A stretch of 64,000 nucleotides of DNA from Pseudomonadota bacterium. GTDB taxonomy: Bacteria > Desulfobacterota > Desulfovibrionia > Desulfovibrionales > Desulfomicrobiaceae. The position numbers were made by a program, and so were the translations under genes. Shown piece by piece: positions 1 to 64,000 of this stretch (position 1 is its first letter; every line of letters starts with the position of its first letter). Under the pieces are notes generated by a model. That model was given only the letters and a program-made list of their open reading frames with translations, made no database searches and was not told the origin of the DNA. The stretch covers positions 1 to 64,000 of the forward strand of contig JAHIQM010000018.1 in NCBI GenBank assembly GCA_018902545.1, in the 5' to 3' direction.

Positions 1-1116
<1,116 letters not shown>

Positions 1117-1125
1117 TGAGTCATC

Positions 1126-1434
1126 ATGAATAGTGACAAAATTCGCATAAAATTGAGAGCGTACGACTACCGCATTCTGGATAAGGCTGTTGCCGAGATC
1201 GTAGATTCTGCACGCAATACCGGTGCATCCATTGCCGGTCCTATTCCGTTGCCGACTCGCATTCACAAGCAGACTGTTCAGAAGTCGGTGCATGTGGACA
1301 AGAAATCCCGGGAACAGTTCGAAATGCGCGTGCACAAACGCCTTTTGGATATTCTTGAACCCACCCAACAGACGGTTGATGCACTGGGTAAGCTGAATCT
1401 TCCCGCTGGCGTTGATGTAGAAATCAAGCTGTAG
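1126..1434 (+). CDS. rpsJ: 30S ribosomal protein S10
   Basis: S10 is a small-subunit head protein that also acts as the NusE antitermination factor. The 102-residue product has the family length. It shows the typical [17 protein letters not shown] start and the conserved [11 protein letters not shown] segment. It is the first gene of the S10 operon, directly after tuf. Confidence 0.97.
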
Positions 1435-1452
1435 GGATAACGAGAGGCTATC

Positions 1453-2085
1453 ATGAAAAAGACTTTAGGAATTGTAGGGCGCAAGATCGGTATGACCAGA
1501 ATTTACGGTGCTGACGGCAACGTCATCCCCGTGACGGTCATTCAGGCCGGTCCTTGCCCCGTAATTGAAAAAAAGGTCAACGAAAAAGACGGTTACACCG
1601 CTTTGCAGGTTGGTTTTGAAGAAGTGGCAGCACATCGTCTGACCAAACCCGAGCAGGGCCATCAGCAAAAGGCAAATTGTGGCTTTTACAGAATGCTGAA
1701 GGAAATCCGTCTCGGAAGCGTTGACGAATATGAGGTCGGTCAGAAGTTGACCGTTGAAATGTTCACTCCCGGTGAAAAGATTTGTGTTACCGGCACCTCC
1801 AAAGGTCGCGGGTTCTCAGGTGTCATCCGCCGTTGGAATTTCAGCGGCGCTCCCGCATCGCACGGACACGAGCAGGTTCACAGAAAGCCTGGCTCCATCG
1901 GTCAGTGCGCCTGGCCGAGCAAGGTGTTCAAAGGAAAAAAAATGCCGGGCCAGCTTGGAAACAAGACCGCCACAATTCTCAATCTTGAGATTGTCGACGT
2001 CCGCCCGGAAGACAATGTCGTGCTTGTACGCGGCCAAGTTCCAGGACCCAAGCAGGGGATCGTCGTCCTCAGCAAGATGAAGTAA
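1453..2085 (+). CDS. rplC: 50S ribosomal protein L3
   Basis: L3 binds 23S rRNA early in assembly and reaches the peptidyl-transferase centre. The 210-residue product starts with the family signature [14 protein letters not shown]. It also has the central loop with [15 protein letters not shown] and [17 protein letters not shown]. It lies between rpsJ and rplD in standard S10-operon order. Confidence 0.97.
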
Positions 2086-2098
2086 AGGGGTATAGATA

Positions 2099-2719
2099 AT
2101 GGCAAACGCGAAAGTATACGATCAGAACAGGAAGGAAGTCGGAGAGATTTCCCTGGCCGATGATATCTTCCAGGTCGAGGTAAAACCCGAACTGCTTCAT
2201 CTGGCCGTCAAATCCCATTTGGCGAAGCTGCGTTCCGGAACCGTCGGCGTTAAGACCCGCGGGCTGGTCCGTGGTGGCGGCAAGAAACCTTGGCGCCAGA
2301 AAGGTACAGGCCGGGCTCGCGCCGGATCCAACCGTTCCCCCCTGTGGAGAAGCGGTGCTGTGATCCACGGACCCCAGGCCCGTGACTACAGCTTCAAGAT
2401 CAACAAACAGATCCGCAAGCTCGCCCTGAAGATGGCCCTCTCCTCACGGTTCACCTCTGAGAGCCTGCTTGTCGTTGACAAGCTCCAGTTCAACGAGATC
2501 AAGACCAAGAACTTTGTGGCCTGCAAGGATACCCTTGGTCTGAAAAAAGCCTTGATTGTTGTTGCTGAAAAAGATACCAACCTTGCTCTTTCGGCCAGGA
2601 ATGTTCCTGGTATTCTTGTGTTGGATCCGCAGTCGATCAATGTTTACGAAATCCTCAAGTATCCCCAGATGGTCCTGGACCAGGGCGCAGTGATAGCCCT
2701 GCAGGAGAGGTTGAAATAA
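2099..2719 (+). CDS. rplD: 50S ribosomal protein L4
   Basis: L4 lines the peptide exit tunnel; in enterobacteria it also represses its own operon. At 206 residues it has normal length. The extended tunnel loop is recognisable (KKPWRQKGTGRARAGSNRSP, followed by WRSGAVIHGPQ). Its stop codon overlaps the rplW start by one base, indicating translational coupling. No S10-type leader for autoregulation is visible because tuf lies immediately upstream. Confidence 0.97.
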   Translation: MANAKVYDQNRKEVGEISLADDIFQVEVKPELLHLAVKSHLAKLRSGTVGVKTRGLVRGGGKKPWRQKGTGRARAGSNRSPLWRSGAVIHGPQARDYSFKINKQIRKLALKMALSSRFTSESLLVVDKLQFNEIKTKNFVACKDTLGLKKALIVVAEKDTNLALSARNVPGILVLDPQSINVYEILKYPQMVLDQGAVIALQERLK

Positions 2720-3009
2720 TGGAAAGCACGCAAGTATTGCTTAAGCCCTTGATTTCCGAGAAATCGACGGGCCTCAAGGAACTTGGTAACCAGGTTGCCT
2801 TTTTTGTTCATACTGCCGCGAACAAAATCGATGTCCAGCGTGCAGTGGAGAACGTGTTCAACGTGAAGGTCACCGCCGTGAACATTGTCAACTATCGTCC
2901 GCGCATGAGAAAGAAGTTCGGTCGCGTCGTTGGCAAGATCAGCGGATACAAGAAAGCGTACGTATCTCTTGCCGCCGGCGAAAAGATCGATTTCTTTGAA
3001 GGGGTGTAA
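2719..3009 (+). CDS. rplW: 50S ribosomal protein L23
   Basis: L23 sits at the tunnel exit and docks trigger factor and SRP. The 96-residue product has the conserved [10 protein letters not shown] start and the [14 protein letters not shown] core. The basic [15 protein letters not shown] segment binds rRNA. The start overlaps the rplD stop and rplB begins 2 bp after its end. Confidence 0.96.
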
Positions 3010-3011
3010 TC

Positions 3012-3842
3012 ATGGCAATTCGAAAGCTTAAACCCACATCTGCTGGACGCAGGTCGATGACGGTTCTCACCTATGACGAGATCACCCGTTCGACTCCTGA
3101 AAAGTCCCTGACCAAGGGTTTGAATAAAAAAAGCGGCCGCAACAACAACGGCCGCATTACCATGCGCCGCCGGGGCGGTGGAAACAAGTCTTTGTATCGC
3201 CTGATTGATTTTAAGCGGAACAAAACCGACATCCCGGCCAAGGTCGCGACCATCGAGTACGATCCGAACAGAAGCGCCCGTATCGCCCTCTTGCATTACG
3301 CAGACGGTGACAAGCGCTACATCATCTGTCCGGTAGGACTTAATGTCGGAGATCAGATCCAGGCTGGCGACAAGGCTGACATCAAGCCCGGCAATGCGCT
3401 GGCCCTGGCCCGCATTCCCCTTGGAACGCTGGTGCACAACATCGAACTGTATCCCGGTCGCGGGGGCCAGTTGGCCCGTTCCGCCGGTGCATACGCCCAG
3501 GTCATCGCCAAGGAAGACAAGTACGCGCTGCTGCGCCTGCCTTCCGGAGAAGTCCGCAAGGTGTTGGCAGTTAATATCGCTACTGTCGGCCAGGTCGGCA
3601 ATATCGAGCACGAGAATGTATCCATCGGAAAGGCCGGTCGTAACAGATGGCTTGGCAAGCGTCCCAAGGTTCGCGGCGTGGCGATGAACCCCGTCGATCA
3701 CCCGTTGGGCGGTGGTGAGGGCAGAAGCTCCGGCGGTCGTCATCCGGTTACTCCGTGGGGCAAACCCACCAAGGGGTACAAGACTCGTTCGCGGAAGAAG
3801 CCTTCTTCCAAGTTAATCGTTAAACGCCGTGGAAGTAAGTAG
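3012..3842 (+). CDS. rplB: 50S ribosomal protein L2
   Basis: L2 is needed for subunit joining and peptidyl transfer. The 276-residue product contains the near-universal [17 protein letters not shown] stretch with the functional histidine, and the basic C-terminus. The N-terminal [13 protein letters not shown] is typical. Order rplW-rplB-rpsS is the standard S10 operon. Confidence 0.98.
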
Positions 3843-3850
3843 GAGTTTCT

Positions 3851-4123
3851 ATGCCTAGGTCTCTGAAAAAAGGCCCTTTCGTTGATGGCCATCTGCTCGT
3901 CAAGGTGGAAAAATTCAACGCTGATAGAAGCCGTCAGGTGATCAAGACTTGGTCTCGCCGGTCTACGATTTTACCCGAGATGGTCGGACTTACCTTTGCA
4001 GTTCATAATGGTAAGAAATTTATCCCGGTGTTTGTCTCTGAGAATATGGTCGGACACAAACTTGGTGAATTTGCACCCACCAGGACTTATTTTGGCCACG
4101 CTGCTGATAAGAAGAAGAAATAG
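3851..4123 (+). CDS. rpsS: 30S ribosomal protein S19
   Basis: S19 lies at the A-site finger in the small-subunit head. The 90-residue product begins [12 protein letters not shown] and carries the signature [14 protein letters not shown], both diagnostic. It sits between rplB and rplV in S10-operon order. Confidence 0.97.
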
Positions 4124-4137
4124 ACAGGAAGTTTCAA

Positions 4138-4470
4138 ATGGAAACAAGATCAGTTGCCAAGTTTATACGCGTTTCCCCGCAGAAAGCCAGGTTGGTCGCA
4201 CGTAACGTGACCGGTAAACCCGTGGAAGATGCGTTGAATGTCCTGAAATTCACCCCCAAGAAAGCTGCCCGTCTGATTGAGAAGGTTCTGACGACTGCAA
4301 TTGCCAACGCTGAACACAACTCCAAGCTCAATGTCGACAACCTCTATGTGAAGGAAGTTCGCATCGACGGCGGCCCGAGCTGGAAGCGTATTCAATCCAG
4401 GGCAATGGGCCGGGCTTACAGAATTATCAAGCGCAGCAGCCACATCACTGTGGTTGTCGATGAACTCTAG
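4138..4470 (+). CDS. rplV: 50S ribosomal protein L22
   Basis: L22 contributes a beta-hairpin to the peptide exit tunnel and is a known site of macrolide resistance. The 110-residue product has the conserved RVSPQKARLVARNVTGK helix. The hairpin tip follows (GPSWKRIQSRAMGRAYRI). A GGAGG site after its stop serves the TTG start of rpsC. Confidence 0.96.
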   Translation: METRSVAKFIRVSPQKARLVARNVTGKPVEDALNVLKFTPKKAARLIEKVLTTAIANAEHNSKLNVDNLYVKEVRIDGGPSWKRIQSRAMGRAYRIIKRSSHITVVVDEL

Positions 4471-4482
4471 GAGGGCAGTGCT

Positions 4483-5121
4483 TTGGGTCATAAAGTTCAT
4501 CCTTACGGATTCCGTCTGGGATACAATAAAAACTGGAAGTCCCGTTGGTTCAGCGACAAGAAATATGCCGAGTATGTTTTCGAAGACAGTAGGCTTCGAA
4601 AATATGTAAAGGAAAAGCTGTTCCACGCTGGAATTTCAAAGATCGAAATCGAGAGAGCTGCCGACAAGGTTCGTTTGATTCTTTTCACTGCACGCCCCGG
4701 TATTGTTATCGGACGAAAGGGCGTTGAAATTGAAAAGCTTCGGGCCGAACTCAAGGGTAAGTTTAATCGCGAGTTCGTGATTGAGGTTAACGAAATCCGC
4801 CGTCCGGAAACGGATGCACAGCTTGTTGCCGAATCTATCGCGCAGCAGCTAGAACGTCGGGTTGCGTTTCGCCGTGCCATCAAAAAGACTCTGGGCATGG
4901 CCCAGAAGTTCGGCGCTCTGGGCATCAAGGTGCAGTGCGGCGGACGACTTGGTGGTGCTGAAATCGCTCGTACTGAATGGGCGAGAGAGGGTCGTGTTCC
5001 CCTTCACACCTTGCGTGCCGACATAGATTACGGCGTCGCGCTGGCCAAGACCACCTACGGGATCATTGGCGTCAAGGTTTGGGTGTTCAAGGGTGAGATC
5101 CTGAGCGAGGTAGATAGCTGA
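4483..5121 (+). CDS. rpsC: 30S ribosomal protein S3 (TTG start)
   Basis: S3 lines the mRNA entry channel and has helicase activity with S4 and S5. The 212-residue product begins at a TTG codon preceded by GGAGG, giving the expected [12 protein letters not shown] start. The KH domain shows [14 protein letters not shown]. The C-terminal domain has [13 protein letters not shown] and [11 protein letters not shown]. Its last base overlaps the rplP start. Confidence 0.96.
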
Positions 5122-5528
5122 TGCTGAGTCCTAAAAAGGTCAAATTTCGGAAGCAGCAGAAAGGTCGTATTCGCGGTCTTGCCGGACGTGCGACCACGGT
5201 TGCTTTTGGTGAAATCGGTTTGAAGGCTATGGAATGCGGAAAACTCACGAGTCAGCAAATTGAAGCCGCCCGTATCGCGATGATGCGGCACATTAAAAGA
5301 GGCGGCAAGGTTTTCATTCGTATTTTTCCCGATAAGACGATTACTGCCAAACCCTTGGAAGTTCGTCAGGGTAAAGGCAAGGGATCGCCGGTTGGTTGGT
5401 GCGCTCCGGTTCAAAGAGGTCGCATTCTTTATGAGATAAAGGGTGTTGATTTTGAGCTGGCCAAAGAAGCATTGCAAAGAGCTGCCTACAAGCTGCCTAT
5501 AAAGACTTCCATAGTCGAAAAGGAGTAA
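5121..5528 (+). CDS. rplP: 50S ribosomal protein L16
   Basis: L16 positions the tRNA acceptor arm near the A site. The 135-residue product has the [15 protein letters not shown] start, the [15 protein letters not shown] helix and the [14 protein letters not shown] loop that reaches toward the active site. It overlaps rpsC by one base and precedes rpmC by 6 bp. Confidence 0.97.
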
Positions 5529-5534
5529 GACAGG

Positions 5535-5738
5535 ATGAATGCTCAAGAATTACGGGAATTGGGTCCTGAGAAGCTCCAGGTCAAACTTGGTGAATTTCGT
5601 AAGGAATTGATGAATCTTCGTTTTCAGCATGCAACTGCGCAGCTTGAAAATAGTCAGAGAATACCGCTTGTTAAGAAATCCATAGCTCGGATTTTGACGA
5701 TTTTGAAAGCGAAGGACATGGAGACAGGTGATGAGTAA
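5535..5738 (+). CDS. rpmC: 50S ribosomal protein L29
   Basis: L29 is a small helical protein next to L23 at the tunnel exit. The 67-residue product has the family pattern MNAQELRELGPEKL and LRFQHATAQLENSQRI. The 3' end overlaps the ATG of rpsQ by 8 bp. Confidence 0.94.
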   Translation: MNAQELRELGPEKLQVKLGEFRKELMNLRFQHATAQLENSQRIPLVKKSIARILTILKAKDMETGDE

Positions 5739-5997
5739 CAGCGGAAAGACATCAAACAAGAGAACTCTTGTTGGCTTCGTGGTGAGCGATAAGAACGACA
5801 AGACCATTGTCGTGCGTGTCGAAACACTGGTCAAACATCCTGTTCTTAAAAAATATATCCGCCGCAGAAAGAAATTCATGGCTCATGACCCCAACAACGA
5901 ATGTCATATTGGGGATAAAGTTCAGATCGTCGAGCACCGCCCTTTGAGCGCGCGGAAGAATTGGCATCTGATGAAAATCATTGAAAGAGCTTTGTAG
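5731..5997 (+). CDS. rpsQ: 30S ribosomal protein S17
   Basis: S17 is a primary 16S rRNA-binding OB-fold protein. The product is about 88 residues. It shows [19 protein letters not shown] and the family signature segment [18 protein letters not shown] chose ATG 5731; a GTG three bases upstream is also in frame. It overlaps rpmC by 8 bp. Confidence 0.95.
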
Positions 5998-6008
5998 GGG
6001 ATTGTAAA

Positions 6009-6377
6009 ATGATTCAAATGCAGACGACTTTGGATGTCGCAGACAATTCCGGAGCCAAGAAGGTTGCCTGCATCAAGGTGCTAGGCGGAAGCAAGAGGCG
6101 GTATGCTCGTGTAGGAGACATAATCATGGTCTCCGTCAAGGAAGCGATCCCTCATGGAAAAGTCAAGAAGGGCGATGTTCTCCAGGCAGTAGTTGTAAGA
6201 ACAACAAAAGAGATCGGTCGGCCAGATGGTACTTTTATCCGTTTCGACAATAATTCGGCAGTAATGCTGAATAAGAACCTTGAGCCGATGGGCACTCGTA
6301 TTTTTGGGCCTGTTGCACGTGAATTGCGGGCAAAGAACTTCATGAAGATTGTATCTTTAGCCCCAGAGGTGTTGTAA
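6009..6377 (+). CDS. rplN: 50S ribosomal protein L14
   Basis: L14 contacts 16S rRNA at an inter-subunit bridge. The 122-residue product begins [17 protein letters not shown] and contains [13 protein letters not shown], both diagnostic. It is the first gene of the classical spc portion of the cluster. Confidence 0.97.
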
Positions 6378-6380
6378 TCT

Positions 6381-6710
6381 ATGTCTACTCAGGTCTGGAA
6401 AATTCACAAAGACGACAATGTGATGATTCTTGTCGGAAAAGACAAAGGTAAGATCGGCAAGGTTGTCAGAATTCTTCGCAGTAAAAAGCAGGTTGTTGTT
6501 GAGAAGGCTAATATGGTGAAAAAACACACCAAGCCTAATCCTTATAACAATCAGCCTGGCGGAATTGTTGAGAAGGAAATGCCCCTGGATGTGTCTAACG
6601 TCCAGTTGGTATGCAACGCTTGCTCGAAGCCGACAAGAGTTGGTTATAAGTTTATTGACGATAACAAGAAAGTTCGTTTTTGCAAAAAATGCAATGAAAC
6701 GATCAGTTAA
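6381..6710 (+). CDS. rplX: 50S ribosomal protein L24, with CxxC pairs
   Basis: L24 initiates 50S assembly. The KOW domain is clear near residues 8-35 ([18 protein letters not shown]), followed by [19 protein letters not shown]. The C-terminal part carries two CxxC pairs (CNAC and CKKC) flanking KPTRVGYKF. This is a zinc-ribbon arrangement found in some bacterial L24 proteins and absent from the E. coli form. Length is 109 residues. Confidence 0.96.
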
Positions 6711-6719
6711 GGTGCAGCA

Positions 6720-7259
6720 ATGAGTAGTATCAAGAAGATCTACAAAGATAAAGTCGCTCCTGAACTCTCGAAGGAATTCAACTTTACATCTGTTATGCAG
6801 ATTCCTTCGATCAAGTGTGTCTCACTGAACATGGGACTGGGTGAAGGTAGCCAGAATAACAAAATCATTCAGGATTCTGTACGCGATTTGTCTCTGATTG
6901 CTGGTCAGCGGGCCGTTGTAACTCGGGCAAAAAAATCCATCGCCGCCTTCAAGCTGCGCGAGGGAATGCCTGTAGGCTGCCGGGTATCGCTTCGAGGAGA
7001 CAGAATGTGGGCTTTTCTGGAGAAGCTGTTGACTATTGCGCTTCCCAGAGTTCGCGACTTCCGGGGCGTACCGGACAGAGGTTTTGATGGTCGCGGAAAT
7101 TATACCCTTGGCATAAAGGAACATACTATCTTTCCCGAAATCGAGATTGATAGGATCGAAAAAGCAGTGGGTATGAATATTTCTGTTATAACTACTGCCC
7201 AGACTGACAAAGAAGGCAAGATGCTTTTGAAGCTTCTTGGAATGCCCTTCAAGAAGTAA
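6720..7259 (+). CDS. rplE: 50S ribosomal protein L5
   Basis: L5 binds 5S rRNA in the central protuberance. The 179-residue product contains [39 protein letters not shown] and [12 protein letters not shown], all typical. It is followed after 13 bp by the TTG start of the zinc-type S14 gene. Confidence 0.97.
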
Positions 7260-7272
7260 GGAGGAGTGTAAC

Positions 7273-7458
7273 TTGACTCGTACATCTTTGATGGTCAAGG
7301 CTCAGCGGAAGCCCAAATTTTCCACACGCCAGTACAACAGATGCCCAATTTGCGGCCGGCCTAGAGCCTTCATGCGTAAGTTTGGTATTTGCAGAATCTG
7401 CTTCAGGAATATGGCCCTTGCCGGTGAACTGCCTGGCGTAAGAAAATCTAGCTGGTAA
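7273..7458 (+). CDS. rpsZ: 30S ribosomal protein S14, zinc-binding type (TTG start)
   Basis: This is the short, zinc-binding form of S14. The TTG at 7273 is preceded by GGAGG about 8 bp upstream and gives the standard 61-residue protein. The zinc motif is CPIC followed by CRIC, and the C-terminus [11 protein letters not shown] is diagnostic. An upstream in-frame extension is rejected because it reads into rplE. Confidence 0.95.
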
Positions 7459-7471
7459 ATGAGGTACGCTC

Positions 7472-7855
7472 ATGTCTGTCATAGATCCTATCGCAGATTT
7501 ATTGACTCGAATTCGTAATGCATACAAAGCTATGCATTCAACTGTTTCAGTTACTCCCAGTCGCACCCGCGAGGCGGTGCTGAAAATATTGGACGAAGAA
7601 GGCTATATCAATGGGTACTCCGTTGAGAGCGACGCCTTGCTGGTTAATCTTAAATACTATGAAAGTAAGGCTGTAGTTGCCGGTTTGAAGAGAATCAGCA
7701 AGCCTGGTCGTCGTATTTATGTAGGCGCCAAGAGCATTCCTTCCGTACAAAATGGCCTTGGAATTTGCATTTTGTCCACGTCAAAGGGTATGCTTGAAGG
7801 AAAAAAGGCTGCCGAAATCGGTGTTGGCGGCGAACTTCTTTGTGAGATTTGGTAG
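7472..7855 (+). CDS. rpsH: 30S ribosomal protein S8
   Basis: S8 is a central-domain 16S rRNA binder and, in E. coli, the spc operon repressor. The 127-residue product has DPIADLLTRIRNA at the start and the C-terminal ILSTSKGMLEGKKAAEIGVGGE signature region. It is separated from S14 by 13 bp. Confidence 0.97.
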   Translation: MSVIDPIADLLTRIRNAYKAMHSTVSVTPSRTREAVLKILDEEGYINGYSVESDALLVNLKYYESKAVVAGLKRISKPGRRIYVGAKSIPSVQNGLGICILSTSKGMLEGKKAAEIGVGGELLCEIW

Positions 7856-7864
7856 GAGATCGCT

Positions 7865-8404
7865 ATGTCTCGTGTAGGAAAAATGCCGATCAGCATCCCG
7901 AGTGGTGTTGATCTTAAGATCGCTGAAAGCGGGATCGAAGTTAAGGGCCCCAAGGGGGTCCTGAAACTGGCCACGCATCCCGCCATCGCTGTGAGTGTCG
8001 ACGACAACACGGTTTCCGTAACCCCCGTTGACGACAGCCGTATCGCCCGCCAGCAGCACGGCTTGCGGAGAACCCTCCTGGCCAATGCCGTGGATGGTGT
8101 AACCAAGGGATTCAACAAGACACTCGAAGTCATCGGGGTTGGTTATAAAGTCAATGTTCAGGGCAACACTGTTGTCCTTAGCGTCGGCTTTTCCCACCCG
8201 GTCAACTTCGAGTTGCCGGCCGGAATCCAGGCCAAAGCCGAAGGCAACAAGTTGACGGTCTCCGGGTGTGACAAGCAGGCTGTCGGCGAAGTCGCAGCTC
8301 AGATCCGTCGGGTTCGTCCGCCGGAGCCGTACAAGGGCAAAGGTATTAAATATACTGATGAGACTATCCGTCGCAAAGCCGGCAAATCCGGCGGCAAGAA
8401 ATAG
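7865..8404 (+). CDS. rplF: 50S ribosomal protein L6
   Basis: L6 is a two-domain protein near the factor-binding site. The 179-residue product begins MSRVGKMPISIPSGV. It has the conserved PEPYKGKGIKYTDE stretch and a basic C-terminus. Confidence 0.97.
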   Translation: MSRVGKMPISIPSGVDLKIAESGIEVKGPKGVLKLATHPAIAVSVDDNTVSVTPVDDSRIARQQHGLRRTLLANAVDGVTKGFNKTLEVIGVGYKVNVQGNTVVLSVGFSHPVNFELPAGIQAKAEGNKLTVSGCDKQAVGEVAAQIRRVRPPEPYKGKGIKYTDETIRRKAGKSGGKK

Positions 8405-8412
8405 GATAAGCT

Positions 8413-8766
8413 ATGAAATTATCAAGAGAAGAAGCTCGTAAAAAACGCAAAACGCGGATTCGTAAAAAGATCAACGGCACGGCTGAACGGCCAAGACTTG
8501 TTGTCTTTCGCTCCAGCAAGCACATTTACGCGCAGATAATTGACGACTTGGCCGGTGCGACATTGGCCTCCGCTTCAACACTGAGTCTTGAAGGTGAGAA
8601 CATTCGCCTTACAGTCGAGAACGCGAAGCTAGTTGGACAGAAAGTTGCCGAAGAGGCGATCAAGAAGAGCATCACTTCCGTGGTCTTTGATCGCAACGGC
8701 TTCGTATATCATGGCCGGATCAAGGCCGTAGCCGATGGAGCCAGGGAAGGCGGCTTAAATTTCTAA
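8413..8766 (+). CDS. rplR: 50S ribosomal protein L18
   Basis: L18 helps attach 5S rRNA to the large subunit. The 117-residue product contains [20 protein letters not shown] and ends [17 protein letters not shown], the family terminus. It lies between rplF and rpsE. Confidence 0.96.
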
Positions 8767-8778
8767 TCGAGGACATCC

Positions 8779-9270
8779 ATGCAACAAAACGAATTTGAAC
8801 TCATTGAGAAAATAGTCTATCTCAATCGCGTCGCCAAAGTTGTCAAGGGTGGCCGTCGATTCAGCTTCAGCGCCTTGGTAGTGGTTGGTGACGGAAAGGG
8901 AACTGTAGGGTTTGGCCTGGGTAAGGCAAACCAGGTCCCTGACGCCATCAAGAAGGCCACAGACCGTGCTCGTAAGGACATGCAGAAGGTTGAACTGCTC
9001 GACGGGACCATTCCTTACGAAATCCTCGGAAAGTTCGGTGCAGGCCAGGTAATGCTGAAGCCCGCTTCCGCTGGAACCGGGATCATTGCTGGCGGCCCTG
9101 TCCGCGCAGTCATGGAGGCCGCAGGCGTTCATGACATCCTGACCAAGGCCATTGGCACGAACAACCCACATAATGTGCTCCGCGCTACATTTGCGGGACT
9201 TCGTTCTCTGCGCAGCGCCGAAACCGTCGGCCGGTTGAGAGGCAAAACTCTCACCATCAAGCGAAAGTAG
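8779..9270 (+). CDS. rpsE: 30S ribosomal protein S5
   Basis: S5 contributes to decoding accuracy and mRNA unwinding. The 163-residue product shows [36 protein letters not shown] and the [18 protein letters not shown] core. It precedes the short rpmD gene by 8 bp. Confidence 0.97.
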
Positions 9271-9278
9271 GTGACGAT

Positions 9279-9449
9279 ATGATTAAGATCAAACTGACAA
9301 AGAGCGTGATCACCCAGAATCCCTCACAGAGACGAACCGTGAAGGCTCTTGGGTTTACCAAGCTCAATCAGGTCCGCACTCTTCCCGACAACGAATGCGT
9401 TCGAGGGATGATCAATAAAGTCAAGCATCTTGTAGAGGTTATTGAATAA
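9279..9449 (+). CDS. rpmD: 50S ribosomal protein L30 (short gene)
   Basis: A 56-residue ORF beginning IKIKLTKSVITQNPSQRRTV after the initiator Met and including KALGFTKLNQVR. This is the compact bacterial L30 fold. It ends TAATG, with its stop overlapping the start of rplO by one base. The position between rpsE and rplO is the invariant place for rpmD. Confidence 0.95.
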   Translation: MIKIKLTKSVITQNPSQRRTVKALGFTKLNQVRTLPDNECVRGMINKVKHLVEVIE

Positions 9450-9895
9450 TGAACCTGCATGAATTGTATCCATATCCCGAAGAACGCGCCAAGGTGAAAA
9501 GACTCGGCCGCGGTACTGCATCGGGTCAGGGCGGAACTTCAGGCAAAGGTCACAAGGGCCAGAATGCACGCAGCGGCGGTGGCGTCCCCGCCTGGTTTGA
9601 AGGCGGCCAGATGCGCCTCTATCGCAGACTGCCTAAGCGTGGCTTCAAGAATCCCTTCCGTGTGACCTATCAGACGCTTAATCTCTCGACAGTGTATTCC
9701 GTCTTTGCCGACAAGGACGAGGTGCTGATCGAGGATCTGTACTTGTCCGGTCTGGTCGATCGCGATCAGCCGATCAAGATTCTTGGCGACGGTGACGCCG
9801 GAAAGGCGCTCAGGATCACTGCTCACAAGTTCAGCAAGCAGGCTGTGGAAAAGATCACTGCCGCAGGCGGCGAAGCCATTTCGATCGAAGGATAG
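9449..9895 (+). CDS. rplO: 50S ribosomal protein L15
   Basis: L15 is a late-assembly 23S rRNA binder. The 148-residue product has the Gly-rich basic N-terminus (GRGTASGQGGTSGKGHKGQ), FEGGQMRLYRRLPKRGF, and a C-terminal ITAAGGEAISIEG. The start overlaps rpmD by one base. Confidence 0.96.
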   Translation: MNLHELYPYPEERAKVKRLGRGTASGQGGTSGKGHKGQNARSGGGVPAWFEGGQMRLYRRLPKRGFKNPFRVTYQTLNLSTVYSVFADKDEVLIEDLYLSGLVDRDQPIKILGDGDAGKALRITAHKFSKQAVEKITAAGGEAISIEG

Positions 9896-9899
9896 CATT

Positions 9900-11213
9900 G
9901 TGAGTATATCCAAAGGCGCAAACACGGGTATGTCGGAGCTGAAAAGCAAGTTTATCTGGACTTTTCTCCTGTTGGCTGTTTTCCGCGTAGGTGTTCATCT
10001 GCCGATACCAGGTGTTGACGGGAATGCTCTTGCAGATTTTTTTGCCAACGCCCAGAACACCCTTTTCGGGTTGTTCGACATGTTCTCGGGCGGCGGACTG
10101 ATGAATCTGTCCATTTTTGCACTTGGGATTATGCCTTACATTTCCGCTTCGATCATCCTGCAGCTTTTGACGGTCGTCAGTCCTGAGCTCAAGAGATTGA
10201 GCAAGGAAGAGGGCGCGGCCGGCAAAAAGAAGATCACGCAGTACACGCGATATGGAACGGTGCTGATTGCCATTATTCAGGGCCTTGGCATTTCGGTCGG
10301 CATTGAATCCATGACGAGCCCCACCGGGGCTCCCATCGTCTATATGCCCGGCTGGGGATTTCGGTTCATCACCGTTCTGACCCTTACTGCGGGCACCGTG
10401 TTCGTCATGTGGCTCGGTGAGAAAATCACGGAAAAGGGAATCGGTAACGGGATCAGTTTAATTATCTGCGCCGGTATTATTGCCGGATTGCCAAGCGGTA
10501 TCGGCCAATCCTTTAGGCTCTTTTCCGCTGGTGACGTTTCTCTTTTTACCGTGCTGCTGGTCGTGGTCGTAATGGCCGCTGTCCTGGTGGGCATTGTCTT
10601 CATGGAGCGTGCGCAGAGACGAATTCCAATCCATTACGCCAAGCGCATGGTCGGTCGGAAAATGTATGGCGGACAAACGAGCCATCTGCCTTTGCGGATT
10701 AACACGGCTGGCGTTATCCCACCCATCTTCGCCTCTTCGATTCTCATGTTCCCGGCGACGATAGCCAGTTTTTCGAACATTGAGGTCCTGAACAGGATGT
10801 CTGAATATTTCAGGCCAGATTCAGTGATTTACAATATTTGTTTTATCGGCTTCATCGTTTTCTTCTGTTTTTTCTACACAGCCATCGTTTTTGATCCCAA
10901 GGATATTGCCGAAAACTTAAAGAAACAGGGGGCTTTTGTCCCCGGGATCCGCCCCGGATTCAAGACTCATGAGTATATTGACAAGGTTTTGACGCGTTTG
11001 ACTTTCTGGGGCGCATTGTATATCTCGCTCGTCTGTGTTTTGCCCATGGTGCTGATGATGCAGTTTAATGTCCCGTTTTATTACGGAGGCACCTCCCTGC
11101 TCATCGTTGTCGGCGTGTCCATGGACACCATGTCCCAGGTGCAGTCGCATCTGATTTCAGGCCGGTATGACGGCCTCTTGGCCAAGGCAAAGATCAAGGG
11201 CAGACAAGGTTGA
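9900..11213 (+). CDS. secY: Preprotein translocase subunit SecY
   Basis: SecY is the ten-helix protein-conducting channel of the inner membrane. I chose the GTG at 9900, preceded by GAAGGA, giving 437 residues with a short cytosolic N-terminus before the first membrane segment. An ATG at 9930 is the alternative. Visible landmarks are VFRVGVHLPIPGVD, the plug-region SGGGLMNLSIFALGIMPYIS, and the cytosolic loop QRRIPIHYAKR. The loop KDIAENLKKQGAFVPGIRPG follows near the C-terminus. It overlaps map by 4 bp. Confidence 0.95.
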   Translation: MSISKGANTGMSELKSKFIWTFLLLAVFRVGVHLPIPGVDGNALADFFANAQNTLFGLFDMFSGGGLMNLSIFALGIMPYISASIILQLLTVVSPELKRLSKEEGAAGKKKITQYTRYGTVLIAIIQGLGISVGIESMTSPTGAPIVYMPGWGFRFITVLTLTAGTVFVMWLGEKITEKGIGNGISLIICAGIIAGLPSGIGQSFRLFSAGDVSLFTVLLVVVVMAAVLVGIVFMERAQRRIPIHYAKRMVGRKMYGGQTSHLPLRINTAGVIPPIFASSILMFPATIASFSNIEVLNRMSEYFRPDSVIYNICFIGFIVFFCFFYTAIVFDPKDIAENLKKQGAFVPGIRPGFKTHEYIDKVLTRLTFWGALYISLVCVLPMVLMMQFNVPFYYGGTSLLIVVGVSMDTMSQVQSHLISGRYDGLLAKAKIKGRQG

Positions 11214-11974
11214 AAAAACATCGGGGCATTTTCCTGAAAAACGCTCAGGAAATTGCCATCATGCGAGAAGCCAACCAGATAGCGGCCAATGTTCTTCATG
11301 AAGTTGGCTGCTTGGTTGCTCCCGGAGTGACAACCTGGGAATTGGAAGAGAAGGCGATCGCGCTTTGCGCGTCCTTTGATGTTATTCCGGCTTTCAAGGG
11401 CTATCTTGGGTTTCCATACGCGCTGTGCTGTTCCGTAAACGAAGAGATCGTGCACGGGTTCCCTTCAAAGCGCCCCCTTGAGGACGGTGACATATTATCT
11501 GTTGATTTTGGTGTGAAGTTTCAGGGTTTTTACGGAGATACCGCAAAGACCTTTCCTGTAGGAAGCATCAGTGAGGGCGCGGCCCATTTGCTGGAAGTGA
11601 CCTTGGATTCCCTGCACAAGGGAATAGCACGAGCCGTTCCGGGAAATGACCTTTACGATGTTTCACGGGCTGTACAGGAATGCGTTGAAGCTCAAGGGTT
11701 TTCCGTAATTAAGCGTTTTGTTGGGCACGGGATAGGAAGGATGCTTCATGAGAAGCCTGAAGTCCCCAATTTCGTCCCCAGAGATGGCGCAAGATTGCCT
11801 TTGAAGCCGGGAATGGTGATTGCCATTGAGCCAATGGTTGCAATAGGTACCGACCAAGTCGAAATCCTCTCCGACGGTTGGACCGCAGTGACCAAAGATC
11901 GAAGCCTATCTGCTCATTTTGAACATTCGGTGGCCATTACCAAGGACGGACCATTTATTCTCAGCCAATTATAG
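11210..11974 (+). CDS. map: Methionine aminopeptidase type I (TTG start)
   Basis: Map removes the initiator Met from nascent proteins. The 254-residue product has the five metal ligands of the pita-bread fold: D in SVDFGV, D in YGDTAKTF, H in VGHGIGR, E in IAIEPM and E in HFEHSVA. The start is a TTG overlapping the secY stop (TTGA). Its position between secY and rpmJ is common. No infA follows it here. Confidence 0.95.
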   Translation: MKKHRGIFLKNAQEIAIMREANQIAANVLHEVGCLVAPGVTTWELEEKAIALCASFDVIPAFKGYLGFPYALCCSVNEEIVHGFPSKRPLEDGDILSVDFGVKFQGFYGDTAKTFPVGSISEGAAHLLEVTLDSLHKGIARAVPGNDLYDVSRAVQECVEAQGFSVIKRFVGHGIGRMLHEKPEVPNFVPRDGARLPLKPGMVIAIEPMVAIGTDQVEILSDGWTAVTKDRSLSAHFEHSVAITKDGPFILSQL

Positions 11975-12013
11975 GTTGGATTGAGTTTCAATTGAAAATC
12001 TTCGGGGGATTCA

Positions 12014-12127
12014 ATGAAAGTTAGACCTTCAGTTCGCAAAATTTGTCCCAAATGCAAAGTCATTAAGCGCAAAGGCGTGCTTAGAGTTATTTGTGACAAT
12101 ACGCGGCATAAACAAAGACAGGGTTAA
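12014..12127 (+). CDS. rpmJ: 50S ribosomal protein L36, zinc-type
   Basis: A 37-residue ORF beginning [14 protein letters not shown] after Met. It has the L36 zinc ligands C11, C14, C27 and H32. It lies between map and rpsM, its usual place at the spc/alpha junction. A GGGGG run lies 4 bases before the ATG. Confidence 0.95.
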
Positions 12128-12142
12128 GGATAGGGGGATATT

Positions 12143-12514
12143 GTGGCAAGATTAGTTGGTGTAGATTTGCCGAGAAACAAAAGGCTAGATATCGCATTGA
12201 CATATATTTATGGCATCGGCCGAGCTACAGCTCTTAGAATCCTTGATGCTACAGGTATTGATTGGACCAAAAACAGTGACGACCTCACTGCCGACGATGT
12301 CAACACCCTGCGTAAAGAATTAGAAGCCAAATACAAGGTCGAAGGCGATTTGCGCCGCGAAGTCGTGGCCAACATCAAGCGCCTTATGGACATTGGATGC
12401 TACAGAGGTTTGAGACATCGGCGCGGCTTGCCTTGTCGTGGTCAGCGTACGCACACCAATGCACGTACTCGCAAGGGCCCACGCAGAGCCATTGTTGGTA
12501 AGAAGAAAAAGTAA
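12143..12514 (+). CDS. rpsM: 30S ribosomal protein S13 (GTG start)
   Basis: S13 contacts P-site tRNA and bridges to the 50S subunit. The 123-residue product begins [20 protein letters not shown] after the GTG initiator. It ends in the basic tail [20 protein letters not shown] run lies upstream of the start. It is the first gene of the alpha operon portion. Confidence 0.96.
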
Positions 12515-12532
12515 CTGGGTGGAGACAGACAA

Positions 12533-12922
12533 ATGGCAAGACCGCAGAGAGTAATCAAGAAAAAGGAAAAGAGAAATATCCCCACGGGTATTGCTCATGT
12601 GAACAGCACCTTCAATAATACGATTATCACCTTCACCGATCCTACCGGAAATGTGATCAGCTGGGCGAGTTCCGGGGCTTCCGGTTTCAAGGGTTCGCGT
12701 AAGAACACCCCGTTTGCCGCGCAGAAAGCCGCAGAAACGGCTGCTCGCAAGGCAATGGAATGCGGGATGCGTTCTGTAGGCATTCTTGTGAAGGGACCTG
12801 GCTCTGGACGTGAGTCCGCAATGCGCGCAATCAATGCAGTGGGTCTGCGCGTCGCTTTCATCCGCGACGTGACACCCATTCCGCATAACGGATGCCGTCC
12901 GCCCAAACGTCGTAGAGTATAG
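12533..12922 (+). CDS. rpsK: 30S ribosomal protein S11
   Basis: S11 forms part of the platform near the E site. The 129-residue product has [18 protein letters not shown] and the C-terminal [17 protein letters not shown], both diagnostic. Confidence 0.97.
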
Positions 12923-12934
12923 GGGGAATTTACC

Positions 12935-13561
12935 TTGGCTAGATATACAGGCCCTAAGTGCAGAATTTGCCGCAGAGAAGGCGGAAAGCTTTTTCTCAAA
13001 GGCGATAGATGTTATACTGATAAATGTGCATTCGAGCGTCGCGCCTATGCGCCCGGCGATCACGGAAAGGCACGCAAGAAGCCCAGTGATTACGCCTTGC
13101 AGCTTCGTGAGAAGCAGAAAGTGAGAAAGATGTATGGTATCCTTGAAGGCCAGTTCCGCAGGTATTTTAAGGAAGCTGAACGCCGCAAGGGTATTACGGG
13201 CACCAATCTGTTGATGTTGCTCGAAACGCGCGTTGATAACGTGACCTACAAGCTTGGCTTCGCCAATTCTCGTAGCCAGGCTCGTCAGATGGTCCGTCAC
13301 GGCCTGTTCACCCTGAACGGCCGACGCATCAGCGTTCCTTCGATTCAGATGAAGGCGGGTGATGTTCTCGAAGTGCGTGATCGCACCAAGAAGAACCTTG
13401 TTATCAACGAGGCCCTGGAAGTTGTCGCTCGTCGCGGCGTACCTGCTTGGCTCGAGATCGATGCTCCTGCCTTCAAGGGATCTGTTAAGGCTCTTCCGAC
13501 CAGAGAAGATATTACGTTCCCCATGACAGAGCAGTTGATTGTTGAACTCTACTCCAAATAA
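12935..13561 (+). CDS. rpsD: 30S ribosomal protein S4 (TTG start)
   Basis: S4 nucleates 16S 5'-domain assembly. The 208-residue product starts at TTG preceded by AGGGGG, giving [20 protein letters not shown]. The N-terminal cysteines CRIC and two further ones near residues 27-31 suggest a zinc-type S4. The S4 RNA-binding domain is visible in [20 protein letters not shown]. Confidence 0.96.
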
Positions 13562-13573
13562 AGGGCGGTAAAC

Positions 13574-14620
13574 ATGAGTTCTACGTACAGCGGAGACAAA
13601 AAAGTTTACGTCCGGAATTGGGCAGAGCTTGTCAGGCCGGAACAACTTGAAAAAGACCCGAAGTGTGATGATATGTTTGGTCGTTTCGTGTGCGAACCCC
13701 TGGAAAGGGGTTTCGGCACCACGATCGGAAATGCACTGCGCCGGGTTCTTCTTTCTTCTCTTCAGGGTGCGGCTCCGGTGTCGGTCAAGATTCAGGGCAT
13801 TCAGCATGAATTCACGACCATCCCCGGCGTCAATGAGGACGTAACCGACATCGTCCTGAACTTGAAGCAGCTGCGTGTGGCCATGAATACGCCTGAGCCT
13901 CAGCGGGTTCAGCTCATCGCCAACGTTAAGGGTGAGGTTACGGCCTCGGCGATTCATGAAAATCAGCATATTAAGATACTCAATCCTGAATTGCATATAG
14001 CGACTCTTTCAGAAGACATCGACCTGGTCATGGATCTTGAGTTTCGTATGGGCAAGGGCTATGTGCCCGCCGAAATGCACGAAGACCTGGACAGCGAAAT
14101 CGGCGTCATCACTCTTGATTCGAGTTTTTCACCCATACGCAAGGTAGCCTATGCGGTGGAGCAGGCTCGTGTCGGACAGATGACCAACTACGACAAGCTG
14201 ATCATAGAAGTCTGGACCGACGGCTCCATCAGTCCCGATGATGCATTGGCCTACAGTGCCAAGATCCTCAAAGAGCAGCTCACGGTTTTCATCAATTTCG
14301 ATGAAGGCTCGGCTGACATCGAGAAGGCCAAATCCAAGCCGCAGGACAAGATCAACGAGAATCTCTTCAAGAACATCGAGGATCTTGAGTTGCCCGTGCG
14401 GGCCAGCAACTGCCTCAAAAGTGCCGGGATCCACATTGTTGGCGAACTGGTTCAAAAGACCGAGGCTGATCTGCTCAAAACCAAGAATTTCGGTCGAAAG
14501 TCTCTGGAAGACATTCGCCGTGTCCTTGAAAGCATGGGGCTCGATTTCGGCATCAGAGTCGATAATTTTGATGAATTGTACCAGGATTGGTTAAAGAGGA
14601 ACGAAGAAGATGAGGCATAG
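13574..14620 (+). CDS. rpoA: RNA polymerase subunit alpha
   Basis: RpoA dimerises to start RNA polymerase assembly and binds UP elements and activators. The 348-residue product has the dimerisation domain ([20 protein letters not shown]) and a C-terminal domain with [15 protein letters not shown] and [19 protein letters not shown]. It overlaps rplQ by 11 bp. Confidence 0.97.
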
Positions 14621-15032
14621 AAAATCCGGTCGAAAACTGGGGCGCACGTGGGAACACCGCAAGTCCCTGATGAAGAATATGGTTCGCTCCCTGGTTGAAC
14701 ATGAGCGTATCCGCACGACTGAAGCCAAGGCCAAGGAACTGAGTATTTTTGCAGACAAGCTCATCACTATGGCCCTGCAGGACACCTTGCACGCCCGCAG
14801 ACAGGCTTTTGCGGTTCTGGGCAGTCATCACAGCGTCAAGAAGCTGTTTGATGAGATTGGCCCCCGTTTCAAGGAAGTCCCCGGCGGTTACACCAGGGTC
14901 GTCAAGTTCGGTATTCCCCGCGTGGGCGATAACGCACCTATGGCACTGATTGAATTCACCCGCTTGAGTGATAAGTTTTCTGAAGCCGCTGATGCCGCTC
15001 CAGGAGCTTCGAAAGAATCCGAAGAAGCATAG
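14610..15032 (+). CDS. rplQ: 50S ribosomal protein L17
   Basis: L17 lies near the exit tunnel. The 140-residue product begins [18 protein letters not shown] and has [17 protein letters not shown] low-complexity C-terminal tail (about residues 124-140, Ala/Glu-rich) extends the protein slightly. It is the last gene of the superoperon, followed by a strong terminator. Confidence 0.96.
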
Positions 15033-15034
15033 TC

Positions 15035-15067
15035 AAAAAATAAGGCAGATTTTCTGCCTTATTTTTT
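15035..15067 (+). terminator. Rho-independent terminator of the ribosomal superoperon
   Basis: A 15-bp perfect stem (15035-15049 pairing with 15053-15067) with a 3-base T loop. It is GC-rich in the middle (AAGGCAGA) and ends in a run of T. It begins 2 bp after the rplQ stop and separates the ribosomal cluster from the LysR gene. Confidence 0.93.
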
Positions 15068-15110
15068 TGGCATGATGCATCGATATAATCTATACTAGGA
15101 ATGGATAGAT

Positions 15111-16022
15111 ATGGATATTCGAAAAATCGAGGCATTCTCCAAGGTTTATGAGCATTGCAGTTTTTCGAAAGCTGGCAAGGCCTTGTATCTTTCGCAGCCG
15201 ACGATCAGCGCGCATGTCGCTTCGTTGGAGCAGGAACTCGAAGTACAGCTTTTTGACCGTATTGGCCGGACTGTTGTGCCCACGAAGGCAGGCGAGGTAC
15301 TCTACGGGCATGCCAAGAAGATTTTTGAGGCTTCCGAACTCGCCATTTCTGAACTCAGAAAGCTGCAGGATCGAATCACTGGCAAACTTGACATAGGTGG
15401 CAGCACGATCCCTGCCAATTTTATCATGCCGGAAATTCTCGCCAAGTTCTGGAAGAAATACCCTGAAGTCATCATGGATCTGCGGATCGGGGATTCTGAA
15501 GACATAGTCACCCAGGTGCGCGACAACACGCTTATGCTCGGAGTTGTCGGTGCTGTGTTCGAGTCGCCTGAACTTCACTTCGAGAAGATCGCCGTTGATT
15601 CGTTGGTTCTGACCATGACGCCGCAGTTGTATGAATCGCACCGTCATATGCCGGTGGAGGATTTGCTCCGCGCGCTGCCGTGGGTGCTGCGCGAGGAAGG
15701 GTCGGGCACCCGGGTGGCCATGGCCGAGAGTCTGTCGCAGTTCGGCATTGATATTCATTCCCTGCGCGCCGTCATCATGGTGCGTAATGCCGGAGCTATG
15801 TCCAGATGTCTTTCGGCGGGCATGGGCGCATCCATAACATCCGCCATCACCGTCCAGGGCGAGCTTGACTCCGGATTGCTGGTGGCGGTGGAACTGCCCG
15901 GATTGCGGATGGACCGCAGTTTTCATGTCGTATACAACAAAAAACGTTCTCTTTTTCCCGCGGCTCTCAAACTGATAGATTTTTTGAAAGCAAACGCCCA
16001 GCAAATCTCCGTGAGGTCCTGA
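15111..16022 (+). CDS. LysR-family regulator linked to selenium metabolism
   Basis: The 303-residue product has an N-terminal winged helix-turn-helix (about residues 1-60; RKIEAFSKVYEHCSFSKAGK, then LSQPTISAHVASLEQEL) and a periplasmic-binding-protein-like effector domain (about 90-300). It lies 2 bp upstream of selD with the selD Shine-Dalgarno inside its 3' end, so the two are co-translated. From memory, a NCBI family of 'selenium metabolism-associated LysR regulators' sits next to selD in such bacteria; this gene fits that placement. The effector is unknown. A TATAAT-like hexamer lies at 15084-15089. Confidence 0.85.
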   Translation: MDIRKIEAFSKVYEHCSFSKAGKALYLSQPTISAHVASLEQELEVQLFDRIGRTVVPTKAGEVLYGHAKKIFEASELAISELRKLQDRITGKLDIGGSTIPANFIMPEILAKFWKKYPEVIMDLRIGDSEDIVTQVRDNTLMLGVVGAVFESPELHFEKIAVDSLVLTMTPQLYESHRHMPVEDLLRALPWVLREEGSGTRVAMAESLSQFGIDIHSLRAVIMVRNAGAMSRCLSAGMGASITSAITVQGELDSGLLVAVELPGLRMDRSFHVVYNKKRSLFPAALKLIDFLKANAQQISVRS

Positions 16023-16024
16023 TC

Positions 16025-17071
16025 GTGTCGAACACGCCATTGGTACAAACAGTAAGCGCAGCGGGTTGAGCCGCCAAGTTGGCTCCAGGGGACCTGGAGC
16101 AGGCATTACTCGGACTGCAATTTGAAAGTGATGAACGTATTCTCACCGGGATGGGAAACAGTGAGGACGCCGCTATTGTGCGTTTCCCTGCCGGCAAGGC
16201 GCTGGTGCAGACGCTGGATTTCTTCACGCCCATCGTGAACGATCCCTACAGGTTCGGACAGATTGCGGCCGCAAATTCCCTTTCCGATGTCTATGCAATG
16301 GGTGGCTCGCCATATGTTGCCATGAACATAGTGTGCTTTCCCATCGCCACCATGGATGTCTCTGTGCTGCGTGAAATACTTCGTGGCGGCCTGCACAAGG
16401 TTCAAGAGGCGGGAGCCCTCCTTGTGGGCGGGCACAGCATCCAGGACAAGGAGATCAAGTACGGCTTGTCCGTTTCCGGCATTGTCGATCCTGAGAACTA
16501 TGCCACCAACGCGGGACTGCGGCCAGGAGACGCGCTGATCCTGACCAAGCCGATCGGCAGCGGGGTCCTGGCGACAGCCATCAAGGGGCAATGGGAGGGC
16601 AGCGAAGGGTTTGAAGAGGAGGTGTTCCGCTGGGCTTCGCGGTTGAACCGCGTTCCGGGAGAGGCGGTGGCCAAGTTCGGGCTTAGGGCCGCGACGGACA
16701 TCACCGGGTTCGGACTTGGAGGACACGCGCTGGAGATGGCAACGGCCTCAGACTGCTCCATTCGGATCGATGTATTGTCCGTGCCGCTCATGGACCATGC
16801 CCTCGACCTTGCCCGTGTCGGTCTTCTGCCTCTGGGCAGCCATGCCAACAAGCATTTCTGCCACAAGACGGTAGAGGCGTCTGCGGGTCTTGACCCCGTG
16901 CTACTTGATCTGATGTACGACGCGCAGACATCGGGTGGCATGTTACTGGGCGTGCCGGGTGCACAGGCAGCCGATGTGCTGGCCTGGATGCGCGAGCGCG
17001 GGGAGATGGCTGTTCAGATCGGTATTGTGGAGCCACCGCGCCTGGACGGGAAGCGGCTGTCGCTGTGTTGA
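16025..17071 (+). CDS. selD: Selenide, water dikinase (selenophosphate synthetase) with in-frame UGA/Sec
   Basis: SelD makes selenophosphate from selenide and ATP, the selenium donor for Sec-tRNA and selenouridine. The frame opens at GTG 16025 with GAGG about 8 bp upstream. It reads through TGA at 16067-16069 as residue 15, in the context SAAG-U-AAKLAPGDLEQAL. This is exactly where the family has its catalytic Cys or Sec, and the following Lys is the conserved active-site Lys. A gene caller that stops at TGA would begin only at about 16079 and lose the catalytic residues. Downstream come GNSEDAAIVRF, the NSLSDVYAMGG motif and GGHSIQDKE. The length is 348 residues. It is directly followed by the Sec insertion hairpin described separately. 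Confidence 0.93.
16067..16100 (+). promoter_or_regulatory. UGA(Sec) codon and bacterial SECIS hairpin in selD
   Basis: After TGA at 16067-16069 there is a perfect 8-bp stem (16082-16089 with 16093-16100) closed by a 3-base GGA loop. The loop starts 20 bases after the UGA. Bacterial SECIS elements are known to have a small apical loop with G in the first two positions, about 16-37 nt from the UGA. Both conditions are met. SelB would bind this loop to deliver Sec-tRNA. Confidence 0.88.
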
Positions 17072-18564
17072 AGATCGACGTTCATGAGGATGGTGGCGCA
17101 CAAACCACTGTTCGTTCACAAGCCGGACAGCCGTTTTTGCACCTGCTTTTCGAGGCTGGGGTTGGGCGAGGCCGGGAACTGTGCGCTGGTGTCGGGCTTT
17201 GCGGGAAATGCAGGATCCGTTTCAGGAGCGAAGCGCCGCATCCGTGCGTCGAAGATCGGACGCGATTGACCCTGAAGCAACTGGAAGACGGCTGGCGGCT
17301 GGGCTGCAAGCATGAGGTTACAAAATCCTGCGCCATCGAAGTGCCCGCAGTGGCCAGCACGGCGTGGCCCGCAGGCACCGGCAAGGTGCTGGCCGTTGAT
17401 ATCGGCACGACCCGCATCAAGTGGGCGCTCGGCCCAAGTCAGGGGCGGGCCCGGGAAATGGCCATGGTCAACCCGCAAATGGGTGTGGGCAGCGAGATCA
17501 TGTCCAGGCTTCGATACGCCCTTTCTTCCGAGTTCGCGCGGGACCACCTGCGTCGTTCCGTCAGCAGCGTCATCGTTGACCTGATGCGGCAAAGCAAAGC
17601 GTCTTCCCTTGCGGTGTGCGGAAACAGCGCCATGATCGCCATCCTCCTCGATGTTTCCTTGAAAGGCCTGGCTCACGCGCCTTACAGCACGCCCTGGAAG
17701 GGCGGGATGAGTGTGCGCCTTGATCCACAGTTGCCCCTGGCCTACATCCCTCCTTTACTTGGCCCGTTCATCGGTGCCGACATAAGCGCCGGTCTGGCAT
17801 ACATCGAGGCCCAACAGCCAGAGTATCCGTACCTGCTCGCTGACCTTGGCACCAACGGCGAGTTTGTGCTGGCCCTGGATCAGGACCGCTATTACGCGTG
17901 CAGCGTGCCCATGGGGCCCGCCATCGAAGGCGTGGGCCTGTGCTGCGGGGCCATGGCGGGTGAGTTCGTGCTTGACCGTGTCAGTCTTGGGCCGGCCGGC
18001 CTACAGTGGGACAAATCGCCTCTGGCGGGCATTTCAGGGACGGGTTACGCTTCTGTGCTCGCATTGCTCCGCCGCCTAGGTCTCATTGACGAGGACGGCC
18101 ATTTTCAAGCGGCGTCAATGCCGCTGGCTCATAAAATTTCGCAGCGGATTCGCGATCATCGGCTAGGTCGTATTTTTGAACTGGAACCCGGGGCGTTCGT
18201 TGCGGAGCGGGACATCGAGGAATTTCTCAAGGCCAAAGCCGGAGTCAATGTGGCGCTCAGGGCTCTGATTCAGGGCGCAGGGCTTGCTGAGGGCGAAGTG
18301 GCCCGGGTTTACCTTGCCGGCGCTCTGGGGGAGCATGTGGACTCCAAAGATTTGATCACGCTGGGTTTCTTTCCGGAAATCTGGCGGGAGAAAATAACTG
18401 TGGCCGGTAACACCGCCCTTGCGGGGACGATGCTGGCATTGGAGCAAGATGACGTCCGGGCCTGGCTGGATCTTCTGCCCGGGCGCATGATCGTGGACAG
18501 CCTGGCCGAAAGAACGGATTTTGGGCCGCTGTTCATGCGGGCCATGCGCTTCGCCTGGATATAA
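17065..18564 (+). CDS. RACo-like protein: 2Fe-2S ferredoxin domain plus ASKHA ATPase (DUF4445 type)
   Basis: The 499-residue product has an N-terminal plant-type ferredoxin domain with C40, C46, C49 and a later C in LGCKHE. An ASKHA-fold C-terminal part follows from about residue 108 (VLAVDIGTTRIKWALG, then LLADLGTNGEFVLAL, and LAGALGEHVDSKDL near the end). Such proteins are ATP-dependent reductive activators of corrinoid proteins in acetogens and methylotrophs. Here the substrate is unknown. The start (GTG 17065, or TTG 17068) overlaps the selD stop, so it is coupled to selD. Its function may be corrinoid reactivation or another low-potential activation step. The link to selenium is only positional. 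Confidence 0.8.
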   Translation: MLKIDVHEDGGAQTTVRSQAGQPFLHLLFEAGVGRGRELCAGVGLCGKCRIRFRSEAPHPCVEDRTRLTLKQLEDGWRLGCKHEVTKSCAIEVPAVASTAWPAGTGKVLAVDIGTTRIKWALGPSQGRAREMAMVNPQMGVGSEIMSRLRYALSSEFARDHLRRSVSSVIVDLMRQSKASSLAVCGNSAMIAILLDVSLKGLAHAPYSTPWKGGMSVRLDPQLPLAYIPPLLGPFIGADISAGLAYIEAQQPEYPYLLADLGTNGEFVLALDQDRYYACSVPMGPAIEGVGLCCGAMAGEFVLDRVSLGPAGLQWDKSPLAGISGTGYASVLALLRRLGLIDEDGHFQAASMPLAHKISQRIRDHRLGRIFELEPGAFVAERDIEEFLKAKAGVNVALRALIQGAGLAEGEVARVYLAGALGEHVDSKDLITLGFFPEIWREKITVAGNTALAGTMLALEQDDVRAWLDLLPGRMIVDSLAERTDFGPLFMRAMRFAWI

Positions 18565-18566
18565 AA

Positions 18567-18593
18567 AGACAAAGCCCCCGAAAAAGGAGGCTT
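18567..18593 (-). terminator. Terminator of the lipoprotein gene
   Basis: An AAGCC-C-CC / GG-A-GGCTT stem with one mismatch (18572-18579 with 18586-18593) and an A-rich loop. Read on the minus strand it is followed by a T5 run. It probably ends the recJ-lipoprotein transcript and may also serve the converging RACo-like gene. Confidence 0.65.
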
Positions 18594-18601
18594 CGCGATC
18601 G

Positions 18602-18976
18602 TTACAGTCTGGCCTGGATGGCTTCGTGGATCCGCCGTGACGCCAGTTCGTCCCCAAGATACCCTACGCGAATAGAGACTTCAGTGGTCGTTGAGCTCTG
18701 CGCAGTCAGCCATATCCACACCTCACGTCCCCCATCAAGGACCTTGATCGATGCCTTGCTGAGCTGTTTTTGCTGCTCCTGCACCGGCAGTCCCAGCGCC
18801 TCACATCCGGCCAGCGTGGCCTGATAGGTGGTCTCGAGGTTGGCGTTGTAGGTTCGTTTCAGTTGCCCCGCCGCATAGGTGTATGTTCCGACAGCCGCCG
18901 CTCCACCGACTATCAGCGCAGCGCATCCCGTGCTCAGAAGCACGAGGATGATCACAAAATTCTTCAAAATTCGCAT
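18602..18976 (-). CDS. DUF3568-like lipoprotein
   Basis: The start is ATG 18976, with GGAGG 6 bp upstream, giving 124 residues. An upstream in-frame Met at 19021 is rejected for lack of a binding site and because it would hide the signal peptide. The N-terminus is a lipoprotein signal (ILVLLSTGCAALIVGG, lipobox LSTGC). A small domain with TYTYAAGQLKRTYNANLE and TTYQATLAGCEALGL follows, resembling the DUF3568 family of small envelope lipoproteins. No function is known. It lies 57 bp downstream of recJ on the same strand. Confidence 0.75.
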   Translation of the reverse strand: MRILKNFVIILVLLSTGCAALIVGGAAAVGTYTYAAGQLKRTYNANLETTYQATLAGCEALGLPVQEQQKQLSKASIKVLDGGREVWIWLTAQSSTTTEVSIRVGYLGDELASRRIHEAIQARL

Positions 18977-19033
18977 TTTGCCTCCGTATTTTTGCTGTTC
19001 TGTACGTGTTTTAGGCGGCAAAGAAAAGAGCGG

Positions 19034-20767
19034 TCATTCCAGGGAAAGGATGTCCTGCACGGCCAGCTCTATCTGCTGCAGTCCGTTGAATTTCGACAGG
19101 CGGGGGGTGTAGGCGATCTTGATCCGGCGGCCGCTGAGAGCTACGTCTTTCCAGCGCTCTCCCTGCCTCCAGGCCACAGCGCGCATGTTTGTCCCGTCGG
19201 TAGTGTCGGACAGGTGCAACTCCAGGTGTTTTTTCTGGCTGAAAAAACGATGCCGGAGCACGCTCAGTGGCGGGGAAAGAAAGATGGGCCTCGGGTTACC
19301 CTGGCCGTACGGTTGCAGCAGGTCCAGCTCCTTGAACAGGGTGGCTGTGATCATGGAAAATGGCAGTTCGGCGTCGAGTTCGAGAACCGGAGGGGCGGGG
19401 TTGGCCCCGAGTTGCTCCTCCACGGCCCAGGCAAAAAGGTTTTTCAGGTTTGCCAGCTGGAAAGGTTCAAGCTTGAGCCCTGCGGCCTGGCGGTGCCCAC
19501 CGAATTTGTAGAGACACTGTTTGCAGGACAGCAAGGCCTGATAGAGATCAAAGGATGGGGTGGATCGGCCCGAGCCCTTGAAGATGCCGTTTTCCTTGGT
19601 CAGAATCAGGCAGGGACGATGGAAACGCTCCACGATGCGTGAGGCGACGATGCCGATGATTCCCGAGTGCCAGTGTTCGGAATGCAGCACGAGGCCGGGA
19701 AGATGGAGCTGGGATTCGGCCTGGGTGATGGCTTCCTCCAGGATGCGTTGTTCCTCGAGCTTGCGCTTGGCGTTGAGCTTGTCGAGTTTGGTGGCCAGTT
19801 GCCGGGCTTCTTCGGGATCCTTGGACAAAAGAAGGCGCACGGCCAGATCGGGATCGCCGATGCGGCCGGCGGCATTGATGCGCGGCGCCAGGGCAAAGCC
19901 GATGGACCCTGTGCCCACGTTCTCGTCCGGGGACATCCCGCTGATCTCTTTGAGGGCCTGGATGCCTGGACGGCGGCCCTCCTTGATGAGCAGGAGCCCG
20001 TTTTTGACCAGAATCCTGTTCTGGTCATCAAGAGGGACGACATCGGCAACCGTGCCGAGGGCGACCAGATCGAGATAATCGCGGATATCCGAGGGCGGCC
20101 CGGGCAGCAGGCGGTTCACTGCCCCCATGAGCAGAAATCCGACGCCGACGCCCGCAAGATTGGGAGTGGGCCATCCTTCGAGCTTGGGGTTGATGATTAC
20201 ATCTGCTTCAGGCAGTTCCTGTCCGGGCAGATGATGGTCGGTGATGATGACCTGCAGTCCCAGCCGCTTGGCTTCCCGTATTTCTTCAGTATTGGCGATG
20301 CCGCAATCGACAGTCAGCAGAAGGCCGACGCCCTGCTCGGCCAGGGAGCGGATGCCCTCGACATGCAGGCCGTATCCAAAGTCCAGTCGGTCGGGAATGT
20401 AATGGATCACTTCGACGTTCCGGCTGGCCAGGAAGTCTTTGACCAGTGCCGTGGCCGTGATCCCATCTACGTCGTAGTCGCCCCAGACCGCAATTCTGCG
20501 GTTAGCCTTGATTGCCGAACACAGGAGGACCGCCCCATCCTCGACGCCCGGCCATTTGTCGAGGCTATGAAGGTAGCGAAGCCCGGGGCTCAGAAATTTA
20601 TCCATGTCGGATTCGCAGGTCAGGCCGCGCAAGGTCATCAGGTGCACCAGCAGGGAGCTGACTTCAAGGCGCTCGCCCATGCGCTGCAACTGCTCTCTGT
20701 CGAGAGCGGCTTCGGGCGTCGGGGTCTTGAGTTGCCAGGCGGCCTGGGTATCTGACATAGGGTTCAT
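19034..20767 (-). CDS. recJ: Single-stranded-DNA-specific exonuclease RecJ
   Basis: RecJ degrades ssDNA 5'-3' in recombination and mismatch repair. The 577-residue product has the DHH-family motifs: WGDYDVDGITATAL, LTVDCGIAN, ITDHHLPGQELPEADVI, and the DHHA1 motif FGGHRQAAGLKLEP. The C-terminal OB domain includes YGQGNPRPIF. I chose ATG 20767, with GGAAG 4 bp upstream, over the frame's first codon at 20842 and over ATG 20758. Confidence 0.95.
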   Translation of the reverse strand: MNPMSDTQAAWQLKTPTPEAALDREQLQRMGERLEVSSLLVHLMTLRGLTCESDMDKFLSPGLRYLHSLDKWPGVEDGAVLLCSAIKANRRIAVWGDYDVDGITATALVKDFLASRNVEVIHYIPDRLDFGYGLHVEGIRSLAEQGVGLLLTVDCGIANTEEIREAKRLGLQVIITDHHLPGQELPEADVIINPKLEGWPTPNLAGVGVGFLLMGAVNRLLPGPPSDIRDYLDLVALGTVADVVPLDDQNRILVKNGLLLIKEGRRPGIQALKEISGMSPDENVGTGSIGFALAPRINAAGRIGDPDLAVRLLLSKDPEEARQLATKLDKLNAKRKLEEQRILEEAITQAESQLHLPGLVLHSEHWHSGIIGIVASRIVERFHRPCLILTKENGIFKGSGRSTPSFDLYQALLSCKQCLYKFGGHRQAAGLKLEPFQLANLKNLFAWAVEEQLGANPAPPVLELDAELPFSMITATLFKELDLLQPYGQGNPRPIFLSPPLSVLRHRFFSQKKHLELHLSDTTDGTNMRAVAWRQGERWKDVALSGRRIKIAYTPRLSKFNGLQQIELAVQDILSLE

Positions 20768-20794
20768 GCTTCCAAAAAAAGGGTTCAACCGGCT

Positions 20795-20822
20795 TTGACA
20801 TTCACGGGTTACAAAGTATAAT
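20795..20822 (+). promoter_or_regulatory. Sigma-70-type promoter for the DUF2156 gene
   Basis: A consensus -35 hexamer TTGACA (20795-20800), a 16-bp spacer and a consensus TATAAT (20817-20822). It points toward the gene at 20918 and implies a leader of roughly 90 nt. It lies in the divergent gap upstream of recJ. Confidence 0.8.
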
Positions 20823-20917
20823 TGTTTTTCCCTCAACTGCAAGAGCTTTGATTTCTTGAGTTTTTAAATCTGATCAAACCAGCCGTAATTGTTGCGTAAC
20901 TTGTACCGGAAGGATTC

Positions 20918-21805
20918 ATGGAAAAAGAGTTTCATCCCGTCTCCCTGGATGGGCAGGAAGAATATAATCGGCTCTTGGCCCAGTGCAGCCAAAAGCCATC
21001 GGACTACAGCTTTATCAACCTGTGGGGCTGGGGCCGGGAATACGGACTGGAGTGGTCTTTTAGGGACGGCTATGTCCTGCTCAGGCAGACCATTCCGCAA
21101 ACCCTGTACTGGGCCCCTGTCGGGAACTGGGAACAGACCGAATGGCGCGGACTGCTGGAGAGCCTGCCGCCCGGGACCTGCTTCATCCGCATTCCCGAAA
21201 GGCTCAAGCTCATCTGGGAGGAACGCCCCTGCGGGATTGAGGTCGAGGAGTGCCGGGAGCATTGGGACTATCTTTACGACGTGACCGAATTGACCGAGCT
21301 CAAAGGCAGGAAGTTCCACAACAAAAAGAACCTGCTCAACCAGTTTTTGCGCGACCATGACGCCACGTTTGTGACCCTGGACGAAAAAACCGTTGAGTGC
21401 GCCCTGGCCTTGCAGACGGACTGGTTTTTATGGCGCAACAGCGAAAACGATCAGACCCTGCAAGCGGAAAATCGGGCCATCGTCAAGGTGATGCATGACT
21501 GGTCCAGACTTGGGGGGCTTGTGGGGGGAGGACTGGTGGTCGACGATAAGATGATCGCCTACACCATCGCCGAAGCGCAGGATGACAAAAGTATCGTCAT
21601 CCATTTCGAAAAAGGGTGTCCCAATTTCAAGGGCGTGTATCAGGCCATCAATCAGATGTTTCTGGAGCGCTGCTGCCAGGGGTTCACGGTCGTCAACCGC
21701 GAGCAGGACCTGGGCGATGAAGGGCTGCGCAAGGCCAAGCTGAGCTACAACCCCGTGGCGTTTCTGAAGAAATACAAGGTCTGTCTGCCAAACTGCCGGC
21801 CTTAG
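20918..21805 (+). CDS. DUF2156 (phosphatidylglycerol lysyltransferase C-terminal-like) protein
   Basis: The 295-residue cytosolic protein starts at ATG 20918 with GGAAGG 7 bp upstream. It is driven by the strong promoter at 20795. The sequence resembles stand-alone DUF2156 proteins, a double GNAT-like fold related to the MprF catalytic domain. Typical stretches are FINLWGWGREYGLEW, LKGRKFHNKKNLLNQF, GGLVVDDKMIAYTI and VVNREQDLGDEGLRKAK. There is no membrane part, so lipid lysylation as in MprF is not implied. An aminoacyl or acyl transfer role is a guess. The 3' end overlaps the converging topA stop by 4 bp. Confidence 0.8.
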   Translation: MEKEFHPVSLDGQEEYNRLLAQCSQKPSDYSFINLWGWGREYGLEWSFRDGYVLLRQTIPQTLYWAPVGNWEQTEWRGLLESLPPGTCFIRIPERLKLIWEERPCGIEVEECREHWDYLYDVTELTELKGRKFHNKKNLLNQFLRDHDATFVTLDEKTVECALALQTDWFLWRNSENDQTLQAENRAIVKVMHDWSRLGGLVGGGLVVDDKMIAYTIAEAQDDKSIVIHFEKGCPNFKGVYQAINQMFLERCCQGFTVVNREQDLGDEGLRKAKLSYNPVAFLKKYKVCLPNCRP

Positions 21806-24042
21806 TCCAGCTTTTCCCAGAATCCGCACTCTTTGACCGGACATGCCAGGTGCATGCCCCTGGCCTTGGTTTCCTTGCGCACCAGGATTTTGGATTCGCA
21901 CAACGGGCAGGGCCTGGCCACCGGGAAATCCCAGACCGCATAGTCGCATTTTGGGTATTTGCTGCAGGAATAAAAAGGCTTTCCGCGTCGGCTGGTCTTT
22001 TCGACCAGCTCTCCGTCGCATCCGTCCTTGGGACAGGCCACCCCTGTGCCCACGGATTTGGTGTGCCGACAGGCGGGGTAGTTGGAGCAGGCCACGAACC
22101 GACCGCCGGTCTTGGTCTTTTTGACCACCAGGCGACCGTCTGCGCACTTGGGACAGGGGCCGAGTTCCTCGGGAGCCTCTTCCTTGACCAGCTCGATTTC
22201 CCCGGTGTTGGTGCGGGTGTAATTGCTGGTGAAGGCGCAGCCGGGGTAGTTGGCGCATCCCAGAAATGTGCCGTTCTTGCCGAATTTGACCACCAGCCGG
22301 CCGTCCTCGCACTGGGTGCAGGCCAGCCCCGTGTCCATGCCGGCCTTGACCTGGGTCATGGTTTCGCGCGCTTTTTCCAGAGTCGGGTTGAAGTCCCGGG
22401 CGAAATCCCGCAGCAGGTCGATCCAGTTCGTCTCACCCTCGGCGACATGGTCGAGTGCTTCTTCCATGCGCGCCGTGAACCCTGCGTCCATGAGCTGGGC
22501 GAAATGCTCCACCAAAAGGTCGCACACAATGACCCCGAGGTCTGTGGGCAGGAAGTGTTTATCTTCGATGTGTACGTAGTCGCGATCGGTCAGGGTGGAG
22601 ATGATGGCCGCGTAGGTCGAGGGCCTGCCGATGCCCAGCTCTTCGAGTTTGTGCACCAGGGACGCCTCGGAAAAACGCGCCGGGGGCTGGGTGAATTTCT
22701 GCTCCTTGTGCAGTTTCTCAAGGCTCAGCTGTTCTCCCACCACCAGCTTGGGCAGCACGGCGTTCTGGGCGTCCGATGACTGATGCCAGATCTGCAGAAA
22801 GCCGGGAAAAATAAGCCGCTCCCCTTTGGCGCGCCACAGGGCCGGGCCGCTCTCGATGGAGGCCACGGTGTCCCAGAAGCGGGCGGAAGCCATCTGCGAA
22901 GCCATGAAGCGTTCCCAGATGAGCCGGTAAAGCTTGTACTGTTCGGGGGGCAGGTTGTGCTTGATGGAGTCCGGTGTCAGGCTCGGGTCGACGGGGCGGA
23001 TGGCTTCGTGGGCGTCCTGGGCGCTGCCCTTGCTTTTGTAGACGCGGGGCTCGCTCGGATAGAACTCCGGACCCAGGGTCCGGGTGATCCATTCGCGGGC
23101 ACCGTCCCGGGCCTCGTCGGAGATGCGCACCGAATCGGTACGCATGTAGGTGATGAGCGCCGTGGTACCCTGTTCTCCGAGTTCCACACCTTCATACAGG
23201 CGCTGGGCCACGGACATGGTCCGTTTGGCGTTGAACCCGAGCTTGTTGCTGGCGTCCTGCTGCAAGGTGGAGGTGATAAAGGGCGGGCGCGGCTGGCGCT
23301 GACGCTCCTTCTCGGCGATGTCCCGGACCACAAAGGGCTGGCCGTCGATGCGACCCTCAAGGGCCGCGGCTGCCTGCCCATCGCCGATAACGGGCTTTTC
23401 CCCGTCGACCTTCCACAGGTCCGCATCGAAGGGGGGCGGCGTCTGGCCCTCTACCGTGACCTTGAAAAGCCAGTATTCCTCGGAAATAAAAGCCTGCCGT
23501 TCCCGTTCGCGGTCCACGATGAGGCGCAGGGCCACGGATTGAACCCGGCCGGCGGACAGACCGCGCTTGACCTTTTTCCAGAGCAGGGGGCTGATCTTGT
23601 AGCCCACTAGCCGGTCCAGGATGCGCCTGGCCTGCTGGGAGTCGAAAAGTGGTTTGCGCAGTTCCGTGGGGTTGGCCAGGGCCTCTTTGACGGCCTTGGC
23701 GGTGATCTCGTTGAACTGGATGCGTTTTACATTCGAATTGGATGTGCGGATGATTTCGGCCACGTGCCAGGCGATGGCCTCGCCCTCGCGGTCCGGATCC
23801 GGGGCCAGATAGACGGTGTCTGCGGCCTTGGCTGCGGATTTGAGCTTGCTGACGACCTTGGTCTTGCCTGGAATGATCTGGTAATCGGGGGCAAAATCGT
23901 TGCCCTCGTCCACGCCCAGGGTTTTGGTCGGCAGATCACGCACGTGTCCCACCGAAGCTTCCACTTCATACCCGCCGCCCAAAAACTTTTTGATGGTTTT
24001 GATTTTGGCGGGTGATTCGACGATGATTAAGTCCTTGCCCAT
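21802..24042 (-). CDS. topA: DNA topoisomerase I with four C-terminal zinc ribbons
   Basis: Type IA topoisomerase relaxing negative supercoils. The 746-residue product has the Toprim domain (IVESPAKIKTIKKF, LAPDPDREGEAIAWH) and the catalytic tyrosine in ITYMRTDSVRIS. From about residue 577 it carries four Cys4 zinc ribbons: CTQC..., CPKC..., CPKDGC... and CPLC.... The ATG at 24042 is preceded by a divergent promoter region shared with era. Confidence 0.96.
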   Translation of the reverse strand: MGKDLIIVESPAKIKTIKKFLGGGYEVEASVGHVRDLPTKTLGVDEGNDFAPDYQIIPGKTKVVSKLKSAAKAADTVYLAPDPDREGEAIAWHVAEIIRTSNSNVKRIQFNEITAKAVKEALANPTELRKPLFDSQQARRILDRLVGYKISPLLWKKVKRGLSAGRVQSVALRLIVDRERERQAFISEEYWLFKVTVEGQTPPPFDADLWKVDGEKPVIGDGQAAAALEGRIDGQPFVVRDIAEKERQRQPRPPFITSTLQQDASNKLGFNAKRTMSVAQRLYEGVELGEQGTTALITYMRTDSVRISDEARDGAREWITRTLGPEFYPSEPRVYKSKGSAQDAHEAIRPVDPSLTPDSIKHNLPPEQYKLYRLIWERFMASQMASARFWDTVASIESGPALWRAKGERLIFPGFLQIWHQSSDAQNAVLPKLVVGEQLSLEKLHKEQKFTQPPARFSEASLVHKLEELGIGRPSTYAAIISTLTDRDYVHIEDKHFLPTDLGVIVCDLLVEHFAQLMDAGFTARMEEALDHVAEGETNWIDLLRDFARDFNPTLEKARETMTQVKAGMDTGLACTQCEDGRLVVKFGKNGTFLGCANYPGCAFTSNYTRTNTGEIELVKEEAPEELGPCPKCADGRLVVKKTKTGGRFVACSNYPACRHTKSVGTGVACPKDGCDGELVEKTSRRGKPFYSCSKYPKCDYAVWDFPVARPCPLCESKILVRKETKARGMHLACPVKECGFWEKLD

Positions 24043-24157
24043 AATGTTTGGGGCCTATATCCAGATTCGGAAGCGCAGGGCAAGGGGTATTTCCCGTATT
24101 TTCTCCCCGCGCGTCCTCGACGGTTTTCAACCTGTCGGTATCCTTTTACAAAGATCA

Positions 24158-25084
24158 ATGGAAACTATGTCTTCATCTTATCGTGCCGGATACATCGCTC
24201 TCATCGGACCGCCCAATGCAGGCAAGTCCACTTTTTTGAACACGGTCCTCGGCGAAAAGATCGCCATCGTCTCTCCCAAGCCCCAGACCACCCGCACCAG
24301 CATCACGGGAATTCACACCACGTCCGAAGAACAGATCGTTTTTCTGGATACGCCGGGTGTGCACTCCGCACGCGGCAAGCTGAACCGTTTTCTGGTCGAT
24401 GCCGCCTGGGGCGCTCTGCAGGAGGCCCACGGCGTGATCCTCTTTCTGGATGGATCCCGTTATGCGGGCAACGAGAAGGCCCTGGAACGCGACCTGCGTC
24501 CGCTGGAGAAGCGCCTGGGCTCTCTGGGCGTGCCCCTGGCCGTGGCTTTGAACAAGGTTGATCAGATCAAGCCCAAGGAGCGTCTGCTCGGGCTCCTGGC
24601 CGACTGCTCCGCGCGCTGGCCCGGGGTGGAGCTGGTGCCCATATCGGCTCGCACGGGAGTGGGCCTTGATACGCTGCTCTCGGTCATCCGAAATTTTCTG
24701 CCCCTCGGCCCGGCGCTCTTTCCCGAGGATCAACTCAGCACGGCATCGGTGCGTTTCATGGCCTCGGAGATCGTCCGCGAAAAGCTTTTCCTGGCTCTGG
24801 ATCAGGAATTGCCGTACAATATTGCTGTGGAAATTGAGACTTGGGAAGAATTGCCGGAGCAGAACATGACCATGATCGGGGCCATGATCTATACGTCAAA
24901 AAACAGTCACAAGGGCATGATCGTCGGCAAGCAGGGGCAGAATCTGAAGGCCGTCGGGCAGCAGGCCCGCCAGGAACTCAAGGCGTTGCTCGGCACCAAG
25001 GTCCACCTGGAGCTGTGGGTCAAGGTGCGCGAAGGGTGGACCGAGGATGGCCAGTTCATGACATCCCTGGGGCTTGGATCCTAG
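24158..25084 (+). CDS. era: GTPase Era
   Basis: Era binds 16S rRNA and couples small-subunit maturation to growth. The 308-residue product has G1 GPPNAGKST, G3 LDTPGV and G4 NKVD in an N-terminal GTPase domain. A C-terminal KH domain contains MIVGKQGQNLKAVGQQAR. Start is ATG 24158; ATG 24167, preceded by GGAA, is equally possible. Longer upstream readings run into the topA promoter region. It heads a forward run that leads into the flagellar genes. Confidence 0.95.
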   Translation: METMSSSYRAGYIALIGPPNAGKSTFLNTVLGEKIAIVSPKPQTTRTSITGIHTTSEEQIVFLDTPGVHSARGKLNRFLVDAAWGALQEAHGVILFLDGSRYAGNEKALERDLRPLEKRLGSLGVPLAVALNKVDQIKPKERLLGLLADCSARWPGVELVPISARTGVGLDTLLSVIRNFLPLGPALFPEDQLSTASVRFMASEIVREKLFLALDQELPYNIAVEIETWEELPEQNMTMIGAMIYTSKNSHKGMIVGKQGQNLKAVGQQARQELKALLGTKVHLELWVKVREGWTEDGQFMTSLGLGS

Positions 25085-25100
25085 AGAGCGGGACGCGCGC

Positions 25101-25796
25101 ATGCAGCACTCAGATATCATCGAACGCTGGCGCGAAGTCCTGGGGCAGATGGCCCAGGCCGCCCGCAGGGGCGGGCGGGAGCCGGACCATGTGCGTTTGC
25201 TAGCCGTGTCCAAGCTGCATAGCGCGCAGGATATCCTGACCCTTTTCCAGGCCGGGCAGACCATGTTTGGCGAAAATTACGTGCAGGAAGCCCTTGGCAA
25301 GGTGGCACTTTTGCCGGGGGAAATATCCTGGCATTTTATCGGACATCTGCAGACCAACAAGGTCAAGAACGTGGTTGGGCGTTTCGCTCTCGTCCACGGG
25401 GTGGATTCCCTGAAACTGGCCCGCTCGTTGCAAGGTCAGGCCGCAACGCAGGGCGTGGTGCAGGATGTGCTGGTGCAGGTCAACCTCGCCGGGGAAACGC
25501 AGAAGAGCGGGATTCTGGAGGCCGAGTTGCCTGAACTGGCCGAATTCCTGGCCGCAAGCCCGTCCCTGCGCTGGCAGGGGCTCATGCTCATGCCTCCTTT
25601 TTTCGACGATCCTGATCGGGCTCGCCCCTATTTCGCCCGCTTGCGGGATCTTGCCGAGACCTTGCGCGCCAGCTTCGGTCTGACTTTGCCGGAACTGTCC
25701 ATGGGCATGACCGGCGATTTCGAGGCGGCTATCGAGGAAGGGGCCACCCTGGTGCGCATCGGCACCAGAATATTTGGAGAACGAGGCTCAAACTAA
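25101..25796 (+). CDS. yggS: YggS/PROSC-family pyridoxal-phosphate homeostasis protein
   Basis: A 231-residue single-domain PLP-binding protein of the alanine-racemase N-terminal fold, involved in PLP and amino-acid homeostasis. The PLP lysine is in LLAVSKLHSAQDI. FGENYVQEALGKV, WHFIGHLQTNKVKNVV and LSMGMTGDFEAAIEEGATLVRIGTRIFG are hallmark segments. I chose ATG 25101; a TTG at 25074 inside era is rejected. It lies between era and motA. Confidence 0.93.
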   Translation: MQHSDIIERWREVLGQMAQAARRGGREPDHVRLLAVSKLHSAQDILTLFQAGQTMFGENYVQEALGKVALLPGEISWHFIGHLQTNKVKNVVGRFALVHGVDSLKLARSLQGQAATQGVVQDVLVQVNLAGETQKSGILEAELPELAEFLAASPSLRWQGLMLMPPFFDDPDRARPYFARLRDLAETLRASFGLTLPELSMGMTGDFEAAIEEGATLVRIGTRIFGERGSN

Positions 25797-25819
25797 CGGC
25801 CACTGGGGACGGATGTTTT

Positions 25820-26575
25820 ATGGATCTGGCCACGATAATCGGAATTCTGGTTGCCTTCGGGCTGGTCATCGCCGCTCTGGGCGGGGACGGCTTCCTGTTC
25901 CTGGATTTTTCCTCCGTGCTCATTGTTTTCGGAGGAACCATCGGCGCGGTGCTGGTGACCTATCCCCTGGAGAGCGTGCTTGGTGTGGCCCGTATCATCA
26001 AGAAGACGTTCATGTCCAAGGCCGACGACCCGGCGGCGCTCATCGCCCAGTTTGTCGATTATGCAAACCGGGTCCGGCGCGAGGGAATTTTGTCCCTGGA
26101 AGCCCACTTGAAGAACATTCCCGACGAGTTTTTGCGCAAGGGGCTGCAGCTGACCGTGGACGGCCTTGACCCGCAAATCATCCAGGAAATCCTGGAGACC
26201 GAGATTTCGTGCCTTGAAGAACGCCACCTCAAGGGCGCGGAGATACTGCAGACTTTCGGGACCGTGGCTCCCGGCATGGGCATGATCGGAACAATCATCG
26301 GTCTTGTGCTCATGCTCAAAAGCATGAATGACCCCACTACCATCGGGCCGGCCATGGCCGTGGCCCTCTTGACCACCTTCTACGGCGCCATCCTGGCCAA
26401 TCTGGTTTTCAATCCCATGGCGGGCAAACTGCGTGCGCGCAGCCGCGAGGAAGTCCTGATCCGGACTATGATCGTGGAAGGGATCATGTCTATTTCCCGG
26501 GGCGAGAATCCGCGCATTCTCGAAGAGAAGCTCAACAGCTATCTGCCTCCCAAAGAGCGCAAGGTCAGGCCCTGA
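25820..26575 (+). CDS. motA: Flagellar motor stator protein MotA
   Basis: MotA and MotB form the ion-driven stator complex. The 251-residue product is the short PomA-like type with four membrane segments: about residues 5-22, 32-52, and a pair near 150-170 and 180-205. The conserved TFGTVAPGMGMIGTIIGLV and LLTTFYGAILANLVFNPMAGKL are present. The large cytosolic loop lies between helices 2 and 3. It starts 23 bp after yggS and is followed by two motB-like genes. Confidence 0.93.
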   Translation: MDLATIIGILVAFGLVIAALGGDGFLFLDFSSVLIVFGGTIGAVLVTYPLESVLGVARIIKKTFMSKADDPAALIAQFVDYANRVRREGILSLEAHLKNIPDEFLRKGLQLTVDGLDPQIIQEILETEISCLEERHLKGAEILQTFGTVAPGMGMIGTIIGLVLMLKSMNDPTTIGPAMAVALLTTFYGAILANLVFNPMAGKLRARSREEVLIRTMIVEGIMSISRGENPRILEEKLNSYLPPKERKVRP

Positions 26576-26596
26576 GCCTGTTGCAGGGGAATCGCC

Positions 26597-27433
26597 GTGA
26601 TCAGAACAAAGCAGAGACGCGAAGAACCCAAACCGGGAATGCCGTCCTGGATGATCACCTTTTCCGATCTGGTCACCCTGATGATGACGTTTTTTATTGT
26701 GCTCGTGTCCATGGCCTCACTAACGGACATCTACAAACGCAAGGTGGCTATCGGTTCCGTTTCGGGCACCTTCGGCACGGGCGCGCCGAGCATGAGCGAC
26801 CTGACCACGGTCGATACCAGGACGCAGGTTGATCCCGGCCCCATCAATGTTTTCAAGGATCTGTCCCCGGTCAAAGAACATCTGTGGGAAGATCCTGACC
26901 AGGATCTGCGTTTTGAATCCAACCGGTTCATGCAGCGCCTGTCCATCGGAGCCGACGCCCTTTTTGCTCCCGCTTCCGCCGAATTGACCGATGCGGGCCG
27001 TGCGATGCTGGACCGGCTCCGGCCGGTGGTGATGGAGAGCGCGCACCCGCTGGGGCTCTCGGGGCACACTTCCGGCGGCCTGGACGAGTTCGGGCCTTCC
27101 TATCTGCCCAAGCCCTGGGTCAAGGTCGATTTTTCCTGGCAGCTTTCCCTGGCGCGGGTGGTGGCCGTGTATCGGTACTTCGTGGAAGTCGGGGTTGATC
27201 CGGAAAAGCTGCGCCTGGAGGCCTTCGGCCGTTTCAGGCCCAGGGTGGAGATCGAGGACGCCGCAGCGCGGCATACCAACCGCAGGGTTGAAATCACTCT
27301 TGATCGGCGTGTCTCCAGCTGGAGTCACGAGGTTGCGGCCCAGGCAGTCCGTGACGAGTCCGAAGAGAAGGCCGCCGACAGCTATCGGGTGAAGGATTTT
27401 CTTTTCCGCTTCGATCTGCCGGGAGCAGAGTGA
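26597..27433 (+). CDS. MotB-like stator protein with OmpA domain (first copy)
   Basis: The 278-residue product has one membrane segment near residues 18-40 (SWMITFSDLVTLMMTFF), including the ion-binding Asp in FSDLV. A C-terminal OmpA peptidoglycan-binding domain (about 120-235) shows LFAPASAELTDAGRAML and RHTNRRVEITL. It is divergent from the next gene, with an unusual insertion GGLDEFGPSYLPKPW in the OmpA domain. Its stop overlaps the ATG of the following motB. It may be an alternative or accessory B subunit. Confidence 0.87.
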   Translation: MIRTKQRREEPKPGMPSWMITFSDLVTLMMTFFIVLVSMASLTDIYKRKVAIGSVSGTFGTGAPSMSDLTTVDTRTQVDPGPINVFKDLSPVKEHLWEDPDQDLRFESNRFMQRLSIGADALFAPASAELTDAGRAMLDRLRPVVMESAHPLGLSGHTSGGLDEFGPSYLPKPWVKVDFSWQLSLARVVAVYRYFVEVGVDPEKLRLEAFGRFRPRVEIEDAAARHTNRRVEITLDRRVSSWSHEVAAQAVRDESEEKAADSYRVKDFLFRFDLPGAE

Positions 27434-28161
27434 TGGCCAGCCGGAGAAAACGCCCCACTCTGGCACCGGCCAATGCATCGTGGATGGTCACTTTTGCGGA
27501 CCTGATGACTCTGCTGCTGAGTTTTTTCGTGCTGCTTTTGTCCATGTCGTCCATGGACAAATCCATCCTGCGCGACGTGGTCTCCCATTTCGTGGGTGAC
27601 ATGGGGCTGGCTCCGAAAAAGGGTGCCGGCAGGGTGGCGACCAAGTTCGAATTCATGCAGCAGGTCATCGAGAATCCCGAGCAGGCCTTGCTCGACCCGC
27701 AGCGTATCAAAGACCTGCTGTTTCCAGACGAAATTCTGCCCGAGGGTATGGCCAGGAGCACCCTGGACGAGAACCTGCAGGTTCTGGTGCGACCGGAGGG
27801 GATCGCCCTCGTCCTGTCCGACGGTCTGCTTTTTGACATCGGAGAGAGCGCCCTGTCGCAGGACAGTCGCAGGATCCTGTCCGGGTTCGCCGAGTTTCTG
27901 GCGACCGTGCCCACGCCGGTCAATGTGGCCGGGTACACGGACAACGTCCCCGCAGGACAAAAGGACAATTATATGCTGTCCTCTGAGCGGGCCATGTCGG
28001 TGCTGACCTTCTTTCTGGAGCGGGGTTTCGAGCCGCGGCGGTTCACGGTCTCCGCCTACGGAGAGGCTTTTCCTTTAGGGGACAACACAACGCCGGAAGG
28101 CCGCGCCACGAACAGAAGAGTTGAAATTTTATTGAAAACAACGGGTCGAACGTATCTTTAG
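27433..28161 (+). CDS. motB: Flagellar motor stator protein MotB (second copy)
   Basis: The 242-residue product is closer to canonical MotB. It has an N-terminal membrane helix with the ion-binding Asp in WMVTFADLMTLLLSFFV, and an OmpA domain with VAGYTDNVPAGQKDNYMLSS and GRATNRRVEILL. The ATG at 27433 overlaps the stop of the previous gene (TGATG), so the two B-type subunits are translationally coupled. A GTG three bases earlier is also in frame. Confidence 0.9.
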   Translation: MASRRKRPTLAPANASWMVTFADLMTLLLSFFVLLLSMSSMDKSILRDVVSHFVGDMGLAPKKGAGRVATKFEFMQQVIENPEQALLDPQRIKDLLFPDEILPEGMARSTLDENLQVLVRPEGIALVLSDGLLFDIGESALSQDSRRILSGFAEFLATVPTPVNVAGYTDNVPAGQKDNYMLSSERAMSVLTFFLERGFEPRRFTVSAYGEAFPLGDNTTPEGRATNRRVEILLKTTGRTYL

Positions 28162-28196
28162 GCCCGTTTTTCGCATGGACGTCACAAGGGGGACAT

Positions 28197-28703
28197 ATGG
28201 CTGACAAAAAAGCGCCTGCGCCGGAAAAAGAAGAAAAGAAGAAGCCAGGTAAACTCAAGCTCATCATCATACTGGTCGTTGTCCTGGTTGTCCTGGGCGG
28301 GGGCGGTTTCGCGGCGTGGAAGTTCTTCCTGCAGCCAAAGGCTGACGACGACGTCAACGCCACCGGCGAGGGCGCCGCCACACAAGCCGAGGAAGCGCCG
28401 GGCGGACAGCTGGTCACGCTTGATTCCTTTGTGGTCAACCTTTCCGACCCCATGGGCCGCAGATACCTGAAAACCACCATGGACGTTGAAGTGGCCAATG
28501 CCGCAGCAGCGGCGGAGCTTACCGCCTCCATGCCCAGGGTCAAGGATACGCTCTTGCTCCTGTTGTCCAGCAAGTCCTTCGAGGACATCAGCAGCATGGA
28601 CAAGAAAATCGAGCTGAAGAACGACATCGTGAACCGACTGAACCAAATCATCGGCAAGAACAAGGTAAGCAATGTCTATTTTACGGAATTCGTGGTCCAG
28701 TAA
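28197..28703 (+). CDS. fliL: Flagellar basal-body-associated protein FliL
   Basis: FliL encircles and stabilises the stator. The 168-residue product has a charged Lys/Glu-rich N-terminus, one membrane segment (about 22-42), a linker, and a periplasmic SPFH-like domain starting LVTLDSFVVNLSDPMGRRYLK. The GGGGGACAT region upstream supplies the ribosome-binding site. It lies between motB and fliM, the usual arrangement. Confidence 0.92.
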   Translation: MADKKAPAPEKEEKKKPGKLKLIIILVVVLVVLGGGGFAAWKFFLQPKADDDVNATGEGAATQAEEAPGGQLVTLDSFVVNLSDPMGRRYLKTTMDVEVANAAAAAELTASMPRVKDTLLLLLSSKSFEDISSMDKKIELKNDIVNRLNQIIGKNKVSNVYFTEFVVQ

Positions 28704-28721
28704 CCCACTGGCGGACAGTCT

Positions 28722-29699
28722 ATGAGCAAGATCCTTAACCAGGACGAGGTCGATGCCCTCCTGCGCGGCATTTCGGGCGGGGAGATCGAGACTGAAGAAG
28801 AGGTGGCTGCCGATACGAGCGGCTTCGTGTCCTTTGATCTGGCCAACCAGGACCGGATCATCCGCGGGCGCATGCCCGTGCTCGAGATCATCAACGACCG
28901 CTTCTCGCGGCTGTGCACCAGCGCCCTGGCCAACACCATGCGCAAACGGGTGGACGTGAACCCCATTTCCATCGATATGTCCAAGTTCGGGGATTTCATG
29001 CGCTCGCTGCCCGTGCCAACGAGCATCAATATCTTCAAGATCGACCCCCTGCGAGGCAACGCCCTGCTGGTGGTGGACACCCGGCTGGTCTTTTCCCTGG
29101 TGGAGAATTTTTTCGGCGGTGCGGGCAGTCAGCCCAAGATCGAAGGGCGTGACTTTACGCCCATCGAGCAGTCCATCATCGTCAAGGTCGTCAAGATCAT
29201 TCTGGCCAATCTGGAGGACGCCTGGCGTCCGGTACACGAGGTCAGCATCGAGCTCCTGCGCTCGGAGATCAACCCCCAGTTCGCCACCATCGTTCCGCCC
29301 AGTGACGTGGTGGTGGTCATTTCTTTCGAGGTGGAACTGGAAAACGCCCTGGGCTCCATGGTCCTGGCCTTGCCCTACGCCACCATCGAACCGATCAGGT
29401 CCAAGCTCTACGCCGCCTTTCAGACCGAGCGGCTCGAAATCGACCATGCCTGGATTTCACGGTTCAGGGATCGGCTCATGGAGACGCCCATCGATCTGAA
29501 CGTGACCTTCGGCACGACCCAGATCACCGGGCGGCAGCTACTGGAAATGAAGCCCGGCGACATCCTCATGCTGGACCAGGATGAAGATGACCTGCTCACG
29601 GGCCGCATCCACGGGATACTCAAATTTTATGGCCTTCCGGGATTCGTCAAGGGAAACAAGGCTTTCAGGATCGTCAAAGAACAGGAACTCAATTATTAG
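28722..29699 (+). CDS. fliM: Flagellar motor switch protein FliM
   Basis: FliM binds CheY-P and controls rotation direction. The 325-residue product begins with the CheY-binding-like stretch SKILNQDEVDALLRGISGG. The middle CheC-like domain has FDLANQDRIIRGRMPVLEIIN and PVPTSINIFKIDPLRGNAL. A C-terminal SpoA domain follows (about 255-325). It precedes fliN by 9 bp. Confidence 0.95.
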   Translation: MSKILNQDEVDALLRGISGGEIETEEEVAADTSGFVSFDLANQDRIIRGRMPVLEIINDRFSRLCTSALANTMRKRVDVNPISIDMSKFGDFMRSLPVPTSINIFKIDPLRGNALLVVDTRLVFSLVENFFGGAGSQPKIEGRDFTPIEQSIIVKVVKIILANLEDAWRPVHEVSIELLRSEINPQFATIVPPSDVVVVISFEVELENALGSMVLALPYATIEPIRSKLYAAFQTERLEIDHAWISRFRDRLMETPIDLNVTFGTTQITGRQLLEMKPGDILMLDQDEDDLLTGRIHGILKFYGLPGFVKGNKAFRIVKEQELNY

Positions 29700-29708
29700 G
29701 GGAACGGT

Positions 29709-30272
29709 ATGGTCGAAGATCAGGACAAGCTGGCGGCAGAATGGGCCGCAGCCCTCGAACAGCAGAACGAGGCGGAGGCGGACGGCGCTGGCGGACAGGA
29801 TCTTGCCGACGCCTGGGGTGCAGCGCTTGAGGAGCAGGACAAGGGTGGCTCCGATCAGGCCCTGGCCGACGAGTGGGCCAAGGCGCTGGCCGACGAGGAG
29901 GAAACAAAGATTCAGCACGACAAAAAGCAGAAGCAGCTCGCCGCCCAGAGCAAAGACTTCGAATACAAAGATTTGACAGCTGAAGCCAAGGCACCCAAAC
30001 CCGAAGGGCTGCGCAAGGATCTGGACTTCATCCTGGACATCCCTCTGGAGGTTTCGGCCCAACTGGGGAGCACCAAGCTGCTTATCAATGAACTGCTGCA
30101 GCTTGGACAGGGCTCGGTCATCGAACTGAACAAGCTGGCCGGTGAACCCTTGGAGATACTTGTCAACGGCAAACTGGTAGCGCGCGGTGAGGCGGTGGTT
30201 ATCAACGAGAAATTTGGGGTGCGCCTGACCGATATCATCAGCCCCATCGAGAGGGTGAAGCAGCTTGGGTAA
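29709..30272 (+). CDS. fliN: Flagellar motor switch protein FliN with repeated N-terminal motif
   Basis: FliN forms the bottom of the C-ring. The 187-residue product has the C-terminal SpoA domain (about 105-183; LDFILDIPLEVSAQLGSTK, LAGEPLEILVNGKLVARGE). The N-terminal acidic tail has three copies of a motif resembling LAxEWAxALxEQ, at about residues 8-18, 32-43 and 52-62, with Trp at 12, 36 and 56. E. coli FliN has one such segment. The gene overlaps fliO by 8 bp. Confidence 0.93.
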   Translation: MVEDQDKLAAEWAAALEQQNEAEADGAGGQDLADAWGAALEEQDKGGSDQALADEWAKALADEEETKIQHDKKQKQLAAQSKDFEYKDLTAEAKAPKPEGLRKDLDFILDIPLEVSAQLGSTKLLINELLQLGQGSVIELNKLAGEPLEILVNGKLVARGEAVVINEKFGVRLTDIISPIERVKQLG

Positions 30273-30621
30273 CGCGACTTTGACAGGGGCCGGGGCAGGT
30301 TTGGGGCTGGCGTCGCTCAAGATGGTGGCCGCCTTACTGATCATTTTGGGGCTCATTTTTCTGGCGCTGAACCTCCTGAAGCGTTACGGGCTGACCGCCC
30401 GGCTGCAGGGCAGACATTCGGCAACGCTGCGGGTCGAGGATAGAGTGTCTCTGGGACCGCGCAAACAACTGGTGGTGGTCCGCTTCTTGAATAAGCTTCT
30501 GGTGTTGGGCGTCACCGACAGTGGAATCAACTTGATAGCGGAGCACCAGTCAGACCATGAAGTCACCCCGGATTTTCAGACCGCATTGGACAAGGAAAAT
30601 AGGGAGGATCCTCCTTCCTAG
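30265..30621 (+). CDS. fliO: Flagellar biosynthesis protein FliO (TTG start)
   Basis: FliO helps assemble the FliP/Q/R export gate. The 118-residue product has one membrane helix (about residues 16-36) and a small cytosolic domain with VEDRVSLGPRKQLVVVRFLN. The TTG start at 30265 overlaps the fliN stop, with GAGAGGGTGA upstream. The family is weakly conserved, but its position between fliN and fliP supports the call. Confidence 0.87.
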   Translation: MGNATLTGAGAGLGLASLKMVAALLIILGLIFLALNLLKRYGLTARLQGRHSATLRVEDRVSLGPRKQLVVVRFLNKLLVLGVTDSGINLIAEHQSDHEVTPDFQTALDKENREDPPS

Positions 30622-31348
30622 CCTGTTTTTTTGCCTTTTCCCGTTTTTGCTTCTGGCCGCCGACGGGCCGAACATCCCTTCCATTTCCCTGCAACTTTCC
30701 AGTGGCCAGGCCGAACCGCAAAAAGTGGCCGTGGCCCTGGAAATCATGGCCCTGCTCACGGTGCTGTCCCTGGCACCGGCCTTTGTGCTGACGGTCACCT
30801 CCTTCACCCGGATCATCATCGTCTTCCACTTCCTGCGCCAGGCCTTGGGTACTCAGCAGATGCCGCCCAACCAGGTGCTTGCGTCCCTGGCCATCTTCAT
30901 GACCGTGTGCATCATGCTGCCCACGGGGCGTGTCATCAACGACACGGCCTTGCAGCCCTATCTGCAGGAAGAGATCGGCTACGACGTGGCCTTGGAGCGG
31001 GCCGAGACCCCTCTGCGGGAATTTCTTTTCAAGCACACCCGAGAAAAGGATCTGTCCGTATTCTTTTCAATCACCGGCCTGGAGCGACCGCAGACCAGAG
31101 ATGATGTGCCGACAATGGTGCTTGTTCCTGCCTATGTGATCAGCGAACTCAAGACAGGATTTCAGATTGGATTTTTGATTTACATCCCGTTTCTCATTCT
31201 GGACATGGTCGTAGCGAGCATACTTCTTTCCATGGGCATGATGATGCTGCCGCCAGTCATGGTGTCGCTGCCGTTCAAGATTCTTCTTTTTGTCATGGTG
31301 GATGGCTGGAATCTGATCGTCGGGTCTCTTGTCAACAGTTTCGTGTAG
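30557..31348 (+). CDS. fliP: Flagellar export gate protein FliP
   Basis: FliP forms the pentameric core of the type III export gate. The 263-residue product has a signal peptide-like N-terminus (to about residue 36). The hallmark segments FTRIIIVFHFLRQALGTQQMPPNQV, FIPFLILDMVVASILLSMGMMMLPP and VDGWNLIVGSL follow (each quoted in part). The ATG at 30557 lies inside fliO, overlapping by 65 bp. A shorter start after the fliO stop is possible but would remove the signal peptide. Confidence 0.93.
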   Translation: MKSPRIFRPHWTRKIGRILLPSLFFCLFPFLLLAADGPNIPSISLQLSSGQAEPQKVAVALEIMALLTVLSLAPAFVLTVTSFTRIIIVFHFLRQALGTQQMPPNQVLASLAIFMTVCIMLPTGRVINDTALQPYLQEEIGYDVALERAETPLREFLFKHTREKDLSVFFSITGLERPQTRDDVPTMVLVPAYVISELKTGFQIGFLIYIPFLILDMVVASILLSMGMMMLPPVMVSLPFKILLFVMVDGWNLIVGSLVNSFV

Positions 31349-31368
31349 TTCTTGAGCAGGAGTGGAGC

Positions 31369-31638
31369 ATGACTCCAGAATTTATCATCGGTTTCGCACG
31401 CCAGTCCATCGAACTGACCCTGATCATCGCCTTGCCCATGCTCGGCGTGGGGCTCGCCGTTGGCGTATTTGTCAGCATACTTCAGGCTGCGACGCAGATT
31501 CAGGAAATGACCCTGACGTTTGTGCCCAAGATCATCGCCGTTTTTTTGGCACTGCTCATATCCTTCCCCTGGATCATGGACAAGATGATCACCTTCACGC
31601 AGGAAATTTTTCTCAATTTTCCGCAATATATCAAATAG
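31369..31638 (+). CDS. fliQ: Flagellar export gate protein FliQ
   Basis: FliQ is the small two-helix export gate subunit. The 89-residue product shows LTLIIALPMLGVGLAVGVFVS, AATQIQEMTLTFVPKII and FPWIMDKMITF in order. It is the last flagellar gene here. The usual next gene fliR is absent and rlmB converges on it after 9 bp. Confidence 0.94.
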   Translation: MTPEFIIGFARQSIELTLIIALPMLGVGLAVGVFVSILQAATQIQEMTLTFVPKIIAVFLALLISFPWIMDKMITFTQEIFLNFPQYIK

Positions 31639-31647
31639 TCTTCTGCC

Positions 31648-32406
31648 TTAAAGTCTCTGCCGCAGCATCTCCGTCATGATCATGGCGCCGGCCTGGGCCA
31701 CGTTCAGGGAATCGAATCCGCCCCGCATCGGGATGGACAGCATCTCTGTACAACGTTTGCCCACGTTGGGCCGCATGCCCTTGTCCTCGTTGCCGAGTAC
31801 CAGCACCGCCGGAAAGCTCAGCTGAGCCGAAAACAGGCTCTGGCTTTGCGGTCCGGTGCCCGACCCGTAAATCATCATTCCCGCTTCGGCGCAGGCATCG
31901 AGCGCCCGAGCCAGGTTAACCACCTGGCACAGGGGCAGGCTGTCCAGCGCCCCGGCCGCCGCCTTGGCCGCCGCCGGGCCGATGAAGGCCGTGCGGTCCT
32001 TGGGAAAAAGCAGGCCCGCCCCGCCAAGGGCCAGCAGGGTTCTGGCCAGGGTGCCCACGTTCCCGGGGTCCTGCACCTGGTCCAGGGCCAGGATGAGGGG
32101 GAAGGGGCTTTGGGCGGCCAGAGCTATAAGCTGATCCAACTCGACCAACTGCCGGCCGCGCAGACGGGCCACCACACCCTGGTGATTACCGGGGTACATG
32201 CGGTCCAGATCCTGTCTGCGCACCTTGCGGAAACGCACGCCAAGCTCCCGGCATTTGCCAATCACTTCACCCAGGCCCGGGGCCTCTTCGGCCAGGAACA
32301 CCGTGTCCAGAGCTTGCGGCCTGGCAAGGAGAAGTTCGAGAACCGGCTTGCGGCCGGGGGTGAGATGGGTGTCAAGGGCTGATTTTTCGTAATGAGGCTG
32401 ATCCAT
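31648..32406 (-). CDS. rlmB: TrmH-family rRNA 2'-O-methyltransferase (RlmB-like)
   Basis: SPOUT methyltransferase probably modifying a 23S rRNA guanosine ribose. The 252-residue product has an N-terminal substrate-binding domain (GRKPVLELLLARPQALD) and a knotted catalytic domain with LDQVQDPGNVGTLARTLLALG, LVLGNEDKGMRP and FDSLNVAQAGAMIMTE. RlmB is the best fit by length and motif, but other TrmH paralogues cannot be excluded. Confidence 0.85.
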   Translation of the reverse strand: MDQPHYEKSALDTHLTPGRKPVLELLLARPQALDTVFLAEEAPGLGEVIGKCRELGVRFRKVRRQDLDRMYPGNHQGVVARLRGRQLVELDQLIALAAQSPFPLILALDQVQDPGNVGTLARTLLALGGAGLLFPKDRTAFIGPAAAKAAAGALDSLPLCQVVNLARALDACAEAGMMIYGSGTGPQSQSLFSAQLSFPAVLVLGNEDKGMRPNVGKRCTEMLSIPMRGGFDSLNVAQAGAMIMTEMLRQRL

Positions 32407-32525
32407 TTCGTGTCCATGGTTCGGGTTTGCAATTTAATTTTTTTTTCTGTAGCAGGACAAAATGCTCGATCTCGCTCGTCCGATTATTATCGGGCAAGTG
32501 GCCAACTTTTGACCAGGAGATTGTT

Positions 32526-34163
32526 TTGACAGTTTATATACGTGGAGTCCTGCTCCTCATCGTGTTGGTCCTGGCCGGGTGTATGCCCGCCAAGAAGGCT
32601 CAAGGGCCTGCTGTTCCCGGAGTTCCCGGCGTGGCGAGCCAGGACGCCGGACAGGGCCGAGCGCAGAATGCGACGCCCGCATCCGGGTACAGGACCTCGG
32701 ACATTGCTGGCCCGGTCGAGGATGTCGATCCCCTCGACGTTCTGACGGACCGGGAAGATATCCCCGAAGCGGATTCCCTGTCTGCAGAGGAACAAAAAAT
32801 TCTCGACACGGAGATATCCCTTCATATCGGTCTGGATACCGAGGAAAACGCGGATGTCCAGCGCTATTTTCACTACTACACCCACCTCCATCGCGGCACC
32901 ATGGAGGGCTGGCTCAAAAAAGCCCAGCTCTATCTGCCGCATATCCGTGAGCGCTTCCTGGCCGAAGGGCTGCCCGAAGACCTGATCTACCTCCCCTTTG
33001 CCGAGAGTGGTTTCAACACGTTCGCCGTGTCCCGTGCGGGGGCTTGCGGCGTGTGGCAGTTCATGCCGCGCACCGCGATCAACTACGGGCTGGTCGTTGA
33101 CAGCTGGGTTGACGAGCGCCGCGACCCCTACAAGTCCACCGAGGCCGCCATTCGGTATCTGAAGAAACTGTATGCGGATTTCGGTGACTGGTCCCTGGCG
33201 CTGGCCGCCTACAATGCAGGCGAGGGTGCCATTGGCCGAGCCCTGAAGAAGACGGGCACCGCGGACTTTTTTAGCCTGTGCGAGGCTTCCGAAGATTTGA
33301 AGCAGGAAACCAAGCTTTATGTCCCCAAGTTCCTGGCCCTGGTCAAGGTCGCCAGGAACCTGGAGCAGCTGGGCTTTGCATCCCTGGACATGGAAAAGCG
33401 CACCGCCGCACCCGTGCAGCTCAAGGCCAAACCCGGAACCGATCTGCTGGCCCTGTCCAGCGGCCTGGGCATGGACTGGAAGTCTTTTCGCGAGCTCAAT
33501 CCCTCTTTCCGCAAACAGGAAGCGCCCCCGTCCAGATCGGTCAACGTGGCCGTTCCCGGCCATCTGGTGGCCAAGGCCCAGGACTTCCTCAAGCGTCCGG
33601 TGACCCCCAGGCAGACGCAGTACGCCTCCTATCGAGTCAAGCCGGGCGACACGTGGTGGGGAATTTCCAAAAAGTATAACATCCCGGTGGCGGACCTGCA
33701 GATAGTCAACGCCGGCGGCAAGACCAAAAACCTCAAGGTCGGGCAATCCCTGCGTATCCCCGGACAGGCGAAAGGATCCTCCGTGGCCGACGCCAAAATG
33801 TGGGCTTCCAAAAGGGCCAATTATCTTGTTCGCCAGGGTGATTCGATCTGGTCCATAGCCAAACAGTTCAAGGTCGACCCGTCTTCGCTGCTCAAGGCCA
33901 ACGGTTTGCAGAGCTCCGCGACCCTGAAAGTGGGTCAGAAGCTGTTCGTGCCTGATGCGGGAAGCGTCGAAACGAGAACCGCCAAGGCCCAGACCGATGC
34001 CGTGCGCAACGAATTGGTCAGTTACCGGGTGCGTCAGGGAGACAGCCTGTGGGGCATCGCCAAGCGTTTCGGGGTGACGCCGTCGGAATTGCAGAGCTGG
34101 AACAAGCTGGCCAGGAACACACATATCCGGCCCGGAGACACACTCAAAGTCTACGCCCGCTAA
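32526..34163 (+). CDS. Membrane-bound lytic transglycosylase (MltD-like) with three LysM domains
   Basis: A lipoprotein that cleaves peptidoglycan. The TTG at 32526, preceded by AGGAGA, gives 545 residues beginning with a lipoprotein signal (LLLIVLVLAGC). The SLT domain (about residues 130-260) has the catalytic Glu in PFAESGFN, then AGACGVWQFMPRTAINYG and LALAAYNAGEGAIGRAL. Three LysM repeats follow (YRVKPGDTWWGISKKYNI, YLVRQGDSIWSIAKQFKV, YRVRQGDSLWGIAKRFGV), which anchor the enzyme to glycan strands. An in-frame extension to 32427 is rejected because it would bury the signal peptide. Confidence 0.93.
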   Translation: MTVYIRGVLLLIVLVLAGCMPAKKAQGPAVPGVPGVASQDAGQGRAQNATPASGYRTSDIAGPVEDVDPLDVLTDREDIPEADSLSAEEQKILDTEISLHIGLDTEENADVQRYFHYYTHLHRGTMEGWLKKAQLYLPHIRERFLAEGLPEDLIYLPFAESGFNTFAVSRAGACGVWQFMPRTAINYGLVVDSWVDERRDPYKSTEAAIRYLKKLYADFGDWSLALAAYNAGEGAIGRALKKTGTADFFSLCEASEDLKQETKLYVPKFLALVKVARNLEQLGFASLDMEKRTAAPVQLKAKPGTDLLALSSGLGMDWKSFRELNPSFRKQEAPPSRSVNVAVPGHLVAKAQDFLKRPVTPRQTQYASYRVKPGDTWWGISKKYNIPVADLQIVNAGGKTKNLKVGQSLRIPGQAKGSSVADAKMWASKRANYLVRQGDSIWSIAKQFKVDPSSLLKANGLQSSATLKVGQKLFVPDAGSVETRTAKAQTDAVRNELVSYRVRQGDSLWGIAKRFGVTPSELQSWNKLARNTHIRPGDTLKVYAR

Positions 34164-34190
34164 AAAAATACGCTATCACGCCAGAATCGA

Positions 34191-34217
34191 ACGGCAGGCT
34201 CTCGGGCCTGCCGTTTT
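34191..34217 (+). terminator. Terminator between convergent mltD-like and sensor kinase genes
   Basis: A perfect 9-bp GC-rich stem (34191-34199 with 34206-34214) and 6-base loop, followed by TTTT on the plus strand. It lies 27 bp after the transglycosylase stop. Confidence 0.85.
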
Positions 34218-36478
34218 CATTTGGAAGCCAACGCCATCGGCAGGTCGATGACGAACCTCGTCCATCCCGCGTGGGCCGTCTGCACGCTCATTATGCCGGC
34301 ATGTTCCTCGGTGATGATGAAATAGGACACGGACAACCCGAGCCCGGTGCCTTTGCCCACGGATTTGGTGGTGAAGAACGGCTCGAAGATCCGTTTGCGC
34401 ACCGGTTCCTCAAGCCCGGGGCCGTTGTCTTCGAGTTCAATGCGCACCCATGGCGCGTTCCGCTTCGCCCGCAGGATGAAACTGGGCCCATCCCCTTTAG
34501 GGTACGTTTTTTCACCCATGGCTTCAGCCCCATTGCGCAGCAGGTTCAGAAACACCTGCTGCAGCTTGCTCGCCGAGCCGTGTATTTTCGGCAATCCGGC
34601 CTCGTACTCGCGCACGATCCGTATTTTCTTGAAGTCGTAGTTCTTTTTCAGGTCGTAATCGGTGCTGGCCAGATCGAGCGTCTTCTCCAGAATCTCCGTG
34701 ATATCCTCCGGCACGAGCATGGGCTCGCTCTTGCGGCTGAAGCTGAGCATGTTGCTGACGATCTGTGCGGCTTGCGCCCCGGAACTGCGCAGGGAATGAA
34801 TCATCTTCGGAATGCCCCGTTTTTCCAGATAGTCGCGCAGTGCCTCTAGCGTGATGCCTGCCTCGCGCGCCGCCTCCTCGTTCTGGGGCAAGGGCGTGAG
34901 CAGCCTGGTTTCCAGGACCTGGGCGTTGCCCATGATGGAAGCCAGAGGATTGTTGATCTCGTGGGCCATACCGGCGGCCAGGCCGCCGACGGAGAGCATC
35001 TTCTCCGACTGGATCAGCACCTCCTCGATGCGGACCTTATCGGTCACGTCGTCAATGCGGATGACCGCCCCCTCCACGCCGTTGGTGATCAGAGGATAGA
35101 TGGTCACATCCTCGTACAGGGTTTCGCCGCCTTCTATTCTGCTCAGTTTGCCCTCGAAAAAAGGCTTCTTGCTGGCAATGGATTGGCTGACCTTGGTCAT
35201 TTCGGAGGCAAGCCAGGGAACTACCTGGCCCAGGAGGCGCCCCTGCGCATCGTGTTCGTTCACGCCGGTGACCAGTGCGGCCTGCTGATTCCATTGCGCG
35301 ATGCGACCGTCGGCGTCGACGCCGATGAGCATGGACGGCATGGAGTCGATGATGTTGGCCAGCAGGGTGCGTAAGCGCTGGGTTTCCTTGGCGGCGAGGT
35401 TGCGTTCCGTGATGTCCACAAAGGAGCCGATGATGCCTTCGGCGTTCTTTAATTCGTCGAAAAAAATCTGTTTGGCGAAGATAACCTCGCGCAACACGCC
35501 TTCTTTGTTGCGAATCGTTGCTTCATACGTGATCTTGCGGTTCTCCTGCAGCAGGTCGCGGTCGCTTTTCTCGTAGAGTTCGGCCAGGTCGGGCCAGAAA
35601 TCAGCTGCGCTCCTCCCGAGTAACTCTTCCGAACTCACGCCCATGATGTCGGAGAAGATCTGGTTGCAGCCCAGGTAATGCAACTCGGAATCTTTGTAGA
35701 AAATGGGGATGGGGAGTGCGTCGAGGAGTACCTCCGTGAAGCGCAGGTTGCGCGTCAGGTTGGAGTGGGCGGTCTGGAGTTGCTCCTCCGTGATCCTGCG
35801 CCGTTTGCCAGCCAGGATGAGGGCGACCTGATCGGCGATGCGGCTGGCGAAGGTGAGTTCGTCCGGCTGCCAGGCCCTGGGTTCCCCGGCATGCTCGAAG
35901 CAGATGACGGCTGCAAGCTCCCCGTCGATGAGCACGGGTACGTCGAGCATGGATGCGATATTTCCTGCATCAAAATATTTCGCAGAAAAATTCCTGGTGC
36001 GCGGGTCCTGCCGAGCTTCGTCCGCGATGACCGGGCCTTTTTTGACCGCCTCGAAGTAGGATGCGTAGCTGCCGCATTCCAGGCAATGTCCGGAAGTATG
36101 CACTCCGTTTCGGACCTCGAATTTGTCCAGGCAGCAGAGGCTGTCCCCACGCATGACCCACAGGCTGGCCCGATCCACATTCAGGGCGTGGGTCATCCGG
36201 ACCGTCATCATGGGGGCGGCTTCCTGCAAACGGCCGTAAAAGACGGCGGGGTGCGTGGAAATTTCGGCGATGACGGTCTGCTGGCGCTCGATGCGTTGCA
36301 GGGTCGTACGCAGGGTTTCTTCGGCCCGGTGCCGTTCGGCGATCTCGTTTTGCAGCTCTCTGATTTTTTGCTGCAGCATGGGGTAGTAGCTTTTCCGTCC
36401 CGAGGATTCGCTAAGGCCCACGATCTTGTCGCGCAGCGAGACAGGGCTCGCCGAATCTTCCTCAGGTGGCTTCTTCAT
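34217..36478 (-). CDS. GAF/PAS sensor histidine kinase
   Basis: The 753-residue protein has a coiled-coil N-terminus and a GAF domain (about 75-215, including SLWVMRGDSLCCLDKFEV and IASMLDVPVLIDGELAAVICFEH). Two PAS domains follow (about 240-360 and 370-490). The kinase core has the H-box GMAHEINNPLASIMGNAQV and the ATPase motifs LQQVFLNLLRNGAEAM, ELEDNGPGLEE and GKGTGLGLSVSYFI. There is no membrane segment, so it is probably cytosolic. The 5' end overlaps the 3' end of the alcohol dehydrogenase gene by 17 bp. No response regulator is adjacent, so the partner is unknown. Confidence 0.9.
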   Translation of the reverse strand: MKKPPEEDSASPVSLRDKIVGLSESSGRKSYYPMLQQKIRELQNEIAERHRAEETLRTTLQRIERQQTVIAEISTHPAVFYGRLQEAAPMMTVRMTHALNVDRASLWVMRGDSLCCLDKFEVRNGVHTSGHCLECGSYASYFEAVKKGPVIADEARQDPRTRNFSAKYFDAGNIASMLDVPVLIDGELAAVICFEHAGEPRAWQPDELTFASRIADQVALILAGKRRRITEEQLQTAHSNLTRNLRFTEVLLDALPIPIFYKDSELHYLGCNQIFSDIMGVSSEELLGRSAADFWPDLAELYEKSDRDLLQENRKITYEATIRNKEGVLREVIFAKQIFFDELKNAEGIIGSFVDITERNLAAKETQRLRTLLANIIDSMPSMLIGVDADGRIAQWNQQAALVTGVNEHDAQGRLLGQVVPWLASEMTKVSQSIASKKPFFEGKLSRIEGGETLYEDVTIYPLITNGVEGAVIRIDDVTDKVRIEEVLIQSEKMLSVGGLAAGMAHEINNPLASIMGNAQVLETRLLTPLPQNEEAAREAGITLEALRDYLEKRGIPKMIHSLRSSGAQAAQIVSNMLSFSRKSEPMLVPEDITEILEKTLDLASTDYDLKKNYDFKKIRIVREYEAGLPKIHGSASKLQQVFLNLLRNGAEAMGEKTYPKGDGPSFILRAKRNAPWVRIELEDNGPGLEEPVRKRIFEPFFTTKSVGKGTGLGLSVSYFIITEEHAGIMSVQTAHAGWTRFVIDLPMALASK

Positions 36479-37619
36479 AGATGACTTGGATGTCGCGCTT
36501 GTTGGCGGTTTTGGGGTTGGTGATCAGACAGGGATCGAGCACGGCCTTGTCCGAAAGCACGGGGATGTCGCTGAGGCGTATGCCCTTGGCACCCAGCCTT
36601 TCCCTGATGCCCAGCGCGGTGCGCAGTCCGGTCATGGCGTCGATGAGCCAGGCCCGGATTTCCGAGGCGCTCATGCCTCGGGGATCAAGGCCCATGGCTT
36701 CGGCGATAATCCGGAACCGTTCGGGGGCGGCCGGGAAATTGAAGTCCACCACGTGCGGTAGAAGCAGGGCGTTGCATTCGCCGTGAGGCAAGTCTTTATA
36801 TCCTCCAAGACTGTGGGCCATGGCATGCACCGCGCCTAGGCTCGCGTTGGAGAAAGCCAGCCCCGCCTGCATGCTGCCCAGCATGGTCTTGGCCTTGAGT
36901 TCCATGTCTTCGGGGTGTCTGAGCGACTCCAGGAGGTTGCCATGCACCAGTCGGATGGCTTCCAGGGCATGCACGTCGGTCATGGCCGAGTGGGCGCTGG
37001 AAACAAAGGCTTCGATGGCGTGGGCCAGGGCGTCCATGCCGGTGCAGGCGATGAGGTACGGGCTCTTGGTGGTCAGGGTCTGCGGGTCGATGAGGGCCAC
37101 ATCGGGGATGATGGTCTTGCTGATGATGGCGATCTTGGTCTTGCGGTCCGTGTCGTTGATGATGGCGAACTGGGACACGTCGGCCGAGGTGCCCGCCGTG
37201 GTCGGGATGCAGATGAGCGGCGGCATGGGCACGATGATCTTGTCCACGCCTTCGTAGTGTAGGATGTGCCCGCCGTTGGAGACGACGATGCCGATGCCCT
37301 TGGCGCAGTCCATGGGGCTGCCGCCGCCCACGGCCACGATGCCGTCGCATTCATGGGCAAAGTACGCCGTGACCCCGGCCATGACTTCTGCGGCCTTGGG
37401 GTTGGGAGTGATGGCTGAAAAAATGACGCCTTCGATGTCGAAGGCCGCGAGGCTTTCCATGACTCGCGTGGCCCATCCCGCGGCCACGACGCCCGCGTCG
37501 GTGACGACCAGCGGTTTGCTGATCCCGAATTTGCCTGCGTACTGCCCGGCCAGATCCACGGCACCGACCCCGAAAATGGTCTCCGGAGCGACGAATTTTC
37601 GCAGAGCGGTAAAGTTCAT
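36462..37619 (-). CDS. Iron-containing alcohol dehydrogenase
   Basis: The 385-residue product belongs to the group III (Fe-dependent) NAD(P) alcohol dehydrogenases. The nucleotide-binding GGGSPMDCAKGIGI and PTTAGTSADVSQFAI are clear. The metal ligands are D and H in the MDALAHAIEAF stretch, then H in AVHAMAHSLGG and H in LPHGECNALLLPHVV. Substrate cannot be read from sequence; ethanol, butanol or 1,3-propanediol-type alcohols are possible. It overlaps the downstream sensor kinase gene, suggesting coupled expression. Confidence 0.9.
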   Translation of the reverse strand: MNFTALRKFVAPETIFGVGAVDLAGQYAGKFGISKPLVVTDAGVVAAGWATRVMESLAAFDIEGVIFSAITPNPKAAEVMAGVTAYFAHECDGIVAVGGGSPMDCAKGIGIVVSNGGHILHYEGVDKIIVPMPPLICIPTTAGTSADVSQFAIINDTDRKTKIAIISKTIIPDVALIDPQTLTTKSPYLIACTGMDALAHAIEAFVSSAHSAMTDVHALEAIRLVHGNLLESLRHPEDMELKAKTMLGSMQAGLAFSNASLGAVHAMAHSLGGYKDLPHGECNALLLPHVVDFNFPAAPERFRIIAEAMGLDPRGMSASEIRAWLIDAMTGLRTALGIRERLGAKGIRLSDIPVLSDKAVLDPCLITNPKTANKRDIQVIYEEAT

Positions 37620-37672
37620 GCTGCCCCCTAAGCCGTATTATGGAAAGAATTGAATGTGTATTTATAGCACGA

Positions 37673-37690
37673 CTGGCATTGAAGTGCCAG
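37673..37690 (-). terminator. Small hairpin between tag and the alcohol dehydrogenase gene
   Basis: A 6-bp stem CTGGCA / TGCCAG with a 6-base loop in the 131-bp gap. It may be a weak terminator for the aroE-tag transcript or part of the dehydrogenase promoter region. No T-run follows, so the role is uncertain. Confidence 0.35.
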
Positions 37691-37750
37691 GATTAGTTGT
37701 TCAATGCTCCCGCGTAGCGTCAAAATGCAAAGAGAGGAAGCTTGGCAGTG

Positions 37751-38314
37751 CTACGGGAGTTCGTGCCTGCAAAAACAGTCCCGGCTGTGGTCGTTGACCA
37801 GGCCAACGGCCTGCATCAATGCATAGCAGGTGGTGGAACCCAGGAATGCGAATCCGCGCTGTTTGAGATCCTTGGCCAGGGCGTCGGATTGGGGGATGGT
37901 GACGGGATAGTCGGCCAGGGTTTTGAGGTAGTGGATGATCGGGCGACCGTCGACAAATCTCCACAGATAGGAATCAAAGGAGCCATGACGGTCCTGCACG
38001 GCAAGGAACGCGCGCGCGCCCGCGATGGCAGCCTCGATCTTGCGGCGGTGGCGGATGATGCCAGGGTCGAGCAGCAGACGGTCCACGTCGCGGGCGGTGA
38101 ACCGGGCCACCGCCTCGGGGTCGAAACCGGCAAATGCGGCGTGGTATCCGGCCCGTTTGCGCAGCACCGTGTACCACGACAGCCCGGCCTGCGCGGATTC
38201 GAGGATCAGAAACTCAAAGAGCGTCCGGTCGTCATGGACAGGCACTCCCCACTCCTCGTCATGGTAGCGGACGTAATCGGGCTTGGACAGGTCCACCCAG
38301 GGACAGCGGATCAT
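37751..38314 (-). CDS. tag: DNA-3-methyladenine glycosylase I
   Basis: Tag excises 3-methyladenine from alkylated DNA. The 187-residue product has YHDEEWGVPVHDDRTLFEF, ESAQAGLSWYTVLRKRAGY and GSTTCYALMQAVGLVNDH. The zinc ligands expected from E. coli Tag are present: C4 near the start, H in YHDEEW, and H and C in the C-terminal HSRDC. It overlaps aroE by 4 bp. Confidence 0.95.
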   Translation of the reverse strand: MIRCPWVDLSKPDYVRYHDEEWGVPVHDDRTLFEFLILESAQAGLSWYTVLRKRAGYHAAFAGFDPEAVARFTARDVDRLLLDPGIIRHRRKIEAAIAGARAFLAVQDRHGSFDSYLWRFVDGRPIIHYLKTLADYPVTIPQSDALAKDLKQRGFAFLGSTTCYALMQAVGLVNDHSRDCFCRHELP

Positions 38315-39120
38315 GCCTTACGCCGGGCCAGCGTTTCTTCCAGCAGGGCGATGGCCTGGGGCAGGGGGAAGTGTCTGCCTGTCCAGCGTTCGAACTGGGC
38401 TAAGCCCTGGTGGACGAACATGGGCAGTCCGTGGATGACCTGCACGCCTTCGCGCCGGGCCTGAATCAGAAGCGGGGTTTCTTTTGGGGTGTAGACCAGG
38501 TCGTAGACAAGGGAGATGCCGCTTAGGGCTCCTTTCCAAGGTGAAAGGGCCTGGAATGGGCCGGACATGCCAAGCGGGGTGGTGTTGACCAGCAGGTCCG
38601 GGCGCACATCGTGCCGGTCGTTCCAGGCCGTGTGCGCGGTCTGGAAAGAATGGGCCAGGCGGTCGGCCCGGCTCTCCGTGCGGGAGGACAGCATGACCTT
38701 CCATCCGGCCCTGTGCAGCCCGCAGACCGCTGCACGGGCCGCCCCTCCGGCTCCCAGCACCAGGGCCGTGCCGGGCTGCACCCCGCGCTCCAGGAGCGGG
38801 GCCATGAATCCGGTCACGTCGGTGTTGTCGCCCCACAGCCTGCCGTCTTCCCAGTACAGGGTATTGACGGCGCCGATATCGCGGGCGCTGTCCGTCAGTC
38901 TGTCGGTCAGGAGCATGACCGTTTCCTTGTGCGGGATGGTCACGCTGGCCCCATGGATGGGCAGGGTGCGCAGCGCGGCCATGAAGGCGGTTAGTTTTTC
39001 GGGAGGCGTGTCCCAGACATGGTAGGACGCCTGGATGCCCATTTCCCGGAAAGCCCAGTTATGCAGAACGGGGCTTAAGGTGTGCGAGAGGGGGTGGCCG
39101 ATGATGCCTAAGAGAAGCAT
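38311..39120 (-). CDS. aroE: Shikimate 5-dehydrogenase
   Basis: AroE reduces 3-dehydroshikimate to shikimate in aromatic amino-acid synthesis. The 269-residue product has IGHPLSHTLSPVLHN, the catalytic Lys in SVTIPHKE, NTDVTGF and the NADP-binding GAGGAARAAV. It is separated from the upstream oxidoreductase operon by a terminator and overlaps tag. Confidence 0.95.
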   Translation of the reverse strand: MLLLGIIGHPLSHTLSPVLHNWAFREMGIQASYHVWDTPPEKLTAFMAALRTLPIHGASVTIPHKETVMLLTDRLTDSARDIGAVNTLYWEDGRLWGDNTDVTGFMAPLLERGVQPGTALVLGAGGAARAAVCGLHRAGWKVMLSSRTESRADRLAHSFQTAHTAWNDRHDVRPDLLVNTTPLGMSGPFQALSPWKGALSGISLVYDLVYTPKETPLLIQARREGVQVIHGLPMFVHQGLAQFERWTGRHFPLPQAIALLEETLARRKA

Positions 39121-39160
39121 GGTCGCACCTCGGACGGTTCAGGTGGAGGGGTGGGTGCGG

Positions 39161-39187
39161 GAAAACCGGGGCCCTTGCGGGCCCCGG
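39161..39187 (-). terminator. Terminator after the 2-oxoacid oxidoreductase operon
   Basis: A perfect 9-bp all-GC stem (39166-39174 with 39179-39187) with a TTGC loop on the plus strand. Read on the minus strand it is followed by TTTTC. It lies 7 bp beyond the gamma-subunit stop and should separate that operon from aroE-tag. Confidence 0.8.
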
Positions 39188-39193
39188 GAACCG

Positions 39194-39753
39194 TTATGCG
39201 TACTGGCCGTGGGCGATGATGTAATCCGCGCCGGCCTGGATGGCGGCGGCGTTTTTGGGGATCATGTGGCTGTAGTGTGCGGAGATGACCGATCCAAGGC
39301 TATCCTGCACCTGCTTGACCGGCAGCACGCCGGTGGCCTGCACGTAGGCGCCAATGGCGACCATGTTGGCCATGCGCGTGTTGCCGAGGCTGTCAGCGAT
39401 CTCGTTGACCGGCACGGCATAGACCTTGACCCGGCTCTTGTCGGCCTGGGCCGGATCGATGAGGGATGAGTTTAAAATCATGATCCCGCCGTCCTGCAGC
39501 TGCGGCTGGAATTTGACCAGGGACGGACCGTTCATGATGATCAGGCTTACGGGCGAGCGGATGATGGGCGAGCCGATGACGTCATCGGAGACCACCACGG
39601 TGCAGTTGGCCGTACCGCCGCGCATCTCGGGCCCGTAGACCGGGATGTAGGTCACGTTGAGGCCTGCGTCCATGCCCGCGTAGGCCAGGAGGTTGCCGAT
39701 GAGCATGACGCCCTGGCCGCCGAACCCGGCGATGATTGCATCCTGGTAAATGC

Positions 39754-39757
<4 letters not shown>
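39194..39757 (-). CDS. 2-oxoacid:ferredoxin oxidoreductase, gamma subunit
   Basis: The 187-residue product has the gamma-subunit signature AGFGGQGVMLIGNLLAYAG and NVTYIPVYGPEMRGGTANC. It holds the CoA-binding/pyruvate-oxidoreductase gamma domain. It overlaps the beta subunit gene by 4 bp. Together with beta, alpha and a ferredoxin it forms a four-gene operon. Confidence 0.92.
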
Positions 39758-40517
<760 letters not shown>

Positions 40518-40521
<4 letters not shown>

Positions 40522-41579
40522 CCCTCCAGCGCCTTCAGAATGGGTTCTTCGAAATCATCCGGCGTGGGCAGGTTGCCGGGCAGCTGACAATGAAGCGCCG
40601 AATCCGCCACGGTCCGGATGGAAAGGCGTACGTCCTCGACCATCTGCCCCATGTTGTGCTCGATGGTCAGGAAACGCTTGCCTTCCTTGGCCAGTTTCAG
40701 GAGCACCTCCGAAGGGAAGGGGAAGAGCGTGATGGGCCGCACCAGGCCGACCTTCTTGCCCTGGGCGCGCAGCTTGCGGACCGTGCTCTTGGCGATGCGG
40801 CCGATGGAGCCGAAGGCCACGACGATGAGTTCCGCATCGTCGGTCAGGAACATTTCCTGGTCCACCTCGGCCTGCATGGCCTTGTATTTGGCCTGCAGTT
40901 TCAGGTTCTGTCCGGCCAGGGCGCCGTCATCGAGGAAAAGGGACTTCAAAAGACGCGGGCCGCGATCTTTCGCGCCCTGCAGACCCCAGGCCTGGCCCTC
41001 TTCGGGATCGCGGCTCTCGGGCACCCAGGGCACCACGGGTTCCTTCATCTGGCCGATGATGGCGTCGGCCAGGACCAGGACGGGGTTTCTGTACTTGAAG
41101 GCCAGATCAAAGGCCTTGATGGTCAGGTCGTAGGCTTCCTGTACGGTACCGGGGGCGAGCACCAGCAATTTGTAGTCACCATGGCCGCCGCCCTTGACGG
41201 ACTGGAAATAGTCTCCCTGGGAGGGGCCGATGTCACCCAGACCGGGGCCGCCGCGGCTGACGTTGACGATGACGCCGGGGATCTCGCTGCCGGCCATGTA
41301 CGAGATGGCCTCCTGCTTGAGGGACATGCCCGGGCTCGACGAGGAGGTCATGGCCCGGGTGCCGCAGGCCGCCGCGCCAAGCAGCATGTTAGCTGCGGCG
41401 ACTTCGCTCTCGGCCTGCACGAACTGGCCGCCCGCATCGGGCAGGGCCTGGGACAGGAACTCAGGGATGTCGTTCTGGGGCGTGATGGGATAACCAAAAA
41501 AACATTTCATGCCCGCGGCCAGGGCGCCACGGGAGATAGCTTCGTTACCCTTGACGAAGATGCGTTCGGGAGTGCTCAT
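40518..41579 (-). CDS. 2-oxoacid:ferredoxin oxidoreductase, alpha subunit (VorB/KorA-like)
   Basis: The 353-residue product starts at ATG 41579, with GGAGG upstream inside the ferredoxin gene. It begins ERIFVKGNEAISRGALAAG, then CFFGYPITPQNDIPEF, with TSSSSPGMSLKQEAISYMAG in the middle. I read it as the VorB (2-oxoisovalerate) branch of the KorA family, but a 2-oxoglutarate enzyme is equally possible. The longer frame to 41936 is rejected because its upstream part is out-of-frame shadow of the ferredoxin gene. Confidence 0.9.
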
Positions 41580-41815
41580 TTCTTTCCTCCTTTGGCCTGC
41601 TTCGTCGTGTAGACGTTGATGGCATAATCCGGGCACATCATGGCGCAAAAAGCGCAACCCTTGCACTGGCTCATCATATCGGGGGTGATCTCGGTCACCT
41701 TGTACCCTTTCTGATTGAATCTGCTCGATTGCTGGATGATGCCGGTCGGGCAGACTTCGGTGCAGAGCAGGCAGCCCTTGCAGCGGTCCTCCCGGAACTC
41801 GACTCTGCTTGGCAT
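41576..41815 (-). CDS. 4Fe-4S ferredoxin subunit of the 2-oxoacid oxidoreductase
   Basis: The 79-residue product has two 4Fe-4S motifs: CKGCLLCTEVCP near residues 13-24 and CKGCAFCAMMCP near residues 51-62. Such a delta subunit passes electrons from the TPP centre. Its stop overlaps the alpha-subunit ATG (order delta-alpha-beta-gamma). It lies 50 bp downstream of queA. Confidence 0.93.
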   Translation of the reverse strand: MPSRVEFREDRCKGCLLCTEVCPTGIIQQSSRFNQKGYKVTEITPDMMSQCKGCAFCAMMCPDYAINVYTTKQAKGGKK

Positions 41816-41865
41816 GGAATACCTCCACGGGGGATAGTGTTAAAATGTCAATGTGTTGGACGGGG

Positions 41866-42951
41866 TCAGCGGATGAGCATGGCGTCGCCGTAGGAAAAAA
41901 AGCGGAAGCCCTGCCGCACCGCATGGTTGTAGGCATCGATAATCTGTTGCCTGCCCGCGAGTGTGCAGACCATAATGATTAGGGAGGAGCGGGGCAAGTG
42001 GAAGTTGGTGATGAGCTGATCCACGACCTTGAATTGGTATCCGGGGCGGATGAAGATGTCTGTCCAGCCGGTGAACGGGCCGATACCGCCCAGAGCCGTG
42101 GCCATGCTCTCCAGGGTCCGGGCGGTGGTCGTGCCCACGGCGACGACGGGGCGACCTTCGGCCTTGGCCCTGGCCACGGCCTGCGCCGTTTCTTCGGACA
42201 CCTCCGCGTACTCGGCGTGCATGACATGCTCGCGTATGTCCTGTGCGCGTACCGGGCTGAAGGTGCCGTAGCCGACGTAGAGGGTGACCTCGGCCAGGCC
42301 GATGCCCCGTTTGCCGAGCGCGTCCATGATCTCCGGGGTGAAGTGCAGCCCGGCCGTGGGCGCGGCCACGGACCCGAGCTTGTCTTCCCGTGAGTACACG
42401 GTCTGGTAGCGGGTGCGGTCCTCGCTCTTGTCCTCGCGGTGGATGTAGGGGGGCAGGGGAATGTGTCCCTGGCTCAGGAAATGCCCGGCCAGGTCGCCAT
42501 GCCAGCGCATTTCGACCTTGGCGCGTCCGAACTCGCCCTTTTCGAGAACGCGCAGTTCAAGGCCCGGAAAGTGGAGCCGGTCGCCCTGTCGGGGCCCCTT
42601 GGAGGCCTTGAGCAGGCCTTCAGCGGTGGCGACCCGCAGTCCGTCCGACCCGGTCTGGGGCGTGATGAGGGCCAGGGGCGTGAGCAGGAGAAATTCGATC
42701 TTGCCGCCGGACTCCTTGCGGCCGATGAGCCTCGCGGGCAGTACCTTGGTGTTGTTGACGACCAGCAGCGCGCCGGGGGGCAGCAGGTCCGGCAGGTCGG
42801 CGAACATGGCGTCGCGCACCACACCGCTTGTGCGGTCCAGCACCAGGAGGCGAGACTCGCCCCGCTTATCGGTGGGATCCTGGGCGATCTGGGCTTCGGG
42901 CAGGTCGAAATCGTAGGATTGCAGATTGAATTCTGGCTCAATAGCGGTCAT
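41866..42951 (-). CDS. queA: S-adenosylmethionine:tRNA ribosyltransferase-isomerase
   Basis: QueA converts preQ1-tRNA to epoxyqueuosine. The 361-residue product starts at ATG 42951 with GAGGA 6 bp upstream. The conserved segments are [50 protein letters not shown] and [19 protein letters not shown]. An in-frame Met at 42969 is less well placed. Confidence 0.95.
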
Positions 42952-43037
42952 GTTTGTCCTCGTGTGCATGTGCTGCTAGCTCAAGCCACGGCGAAGCGCA
43001 ATTCTTCCGAACAGCCCAAAAACCTACCGGCCCAATA

Positions 43038-44321
43038 ATGAGCAACGATATTCTCGATTTCGACCGTCAGCACATCTGGCATCCTTATACATCGACGACA
43101 AATCCCCTGCCCGTGCGTGAGGTGGTTTCCGCCCATGGCGTCCGCCTCAAACTCAAAGGCGGCCGGGAACTTGTCGACGGCATGTCCTCGTGGTGGGCGG
43201 CCATTCACGGCTACAACCATCCCGTGCTGAACGCGGCGGTCACGGATCAGCTCTCGCGCATGGCCCACGTCATGTTCGGCGGCCTGACCCATGAGCCCGC
43301 GGTGGAGCTGTGTCGTCTTCTGGTTAACATGACTCCGGAGCCCCTGACCAAAGTCTTTCTGGCCGATTCGGGGTCCGTGGCCGTGGAAGTGGCCATCAAA
43401 ATGGCCTTTCAGTTCTGGATTTGCCGGGGCTACCCGCAAAAGAACCGCCTGCTGACGATCCGGGGCGGATACCACGGAGATACCTTCGCGGCCATGAGCG
43501 TGTGCGATCCTGTGAACGGGATGCACGAGCGCTTTCAAAATGTTCTACCCGGACATCATTTTGTGTCCAGACCGCGCAGCCGCTTCGCAGGGGAGTGGGA
43601 CGAGGACGACATGGTTCCCATGCGCCAGACTCTGGAGCGCCACCACCGGGAAATCGCGGCCGTGATTCTCGAACCCGTGGTGCAGGGCGCGGGGGGCATG
43701 CACTTCTATCATCCCATGTATGTGCGACGGGTGCGGGAGCTGTGCGACGAGTTCGACGTGCTCTTCATCGCCGACGAGATCGCCACGGGCTTCGGGCGCA
43801 CAGGCAGGCTTTTTGCCTGTGAGCACGCGGGCGTAGCCCCCGACATCATGTGTCTGGGCAAGGCCCTGACCGGGGGCTACATGACCCTGGCCGCAGTCCT
43901 GGCCACGGACAGGGTGGCAAAGGGCGTGTGCGAAGGAGAACCGGGCGTGTTCATGCACGGCCCGACCTTCATGGGCAATCCCCTGGCCTGCTCCGTGGCG
44001 CGAGCGTCCCTCGGGTTGCTGGCGCAGGGCGACTGGGTCGCGCAAGTGTCCAGAATCGGGGCGCTTCTCCAAGAAGGTCTTGATCCGTGCCGAAAATTGA
44101 CATATACTATTGATGTACGAGTCCTTGGCGCTATAGGTGTTGTGGAGCTCCGAGAACCCGTGCGCATGGCCGAAATTCAGACCGCTTTCGTCGAGCAGGG
44201 CGTCTGGGTTCGTCCCTTTGGCCGTTTGGTGTACGTGATGCCGCCATACATCATGGAAGACCAGGACCTGGCCTTTTTGACCAAATCCTTGGTCAAGGTC
44301 GTGGCGGAGCATTTTCGTTGA
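43038..44321 (+). CDS. bioA: Adenosylmethionine-8-amino-7-oxononanoate aminotransferase
   Basis: BioA makes 7,8-diaminopelargonate in biotin synthesis. The 427-residue class III aminotransferase has [43 protein letters not shown] and the PLP lysine in [19 protein letters not shown] chose ATG 43038, giving the normal N-terminus; the frame is open to 42954. A short AT-rich patch near 44080-44150 interrupts an otherwise GC-rich gene. No other bio gene is nearby. Confidence 0.93.
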
Positions 44322-44375
44322 TGTCTCCGGATCTTGACCACAAACGACCGGCTGCCGCAGTGGCGGCAATCCAAG

Positions 44376-46333
44376 AAGGAGAACATCGGATGCGGAAAAG
44401 TTCTGTGTGGTTTTTTTGCTTGGCAGTCATGAGCCTGGGACTGCTTGGCGTGTTGCCCGAGGCTTGGGCTGCTGGTGGTCTGCATCACGCCGCGGATGAA
44501 ATCGGCAAGCAGATGGGCGTGTTGTGGGTGGTGCCTTTTGCGGGCCTGCTTTTATCCATCGCCATTATGCCGCTCGCTATTCCCCACTTCTGGCATCACA
44601 ACTACGGCAAGGTCGCCGTTTTCTGGGCCGCGGCCTTCATCATCCCTTACGCCCTAGTGTACGGGTTCAGCCTGGCCCTCTACAATGTGCTGCACGTCCT
44701 GTTTCTGGAATACATCTCCTTTATCATCCTGCTCTTTTCTCTGTTCACCATCGCCGGCGGCGTGTGTCTGCGCGGCTCTCTGGTGGGCAAACCACAGGTC
44801 AATGTCGTCATCCTCCTCGTCGGCACATTGCTTGCGAGCTGGATGGGCACCACCGGTGCGGCCATGCTGCTCATCCGTCCGCTGATGCGCGCCATCTCGC
44901 ACCGCAAGTACAAGGTGCACACCATGGTCTTCTTTATCTTCCTGGTGGCCAATATCGGCGGCAGCCTCACGCCTCTGGGCGATCCGCCCCTGTTCCTGGG
45001 CTTCCTGAAGGGCGTGTCCTTCTTCTGGACCACGGTGCACATGTTTATGCCCTTCGCGGTGCTTTCCGCCATCCTGCTGGCCTTGTATTTTGCCATTGAT
45101 ACCTATCTGTTCAACAAGGAAGGTCGCCCCGAATCTCCCGACGCGGGTCAGGATGGCAAGCTGCGCCTGGAAGGTACCCCCAACCTGCTCCTGCTGGCCG
45201 GCGTGGTCGGCGGCGTGCTCATGAGCGGTATGTGGAAGCCCGGTGTTGAAATCACGATCTTCGAAGTTCACATCGAGTTGCAGAACATCGTTCGTGACGT
45301 GTTGCTGGTGGGCCTGGCTTTTGTCAGCCTGAAGATCACGGCCCCGGAAATCCGCCGCCGCAACGAGTTTGACTGGGAGCCCATCCGCGAGGTGGCCAAG
45401 CTCTTCTCGGGCATCTTCATATCCATGATTCCGGCTATCTCCATCCTGCGCGCCGGCACGGAGGGTGCGCTGAGCGGACTGATCTCCATGGTCAGGACGG
45501 CCGACGGGCTCGACAACCACACCATGTACTTTTGGCTGACTGGCACTCTGTCGGCGTTCCTGGACAACGCCCCGACCTATGTCGTGTTCTTCAACACGGC
45601 CGGCGGCGACGCCCAGCGTCTGATGACGGAGGTGGGTACCCTGCTGGCCATCTCGGCGGGTTCGGTCTTCTTCGGAGCCTGTACCTACATCGGCAACGCG
45701 CCCAACTTCATGGTCCGGTCCATCGCTGAAACGGGCGGCATCAAGATGCCCAGCTTCTTTGGCTACATGGCCTGGTCCGCAGGCATCCTGGTGCCGTGTT
45801 TCGTGCTCATGAACATTCTTTTCATCAACTAATCGACAACTTTGAGGCGGATCGACCCGCCGTGGAGATACGACTATGATCAAGGTTGAACGTGTACTCA
45901 TTCCGGTGGACGGATCGGATTCCTCCAGGAACGCGGCCAAGTACGGCGCGCACTTGGTCAATGCCAAGTACCCCAAGATATTCCTGCTCAACGTCTGGGA
46001 GCCCATCACCCTGACCATCGGCGGGGACAAGGCCGAGAAACTGCGCCAGAACGCCGAAGCCAAGTCCATGGTTTTGCTTGAGGAGCACAAGAAGCTGCTG
46101 GAGCCCTGCGGTTTGGACGTGGAGCTCATTACGCGCAGCGGCCGTCCGGACTACGCGATCCTGAACGTGCAGGACGAACTGGACTGCGACCTCATCGTCA
46201 TCGGTTCGCGCGGCCTGTCCGTGCTCGAGAACGTGATCATGGGCAGCGTGGTCACCCGCGTGCTCGAAGGGGCGACCTGCCCCGTGCTGGTCACGCGCAA
46301 CCTGCGCCTGAAGTACCTGCAGGACGCCTGCGG
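44376..46333 (+). repeat. Tandem duplication, unit 1 (antiporter + UspA)
   Basis: From the shared AAGGAGAACATCGG leader before the antiporter to the last codons of the stress protein, this 1958-bp unit recurs at 46827-48784 with equal length and the same internal spacing. The unit boundaries are where the two copies stop matching. The proteins are about 94% and 97% identical between copies (hand count). Confidence 0.92.
44390..45832 (+). CDS. NhaD/ArsB-superfamily sodium:proton antiporter, copy 1
   Basis: The 480-residue product starts at ATG 44390, with AAGGAG upstream. It has a cleavable-looking N-terminal segment (to about residue 27, LGVLPEAWAAGG) and about ten membrane helices. The motif GSLTPLGDPPLFLGFLKG and the SAFLDNAPTYVVFFN stretch are typical of the NhaD / citrate-transporter-like superfamily. 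It probably exports Na+ for H+, though anion transport is not excluded. A UspA-type gene follows by 43 bp, and the pair is duplicated downstream. Confidence 0.87.
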   Translation: MRKSSVWFFCLAVMSLGLLGVLPEAWAAGGLHHAADEIGKQMGVLWVVPFAGLLLSIAIMPLAIPHFWHHNYGKVAVFWAAAFIIPYALVYGFSLALYNVLHVLFLEYISFIILLFSLFTIAGGVCLRGSLVGKPQVNVVILLVGTLLASWMGTTGAAMLLIRPLMRAISHRKYKVHTMVFFIFLVANIGGSLTPLGDPPLFLGFLKGVSFFWTTVHMFMPFAVLSAILLALYFAIDTYLFNKEGRPESPDAGQDGKLRLEGTPNLLLLAGVVGGVLMSGMWKPGVEITIFEVHIELQNIVRDVLLVGLAFVSLKITAPEIRRRNEFDWEPIREVAKLFSGIFISMIPAISILRAGTEGALSGLISMVRTADGLDNHTMYFWLTGTLSAFLDNAPTYVVFFNTAGGDAQRLMTEVGTLLAISAGSVFFGACTYIGNAPNFMVRSIAETGGIKMPSFFGYMAWSAGILVPCFVLMNILFIN

Positions 46334-46340
46334 CTTGTAG
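45876..46340 (+). CDS. Universal stress protein, copy 1
   Basis: The 154-residue UspA-fold protein begins VERVLIPVDGSDSSRNAAKYG. The ATP-binding G-x2-G-x9-GS motif is complete (GSRGLSVLENVIMGS). It follows the antiporter copy 1 and may regulate it. The second copy at 48327 differs by about four residues. Confidence 0.92.
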   Translation: MIKVERVLIPVDGSDSSRNAAKYGAHLVNAKYPKIFLLNVWEPITLTIGGDKAEKLRQNAEAKSMVLLEEHKKLLEPCGLDVELITRSGRPDYAILNVQDELDCDLIVIGSRGLSVLENVIMGSVVTRVLEGATCPVLVTRNLRLKYLQDACGL

Positions 46341-46374
46341 AAAAGGCTCGTAAGAATCGCGCATCACAACCAGG

Positions 46375-46410
46375 CGATCGTCCTCCTTTGGGGGGGGCGA
46401 TCGTTTTTTT
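46375..46410 (+). terminator. Terminator after uspA copy 1
   Basis: A 12-bp stem (about 46375-46386 with 46392-46403) including CGATCG arms and G-T pairs, followed by a run of seven T. It should end transcription from the first unit, so the second unit probably has its own promoter in the gap. Confidence 0.8.
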
Positions 46411-46826
46411 ATTGGTGCTTCGGGCAAGTATTTTTTCAAACCTTTTTGGTACGAATTTGCCTGAAAATTCAGCGCCTCACGTTCCGGTCATGGCCAGTCT
46501 GCCGCCGAAGCCCGTTGATCGAGTCGCACGGCCCTTTTTCAAGGGGTATTGCCCTGGATTGTGATATGGCATATGCACCCCACCGTGTGTGAAATCCGGC
46601 ACAAGGGGTGGAAGATTTTTACGTCGGTACACATGTCACCCGGACCATTGAGACAGAAGAGTCCGGGTTCGTTCGTTGGGCCTTTGGTGCGCATGAAAAC
46701 GTGGAGTATCATGGATGACCAGCGGCCTGTTTTTTTTGGGTCATGAGGGATCGGGGGGGAGGCTGGGCGTTTGCATGACGCCCTAACATGCACGTGAGCC
46801 GACTGTCGCCGGGGGTGGCAGCCGAA
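46411..46826 (+). other. Intergenic stretch between the duplicated units; no gene seen
   Basis: About 415 bp without a convincing coding region. A 65-residue forward frame (46549-46746) has no ribosome-binding site of note and no family resemblance. No part matches the region upstream of unit 1 except the last 14 bp. It presumably holds the promoter of unit 2, but I see no clear -35/-10 pair. Confidence 0.5.
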
Positions 46827-48784
46827 AAGGAGAACATCGGATGCGGAAAAGTTCTGTATGGTTTTTTTGCCTGGCGGTCATGAGCCTGGGACTGCTTGGC
46901 ATGTTGCCCGAGGCCTGGGCCGCCGGCGGCTTGCATCACGCCGCCGATGAAATCGGCAAGCAGATGAGCGTGTTGTGGGTTGTGCCTTTTGCGGGCCTGC
47001 TTTTATCCATCGCCATCATGCCGCTGGCCATTCCCCACTTCTGGCATCACAACTACGGCAAGGTCGCCGCTTTCTGGGCCGCGGCCTTCATCGTTCCGTA
47101 CGCCCTAGTGTACGGTATCAGCCTGGCCGTCTACAATGTGCTGCACGTCCTGTTTCTGGAGTACATCTCTTTTATCATCCTGCTTTTTTCTCTTTTCACC
47201 ATCGCTGGCGGCGTGTGTCTGCGCGGCTCCCTGGTGGGCAAGCCGCAGGTCAATGTCGTCATCCTGCTGATCGGCACGCTGCTGGCGAGCTGGATGGGCA
47301 CCACCGGCGCGGCCATGTTGCTCATCCGCCCGCTGATGCGCGCCATTTCGCACCGCAAGTACAAGGTGCACACCATTGTCTTCTTCATCTTCCTGGTGGC
47401 CAACATCGGCGGCAGCCTTACGCCTTTGGGCGATCCGCCCCTGTTCCTTGGCTTCTTGAAGGGCGTGTCCTTCTTCTGGACCACGGTGCACATGTTCGTG
47501 CCCTTCGCGGTGCTCTCCGCCATCCTGCTGGCCCTGTATTTTGCCATCGATACCTATCTGTTCAACAAGGAAGGCCGGCCCGAGTCGCCTGACGCCGGTC
47601 TGGACGGCAAGCTGCGCCTGGAAGGCACCCCCAACCTGCTCCTGCTGGCAGGCGTAGTCGGCGGCGTGCTGATGAGCGGCATGTGGAAGCCTGGTGTTGA
47701 AATCACGGTTTTCGAAGTCCATATCGAATTGCAGAACATCATGCGCGACGTGTTGCTGCTTGGCCTAGCCTTTGTCAGTTTGAAGATCACGTCTACGGAA
47801 ATCCGCCGTCGCAACGAATTCGACTGGGAGCCCATCCGCGAGGTGGCCAAGCTCTTCTCGGGCATCTTCATCTCCATGATCCCGGCCATCTCCATCCTGC
47901 GTGCGGGCATGGACGGCGCCCTGAGCGGTCTGATCTCCATGGTCAGGACGCCCGAAGGCCTGGACAACCACACCATGTACTTTTGGCTGACCGGTTCTCT
48001 GTCCGCCTTCCTGGACAACGCCCCGACCTATGTCGTGTTTTTCAACACGGCCGGCGGCGACGCCCAGCGGCTGATGCAGGAAGTCGGCACCCTGCTGGCC
48101 ATCTCGGCGGGCGCGGTCTTCTTCGGGGCCTGCACGTACATCGGCAACGCGCCCAACTTCATGGTCCGGTCCATCGCTGAAACGGGCGGCATCAAGATGC
48201 CCAGCTTCTTTGGCTACATGGCCTGGTCGATAGGCATTCTGCTGCCCTGTTTCTTGCTCATGAACATTCTCTTCTTCCACTAATCAACAACTTTGAGGCG
48301 GCCCTGGCCGCCGAGGAGGGGCGACTATGATCAAGGTTGAACGTGTACTCATTCCGGTGGATGGATCGGATTCCTCCAGGAACGCGGCCAAGTACGGCGC
48401 GCATCTGGTCAATTCCAAGTACCCCAAGATTTTTCTGCTCAATGTCTGGGAGTCCATCACGCTGACCATCGGCGGGGACAAGGCCGAGAAACTGCGCCAG
48501 AACGCCGAGGCCAAGTCCATGGTTTTGCTTGAGGAACACAAGAAGCTGCTGGAGCCCTGCGGTATGGACGTAGAGCTCATTACGCGCAGCGGGCGTCCGG
48601 ACTACGCGATCCTGAACGTGCAGGACGAACTGGACTGCGACCTCATCGTCATCGGTTCGCGCGGCTTGTCTGTGCTTGAGAACGTGATCATGGGCAGCGT
48701 GGTCACCCGCGTGCTCGAAGGGGCGACCTGCCCCGTGCTGGTAACGCGCAATCTGCGCCTGAAGTATCTGAAGGACGCCTGCGG
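46827..48784 (+). repeat. Tandem duplication, unit 2 (antiporter + UspA)
   Basis: Second copy of the 1958-bp unit, offset by exactly 2451 bp from the first. It retains the leader AAGGAGAACATCGG and the same 43-bp antiporter-UspA spacer length. Differences are mostly synonymous or conservative, so both copies are likely functional. Confidence 0.92.
46841..48283 (+). CDS. NhaD/ArsB-superfamily sodium:proton antiporter, copy 2
   Basis: The 480-residue paralogue of copy 1, differing at about 27 positions. The changes are mostly in the N-terminal signal-like segment, the cytosolic region near residues 270-370 and the last 20 residues. The conserved GSLTPLGDPPLFLGFLKG and SAFLDNAPTYVVFFN are unchanged. 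Its ATG is preceded by AAGGAG exactly as in copy 1, and it is followed by UspA copy 2. Confidence 0.87.
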   Translation: MRKSSVWFFCLAVMSLGLLGMLPEAWAAGGLHHAADEIGKQMSVLWVVPFAGLLLSIAIMPLAIPHFWHHNYGKVAAFWAAAFIVPYALVYGISLAVYNVLHVLFLEYISFIILLFSLFTIAGGVCLRGSLVGKPQVNVVILLIGTLLASWMGTTGAAMLLIRPLMRAISHRKYKVHTIVFFIFLVANIGGSLTPLGDPPLFLGFLKGVSFFWTTVHMFVPFAVLSAILLALYFAIDTYLFNKEGRPESPDAGLDGKLRLEGTPNLLLLAGVVGGVLMSGMWKPGVEITVFEVHIELQNIMRDVLLLGLAFVSLKITSTEIRRRNEFDWEPIREVAKLFSGIFISMIPAISILRAGMDGALSGLISMVRTPEGLDNHTMYFWLTGSLSAFLDNAPTYVVFFNTAGGDAQRLMQEVGTLLAISAGAVFFGACTYIGNAPNFMVRSIAETGGIKMPSFFGYMAWSIGILLPCFLLMNILFFH

Positions 48785-48791
48785 TCTCTAA
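48327..48791 (+). CDS. Universal stress protein, copy 2
   Basis: The 154-residue UspA paralogue, about 97% identical to copy 1 by hand count. Differences include A/S and P/S near residues 28-41, L/M near residue 75 and Q/K near the C-terminus. The ATP motif GSRGLSVLENVIMGS is intact. It is followed by a bidirectional terminator. Confidence 0.92.
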   Translation: MIKVERVLIPVDGSDSSRNAAKYGAHLVNSKYPKIFLLNVWESITLTIGGDKAEKLRQNAEAKSMVLLEEHKKLLEPCGMDVELITRSGRPDYAILNVQDELDCDLIVIGSRGLSVLENVIMGSVVTRVLEGATCPVLVTRNLRLKYLKDACGL

Positions 48792-48814
48792 GGGGATTTT
48801 TAGAGAAAAGAAAA

Positions 48815-48848
48815 AAAAGGCCGGTTCCCACGAGGGGATCGGCCTTTT
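48815..48848 (+). terminator. Bidirectional terminator between uspA copy 2 and the NtrC-type regulator
   Basis: A long stem of about 15 bp (48815-48829 with 48834-48848, ACGA loop, two G-T pairs). It has A-runs on the left and T-runs on the right, so it can act on both converging transcripts. It ends one base before the regulator's stop codon. Confidence 0.85.
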
Positions 48849-50213
48849 CTATCTGGTGGTCAGTCCGTATTTTTTGAGGCGGTATTGCAGGGTGCGGCGG
48901 CTGATGCCCAGGGCCTGAGCCGTGCGTTCGCGGTGTCCGGCGTATTTGCGCAGGGTTTCTTCGAGGGCCTGCCGCTCTGCCGTCTCCAAGGGGCTTTCCC
49001 CGGGCTGGGCAATATGCCGAGGTAAAAGAGCCGTGCCCTGCGTCGCCAAATGTTCGGGAAGGTCCCGCAGGTCCAGGGTGTCGGCGCGGCAAAGGATGAG
49101 GGCGCGCTCCAGGACATTTTCAAGTTCGCGCACATTGCCCCGCCATTCGTGGCGGTTGAGCGCGTCCAGGAATTCGCGGCTGACAGTGCGCACGGGGCGG
49201 CTGTTCTTGCGGCCGAGCTTGTCAAGCAGGTAGTCCACGAGCAGGGGGATATCCTCGATGCGCTCGCGCAAGGGGGGGATGCGGATTTCAAGGACATTTA
49301 AGCGGTAGTAAAGGTCTTCGCGGAATTTGCCCTCGGCGATCATGGTCGGCAGGTCGCGGTTGGTGGCCGCAATGAAGCGTACGTCGATGCTGACCGGCGT
49401 CACTCCGCCCAGGGGTTCGACGATGCGTTCCTGCAGGGCGCGCAGGATCTTGGCCTGCAGTGTCAGCGGCAGTTCGCCGATTTCATCCAGAAAGAGGGTG
49501 CCGCCACCGGCCAGCTGGAATCGGCCGGGCTTGTCCTGGGCCGCGCCGGTGAAGGCACCGCGCACATAGCCGAAGAGTTCGCTTTCGAGCAGGTTTTCGG
49601 GCAGGGCCGCGCAGTTGACCTTGACCAGGGGGCCACCGGAGCGCGCGCTTTTCTCGTGCAGTTGCTGGGCCACAAGCTCCTTGCCCGTGCCCGATTCGCC
49701 AAGGATGAGCACGTTGGCCTCGCTGGGGCCCACCTGTTCGATGAGTTCGACGACCCTGCGGATTTCTCCGCTGCTGCCGATGATGCGTGTCTCGCGCAGC
49801 TGGCCGATCTGCTTCTTGAGATCGCGGTTCTCGCGGGTCAGACGCACATGCTCCGCAGCCTTTTGCACCACGGCCAGCAATTCGTCGTTGTCCGTGGGCT
49901 TGGTGAGATAGTCCCAGGCACCGATTTTCATGGCCTCCACGGCGCTGCCCACGTTGCCGAACGCGGTCAGCATGATCACGGGCGTCGTCATGGCCTCCTC
50001 GTGCATCTTCTGCAAAACGTCGAGGCCGCTCATACCCGGCATGCGCATGTCCAGCAGGACGACGTCCACGGGCTTGGAGCGCAGGGTGACCAGTCCGGAC
50101 GAACCGTTGTCCGCCTCAAGTACCCTGAAGCCGGCGTCGCCAAGGACGACACGGACCATGAGCCGGTGTGCCGGTTCGTCGTCGATGACCAGTACTGTGG
50201 GCTGTTGGGTCAT
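48849..50213 (-). CDS. zraR: Sigma-54-dependent response regulator (ZraR/NtrC family)
   Basis: The 454-residue protein has a receiver domain (about 1-120; VLVIDDEPAHRLM, phospho-Asp in LLDMRMPGMSG). The AAA+ domain (about 140-370) has GESGTGKELVAQQLHE, the sigma-54-contact loop VRGAFTGAAQ and LFLDEIGELPL. A C-terminal Fis-type helix-turn-helix follows (RERTAQALGISRRTLQYRLKKYG). It overlaps the kinase gene by 4 bp. The zra name rests on the adjacent ZraP-like gene; substrate metal is not known. Confidence 0.88.
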   Translation of the reverse strand: MTQQPTVLVIDDEPAHRLMVRVVLGDAGFRVLEADNGSSGLVTLRSKPVDVVLLDMRMPGMSGLDVLQKMHEEAMTTPVIMLTAFGNVGSAVEAMKIGAWDYLTKPTDNDELLAVVQKAAEHVRLTRENRDLKKQIGQLRETRIIGSSGEIRRVVELIEQVGPSEANVLILGESGTGKELVAQQLHEKSARSGGPLVKVNCAALPENLLESELFGYVRGAFTGAAQDKPGRFQLAGGGTLFLDEIGELPLTLQAKILRALQERIVEPLGGVTPVSIDVRFIAATNRDLPTMIAEGKFREDLYYRLNVLEIRIPPLRERIEDIPLLVDYLLDKLGRKNSRPVRTVSREFLDALNRHEWRGNVRELENVLERALILCRADTLDLRDLPEHLATQGTALLPRHIAQPGESPLETAERQALEETLRKYAGHRERTAQALGISRRTLQYRLKKYGLTTR

Positions 50214-51904
50214 GTAATGCTCTCGGTATGGTTTGCGGGAAAGAAAAGGGAAACGACCGTGCCGGTGGGCTCCGTCGTCTCGATCTCGATGTTGCCGCCG
50301 TGTTCCTGCATGATGGTGTGAACGATGGCCAGACCAAGGCCTGTGCCCTTGTCCCGGGTGGTGAAAAAGGGTTCGAGCGCGTGCTCGAGTTCTTCCGGAG
50401 TCATGCCCCGCCCGTTGTCTCGGACGCGCACCCAGGTCCCCTTGTCGTGGGACTCGGCGCGTAGCTCGATCAGACCGCCACTTTCCGGCAGGGCCTCGAC
50501 GCTGTTCATGAGCAGATTGATGACGGCCTGCTTCAGGGCGTCCCGGTCGGCCAGAACGGTCGCTACTTCGGCTTTAAATTCCAGGCGCCCGTTTTTGGTC
50601 TCCACATCCATTGACAGAAGAGTATGCACTTCCTGGAAAATCTCTGCAAGGGGCACCTGGACGAAGTCCAGCTGGCGGGGCCGGGCCAGGAAGAGCAGGT
50701 CGGTGATGACCCGGTTCAGGCGGTCAGCTTCCTGGACCATGGTCCGCGCGTACAATTCTTCGGGGTCGCGCCCGGCCAGCTTCTTGGCGAAAAATTGGGC
50801 GAAGCCGCGCAGGGCCGAGAGCGGGTTGCGGATCTCGTGGGCCACTCCGGCGGCCATGCGGCCGATGGCCGCCAGCTTCTCGTTGCGGTGCAGCTCACGC
50901 TCGAGCCCGGCCAGTTCCGTACGGTCGCGAACCAGCACCAGGCTTTGCTCCGATCCATCTTTCAAAGGGAGCTGCAGAATTTCCAGATGCCGATCGCAGG
51001 TTTTGAGGGTCGTCCATTCCTGCCCCGGCTGTTTTCCTGTGCTCAGGCCAAGGGTGGAGAAGAGGTTCGACAGTGGCTGGCCGATAAGCGTCTGCCCCCC
51101 CATGAGGCTTGTGGCCGCCGGGTTGGCGGCCACGACCGTGCCGTCGGCGGAGAGGGTCAGCAGGCCGTCGGGCATGTTGTCCAGCAGGCGGGCATTGAAG
51201 GATTCCAGACGTTGCAGCCTTTTTCCCTGTTCGTTGCGCTGCAGAAAGCCCAGCAGCAGGACCCAGAACACGATCGTGACGGCGAGAATGTAGCCGGTCT
51301 GCAGGATGGCCGTACGCTTGTATTTTCCGAAGGCGGCCAGGTGCTGGGTCATGTCCACACCGATGATCAGTAGCGGGGGCTGCTTGTCCGGCGGGCACTG
51401 GCCGTCGGGGCACCCGACATCTGTAGTAAGGTGCGAGATCCGGCCCAGAACCATGATGGGCTGGCCTTCAAAATTCATCTGTCCGCTCCATTCGCCTTCA
51501 TTACCCATGCTTGCCCAGGCGATGGTCGGCAACTGGTTCTGAATGGCCCTGGGATCATCATGGGAGGAGAGCAGAATGTGTCCCAGCGGGTTGTAGAGGC
51601 CGATGAAACGAGCGTCGGTGCGCTTGATATAATCCAGCAGCAGTTCCCGGGCCAGGGCGCGGTGGAGGTGCAGGAGCGTGTTGGCGTGTTCGGGGGTCGT
51701 CGGCAGGCGCAGTTCCCGGCGCAGGTTGATTTCGATGCCGGCGGCGATGGACCTGGCCGTGACCAGGGCGTGCTCGTGAAAGGAGTCCTGCTGCTGCCGC
51801 AGGTTGCGCCAGGTGGAAAAGCTCAGCGCCAGACCGAGCATGAAGACGGCCATGGTGGTGATCATGATGGTGCGGTTGCGGCGTGATGGCAGGGCTAGTT
51901 CCAT
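50210..51904 (-). CDS. zraS: Membrane sensor histidine kinase (ZraS-like)
   Basis: The 564-residue protein has membrane segments near residues 13-30 and 200-220, enclosing a periplasmic sensor domain of about 170 residues. A short CPDGQC motif in that domain could bind metal. A PAS domain (about 235-330), the H-box GVAHEIRNPLSALRGFAQ and the ATPase motifs (AVINLLMNSVEALPES, GTGLGLAIVHTIM) complete it. AAGGAAGG lies just before the ATG. It is downstream of the ZraP-like gene and coupled to the regulator. Confidence 0.87.
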   Translation of the reverse strand: MELALPSRRNRTIMITTMAVFMLGLALSFSTWRNLRQQQDSFHEHALVTARSIAAGIEINLRRELRLPTTPEHANTLLHLHRALARELLLDYIKRTDARFIGLYNPLGHILLSSHDDPRAIQNQLPTIAWASMGNEGEWSGQMNFEGQPIMVLGRISHLTTDVGCPDGQCPPDKQPPLLIIGVDMTQHLAAFGKYKRTAILQTGYILAVTIVFWVLLLGFLQRNEQGKRLQRLESFNARLLDNMPDGLLTLSADGTVVAANPAATSLMGGQTLIGQPLSNLFSTLGLSTGKQPGQEWTTLKTCDRHLEILQLPLKDGSEQSLVLVRDRTELAGLERELHRNEKLAAIGRMAAGVAHEIRNPLSALRGFAQFFAKKLAGRDPEELYARTMVQEADRLNRVITDLLFLARPRQLDFVQVPLAEIFQEVHTLLSMDVETKNGRLEFKAEVATVLADRDALKQAVINLLMNSVEALPESGGLIELRAESHDKGTWVRVRDNGRGMTPEELEHALEPFFTTRDKGTGLGLAIVHTIMQEHGGNIEIETTEPTGTVVSLFFPANHTESIT

Positions 51905-51920
51905 GGCCTTCCTTTGTCAT

Positions 51921-51961
51921 GGAAAAGGCAAAGGCCGCAGGGGGTACGGCCTTTGCCCTTT
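51921..51961 (-). terminator. Hairpin between zraP-like and zraS-like genes
   Basis: A perfect 11-bp stem (51927-51937 with 51947-51957) and 9-base loop, flanked by A4 on the left and T-rich sequence on the right. On the minus strand it ends in TTTTCC. It lies between zraP and zraS, so it may be a partial terminator that lets zraP be made in excess. Confidence 0.75.
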
Positions 51962-51983
51962 TCAAGGGAGGGGGAGAGAGGGT

Positions 51984-52457
51984 TTACATGGTTTGTACGG
52001 GAGGACAGCACGGGGAGGAGCCGGCGCATGGGGTTGCGCCGCTGGAGTATGCTCCGCACCCGCCCTTGCGCCCGCAGCCTCTGCCGGATTCGAAGGGTAC
52101 GGGTTTGCCTGCGATTTCAGCCAGTTCGACGCGGTAGTCCGCGTTGAGCTGGGCTTTTTTCGCCTGCAGCCCGCTTACCTCGGACACGGCGTTGTCAATG
52201 GCGGCCTTGTCGGCAGGGGATGCCGCAAACAGGTTTTCCATGGCTTCGTGCTTGGTCACAAGCTCTTTTTGGAGGGCAAAGAGTTCCTTGTGGTGCTCGT
52301 CAGTCAGCGCCTGGACTTTCTGCTGCTGTTCGGGCGTCAGGCCGGACATGAAGTCCTGGTAGTGTCCCTGTCCCGGACAGCCGCCCCTGTAGGCCTGGGC
52401 CCCGGCTGCGAGGGCCAGGACCAGCGTGAGGAGGAGGATGATGTGCTTGAGGTACAT
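51984..52457 (-). CDS. zraP: ZraP/CpxP-like periplasmic metal-sensing chaperone with Cys-rich tail
   Basis: The 157-residue product starts at ATG 52457, with GGAAG upstream, and has a signal peptide (LLLTLVLALAAGAQA). The helical ZraP-like core has SGLTPEQQQKVQALTDEHH and AIDNAVSEVSGLQAKKAQL. The tail, from about residue 122, is unusually Cys/Gly-rich (GRGCGRKGGCGAYSSG, then CAGSSPCCPP), and an N-terminal GGCPGQGH may add ligands. In enterobacteria ZraP binds zinc and represses ZraSR. A sigma-54 promoter lies upstream. Confidence 0.85.
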   Translation of the reverse strand: MYLKHIILLLTLVLALAAGAQAYRGGCPGQGHYQDFMSGLTPEQQQKVQALTDEHHKELFALQKELVTKHEAMENLFAASPADKAAIDNAVSEVSGLQAKKAQLNADYRVELAEIAGKPVPFESGRGCGRKGGCGAYSSGATPCAGSSPCCPPVQTM

Positions 52458-52511
52458 TGAAGGCTTCCTTACATTCTGGAGGTAGTGGAATGTCTTTGGT
52501 TGATTCAGCTT

Positions 52512-52528
52512 TAGCAGGGGCTGTGCCA
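52512..52528 (-). promoter_or_regulatory. Sigma-54 promoter of the zraP-zraS-zraR operon
   Basis: Reading on the minus strand the sequence TGGCACAGCCCCTGCTA has the GG-N10-GC spacing of -24/-12 promoters and an exact TGGCAC -24 box. It lies about 55 bp upstream of the zraP ATG. The NtrC-type regulator in the same operon is the natural activator. Confidence 0.85.
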
Positions 52529-52605
52529 AAAAACGAGCTCCTTATATTTCGGGACATTGGCTTTTATGTGTGCCCCACGGCCGGACTCTTTTCGTGCGGA
52601 TGTTT

Positions 52606-52637
52606 GCACAAGACGTGCTTATGTGCAATATCTTGCA
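52606..52637. promoter_or_regulatory. Candidate regulator-binding dyads upstream of the sigma-54 promoter
   Basis: Two short inverted repeats: GCAC-N5-GTGC at 52606-52618 and TGCAATATCTTGCA at 52624-52637. They lie about 80-125 bp upstream of the -24/-12 element, the usual distance for an enhancer-binding protein. They also lie 94-125 bp upstream of the His-rich gene on the other strand, so they may serve both. The call is inference. Confidence 0.5.
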
Positions 52638-52730
52638 TTTTGAGTGGTATTGCCATTGACGGTGAAAGGATTACCATAGCAGGCATATTCAACGTCAAAC
52701 GCCTGTTCTCAAGGGCTCCGGGAGGTTCAT

Positions 52731-52898
52731 ATGTGCAAGGGTTGCGGATGTTTGCGGGGCAAGACCACGACAACTGTGGTCAATCATGATCACGAGCACA
52801 GCCATGGGGATCTGACTCACAGTCACCCCCATGACCATGATCATGACCATACCCACGACGAGAAGGGTGCTGTGGTCCACGAGGATCACAAGCATTAG
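52731..52898 (+). CDS. Small Cys/His-rich putative metal-binding protein
   Basis: A 55-residue ORF too short for many gene callers. ATG 52731 has GGAGG 5 bp upstream. The N-terminus is MCKGCGC; the middle and C-terminus hold 14 histidines, mostly in H-x-H or D-H patterns (HDHEHSHGD, HSHPHDHDHDHTHD). Such composition is typical of Zn/Ni/Co storage or chaperone proteins. It is divergent from the ZraPSR-like operon and 63 bp upstream of a small CbiX gene. I know no named family for it. Confidence 0.82.
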   Translation: MCKGCGCLRGKTTTTVVNHDHEHSHGDLTHSHPHDHDHDHTHDEKGAVVHEDHKH

Positions 52899-52961
52899 GC
52901 CTGCATGTCGTGAAGGGCGCCTGAGTTGAGCGGGGGCCCTTTTTTCATTTCAGGAGGATGT

Positions 52962-53336
52962 GTGAAGAAAACGGGAATGATTGTCCTTGGACACGGCAGC
53001 AGACGCCCTGAGGTTGCCCTGCAGTTCACGGCCATGGTCGGGCGTGTCGCGGACCGGGTCCGGGATGCGGTGGTTCTGCCTGCCTTTTTTTCGCTCGGGG
53101 AGCCTACCCTGGCCGACCAGGTCCGCTTGCTTGCCGCAGATGGCTGCCAGCGTATCGTGGTTATGCAGTATTTTCTCTACAACGGGGTGCACATCGAACA
53201 CGACATCCCCGAAATGATCGCCGAATTGCGGGGGGAGTTTGTGGATGTCGAGTTCGTGCTCCAGTCCACCCTGCAGGACGACCCCGCGCTGGAGCGGCTC
53301 ATTGTCGACCGCCTGTTGGCCGATGGCGGGGTGTAA
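52962..53336 (+). CDS. cbiX: Small CbiX-family sirohydrochlorin chelatase (GTG start)
   Basis: The 124-residue product has the single-domain chelatase fold: IVLGHGSRRPEVALQF, VLPAFFSLGEPTLADQV and FLYNGVHIEHDIPEMI. The metal-binding histidines are in LGHGS and HIEHD. It would insert cobalt, iron or nickel into a sirohydrochlorin-type ring. AGGAGG lies 4 bp before the GTG start. It lacks the His-rich tail found in some larger CbiX proteins; the upstream small His-rich protein may replace it. Confidence 0.87.
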   Translation: MKKTGMIVLGHGSRRPEVALQFTAMVGRVADRVRDAVVLPAFFSLGEPTLADQVRLLAADGCQRIVVMQYFLYNGVHIEHDIPEMIAELRGEFVDVEFVLQSTLQDDPALERLIVDRLLADGGV

Positions 53337-53462
53337 GTGTCATGGAACCTTCTGCTCTTCGTCGCGGGGTCGCAACACGCCGGCCCTAGGGTGCGTAAAA
53401 GGCATGAGGCTCAGCCCGGGTGTTCCGGTCGGGCCTCCTGGCCGCACCACAGGGAGGTATCC

Positions 53463-53864
53463 ATGTCCAGTTTTTGTCATATTCATCGCGGAATTGAAAT
53501 CCAGTTGCGGGAAAAATTTCGGAAGATCGAAGAGGAAAACGACATCTTGCGCGAGCATTTGAGCCAGAATAGACCCCTTGAACCGGATCTTGCCGACCAG
53601 GCCGCCACCGCTTCCTCCCGGGACTGGAACGTGATACGCTACAATCGCAACGTAAAGCTGCTCAAGGACATCACCGTCGCCCTCAAGGCCATCGACAACG
53701 ATTCCTACGGGATTTGCGAAATGTGCGGAGAGCATATCGCCGACCGCAGGCTCCTGGCCATACCAAGCGCACTCTTCTGCATAGAGTGTCAGGAGACCAT
53801 CGACAAACTTCCCTGCGAATTCGGGCGCACCGGGCTTGGGAACGGGATTCTGGCAGCAGTCTGA
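53463..53864 (+). CDS. DksA/TraR-family zinc-finger protein
   Basis: The 133-residue product starts at ATG 53463 with GGGAGG upstream. A coiled-coil-prone N-terminal half (about 10-75) is followed by the Cys4 zinc finger CEMCGEHIADRRLLAIP then CIECQ. This is the architecture of DksA-like regulators that bind the RNA polymerase secondary channel. The acidic tip residues of DksA are not evident, so its activity may differ. Confidence 0.87.
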   Translation: MSSFCHIHRGIEIQLREKFRKIEEENDILREHLSQNRPLEPDLADQAATASSRDWNVIRYNRNVKLLKDITVALKAIDNDSYGICEMCGEHIADRRLLAIPSALFCIECQETIDKLPCEFGRTGLGNGILAAV

Positions 53865-53929
53865 TCGGCCGACCTTTCCCGTCAACGGTCCGGACCGGGG
53901 CCGTCAGCCCCTAAGGATTGAGCCTCTGC

Positions 53930-55117
53930 ATGCAGAAAAACTATGTGCTCGACACCAATGTGCTCATTGACAACCCCCAATGCATCCGCGCTCTGCGCAA
54001 CGGCCAGGAAAACCGGGTCATCCTGCCGTACACCGTCCTGCGAGAACTGGACAAGCTCAAGCGCGAGCCGCGCGTGGCCCACATCGTGGCCCAGGCTATC
54101 GCCGCCCTGCACGATGATCCGGACGTGTACTTCCTGCCTCCGCGGACGTTCACGGAGGCGGAAAACAAGAGCGGCGACGACCTGATCCTTGATGAACTCA
54201 AAGACAGCGGGGTGGACGCGCCCATCCTGGTCACCAACGACCGCATTCTGCAATTAAAAGCCCGCATCCACGCCATTGCCAGCGAAGGCTACCGGGACTC
54301 CAACCCGTTTCGTTCAGAATCACAATCCTACACCGGTTTTGTGCGCGAGGGTGAGGAACCCTTTCCCAACAGTTTCGCCTGGGTCGGCGGGCAGCCTTAC
54401 ATGCGCGCCACTTCCGGCCCCCGCTTTATTGACTATCAGCACAACGTCTGGAACGTGCGTCCACGCAACGTCTATCAGAACCTGGCTCTTGAATTGCTCC
54501 TCGACGATGCCGTGAATCTGGTCACGATCCAGTCCGAGGCCGGGTACGGCAAGACCTTCCTGGCCCTGGCCGCGGCCCTGTTCATGGCCCTGGAGAAAAA
54601 AGACAACCCCTACCGCAAGATATACCTCGTCAAGCCGGTCATTGAGATCGGAGCCAAGCTGGGCTACCTGCCCGGCGATCTTGAGGAGAAGATGGCCCCC
54701 TACGTACGTTACGTCGGGGACCTGCTCATGAAGCTGCACGACCTGCGCCCGGCCAATCGCATCTTCGCCGACTGCGAGGGCGGCAACTTCCGCTTCAACC
54801 CCAAGCGCTTCGAGATCCTGCCCATCGCGTTCATCCGGGGCATGAACCTTGAGAACGCGGTGGTCATTGTCGACGAGATGCAGAACCTTTCACGCGCCGA
54901 AACGCGGGCGCTCTTGACCCGCATGGGCGAGAACGTGAAGTGCATCTGCCTTGGCGACACGCGCCAAGTTGACAATCCCTACCTGAACGAGTCCAACAAC
55001 GGCTTGAACTGGACCGTGAAAATGCTCAAAGGGCTGCCCGCGTACGGACACATCGTGCTCAAGGGCGAGCGCTCGCGCGGCCCCATCACGGACATGGTCA
55101 TCAAGACCGGGCTCTGA
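53930..55117 (+). CDS. PIN-PhoH fusion ATPase (PhoH2-like)
   Basis: The 395-residue product has an N-terminal PIN nuclease domain (about 1-130; YVLDTNVLIDNP, VLRELDKLK, ILVTNDRIL) and a C-terminal PhoH ATPase domain. The ATPase part has SEAGYGKTFLALA, VVIVDEMQNLSRAET and LGDTRQVDNPYL. PIN-PhoH proteins are described as RNA helicase/RNases. I chose ATG 53930; an in-frame TTG at 53918 overlaps the AAGGA motif. Confidence 0.92.
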   Translation: MQKNYVLDTNVLIDNPQCIRALRNGQENRVILPYTVLRELDKLKREPRVAHIVAQAIAALHDDPDVYFLPPRTFTEAENKSGDDLILDELKDSGVDAPILVTNDRILQLKARIHAIASEGYRDSNPFRSESQSYTGFVREGEEPFPNSFAWVGGQPYMRATSGPRFIDYQHNVWNVRPRNVYQNLALELLLDDAVNLVTIQSEAGYGKTFLALAAALFMALEKKDNPYRKIYLVKPVIEIGAKLGYLPGDLEEKMAPYVRYVGDLLMKLHDLRPANRIFADCEGGNFRFNPKRFEILPIAFIRGMNLENAVVIVDEMQNLSRAETRALLTRMGENVKCICLGDTRQVDNPYLNESNNGLNWTVKMLKGLPAYGHIVLKGERSRGPITDMVIKTGL

Positions 55118-55135
55118 TTTCCCTCTCCCCGAAGG

Positions 55136-55200
55136 CCGCGAGTCGTCCCAGCACGAGTCGCGGTCTGCCTGCCGCGTGAGGCCGTCCTCACGCGGCAGGC
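55136..55200. terminator. Two tandem hairpins between converging phoH2 and PHP-GT genes
   Basis: First, an 11-bp stem with one mismatch at 55136-55146 with 55153-55163. Then a perfect 15-bp stem at 55167-55181 with 55186-55200, loop CCGT. The second right arm overlaps the end of the PHP-glycosyltransferase gene. There is no strong T-run, so they may be transcript-end stabilisers. Confidence 0.6.
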
Positions 55201-57599
55201 GTCGTTACGTTCTTGTAAAGCTCCCAGGTGGCCAGAAACGCGGAGCCGAAACTGCGCTCTTCGGCGAATATGCGGGCGTCTTCTCCCATGCGTTTTACGC
55301 GATCCGGATCGGTGCAGAGTTCAAGCATCGCCCGCGCCAGATCGTCGGCGTCGCGCCCACGGACGACAAGACCCGTCCTGCCGGGATGTATGTTCTCCAT
55401 GGGTCCGCCCCTGTCGCTGACGATGACCGGGAGACCGGACGCCTGGGCTTCAAGCACCACGTTGCCGAAGGTGTCCGTCGTCGACGGAAAGACGAAAAGA
55501 TCCGCCGAGGCGTATGCTTCGGCCAGCGCCTCGCCATGCAGGACTCCGGTGAAAAGCGCAGGCAGCCCGGCGAGTTCCCGCTCCATCTCCTCCCGGTACG
55601 GTCCGTCCCCGACAAGGATGAGCTGCACGCCGCGTCCGTCCATCCTGGCAAGCGCCTTTTTGTAGGCAGCGGTCAGGACGTTCAGGTCCTTCTCCCTGGA
55701 AATTCGTCCGACATAGATCAGCTTGAACGAATCCATGCCTGGCCAGCTTTTGTAAAAACCGTTGCGTTTGGCCGGGTCAAAGCGTCCGATGTCAACTCCG
55801 CGCGGGTAGACCCGGATGGCCCCGCGTTCGACACCGAAGGACGCCAGTTCGTCGGCGATGGCCTGGGATGGCGCGTACACGACGTCCATCTGCTTGTAAT
55901 ACCAGGCCATATACTTGCGGGTCAGGTCTTCGAGGCCCGAGTCGCCGGTCAAGGATGCCACATACTGCGGGAAGGCCGTGTGGTACGTGCCATGGATGGG
56001 AATCTGCAGGATGCGGCTGATGGCCAGCGCGGCGAGGCCCACGGGCCCTGGCGTGGCGGCGAGGATGAGTTTCGCGTCCGCTTCCATGGTGTATTCCAGC
56101 ATGCGTAAAAAGGGTGGATAGGCGAGGGTCAGCTCCGGGTATTCAGGTATGGCAAAGGTGCCGATGGGGTCGAAGACTTTTAGTCCGGGGCCGCTTTCGC
56201 CCTGTCCGCAGGTGACCACCGTCATGCGTTTTCCGTGCGTCAGGGCCATCTCAAGCTGCTGGCGGATGGTCCAGGACACGCCGTTGACGTCTTCGAATGT
56301 GTCCGTGAAATGCAGGAGGGTAAGGGGCACCGGTCTGGCATGTCCGAAAGCCCTGGCGCATGTGCGACTGAACGATCTCTCGCGGGCAAAGAGTCCGAAG
56401 GAAACGAAATACGGGGCCAGGAGGGCATACAGGGAGCCGGCCGTTCCGATGGTGCTGAAGATGTCGAAGATGTTCGCGCCCAGCGCGCTGGTCAGCAGGC
56501 GGTCCAGAAAGGTGGCGATGAGTTTGTCCGAAGCCAGCCCGACGCAGCGGAACCATTCCCGGTCGAAGTCCGCTCCGGGTTTTCCTTTTGCGATGTCCAT
56601 GAACACTGGATCGGTCTCGATGATGCGGGTGACTTCTTTGAGGAGCAGTGCCCTTATTCCTTCGGCGTCGGCCAGGCGCAGATAGGTGCTGCTCCTTCGC
56701 GTGCCGATGGCTGCGTGCAGGCGGGCCAGAATGCCGTCGCCGGGGGTATGGCTCGCGCCGAGCATGTGGTCGGCGAACTGCATGCACAGCATGCTCGAGT
56801 GCGTGCGTCTGGTCCTGGTTTGGTAGTACTGGTAGGCAATGGCGTAGAGGTTGCGCGCCAGTCCGTGCCCGGTGGCGGTTCGTCCAGTCGGCCTCGTCCG
56901 CCTTGCCTGCACCGCGCCGAGAAAATCACGCAGATTCTCCGCCCCGGCCAGGGTGTGCATGCTCGCGATGTTGAGGCCCGAGTGATCGTCGGATCCTCCG
57001 ATGAGTCCCTTTTCCCAGGCCGTGCCGCCCAGCGGTTCCAAACCGTGCCGGTCGGCCAGCATCTCCATGGTCACCCGATCCAAATCGGCCAGAATCGTTT
57101 CAAGAACCCGGTTCTGCATGCCGTCCCGGCAGCCGTTCAATTCGAAAATGTCAAAGAGAAGGAGCGCCTGCTCGAAGTGATCGACGCTCAGCTTGTCGTT
57201 GACCGCGAACAGGGGGTGGGCCAGGGCGTGCACGAGGCCCTCCCGGCGCAGGTAGCCACAGAGGTCGAAAACGTTTTCCCGCAGCCGCTGAATTTCTCCG
57301 TGTTGTCCCTCGGTGATGCCGTAGACCAGAACATGCAGCTTGCACCTATCCTCGGGGAAATAGGTGGTCACTTCTTCGCTTAAGAACACCCCCGGCAAGT
57401 GGGCGATGTTTAGTCCCCCCTCGATGACGTTGTGATCGGTGATGGTCACATAGTCCATGCCCGCCGCTGTTGCCCGTTCATAAATGCATACAGGTTCCGT
57501 GAAGCTCTCCGGGCAGCCCAGCTTCTGCAGAATCCATTGCGACGGTCTGCTGGAGAACTTGGAATGAACATGCATGTCCGCCTTTCGCTGTGGGATCAT
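55188..57599 (-). CDS. PHP-domain / GT4 glycosyltransferase fusion protein
   Basis: The 803-residue protein starts at ATG 57599 with GAGGT 7 bp upstream. The N-terminus is a PHP-type metallohydrolase domain: DMHVHSKFSSRPS, TITDHNVIEGG, LVHALAHPLFAV and GGSDDHSGLN supply the metal ligands. A linker region (about 240-400) follows. The C-terminal half (about 430-800) is a GT-B family 4 glycosyltransferase: ATPGPVGLAALAISRILQIP, RVYPRGVDIGRFDP, LIYVGRISREKDLNVL, ADLFVFPSTTDTFGNVVLEA. It may glycosylate a lipid or other acceptor. It is divergent from the GAK-type operon and shares its regulatory gap. Confidence 0.88.
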   Translation of the reverse strand: MIPQRKADMHVHSKFSSRPSQWILQKLGCPESFTEPVCIYERATAAGMDYVTITDHNVIEGGLNIAHLPGVFLSEEVTTYFPEDRCKLHVLVYGITEGQHGEIQRLRENVFDLCGYLRREGLVHALAHPLFAVNDKLSVDHFEQALLLFDIFELNGCRDGMQNRVLETILADLDRVTMEMLADRHGLEPLGGTAWEKGLIGGSDDHSGLNIASMHTLAGAENLRDFLGAVQARRTRPTGRTATGHGLARNLYAIAYQYYQTRTRRTHSSMLCMQFADHMLGASHTPGDGILARLHAAIGTRRSSTYLRLADAEGIRALLLKEVTRIIETDPVFMDIAKGKPGADFDREWFRCVGLASDKLIATFLDRLLTSALGANIFDIFSTIGTAGSLYALLAPYFVSFGLFARERSFSRTCARAFGHARPVPLTLLHFTDTFEDVNGVSWTIRQQLEMALTHGKRMTVVTCGQGESGPGLKVFDPIGTFAIPEYPELTLAYPPFLRMLEYTMEADAKLILAATPGPVGLAALAISRILQIPIHGTYHTAFPQYVASLTGDSGLEDLTRKYMAWYYKQMDVVYAPSQAIADELASFGVERGAIRVYPRGVDIGRFDPAKRNGFYKSWPGMDSFKLIYVGRISREKDLNVLTAAYKKALARMDGRGVQLILVGDGPYREEMERELAGLPALFTGVLHGEALAEAYASADLFVFPSTTDTFGNVVLEAQASGLPVIVSDRGGPMENIHPGRTGLVVRGRDADDLARAMLELCTDPDRVKRMGEDARIFAEERSFGSAFLATWELYKNVTTPAA

Positions 57600-57710
57600 A
57601 ATGCATACCTCATAATGGTTTGCGCACATTATCCAGCATGGGCGTCAGTTCTGTTACGAGCATATGACGATTTGATAAATATTTTGGGCGCATGCTTCGC
57701 GCATTTTAGA

Positions 57711-57743
57711 CTGTCACACAACTGTTACGCAAATGTCACAGCG
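57711..57743 (+). promoter_or_regulatory. Candidate Pho box: three 11-bp direct repeats
   Basis: Three contiguous 11-bp units, starting CTGTCA, CTGTTA and ATGTCA (57711, 57722 and 57733). The PhoB consensus is CTGTCAT-like heptamers every 11 bp, so both sequence and phase fit. They end 78 bp before the ATG of the XXXCH gene and start 112 bp from the PHP-GT start. A TTGACT hexamer follows at 57750-57755, but I see no clear -10. Confidence 0.75.
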
Positions 57744-57821
57744 AAGGGATTGACTTTGCACCTGCGATCACAGACAAAATCGTTATTTATCCCCACATCT
57801 CATCATATCGAGGAACTACTC

Positions 57822-58355
57822 ATGTCCATGAAGCTCAAGCACAACTGGCAACTCTCCCGCAGCGAGGCTGCTGATTTGTTGCGAAAACTGGCGGAAACCT
57901 TGGAAGAGGAGTCCGACGATCTGGGCGAATACGGGATCAGCCTGGCGGATCTGGTCAAGTTCAAGATCAAGGTCGATCTGGGACAGGACGATACCCTGGA
58001 GGTGAAGTTCACCGGGAAAGGCTCCAAGGTTTGCGAGGCCGATGACCCGTGCGGTTCCGGCGTCGTGAGTGAGAGCTACTCCAAACTCAAGAAGAGAATG
58101 CAGGTCTATTTCAAGGCCATTCGGGAAAGTGTGAATCGTGCGGAGATGCCCTCGCGTGAAATAGTCTCGGTCTTTCTTGCGGATTCCGATAGAATGCTGT
58201 CCTATCACGGCTACGGTGAAGAATTCTATCCTGCCTACGCCGAATTGTGCGACCGGCTGCGCGCCGCCTGCGACAGCGAGAACATGGCCGAGACGGCCGC
58301 TGTGGTCGAAGAATTGATCCAGTCCAAAAAATCCTGCCACGACCGGTACAAATAG
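57822..58355 (+). CDS. XXXCH-domain protein of a GAK-type system
   Basis: The 177-residue product starts at ATG 57822 with GAGGA 7 bp upstream. The frame open to 57432 is rejected because it would cross the Pho-box region. The N-terminal half resembles the amphi-Trp type of small domain (LKHNWQLSRSEAADLLRKL, then DLVKFKIKVDLG). The C-terminus ends SKKSCHDRYK, with Cys172-His173. From memory this fits the TIGRFAM 'XXXCH domain' associated with the GAK system; the function is unknown. A second pair of cysteines is in VCEADDPCGSG. Confidence 0.8.
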   Translation: MSMKLKHNWQLSRSEAADLLRKLAETLEEESDDLGEYGISLADLVKFKIKVDLGQDDTLEVKFTGKGSKVCEADDPCGSGVVSESYSKLKKRMQVYFKAIRESVNRAEMPSREIVSVFLADSDRMLSYHGYGEEFYPAYAELCDRLRAACDSENMAETAAVVEELIQSKKSCHDRYK

Positions 58356-58364
58356 GTTCTGCAC

Positions 58365-59504
58365 ATGCGCGCACCAGATCCCATGAATCCCGCTGCCTGG
58401 GACCCGGCCATTACCGAGCAGGACCTCGCCCTTTTCGAGCGTGTGGTCAGCACGGACCTGAGCGAGGAAATGCTGGCGGCCCTGGCCGCTCCGCAGCTGA
58501 CTCTTCCCGGCCAGACCAGCGTCATGGCCGTGCATTGGCACCCGGAGTTCGTGCCCATGCCGGTCATCAGACAGCGCATTGAAGCCATGTTTCCGAACAT
58601 GTCGGAGAACCTGATCATCCCGACCCAGCACAACGAGACTCTGGAGTATGGGGAGTTCAGTGGCGTGGAAGTGGACTGCTATTCCCACGGTTTCAACCAG
58701 AAAGTGCAGCTGCTGCTGCATTTCAAGACCGAAAGGCTGAAGCATGCCCACACCCTGCGCGCCATGCTTCGCCACACCCTGACCTACCGGGCGTCCCAGC
58801 TTTTTGATTTCATGTACACCATTACCGCCCCGCTGGAGGACCGCATCGAGCAAGCGGCGCGTGAAACCGGGGCGGATCTCGATCTGGTCGAATTCGTACG
58901 CCACCACGTGACCAAGGTGCAACGCATGGTGAAGGACAGGCATGCGAGCCTGCCTCAGGACGCCCTCAAGAACAAGCTGCTGCGCAACTATTTCGACGCC
59001 CTGCGGCCCCTGTACGACGGCGAACTCATCGACCGCATCCAGACCTATCTTTCGGCGGTCAAGGCCATCGTCAAGACGCATTTTTCCCTGCGTTATTTTT
59101 ACCGCACCTCCGAGGTCATCGAGGAGGCGCGGGCGCTTGGCGGAGGGATCATCATCCCCCATCCCGAGCAGTTCTGGCCCATCCTGCTGGCCGACTACGA
59201 CGTGGACGGGTACGAAGTCTGGAACCCGCAGTCACAGCGCTACACGGATTTTTTGATCGCGGCCGTGGGCCGGGCCAATGCTTGCGCAGGTCCATCCACG
59301 CGACGCAAACTGGTTTTTATGGGCGACGACACGCACATGGGCGAAAAGGTCAAGGACTTGACCCAGCAGAACCTGGAGAAAGCGAACCGCGAGATCGGCA
59401 GCCAACCCGCCTGGGATGACCTCGAGATCTCCAAGCGGCTCATCCTCTCGGGCATGAGCCGGGAAATCGTCATCCGTGAATACCGCGAACGCCTGCTGGG
59501 CTGA
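58365..59504 (+). CDS. PHP-superfamily-like protein in the GAK-type operon
   Basis: The 379-residue product has several histidine/acid motifs resembling a PHP metallohydrolase: AVHWHPEFVPMP, IIPTQHNETLEYG, GGGIIIPHPEQFWPIL and FMGDDTHMGEKVKDL. These could make a metal centre. The sequence is far from the standard PHP consensus, so a hydrolytic role is inferred. It starts 9 bp after the XXXCH gene, with only a weak AGG upstream. A related PHP domain occurs in the divergent glycosyltransferase. Confidence 0.7.
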   Translation: MRAPDPMNPAAWDPAITEQDLALFERVVSTDLSEEMLAALAAPQLTLPGQTSVMAVHWHPEFVPMPVIRQRIEAMFPNMSENLIIPTQHNETLEYGEFSGVEVDCYSHGFNQKVQLLLHFKTERLKHAHTLRAMLRHTLTYRASQLFDFMYTITAPLEDRIEQAARETGADLDLVEFVRHHVTKVQRMVKDRHASLPQDALKNKLLRNYFDALRPLYDGELIDRIQTYLSAVKAIVKTHFSLRYFYRTSEVIEEARALGGGIIIPHPEQFWPILLADYDVDGYEVWNPQSQRYTDFLIAAVGRANACAGPSTRRKLVFMGDDTHMGEKVKDLTQQNLEKANREIGSQPAWDDLEISKRLILSGMSREIVIREYRERLLG

Positions 59505-59519
59505 AAACGAGGAAACACA

Positions 59520-59789
59520 ATGTCTCAAGACGGCAAATTTGAATTCGAGTCCGTGCAGGACTGCCTGACCATCCAGAAGTATCTGGAGGCCCTGCAGGAA
59601 GGCTTTTTACAGGGACGGATCGTGCTCAATTCGGACGGGTCCGAAATCTGTCTGAATCCGGGCGGTTTCATGAAGTTTGAAGTGTCGGTGAAGAAGAAGG
59701 GCGCGGAAAACAAGCTGGTCATCAAGGTCAGCTGGAAAGACAAACGCGACGAGCCGCCTGCGACGGGCGAAATCTCCATTACCTCCTAG
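59520..59789 (+). CDS. amphi-Trp domain protein
   Basis: The 89-residue product starts at ATG 59520 with GAGGA upstream. It has the pattern of the small amphi-Trp domain: CLTIQKYLEALQEGFLQGR, then FMKFEVSVKKK, ending in KLVIKVSWKDK with the conserved Trp. The XXXCH protein upstream has a similar core. The family is often seen with GAK genes as I recall; its role is unknown. Confidence 0.78.
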   Translation: MSQDGKFEFESVQDCLTIQKYLEALQEGFLQGRIVLNSDGSEICLNPGGFMKFEVSVKKKGAENKLVIKVSWKDKRDEPPATGEISITS

Positions 59790-59800
59790 GGACCTCCCAC

Positions 59801-61435
59801 ATGCTCAAAAGTATTGACGGGCTCGATGAGAATTTTCGGTTCCTGATCATGGAGGTGCAGAACCAGATCAAGGCCACCTACGAATTCGTGCTCGCACCGA
59901 CGCCGTCGACCTACGACAAGATCTTCAGCAAGGACGATTACATCGACAATCTGAAGAACGTCATCGAGAACAAGTGCTTCATGACGCTCAATCAGACCAA
60001 GCTGAACCCGGAACAGATGAAGTATCTGCGCGCCGTACATGTCATCACCATCAACCTCGAACGCATCGGCGACTATTGTGTGAACATCGCCAAGCAAATG
60101 GGCTACCTGACCACTCCCAGGTTTCTGGAAAATTTCGACTACAAGGACAGCTTCCTGAAGATTCACGCGACAATCAACGAAATCCTTCCGGTGCTGCAAA
60201 AAGCCAACCTCTCCGGCGCACTGTCCATCTGTCGCATGGAGGACGAGCTGGACGGCATGTACAAGGAGAATTTTGACAAGATCATGATCCACCTGCGCAT
60301 CGGGCGCAACGTGGAGGATCACATCACCTCGCTCTTCATCATCCGCTACCTGGAGCGCATCGGCGACAGCCTGCTCAACATCGGCGAGGCGCTGCTTTTT
60401 GTCATCATCGGTGAGCGCATCAAGATTCAGCAATTCCAGGCCCTGCAACGTAACCTGTCCAAGTCAGGATTGCAGGGTGATGTTACGGATGTGGATTTTC
60501 TGGGGATCTGGGGGTCACGCTCCGGTTGCCGCATCGCCCGGGTGGAGGAGAAGTCTCCCCAGGCCCGGAATTCCATTTTCAAGGAAGGCAACCTGCGCAA
60601 GATCAGGCAGGAGAAAATCAACCTGGAATGCTGGAACGAGATTTTTCCCGGGCTGGTACCAAAAGTCTTCAGTTATCAGGAGGAGGGGGACAACGCCTCG
60701 CTGCTGACCGAATTCTTGTCCGGCTGTACTCTGGACGAGGCCATTTTCAATGCCGACGGCGAGATCCTGGAGAACGCCCTGTTCATTTTCGAGCAGACCG
60801 TGCAGCACATCTGGGAACAGACCTTGTCGCGGCACGATATGCCCACGAACATGATGCGCCAGGTCGGGGACCGCATGTCCTCCATCCTGCAGGTCCACCC
60901 CGAATTCATGCGTCCGGCCATGGGCATGGGTTCCGTGACTATCCCGTCCCTTGGCGAGCTGATCAAGCAGTGCATGGACATCGAGGCGAGGTATCCGGCA
61001 CCTTTTTCCGTGTTCATCCACGGCGACTTCAATATCAACAACATCATCTACAGCCATCAGGAACAGAAGGTCTACTTCATCGATCTGCACCGCTCGCAGC
61101 ATGCCGACTACGTCCAGGATGTCTCGGTCTTTCTGGTCTCAAATTTCCGTCTTCCGGTCCTTGAGCAGGAAGCGCGGGAGCGCATCACCAGGACCATCAT
61201 GAGCTTCTACGCCTTTGCCAAAGCCTTTGCGGTAGAGAACAGGGACGAGAGTTTCGACATCCGCCTGGGGCTCGGCGTGGCCAGGTCGCTCTATACCTCG
61301 ACCCGTTTCGAACTCAACCGCAGCTTTGCCCAGTCCATGTACAATCGCAGTCTTTTTCTGATGGAAAGACTTGCGGAGCAAAGTCCGCAAGATCTGACAA
61401 ATTTTACTTTTCCCTTGGAAATATTCAACTATTAG
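59801..61435 (+). CDS. PhoU-domain / aminoglycoside-phosphotransferase-like fusion protein
   Basis: The 544-residue product has an N-terminal PhoU-like helical domain (about 1-210, two repeats; RIGDYCVNIAKQM and LERIGDSLLNIGEALL are typical). The C-terminal part is a protein-kinase-like phosphotransferase domain with the Brenner motif FIHGDFNINNIIY and a following metal-binding Asp in FIDLHRSQHADYV. PhoU normally signals phosphate status through PhoR and Pst. A fusion with a small-molecule kinase is unusual. It lies 11 bp after the amphi-Trp gene. Confidence 0.82.
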   Translation: MLKSIDGLDENFRFLIMEVQNQIKATYEFVLAPTPSTYDKIFSKDDYIDNLKNVIENKCFMTLNQTKLNPEQMKYLRAVHVITINLERIGDYCVNIAKQMGYLTTPRFLENFDYKDSFLKIHATINEILPVLQKANLSGALSICRMEDELDGMYKENFDKIMIHLRIGRNVEDHITSLFIIRYLERIGDSLLNIGEALLFVIIGERIKIQQFQALQRNLSKSGLQGDVTDVDFLGIWGSRSGCRIARVEEKSPQARNSIFKEGNLRKIRQEKINLECWNEIFPGLVPKVFSYQEEGDNASLLTEFLSGCTLDEAIFNADGEILENALFIFEQTVQHIWEQTLSRHDMPTNMMRQVGDRMSSILQVHPEFMRPAMGMGSVTIPSLGELIKQCMDIEARYPAPFSVFIHGDFNINNIIYSHQEQKVYFIDLHRSQHADYVQDVSVFLVSNFRLPVLEQEARERITRTIMSFYAFAKAFAVENRDESFDIRLGLGVARSLYTSTRFELNRSFAQSMYNRSLFLMERLAEQSPQDLTNFTFPLEIFNY

Positions 61436-61443
61436 GAAATTTT

Positions 61444-62316
61444 ATGAAGATAGGTGTGGTCGGCACGCGCGGCGGATGGTCTTCGGAACTGCTGGCCGAT
61501 ACCGTGGCTGCCAGGACCGGATTCCGGTTGCTGGTGGACATGGAACAGGTCTGCATGGATCTGGACAGCGGCCGGGTCTGGACGGAAGGGACTGACCTTG
61601 GGGGACTGGACGCACTTATCATCAAAAAGATCGGTGCGCGTTACTCCCCGGATCTTCTGGACAGGCTCGAAGTGCTGCGTTTTCTGGCGCAGCGCGGGCT
61701 GCCTATTTTTTCCTCGCCCATGTCCATCATGCGGGTCCTGGACCGCCTGAGCTGCACGGTGACCCTGCGCCTTGCTAACATACCCATGCCGCCCACGACC
61801 ATCACCGAGTCCGTGGACGAGGCCCTGGGCGCGGTGCAGCGTTATGGCTCGGCCGTGTTCAAGCCGCTGTTCACGTCCAAGGCCCGGGGCATGACCGTCA
61901 TTGATCACGGCTCCGGAGCACGTGCCTCCATCGAGGCTTTCCACGCCGAAAACCCCATCATGTACCTGCAGCAGAAGATCGAACTGCCGGGGCAGGATCT
62001 GGGCATCGTTTTTCTGGGCGGCAAGTACCTGACCACCTACGCCAGGTGCGGCACGGGGGCCTGGAACACGACCACCGAGTCGGGAGGCAAATACGCCCCG
62101 GCCGAACCTTCGCCGGAAGCCATAGGCATGGCCGAAAAGGCCCAGGCCCTTTTTGATCTCGATTTCACCTGCGTCGATGTGGTGGAATCGGCCACGGGCC
62201 CGGTTGTCTTCGAAGTGTCGGCCTTTGGTGGCTTCCGAGGCATCCAGGACGCCTGCGGCCTCGACGCGGCGGCCATGTATACCGATTACGTGATGGAGAA
62301 AATCCGTGTGCGCTAA
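61444..62316 (+). CDS. GAK-system ATP-grasp enzyme (RimK-like)
   Basis: The 290-residue product has an ATP-grasp fold: a small N-terminal domain (IGVVGTRGGWSSELLADTV), VLDRLSCTVTLRLANIPMPPT, the ATP-binding Lys in SAVFKPLFTSKARGM, and the C-terminal metal ligands in VFEVSAFGGFRGIQ. It likely forms an amide or peptide bond using ATP on an unknown acceptor. AGGAAA precedes the ATG. Its 3' end overlaps the HprK-like gene by 11 bp. Confidence 0.82.
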   Translation: MKIGVVGTRGGWSSELLADTVAARTGFRLLVDMEQVCMDLDSGRVWTEGTDLGGLDALIIKKIGARYSPDLLDRLEVLRFLAQRGLPIFSSPMSIMRVLDRLSCTVTLRLANIPMPPTTITESVDEALGAVQRYGSAVFKPLFTSKARGMTVIDHGSGARASIEAFHAENPIMYLQQKIELPGQDLGIVFLGGKYLTTYARCGTGAWNTTTESGGKYAPAEPSPEAIGMAEKAQALFDLDFTCVDVVESATGPVVFEVSAFGGFRGIQDACGLDAAAMYTDYVMEKIRVR

Positions 62317-63376
62317 CACCACCCTGACCGGACTCATAAACCTCTTGAGCGCCGGTGTCGCCACCCCGCATCAGGTCAGCCTGAGCATGGGCGACTGCCG
62401 TTTCATGGTCATGACGAATTCGGAAAAACTGGCCCGCGAACTCGATACCTACTTTGCGCCTTTTCTGAACTCACGCGAAGATGCGGACATTTTCATCACC
62501 GCGCTGCAGGCCGAGGTCCCGGATCTGGGCCTGTCCTTTGAGGTCAAGGAGCCGGACCCCGGCAAGACCAAGATCAAGGAGGAGTGGGTCGATGTCCCTG
62601 GCGGACGCGTCATTCGCAAGCGCTTGACGGGTATGCATTTTCTTTTCGGAAACGGCGACAATCTGGCTATGGGCGACTGCGAAGCCAACCCCAACCAGGT
62701 CGTCAATTTCATCAACAACCGCTTCATCGAGCGCAAGCTCAGTGATGGCTGTCTGCTGGCCCACGCTGCCGGTGTGGCCGTGTGCGAAACCGGCATGGCC
62801 ATGGCCGGGTTTTCGGGCATGGGCAAGTCCACCCTGGCCCTACATCTGGTCAGCAGGGGCGTGACCTTTGTCAGCAACGACCGCCTGATGGTCAGTCCGG
62901 GCAGCTCCGGTCCGGTCATGTTCGGCGTGGCCAAGCACCCGCGTATCAATCCCGGCACTGCGCTGCACAATCCTGATCTGACAAGCATAATCTCTCCCGA
63001 GGACACTGCGCGTTTTCAAAGCCTGTCCTCGGAGGAGCTCTGGAGCCTGGAGCATAAATACGACGCCCTCATCGATCAGCTCTTTGGCCCGGATCGCTTC
63101 ATTCTGCAGTGCCCCATGCGCTTTCTGATACTGCTCAATTGGCGGCGGGATGGGTCGGCCATGCGCATGGCCGAGATCGACATCCGGCAGCGGCACGACC
63201 TGCTGGCGGCCTTCATGAAGGACACCGGGCTCTTTTTCCAGTCCGAAATCGGCTACGCCCCCACCGCCGAGGATTACGCCGAAGCCCTTGCCGGATGCAG
63301 GGTTTTCGAGATCACCGGGGGCGTGGACTTCGACCAGGCTGCGGATGGCTGTCTGCGGCTGCTGGAAAACGCATGA
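62306..63376 (+). CDS. HprK-related kinase B (GTG start)
   Basis: The 356-residue product has a Walker A motif AGFSGMGKSTLALHLVSRG near residues 170-190. An HprK-like core follows, with FVSNDRLMVSP. Unlike HprK, no HPr-binding signature is obvious, so its substrate is another molecule or protein. The GTG start overlaps the ATP-grasp stop, with GGAG 7 bp upstream. Its end overlaps the following gene by 4 bp (ATGA). Confidence 0.82.
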   Translation: MCANTTLTGLINLLSAGVATPHQVSLSMGDCRFMVMTNSEKLARELDTYFAPFLNSREDADIFITALQAEVPDLGLSFEVKEPDPGKTKIKEEWVDVPGGRVIRKRLTGMHFLFGNGDNLAMGDCEANPNQVVNFINNRFIERKLSDGCLLAHAAGVAVCETGMAMAGFSGMGKSTLALHLVSRGVTFVSNDRLMVSPGSSGPVMFGVAKHPRINPGTALHNPDLTSIISPEDTARFQSLSSEELWSLEHKYDALIDQLFGPDRFILQCPMRFLILLNWRRDGSAMRMAEIDIRQRHDLLAAFMKDTGLFFQSEIGYAPTAEDYAEALAGCRVFEITGGVDFDQAADGCLRLLENA

Positions 63377-64000
63377 CGGCGATACGCATAACCCGGGAAG
63401 TCAGAGTTCCCGACCCGGTGCGCGTGGCCAGGGCGCAGCGCAGCCCCGACCTCGGGCCGCGTATTCTCTTTTTCACGGGTGGAACGGCCATAAAGGAAAC
63501 CAGTCAGGCCCTGGTTGGTTACACCCACAACTCCGTGCATCTGGTTACCCCTTTTGATTCCGGCGGCAGTTCGGCCGTACTGCGCCGTTATTTCGACATG
63601 CCCGCCGTAGGCGACCTGCGCAACAGGCTCATGGCCCTCGCCGATCGCACCCTGCATGGGTACCCTGAAATTTTTGAGCTCTTCGCCCACCGCCTGCCCC
63701 GGACTGCGAGCGCGGAGCAGCTGCAGAGCGAACTTGCCGCCCTGGTCGGGGGCAGTCATCCTCTCGTCACACGGGTTTCAGACCCCATGCGCAAGATCAT
63801 CCGCCATCACCTGCAACTTTTTGAGAAGTCCATCGGGCCGGATTTCGATCTGCGCGGCGCAAGCGTCGGCAACCTTATCCTGACCGCCGGCTACCTTGAA
63901 AACAGAAGGCACATCGATCCCATCGTCTACATCTATTCCAAACTGGTGCAGGTGCGCGGCGAAGTCCGCCTGCTCATCAACTCGAATCTGCAGCTGCGGG
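63373..64000 (+). CDS. CofD-related GAK-system protein, 3' end cut by window
   Basis: The frame from ATG 63373 is open through the end of the window (at least 209 residues). CofD-like features are ILFFTGGTAIKETSQALVG, VHLVTPFDSGGSSAVLRRYF and GASVGNLILTAGYLENRR. CofD transfers a phospholactyl-type group to the F420 precursor, but this branch is a divergent relative of unknown activity. It overlaps the HprK-like gene by 4 bp, so it is the next gene of the operon. Confidence 0.82.
   Translation, partial: MTAIRITREVRVPDPVRVARAQRSPDLGPRILFFTGGTAIKETSQALVGYTHNSVHLVTPFDSGGSSAVLRRYFDMPAVGDLRNRLMALADRTLHGYPEIFELFAHRLPRTASAEQLQSELAALVGGSHPLVTRVSDPMRKIIRHHLQLFEKSIGPDFDLRGASVGNLILTAGYLENRRHIDPIVYIYSKLVQVRGEVRLLINSNLQLR

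Follow-up and report, generated by a model that had tools for sequence, protein, structure and literature searches.

A small gene in the window (the whole stretch of 64,000 nucleotides that was analysed) encodes a 55-residue protein that joins the Cys motif of the HypB prefix to a His-rich tail; it lies directly 5' of a short cbiX. The gene is genuine and, in Desulfomicrobium-like sulfate reducers, under strong conservation. The best reading, to which we give a probability of about one half, is that its product is cytosolic, disordered and able to bind Ni or Co, and acts as a metal buffer or carrier in the vicinity of CbiX, with both metal binding and delivery being what we infer. How class II chelatases obtain cobalt, and not nickel, iron or zinc, in cells is an active question. 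The known cobalt supplier CobW, for which metal supply to a B12 chelatase has likewise been proposed, is a GTPase that serves CobNST in the aerobic pathway (PMC7689651), whereas the small protein has 55 residues, is encoded beside CbiX and is a simple candidate for such a role. The features of the locus are as follows:

48849..50213, minus strand: ZraR/AtoC-type sigma54 response regulator (Pfam/NCBIfam)
50210..51904, minus strand: ZraS-like sensor histidine kinase (Pfam/NCBIfam, HisKA kinase)
51984..52457, minus strand: zraP-like periplasmic metal-resistance protein with a Cys-rich tail (PF13801, Metal_resist, E=7.2e-25)
52511..52528, minus strand: sigma54-type promoter TGGCACAGCCCCTGCTAA, reading towards zraP
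52604..52628, no strand assigned: conserved inverted repeat TTGCACA-N11-TGTGCAA, a candidate ZraR enhancer site
52650..52677, plus strand: possible ordinary promoter, TTGCCA - 16 nt - TACCAT, a conserved block in same-genus genomes with a weak consensus match
52701..52716, plus strand: small hairpin GCCTGTTCTCAAGGGC, just 5' of the Shine-Dalgarno sequence
52720..52725, plus strand: Shine-Dalgarno sequence GGGAGG of the small gene, 5 nt 5' of the ATG and aligned in orthologues
52731..52898, plus strand: small gene, 55 aa, with a HypB-type MCxxCGC N-terminus and a His-rich tail; orthologues under strong coding constraint
52913..52945, plus strand: terminator-like hairpin and T run in the small gene-cbiX spacer
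52962..53336, plus strand: short cbiX, class II sirohydrochlorin chelatase, 124 aa (PF01903, E=1.9e-21; His11 and His77 conserved)

The translation of positions 52731-52898 (plus strand), MCKGCGCLRGKTTTTVVNHDHEHSHGDLTHSHPHDHDHDHTHDEKGAVVHEDHKH, starts with MCKGCGC, has Cys at residues 2, 5 and 7 and contains 14 His among its 55 residues; these features and the ribosome-binding site had been pointed out in the initial annotation and were all confirmed. Its remark that common gene callers would miss so short a gene is open to doubt, as 168 nt exceeds the usual length limit of such programs. A search at the protein level through 150 related genomes identified one strong orthologue in each of the 15 other genomes of the same genus (62-93% identity) and further orthologues in other genera of the family (f1) and in a second family (f2), and the named records matching them were Desulfomicrobium, Desulfomicrobiaceae and Desulfonauticus MAGs. 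The coding constraint on which the initial annotation depended was evident: among 11 ungapped orthologues, 43 of the 55 third codon positions varied compared with 11 first and 11 second positions (that is, third positions were approximately four times more variable), and pairwise dN/dS was 0.02-0.22. The ORF is short and of low complexity, as a chance or antisense reading frame with no product might be, but the codon-position pattern and dN/dS rule out such a frame and the conserved start, Shine-Dalgarno sequence and terminator are also contrary to it, which leaves this explanation with a negligible probability. A DNA pattern for the MC..C.C start had exactly one match per f1 genome and none in the reversed control. 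Across 19 aligned sequences, M1, C2, C5, C7, H19, H21, H23, H25, G26, the HSHPH block (30-34), H36, H40, H53 and H55 were invariant, the three Cys and HSHPH thus being unchanged over two families, and Gly6 of MCxxCGC differed in one member. Structure prediction from the single sequence gave no fold (mean pLDDT 61.9, pTM 0.21).

The downstream neighbour has the properties of CbiX-S, with a single CbiX domain in a protein of approximately 120 aa, a PF01903 match over 105 positions and two catalytic His, and the ZraPSR-like operon divergent from the small gene was also recognized by Pfam/NCBIfam models, so both neighbours named in the initial annotation were correct. A search for the small gene next to cbiX, which had been suggested there, showed that cbiX lies directly 3' of it in all 16 same-genus genomes (window included) and that zraPSR is divergent from it in 15 of the 16; it should be noted that these cases are not independent events, since the f1 genomes are related and the gene pairs come partly from draft genomes. 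The remaining genome (G004) keeps the small gene-cbiX pair with no ZraPSR nearby. Thus, the steady partner of the small gene is CbiX and not Zra, because the pair holds throughout the genus even where ZraPSR is not nearby. Other neighbouring genes, dksA and phoH, were absent from the vicinity in several same-genus genomes. A stable hairpin was present in the small gene-cbiX intergenic region of all 16 genomes, nearly always with a T run.

On the basis of these observations, the small protein would reside in the cytosol, have little structure and bind Ni(II) or Co(II). The N-terminal Met-Cys-x-x-Cys-Gly-Cys would correspond to the tight nickel site of the HypB prefix, here on a separate protein, and the His-rich tail would provide several weaker metal sites, a combination that would suit a buffer or carrier. 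The metal binding indicated in the initial annotation fits the composition of the protein, and the binding itself is predicted from sequence. CbiX, by comparison a cytosolic class II chelatase, would load sirohydrochlorin with a metal, cobalt for vitamin B12 being the most likely one. Adjacency to an enzyme of this kind makes the small protein a candidate for supplying the metal or guarding its insertion: it may offer Co(II), or it may withhold Ni(II), a metal that enzymes of class II are able to insert as well. Indeed, the class II enzymes CfbA and SirB can work with Ni as well as Co (PMC11301274). The terminator between the two genes may allow the binding protein to be made in excess over CbiX. 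The only CbiK of the window genome has a signal-peptide-like start and, for this reason, CbiX appears to be the only cytosolic class II chelatase of the CbiX and CbiK families found there; the genome also encodes CbiC and CbiM. A more specific proposal, that the small protein is a dedicated metallochaperone or metal guard of the anaerobic (early-insertion) vitamin B12 pathway, in which a free HypB-type site would pass Co(II) on to CbiX or shield CbiX from Ni(II), is in our view unlikely. Salmonella CbiK is thought to take Co(II) unaided from a buffered pool (PMC7689651). That cobalt is the metal of CbiX is suggested by cbiX-cbiC fusions beside cbiA in f2, and the window CbiX could serve siroheme (iron) instead.

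A link between sirohydrochlorin chelatases and metal stores is supported by another family of the same order (f4), in which CbiK carries fused His/Cys-rich extensions. In the six f4 genomes that were read, 13-21 His occurred in the 70 residues before the CbiK domain, and 22 were found in the second CbiK of genome G001 (loci L149 and L154-L158 in f4 and L166 in G001; some of these proteins are also His-rich at the C-terminus). Like the small protein, these extensions contain many His and are tied to a sirohydrochlorin chelatase, but they are fused to the enzyme and do not have an MCxxCGC start. Free-standing small His-rich proteins of presumed metal storage are represented by the nickel proteins Hpn and Hpn-like of Helicobacter (PMC4671568); no CbiX link is known for the Helicobacter proteins, in contrast with the small protein.

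The closest likeness of the N-terminus is to HypB. All 19 aligned members matched the NCBIfam HypB prefix model NF053667 below its cut-off (best E 1.6e-4), and the window protein scored 19.7 bits, not reaching the curated cut-off of 30. As in that prefix, Met-Cys-x-x-Cys-Gly-Cys stands at residue 1 and is followed by a His-rich stretch, and in an alphaproteobacterial HypB (Natronohydrobacter MAG) MCTVCGC is followed by a 16-mer, HDHEHSHGDLTHSHPH, identical to that of the small protein. The CXXCGC site of Escherichia coli HypB binds Ni with a subpicomolar Kd (PMC7055735). On the other hand, the small protein has no G3E GTPase domain and is a separate ORF with its own stop codon and terminator, HypB is encoded elsewhere, and the small gene adjoins cbiX and not hyp genes. 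Similar HEHxHRHGDxxHxH segments were found at the end of NikO/CbiO-type ABC ATPases and inside a loop of a transporter resembling RcnA, these families being assigned by inspecting the sequences. The likeness to the HypB prefix, in a sequence that is short and of biased composition, may reflect either homology or convergence. The small protein indicates that predicted metal sites of HypB type do occur as free proteins.

The main rival reading is therefore a nickel role with HypB, in which the small protein would act in trans as the missing nickel prefix of HypB, as a carrier or reservoir for [NiFe]-hydrogenase maturation, and its adjacency to cbiX would be incidental. Besides the spacing of MCxxCGC and the His block, this is favored by the long proteins starting with MCKxCGC in the same phylum outside the order, which were HypB, and by the HypB of the window genome and 30 others of the order, which start without the prefix. 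However, HypB is prefix-less in genomes with and without the small protein, by which a recent split from HypB within the order is likewise left unsupported; moreover, the small gene never adjoined hyp genes in the genomes studied, and its pairing with cbiX is constant within the genus. We consider this reading rather unlikely, despite some support from the more distant relatives described below.

Outside the genus, the contexts of the small gene were more varied. In two other f1 genera (G016 and G017), cbiX was located approximately 1.7-2 kb away with one gene between, and in G017 a CbiC-like part, read by eye, follows CbiX in frame. In genus g4 the small gene does not adjoin cbiX; in one of its genomes (G020), cobD/cbiB was approximately 3.5 kb away. 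In f2 (G027, G031 and G043), the small gene was near a periplasmic binding protein resembling BtuF/FepB; in G027 this Peripla_BP_2 protein is accompanied by a FecCD permease, cbiA and a cbiX-cbiC fusion, the permease and cbiA-cbiXC lying within approximately 8 kb. A urease link in G043 was considered and dropped: its ureG-like (PF02492) and ureF-like genes are found from approximately 2.3 kb past the small gene onwards, in a stretch that is possibly foreign or misassembled because G+C climbs from approximately 0.37 to 0.5 on this MAG contig. Convincing CbiX matches (E<1e-12) were restricted to f1 and f2 among 61 genomes, and several f2 genomes had CbiX and no small protein. A nucleotide pattern search brought in genome G019 and, in seven genomes of a further family, f5, relatives with long tails (98-136 aa). 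In view of these relatives, an apparently clean phylogenetic match of CbiX with the small protein across f1 and f2 was downgraded; common descent may account for the two being present together in those families. The f5 proteins (loci L206 and L208-L213 in G099, G085, G093, G118, G131, G105 and G077) are free-standing, start with MCKxCGC and have very long His-rich tails. They adjoin genes other than cbiX, and no strong CbiX match was found in the sampled f5 members; CbiX is therefore not a universal partner. Three of them adjoin an Opp/Nik-family ABC importer whose NikA scores are far under the cut-off, and this context, like the missing CbiX neighbour, would agree with the nickel role with HypB. 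Thus, the CbiX link is strong within the genus itself, is suggestive in f2 and the remainder of f1, and is absent from f5. A search for plasmid-borne relatives gave no match, which a low-complexity filter may have affected.

Another explanation is that the small protein scavenges zinc or other metals in excess in the manner of a metallothionein, under ZraSR control together with ZraP. The divergent zraPSR in nearly every same-genus genome is consistent with this, as is the conserved inverted repeat between the genes, whose TTGCAC...TGTGCAA was kept in nearly all of 16 aligned upstream regions. However, the only clear sigma54 promoter in the spacer is directed to zraP, G004 retains the small gene and cbiX without ZraPSR, and other genera carry the gene away from Zra. 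In addition, metallothioneins are not known to have the Cys pattern of the small protein. Such a scavenger appears quite improbable, and of the metal-stress system described in the initial annotation the adjoining Zra genes stand, on one side only and with a link to the small gene that is positional only. The ZraP-like protein scored 49 bits against the ZraP model (cut-off 200) and ends in a Cys/Gly-rich tail, GRGCGRKGGCGAYSSGATPCAGSSPCCPPVQTM (window 51984-52070, minus strand). A regulator of the orthologous type, DVU3381 of D. vulgaris, controls its own operon, DVU3382-DVU3381, as well as DVU3384 (PMC4641369).

The initial annotation had also viewed the small protein as the metal store of a chelatase that had been split, that is, as the His-rich, Cys-bearing tail of a large CbiX (CbiX-L) turned into its own gene. 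The adjoining short CbiX would agree with this, and the C-terminal extension of the class II cobaltochelatase CbiX-L (Bacillus megaterium) is likewise His-rich, has been proposed to act in metal storage and delivery, and is dispensable for catalysis in vitro (PMC7689651). However, CbiX-L has MXCXXC with a 4Fe-4S centre, whereas the small protein has MCXXCXC at residue 1, and it is separated from cbiX as its own ORF with a terminator-like hairpin; no fused CbiX with the small-protein sequence was found. Its nearest outside sequences are HypB prefixes, sharing MCxxCGC, and the His segments of the NikO/CbiO- and RcnA-like proteins, and the f5 relatives belong to a family without a strong CbiX match among its sampled members. 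Descent from a CbiX tail is thus very doubtful, and the link between a chelatase and a metal store is retained from that proposal through the CbiK extensions of f4.

The hairpin before the Shine-Dalgarno sequence was retained in the 9 same-genus leaders that were aligned, where some of the changes are paired, and translation control by it is possible. No Rfam element reached the gathering score in the window, in which no riboswitch was found, and an Rfam search of 12 related loci gave tRNAs and one ureB sRNA match only.

Several minor observations were made. Two nearly identical universal stress protein genes (45876-46340 and 48327-48791) flank a CitMHS_2 transporter gene in the window, an arrangement also present in relatives. 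In G064, the gene immediately 5' of the small gene (L054:4552-5919) encodes a fusion of a cation efflux transporter with a dinitrogenase iron-molybdenum cofactor domain. Finally, a micro-ORF of 10-11 codons, MCKTCGCGGKK or MCKTCGCGKK, was observed in 7 of 24 genomes, representing four genera (family f33 genomes G368, G408, G528, G246, G323, G427 and G536; loci L217-L221 and L229-L235). It is preceded by a Shine-Dalgarno-like sequence and followed by a terminator-like hairpin, its base changes are all synonymous except for one Gly codon that is present or absent, and its stop codon varies; it could be a HypB-type metal-binding micropeptide.

Follow-up and report, generated by a model that had tools for sequence, protein, structure and literature searches.

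Organization of the locus

The window, which is the whole stretch of 64,000 nucleotides analysed here, ends inside a single tight operon (57822-64563), and the last in-window gene extends past the window end. The operon encodes, in order, an amphi-Trp/XXXCH fusion, a predicted PHP phosphoesterase, an amphi-Trp protein, a PhoU-APH kinase, a RimK-like ATP-grasp enzyme, an HprK-related kinase B, a CofD-like protein, and a second amphi-Trp protein. All genes lie on the same strand, with intergenic gaps of 8-15 nt and overlaps of 11 nt (grasp/HprK) and 4 nt (HprK/CofD). The features are as follows.

55188..57629, minus strand: PHP and GT4 glycosyltransferase fusion, divergent, outside the operon, sharing the intergenic region with the Pho box (domain matches; neighbour in 11/81 loci)
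57711..57739, no strand: predicted tandem Pho box, three heptamers with an 11-bp period (direct reading; genome pattern scan)
57822..58355, plus strand: amphi-Trp and XXXCH fusion protein (TIGR04358, 109 bits; TIGR04354, 34.5 bits; AlphaFold2; Foldseek/VIA)
58365..59504, plus strand: predicted PHP-family metal-dependent phosphoesterase with an insert (AlphaFold2 fold; metal-ligand motifs)
59520..59789, plus strand: amphi-Trp protein 1 (TIGR04354, 67.2 bits)
59801..61435, plus strand: PhoU domain fused to an APH-type kinase (PF01895, 89.6 bits; PF01636, 31.3 bits)
61444..62316, plus strand: GAK ATP-grasp enzyme, RimK/MptN-like (TIGR04356, 460 bits; RimK structures nearest)
62306..63376, plus strand: HprK-related kinase B (TIGR04355, 554 bits; conserved motifs)
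63373..64000, plus strand: GAK CofD-like protein, truncated at the window end, full gene to 64563 (TIGR04357, CofD_rel_GAK, 535 bits on L002:9374-10561; YvcK family nearest structures)
64583-64894, beyond the window: second amphi-Trp gene, after CofD (TIGR04354, 64 bits)

The families TIGR04354 to TIGR04358 define the GAK system in NCBIfam/TIGRFAM. All five are encoded here, in adjacent genes on the same strand and above the curated cut-offs of 31 (TIGR04354), 200 (TIGR04355), 300 (TIGR04356), 340 (TIGR04357), and 40 bits (TIGR04358). Because all GAK models score far above these cut-offs, the locus is, as judged from its sequence, a canonical and well-preserved copy of the system, and not the divergent one that a preliminary description had made of it. 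Beyond the defining families, whose names state no function, it also contains the PHP phosphoesterase, PhoU-APH, and the Pho box. The preliminary description had correctly recognized the genes and their families (as domain-model scores and, for PHP, the predicted structure confirm), their arrangement in one operon, and their membership of a computationally named system without a known product; our literature searches on GAK and its families (amphi-Trp, XXXCH, HprK_rel_B) returned nothing relevant and no published function. Its eight-gene operon keeps the GAK genes and loses the divergent PHP-glycosyltransferase, and its limits shift, with a real start at about 57822 instead of 57600 and an end beyond CofD at the second amphi-Trp gene.

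Enzymes of the operon

The PHP protein matched no family model, and a sequence search against solved structures gave no true match; its identity was resolved by fold search. The AlphaFold2 model (pLDDT 91.9) matches the PHP phosphoesterase 3o0f (VIA Z 16.7), RNase AM 9etk (Z 16.1), and the AMP-bound structure 2yb1. The metal-ligand motifs HxH, TxHN, HP, and DxH are present and invariant in 51 sequences, the invariant columns being H57, H59, E61, H89, N90, H266, D321/D322, and H324. The protein earlier called "PHP-like" is, on this model, predicted to be a PHP-family phosphoesterase. In Alpha- and Gammaproteobacteria, a SixA-NUDIX, histidine-phosphatase, and calcineurin-like set takes its place, with two or three phosphatases at each locus. 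The two solutions are complementary: 47 loci have PHP only, 8 the alternatives only, 1 both, and 3 neither.

The preliminary description had also pointed to several ATP-using enzymes and a group-transferase-like protein, which are indeed present with conserved active-site motifs. PhoU-APH combines both domains in one protein and keeps the HGDxNxxN and IDxxR motifs of APH/choline-kinase-like enzymes. The ATP-grasp enzyme is similar in sequence to RimK/MptN/LysX; it scores strongly against the MptN model (143 bits), and its nearest solved structures are RimK alpha-L-glutamate ligases. It does not keep the ExN metal-binding pair, in that E257 is invariant and, of 82 sequences, 81 have Ser and one has Thr in place of the Asn. 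Across 71 sequences, HprK-B conserves the kinase/phosphorylase motifs, namely the His before the P-loop, the Walker A sequence GFSGMGKST, and ND(R), with Asn where the DD pair usually has its first Asp; no HPr gene was seen within the operon. Structure searches with the CofD-like protein found the YvcK family only. YvcK is known for sugar-nucleotide binding rather than catalysis.

Pho box and gene neighbourhoods

Upstream of the operon lies the sequence CTGTCAC ACAA CTGTTAC GCAA ATGTCAC, which by sequence qualifies as a predicted tandem PhoB box of the Pho-regulon type. No other site in the 3.7-Mb genome matches (TGTNAC N5)x3 as well (0 mismatches), and a reversed control pattern gave no sites in the same scan. 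The weaker sites of that scan precede a Na/Pi-cotransporter-PhoU gene, lie 77-115 bp before phoB (phoBR-pstB-phoU), or lie near an ArsC-like gene. The arrangement resembles the Pho regulon of Desulfovibrio vulgaris (PhoB = DVU1083), since a TGTnAC-type tandem direct repeat precedes the GAK operon and other boxes in this genome precede phosphate transport and phoBR genes; in D. vulgaris, the PhoB box is a direct repeat (c/t)GT(n)AC, and PhoU-type genes are among the PhoB targets (PMC3333781). A simple Pho consensus with 3 mismatches gave 11 sites over the whole window versus 14.8 expected, a total not above chance, and the site before the operon stands out because of its tandem arrangement and position. 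Of all the features of the locus, we rate this box, absent from the preliminary description, as the most telling.

Two other Desulfomicrobium loci carry the first two repeats in the same position. More broadly, Pho-box-like sites precede 18 of 63 GAK operons versus 10 of 178 control promoters at p<=0.05, and 12/63 versus 6/178 at p<=0.02 (Fisher 2e-4). What speaks against the phosphate reading is that 45 of the 63 operons, the majority, have no such site by this simple score and that several of the positives are close relatives.

Among 80 relatives from many phyla, the GAK gene set stays together. In reference genomes, the GAK ATP-grasp is encoded by more than 500 candidate stretches, spread over sulfate reducers, planctomycetes, marine Alpha- and Gammaproteobacteria, and others, and PHP and PhoU-APH are constant partners in Desulfobacterota. 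The idea that homologues occur mostly apart does not hold for ATP-grasp and HprK-B, whose co-occurrence is almost perfect (each shares 19 of its 20 genomes with the other, among 297 genomes); CofD is found in 15 of the 20 grasp genomes and XXXCH in part of them, and both also occur without the rest.

Phosphate genes recur around these copies. Genes of pstSCAB-phoU adjoin several of them, and pstB lies in the flanks of 5 loci versus 0.18 expected (Poisson about 1e-6, relatedness ignored); in the genome studied here, about 22 kb separate the pst-phoU genes from GAK. In one genome (G161), a lone GAK-type CofD gene comes after phoU and a PstB-type gene and is followed by an MgtE-like gene; in another (G235), a Pit-type transporter is encoded about 1.7 kb from such a lone gene. 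In a gammaproteobacterial locus (L104), GAK has PPK1, CHAD, Na/Pi-PhoU, and a PstS-like gene on its flanks.

Proposed role of the GAK system

GAK is already a named system; the link to phosphate is new here, and a role in phosphate handling is, from sequence comparison, well supported. We propose that GAK is under PhoB control and serves phosphate homeostasis by making and breaking down a phosphorylated small molecule, a reading that we hold to be about evenly balanced between right and wrong. It is suggested because of the Pho box, the enrichment of such sites before GAK operons, the pstB flanks, and the lone CofD genes beside phosphate genes, and also because PhoU is fused to a kinase, the PHP and alternative phosphatases are complementary, and phosphate genes flank GAK in L104.

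At low phosphate, PhoB would bind the tandem box in vivo and activate the operon, perhaps together with the divergent PHP-glycosyltransferase. The PhoU half of PhoU-APH would let phosphate status gate its kinase activity, HprK-B would add or remove a further phosphate, ATP-grasp would join an acid group or phosphorylate, and the CofD/YvcK-like protein would handle an activated phosphometabolite. PHP, or in Alpha- and Gammaproteobacteria the alternative set, would then remove phosphate. In this order of steps the substrate would be a small molecule and not a protein, and the product would be a phosphate reserve or a signal of phosphate status. Two points count against the explanation: the sequence of the ATP-grasp enzyme resembles ligases, so some steps need not be phosphorylations, and the CofD-like protein resembles YvcK, which is known for binding and not for catalysis. 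The phosphorylated product of the preliminary description would be compatible with the phosphate link; the preliminary interpretation is supported for GAK, the operon, and the ATP enzymes, and unsupported for divergence, carriers, and the membership of the PHP-glycosyltransferase.

A further reading, which we consider unlikely, is that GAK makes an undescribed phosphate-rich metabolite, which would either parallel in bacteria the signalling by inositol pyrophosphates or be a cytosolic phosphate reserve of sulfate reducers. It draws on the GAK genomes of the phylum sample, which have no recognised polyphosphate kinase (PPK1/PPK2 in 0 of 21 versus 41 of 297 overall; hypergeometric 0.04, relatedness uncorrected). 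We rejected this exclusion as evidence and keep it as a hint only, because the absence of PPK1 alone is not significant and the P value for the union of PPK1 and PPK2 carries no correction for relatedness. Granules of Desulfovibrio gigas reportedly consist of glucose pentakis(diphosphate), for which we know of no biosynthetic genes. The eukaryotic inositol pyrophosphate system, which comprises an ATP-grasp kinase (PPIP5K/Asp1) with a phosphatase domain, NUDIX hydrolases, and phosphate-gene control (PMC9765450, PMC12678693), is an analogy only: Alpha- and Gammaproteobacterial GAK copies likewise combine ATP-grasp, histidine phosphatase, NUDIX, and phosphate transport, whereas the GAK ATP-grasp is RimK-like by sequence and no inositol kinase was found. 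If the product is a new phosphate reserve or messenger, bacteria would have a further route, besides polyphosphate and Pst-PhoU, for phosphate storage or signalling. As promoter and neighbours tie GAK to phosphate handling, its product could be sought by simple phosphate-starvation experiments, and its function becomes testable, since growth condition and regulator are known and few assays are needed.

Proteins are the classical substrates of the HprK and RimK families. GAK could then be a modification cascade in which amphi-Trp/XXXCH are phosphorylated by HprK-B and receive amino acids from the RimK-like ligase, these small proteins acting as phosphate-responsive regulators with the CofD/YvcK-like protein and PHP as effectors. 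One or two small amphi-Trp proteins do accompany almost every GAK copy. However, only a Trp is strongly conserved across 105 amphi-Trp sequences, with no conserved attachment or acceptor residue, which also leaves the earlier suggestion that amphi-Trp is a carrier unsupported; the tails vary in charge and length, and the two or three phosphatases of Alpha- and Gammaproteobacteria suit metabolite turnover better. We regard such a cascade as rather unlikely.

Two other explanations appear improbable to us, each to a similar degree. Phosphate could be scavenged from nucleotides or RNA in starvation, with the PHP (RNase AM/pAp-phosphatase-like), NUDIX, and SixA-type enzymes stripping phosphate and the kinases recycling nucleosides, as the PHP structural matches, the NUDIX/SixA partners, and the predicted Pho control would allow; yet three conserved ATP-consuming enzymes are an odd tool for phosphate release, and ATP-grasp and CofD are left unexplained. 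Alternatively, GAK could act with the divergent PHP-glycosyltransferase in phosphorus-saving envelope remodelling, making a phosphate-free substitute lipid or polymer. The glycosyltransferase gene shares the Pho-box region and recurs near GAK as listed above, a radical SAM gene does so in 8 loci, PSD- and LGT-like genes lie near some, and in D. alaskensis glycolipids take the place of phospholipids when phosphate is limiting (PMC5193443); but the glycosyltransferase is missing near most GAK copies, and no core GAK enzyme is specific for lipids.

An F420-like route, with a glutamylated cofactor joined through a phosphodiester and assembled by CofD-like and CofF/MptN-like enzymes, is highly improbable despite the CofD superfamily membership and the MptN match, as CofH is above cut-off in 0 of 18 GAK genomes (weaker matches may be paralogues of menaquinone synthesis), the CofD protein is nearer YvcK, and PhoU, PHP, and the Pho box are left unexplained.

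Small proteins of the system

As the tails of amphi-Trp proteins differ, some being Lys/Ala/Pro-rich and others acidic, we dropped the idea that they bind polyanions. The N-terminal half of the XXXCH protein is itself an amphi-Trp domain. In the AlphaFold2 model of the fusion (pLDDT 88.7), the XXXCH half is predicted to be a cytochrome c'-like four-helix bundle: the top 31 Foldseek matches are all cytochrome c' (best E 0.0095), profile comparison gives E 0.0028, and VIA gives Z about 11 with an rmsd of 3.2-3.4 over 99 residues, a range common for helical bundles. XXXCH has a C-H where cytochrome c' has its haem Cys-His, whereas the first Cys of the CXXCH attachment motif is missing and no signal peptide was seen. 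The His is invariant and the Cys not strictly needed (SH in L046), which speaks against the earlier view of XXXCH as a carrier modified on Cys-His. Outside GAK, XXXCH is found as single genes whose neighbours differ and share no common theme, some lying near aldehyde:ferredoxin oxidoreductase-like genes.

Operon structure

The locus is a canonical copy of the GAK system, a named gene set without an assigned function, now set within the phosphate response. Reading frames and family models delimit a single co-directional operon on the + strand, from 57822 to 64894, in which neighboring genes overlap or are separated by 8-15 nt. A preliminary description, made from the sequence, had recognized this operon, but the PHP-glycosyltransferase that it counted among eight member genes lies divergently on the minus strand. 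The same description called the locus a divergent type; the scores of the GAK families are well over the curated cut-offs, and the locus is therefore canonical.

Genes of the GAK operon and the divergent gene
55188-57629, -, fusion of PHP (phosphoesterase family) and GT4 glycosyltransferase domains; PHP motifs intact by eye
57822-58355, +, amphi-Trp/XXXCH fusion; Shine-Dalgarno GAGG at 57810
58365-59504, +, PHP-like protein
59520-59789, +, amphi-Trp
59801-61435, +, PhoU-APH (PhoU domain fused to an APH-type kinase)
61444-62316, +, ATP-grasp
62306-63376, +, HprK-related kinase B (HprK-B)
63373-64563, +, CofD-like; interrupted by the window end
64583-64894, +, second amphi-Trp; beyond the window end

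A gene for an HU/IHF-like DNA-binding protein (L002:10828-11238, window 64827-65237; L002 is the window's own region, continued past its end), found near GAK in Desulfomicrobium-like loci only, overlaps the second amphi-Trp gene at its end. Farther on, at L002:11284-18837 (~window 65283-72836), lies a cassette of radical SAM, DedA-like, 800-aa unknown, phosphatidylserine-decarboxylase-like, and LGT-like genes, which recurs near GAK in L034 and L035 and partly in the Nitrospirae contig L088.

Link to the phosphate response

The intergenic region of the divergent genes contains CTGTCAC ACAA CTGTTAC GCAA ATGTCAC at 57711-57739. The PhoB site reported for D. vulgaris is a direct repeat, (c/t)GT(n)AC (PMC3333781). 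When the whole 3.7-Mb genome, whose closest affinity is to Desulfomicrobium, was scanned for the three-repeat pattern (<=2 mismatches), this site was the sole perfect match. Among the other matches were three overlapping registers immediately upstream of a gene encoding a Na/Pi-cotransporter-PhoU protein, a pair of registers 77-115 bp upstream of phoB, which precedes phoR, pstB, and phoU, and a single match close to an ArsC-like gene; with the pattern reversed, there were zero matches. The first two repeats are kept at the same position in two other Desulfomicrobium loci. In 63 GAK loci, the DNA upstream was long enough to be scored; Pho-box-like sites were found in 18 of these at p<=0.05 (3.2 expected), versus 10/178 promoters that serve other genes of these loci, and in 12 at p<=0.02, versus 6/178 (Fisher 2e-4), P values that are optimistic because we chose the score weights ourselves and several positives are close relatives. 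The operon very probably belongs to the phosphate regulon of its own genome.

Phosphate genes also recur as neighbors. In five related loci, GAK is flanked by pstB, with pstS, pstC/A, and phoU (0.18 expected from genome density), and a Pit-type transporter lies upstream in L067. The flanks of a gammaproteobacterial locus (L104) encode PPK1, a CHAD protein, a Na/Pi-PhoU protein, and a PstS-like protein. Lone GAK-type CofD genes lie after a PstB-type gene and phoU and before an MgtE-like gene (genome G161), or ~1.7 kb from a Pit-type transporter (G235).

The divergent PHP-GT4 fusion, whose top named relative is a lipid glycosyltransferase family, shares the Pho-box intergenic region with the operon. 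It is a candidate one-protein lipid remodelling enzyme, taking phosphate off and putting sugar on under phosphate limitation.

Predicted activities of the GAK proteins

PhoU-APH retains HGDxNxxN and the later Asp, and HprK-B retains Walker A and the catalytic His/Asp region. The ATP-grasp is RimK/MptN-like, with Ser replacing the Asn of the ExN metal site in 81/82 sequences. Structure matches of the CofD-like protein were to the YvcK family only.

The PHP-like protein had no match in the family-model search, and its AlphaFold2 model (pLDDT 91.9) matches PHP phosphoesterases: 3o0f (VIA Z 16.7, rmsd 3.7, 248 residues), RNase AM (Z 16.1), and AMP-bound 2yb1 (Z 15.7), with unrelated rows <5. Across 51 sequences, its metal-ligand motifs show no variation. 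PHP alone occurs in 47 loci, alternative phosphatases alone in 8, both in 1, and neither in 3, a near-complementary distribution, but one that tracks phylogeny. The L104 cluster contains a SixA-NUDIX fusion, histidine phosphatases, a calcineurin-like phosphoesterase, and NUDIX.

The XXXCH domain is predicted to form a four-helix bundle. All top 31 Foldseek matches are cytochrome c' (best E 0.0095), at a VIA Z of ~11 that helical bundles also reach by chance; the best solved match of the sequence profile is likewise cytochrome c' (E 0.0028), with CH aligned on the haem Cys-His. Unlike cytochrome c', XXXCH lacks the first Cys of CXXCH. Because of this, and because the Cys of CH is Ser in one relative (the His is kept throughout) and no signal peptide was seen, covalent haem attachment is unlikely. 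Lone amphi-Trp/XXXCH genes adjoin or lie near aldehyde:ferredoxin oxidoreductase-like genes in L118 and L125; the neighborhoods of the remaining lone copies share no common context.

Proposed function

On the simplest interpretation, GAK is a cycle under Pho control in which a small molecule would be phosphorylated or ligated and the phosphate later taken off, with PhoU acting as a phosphate-status gate on the kinase. We favor it because of the Pho box, the PhoU domain within the operon, and the recurrence of phosphatases and phosphate uptake genes alongside GAK. A role in phosphate homeostasis is probable, and a small-molecule product is somewhat favored; that this product is a specific reserve or messenger is doubtful. 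PPK1 and PPK2 were found in none of 21 GAK genomes, versus 41/297 genomes with either one (P 0.04, uncorrected), an absence compatible with a reserve role. Storage also stays compatible with Pho induction, because polyphosphate genes are under Pho control in some bacteria. Eukaryotes are described as controlling phosphate genes by inositol pyrophosphates, via an ATP-grasp kinase with a phosphatase domain and NUDIX hydrolases (PMC9765450, PMC12678693); the likeness to GAK is one of parts, not of descent.

Co-occurrence and distribution

Among 297 Desulfobacterota genomes, ATP-grasp and HprK-B each exceed the cut-off in 20, with 19 in common (Fisher 9e-28). CofD does so in 24, 15 of which also have ATP-grasp, and XXXCH occurs in ~30, many without other GAK genes. 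We scored 81 loci, 80 retrieved by ATP-grasp alone plus the window's own; the partners were PhoU-APH (76), HprK-B (73), amphi-Trp (70), CofD (58), PHP (56), and XXXCH (36), missing partners being due in part to contig ends. GAK loci came from sulfate reducers, Phaeobacter, Roseibium, Labrenzia, Gammaproteobacteria, Planctomycetes, Zixibacteria, and others. Genomes G213 and G277 (loci L113, L114) each carry two partial GAK loci and two HprK-B genes. At L113:11090-13282 (G277), a gene that is phosphotransacetylase-like by eye lies between HprK-B and CofD; pta-ack is among the reported PhoB targets of D. vulgaris (PMC3333781).
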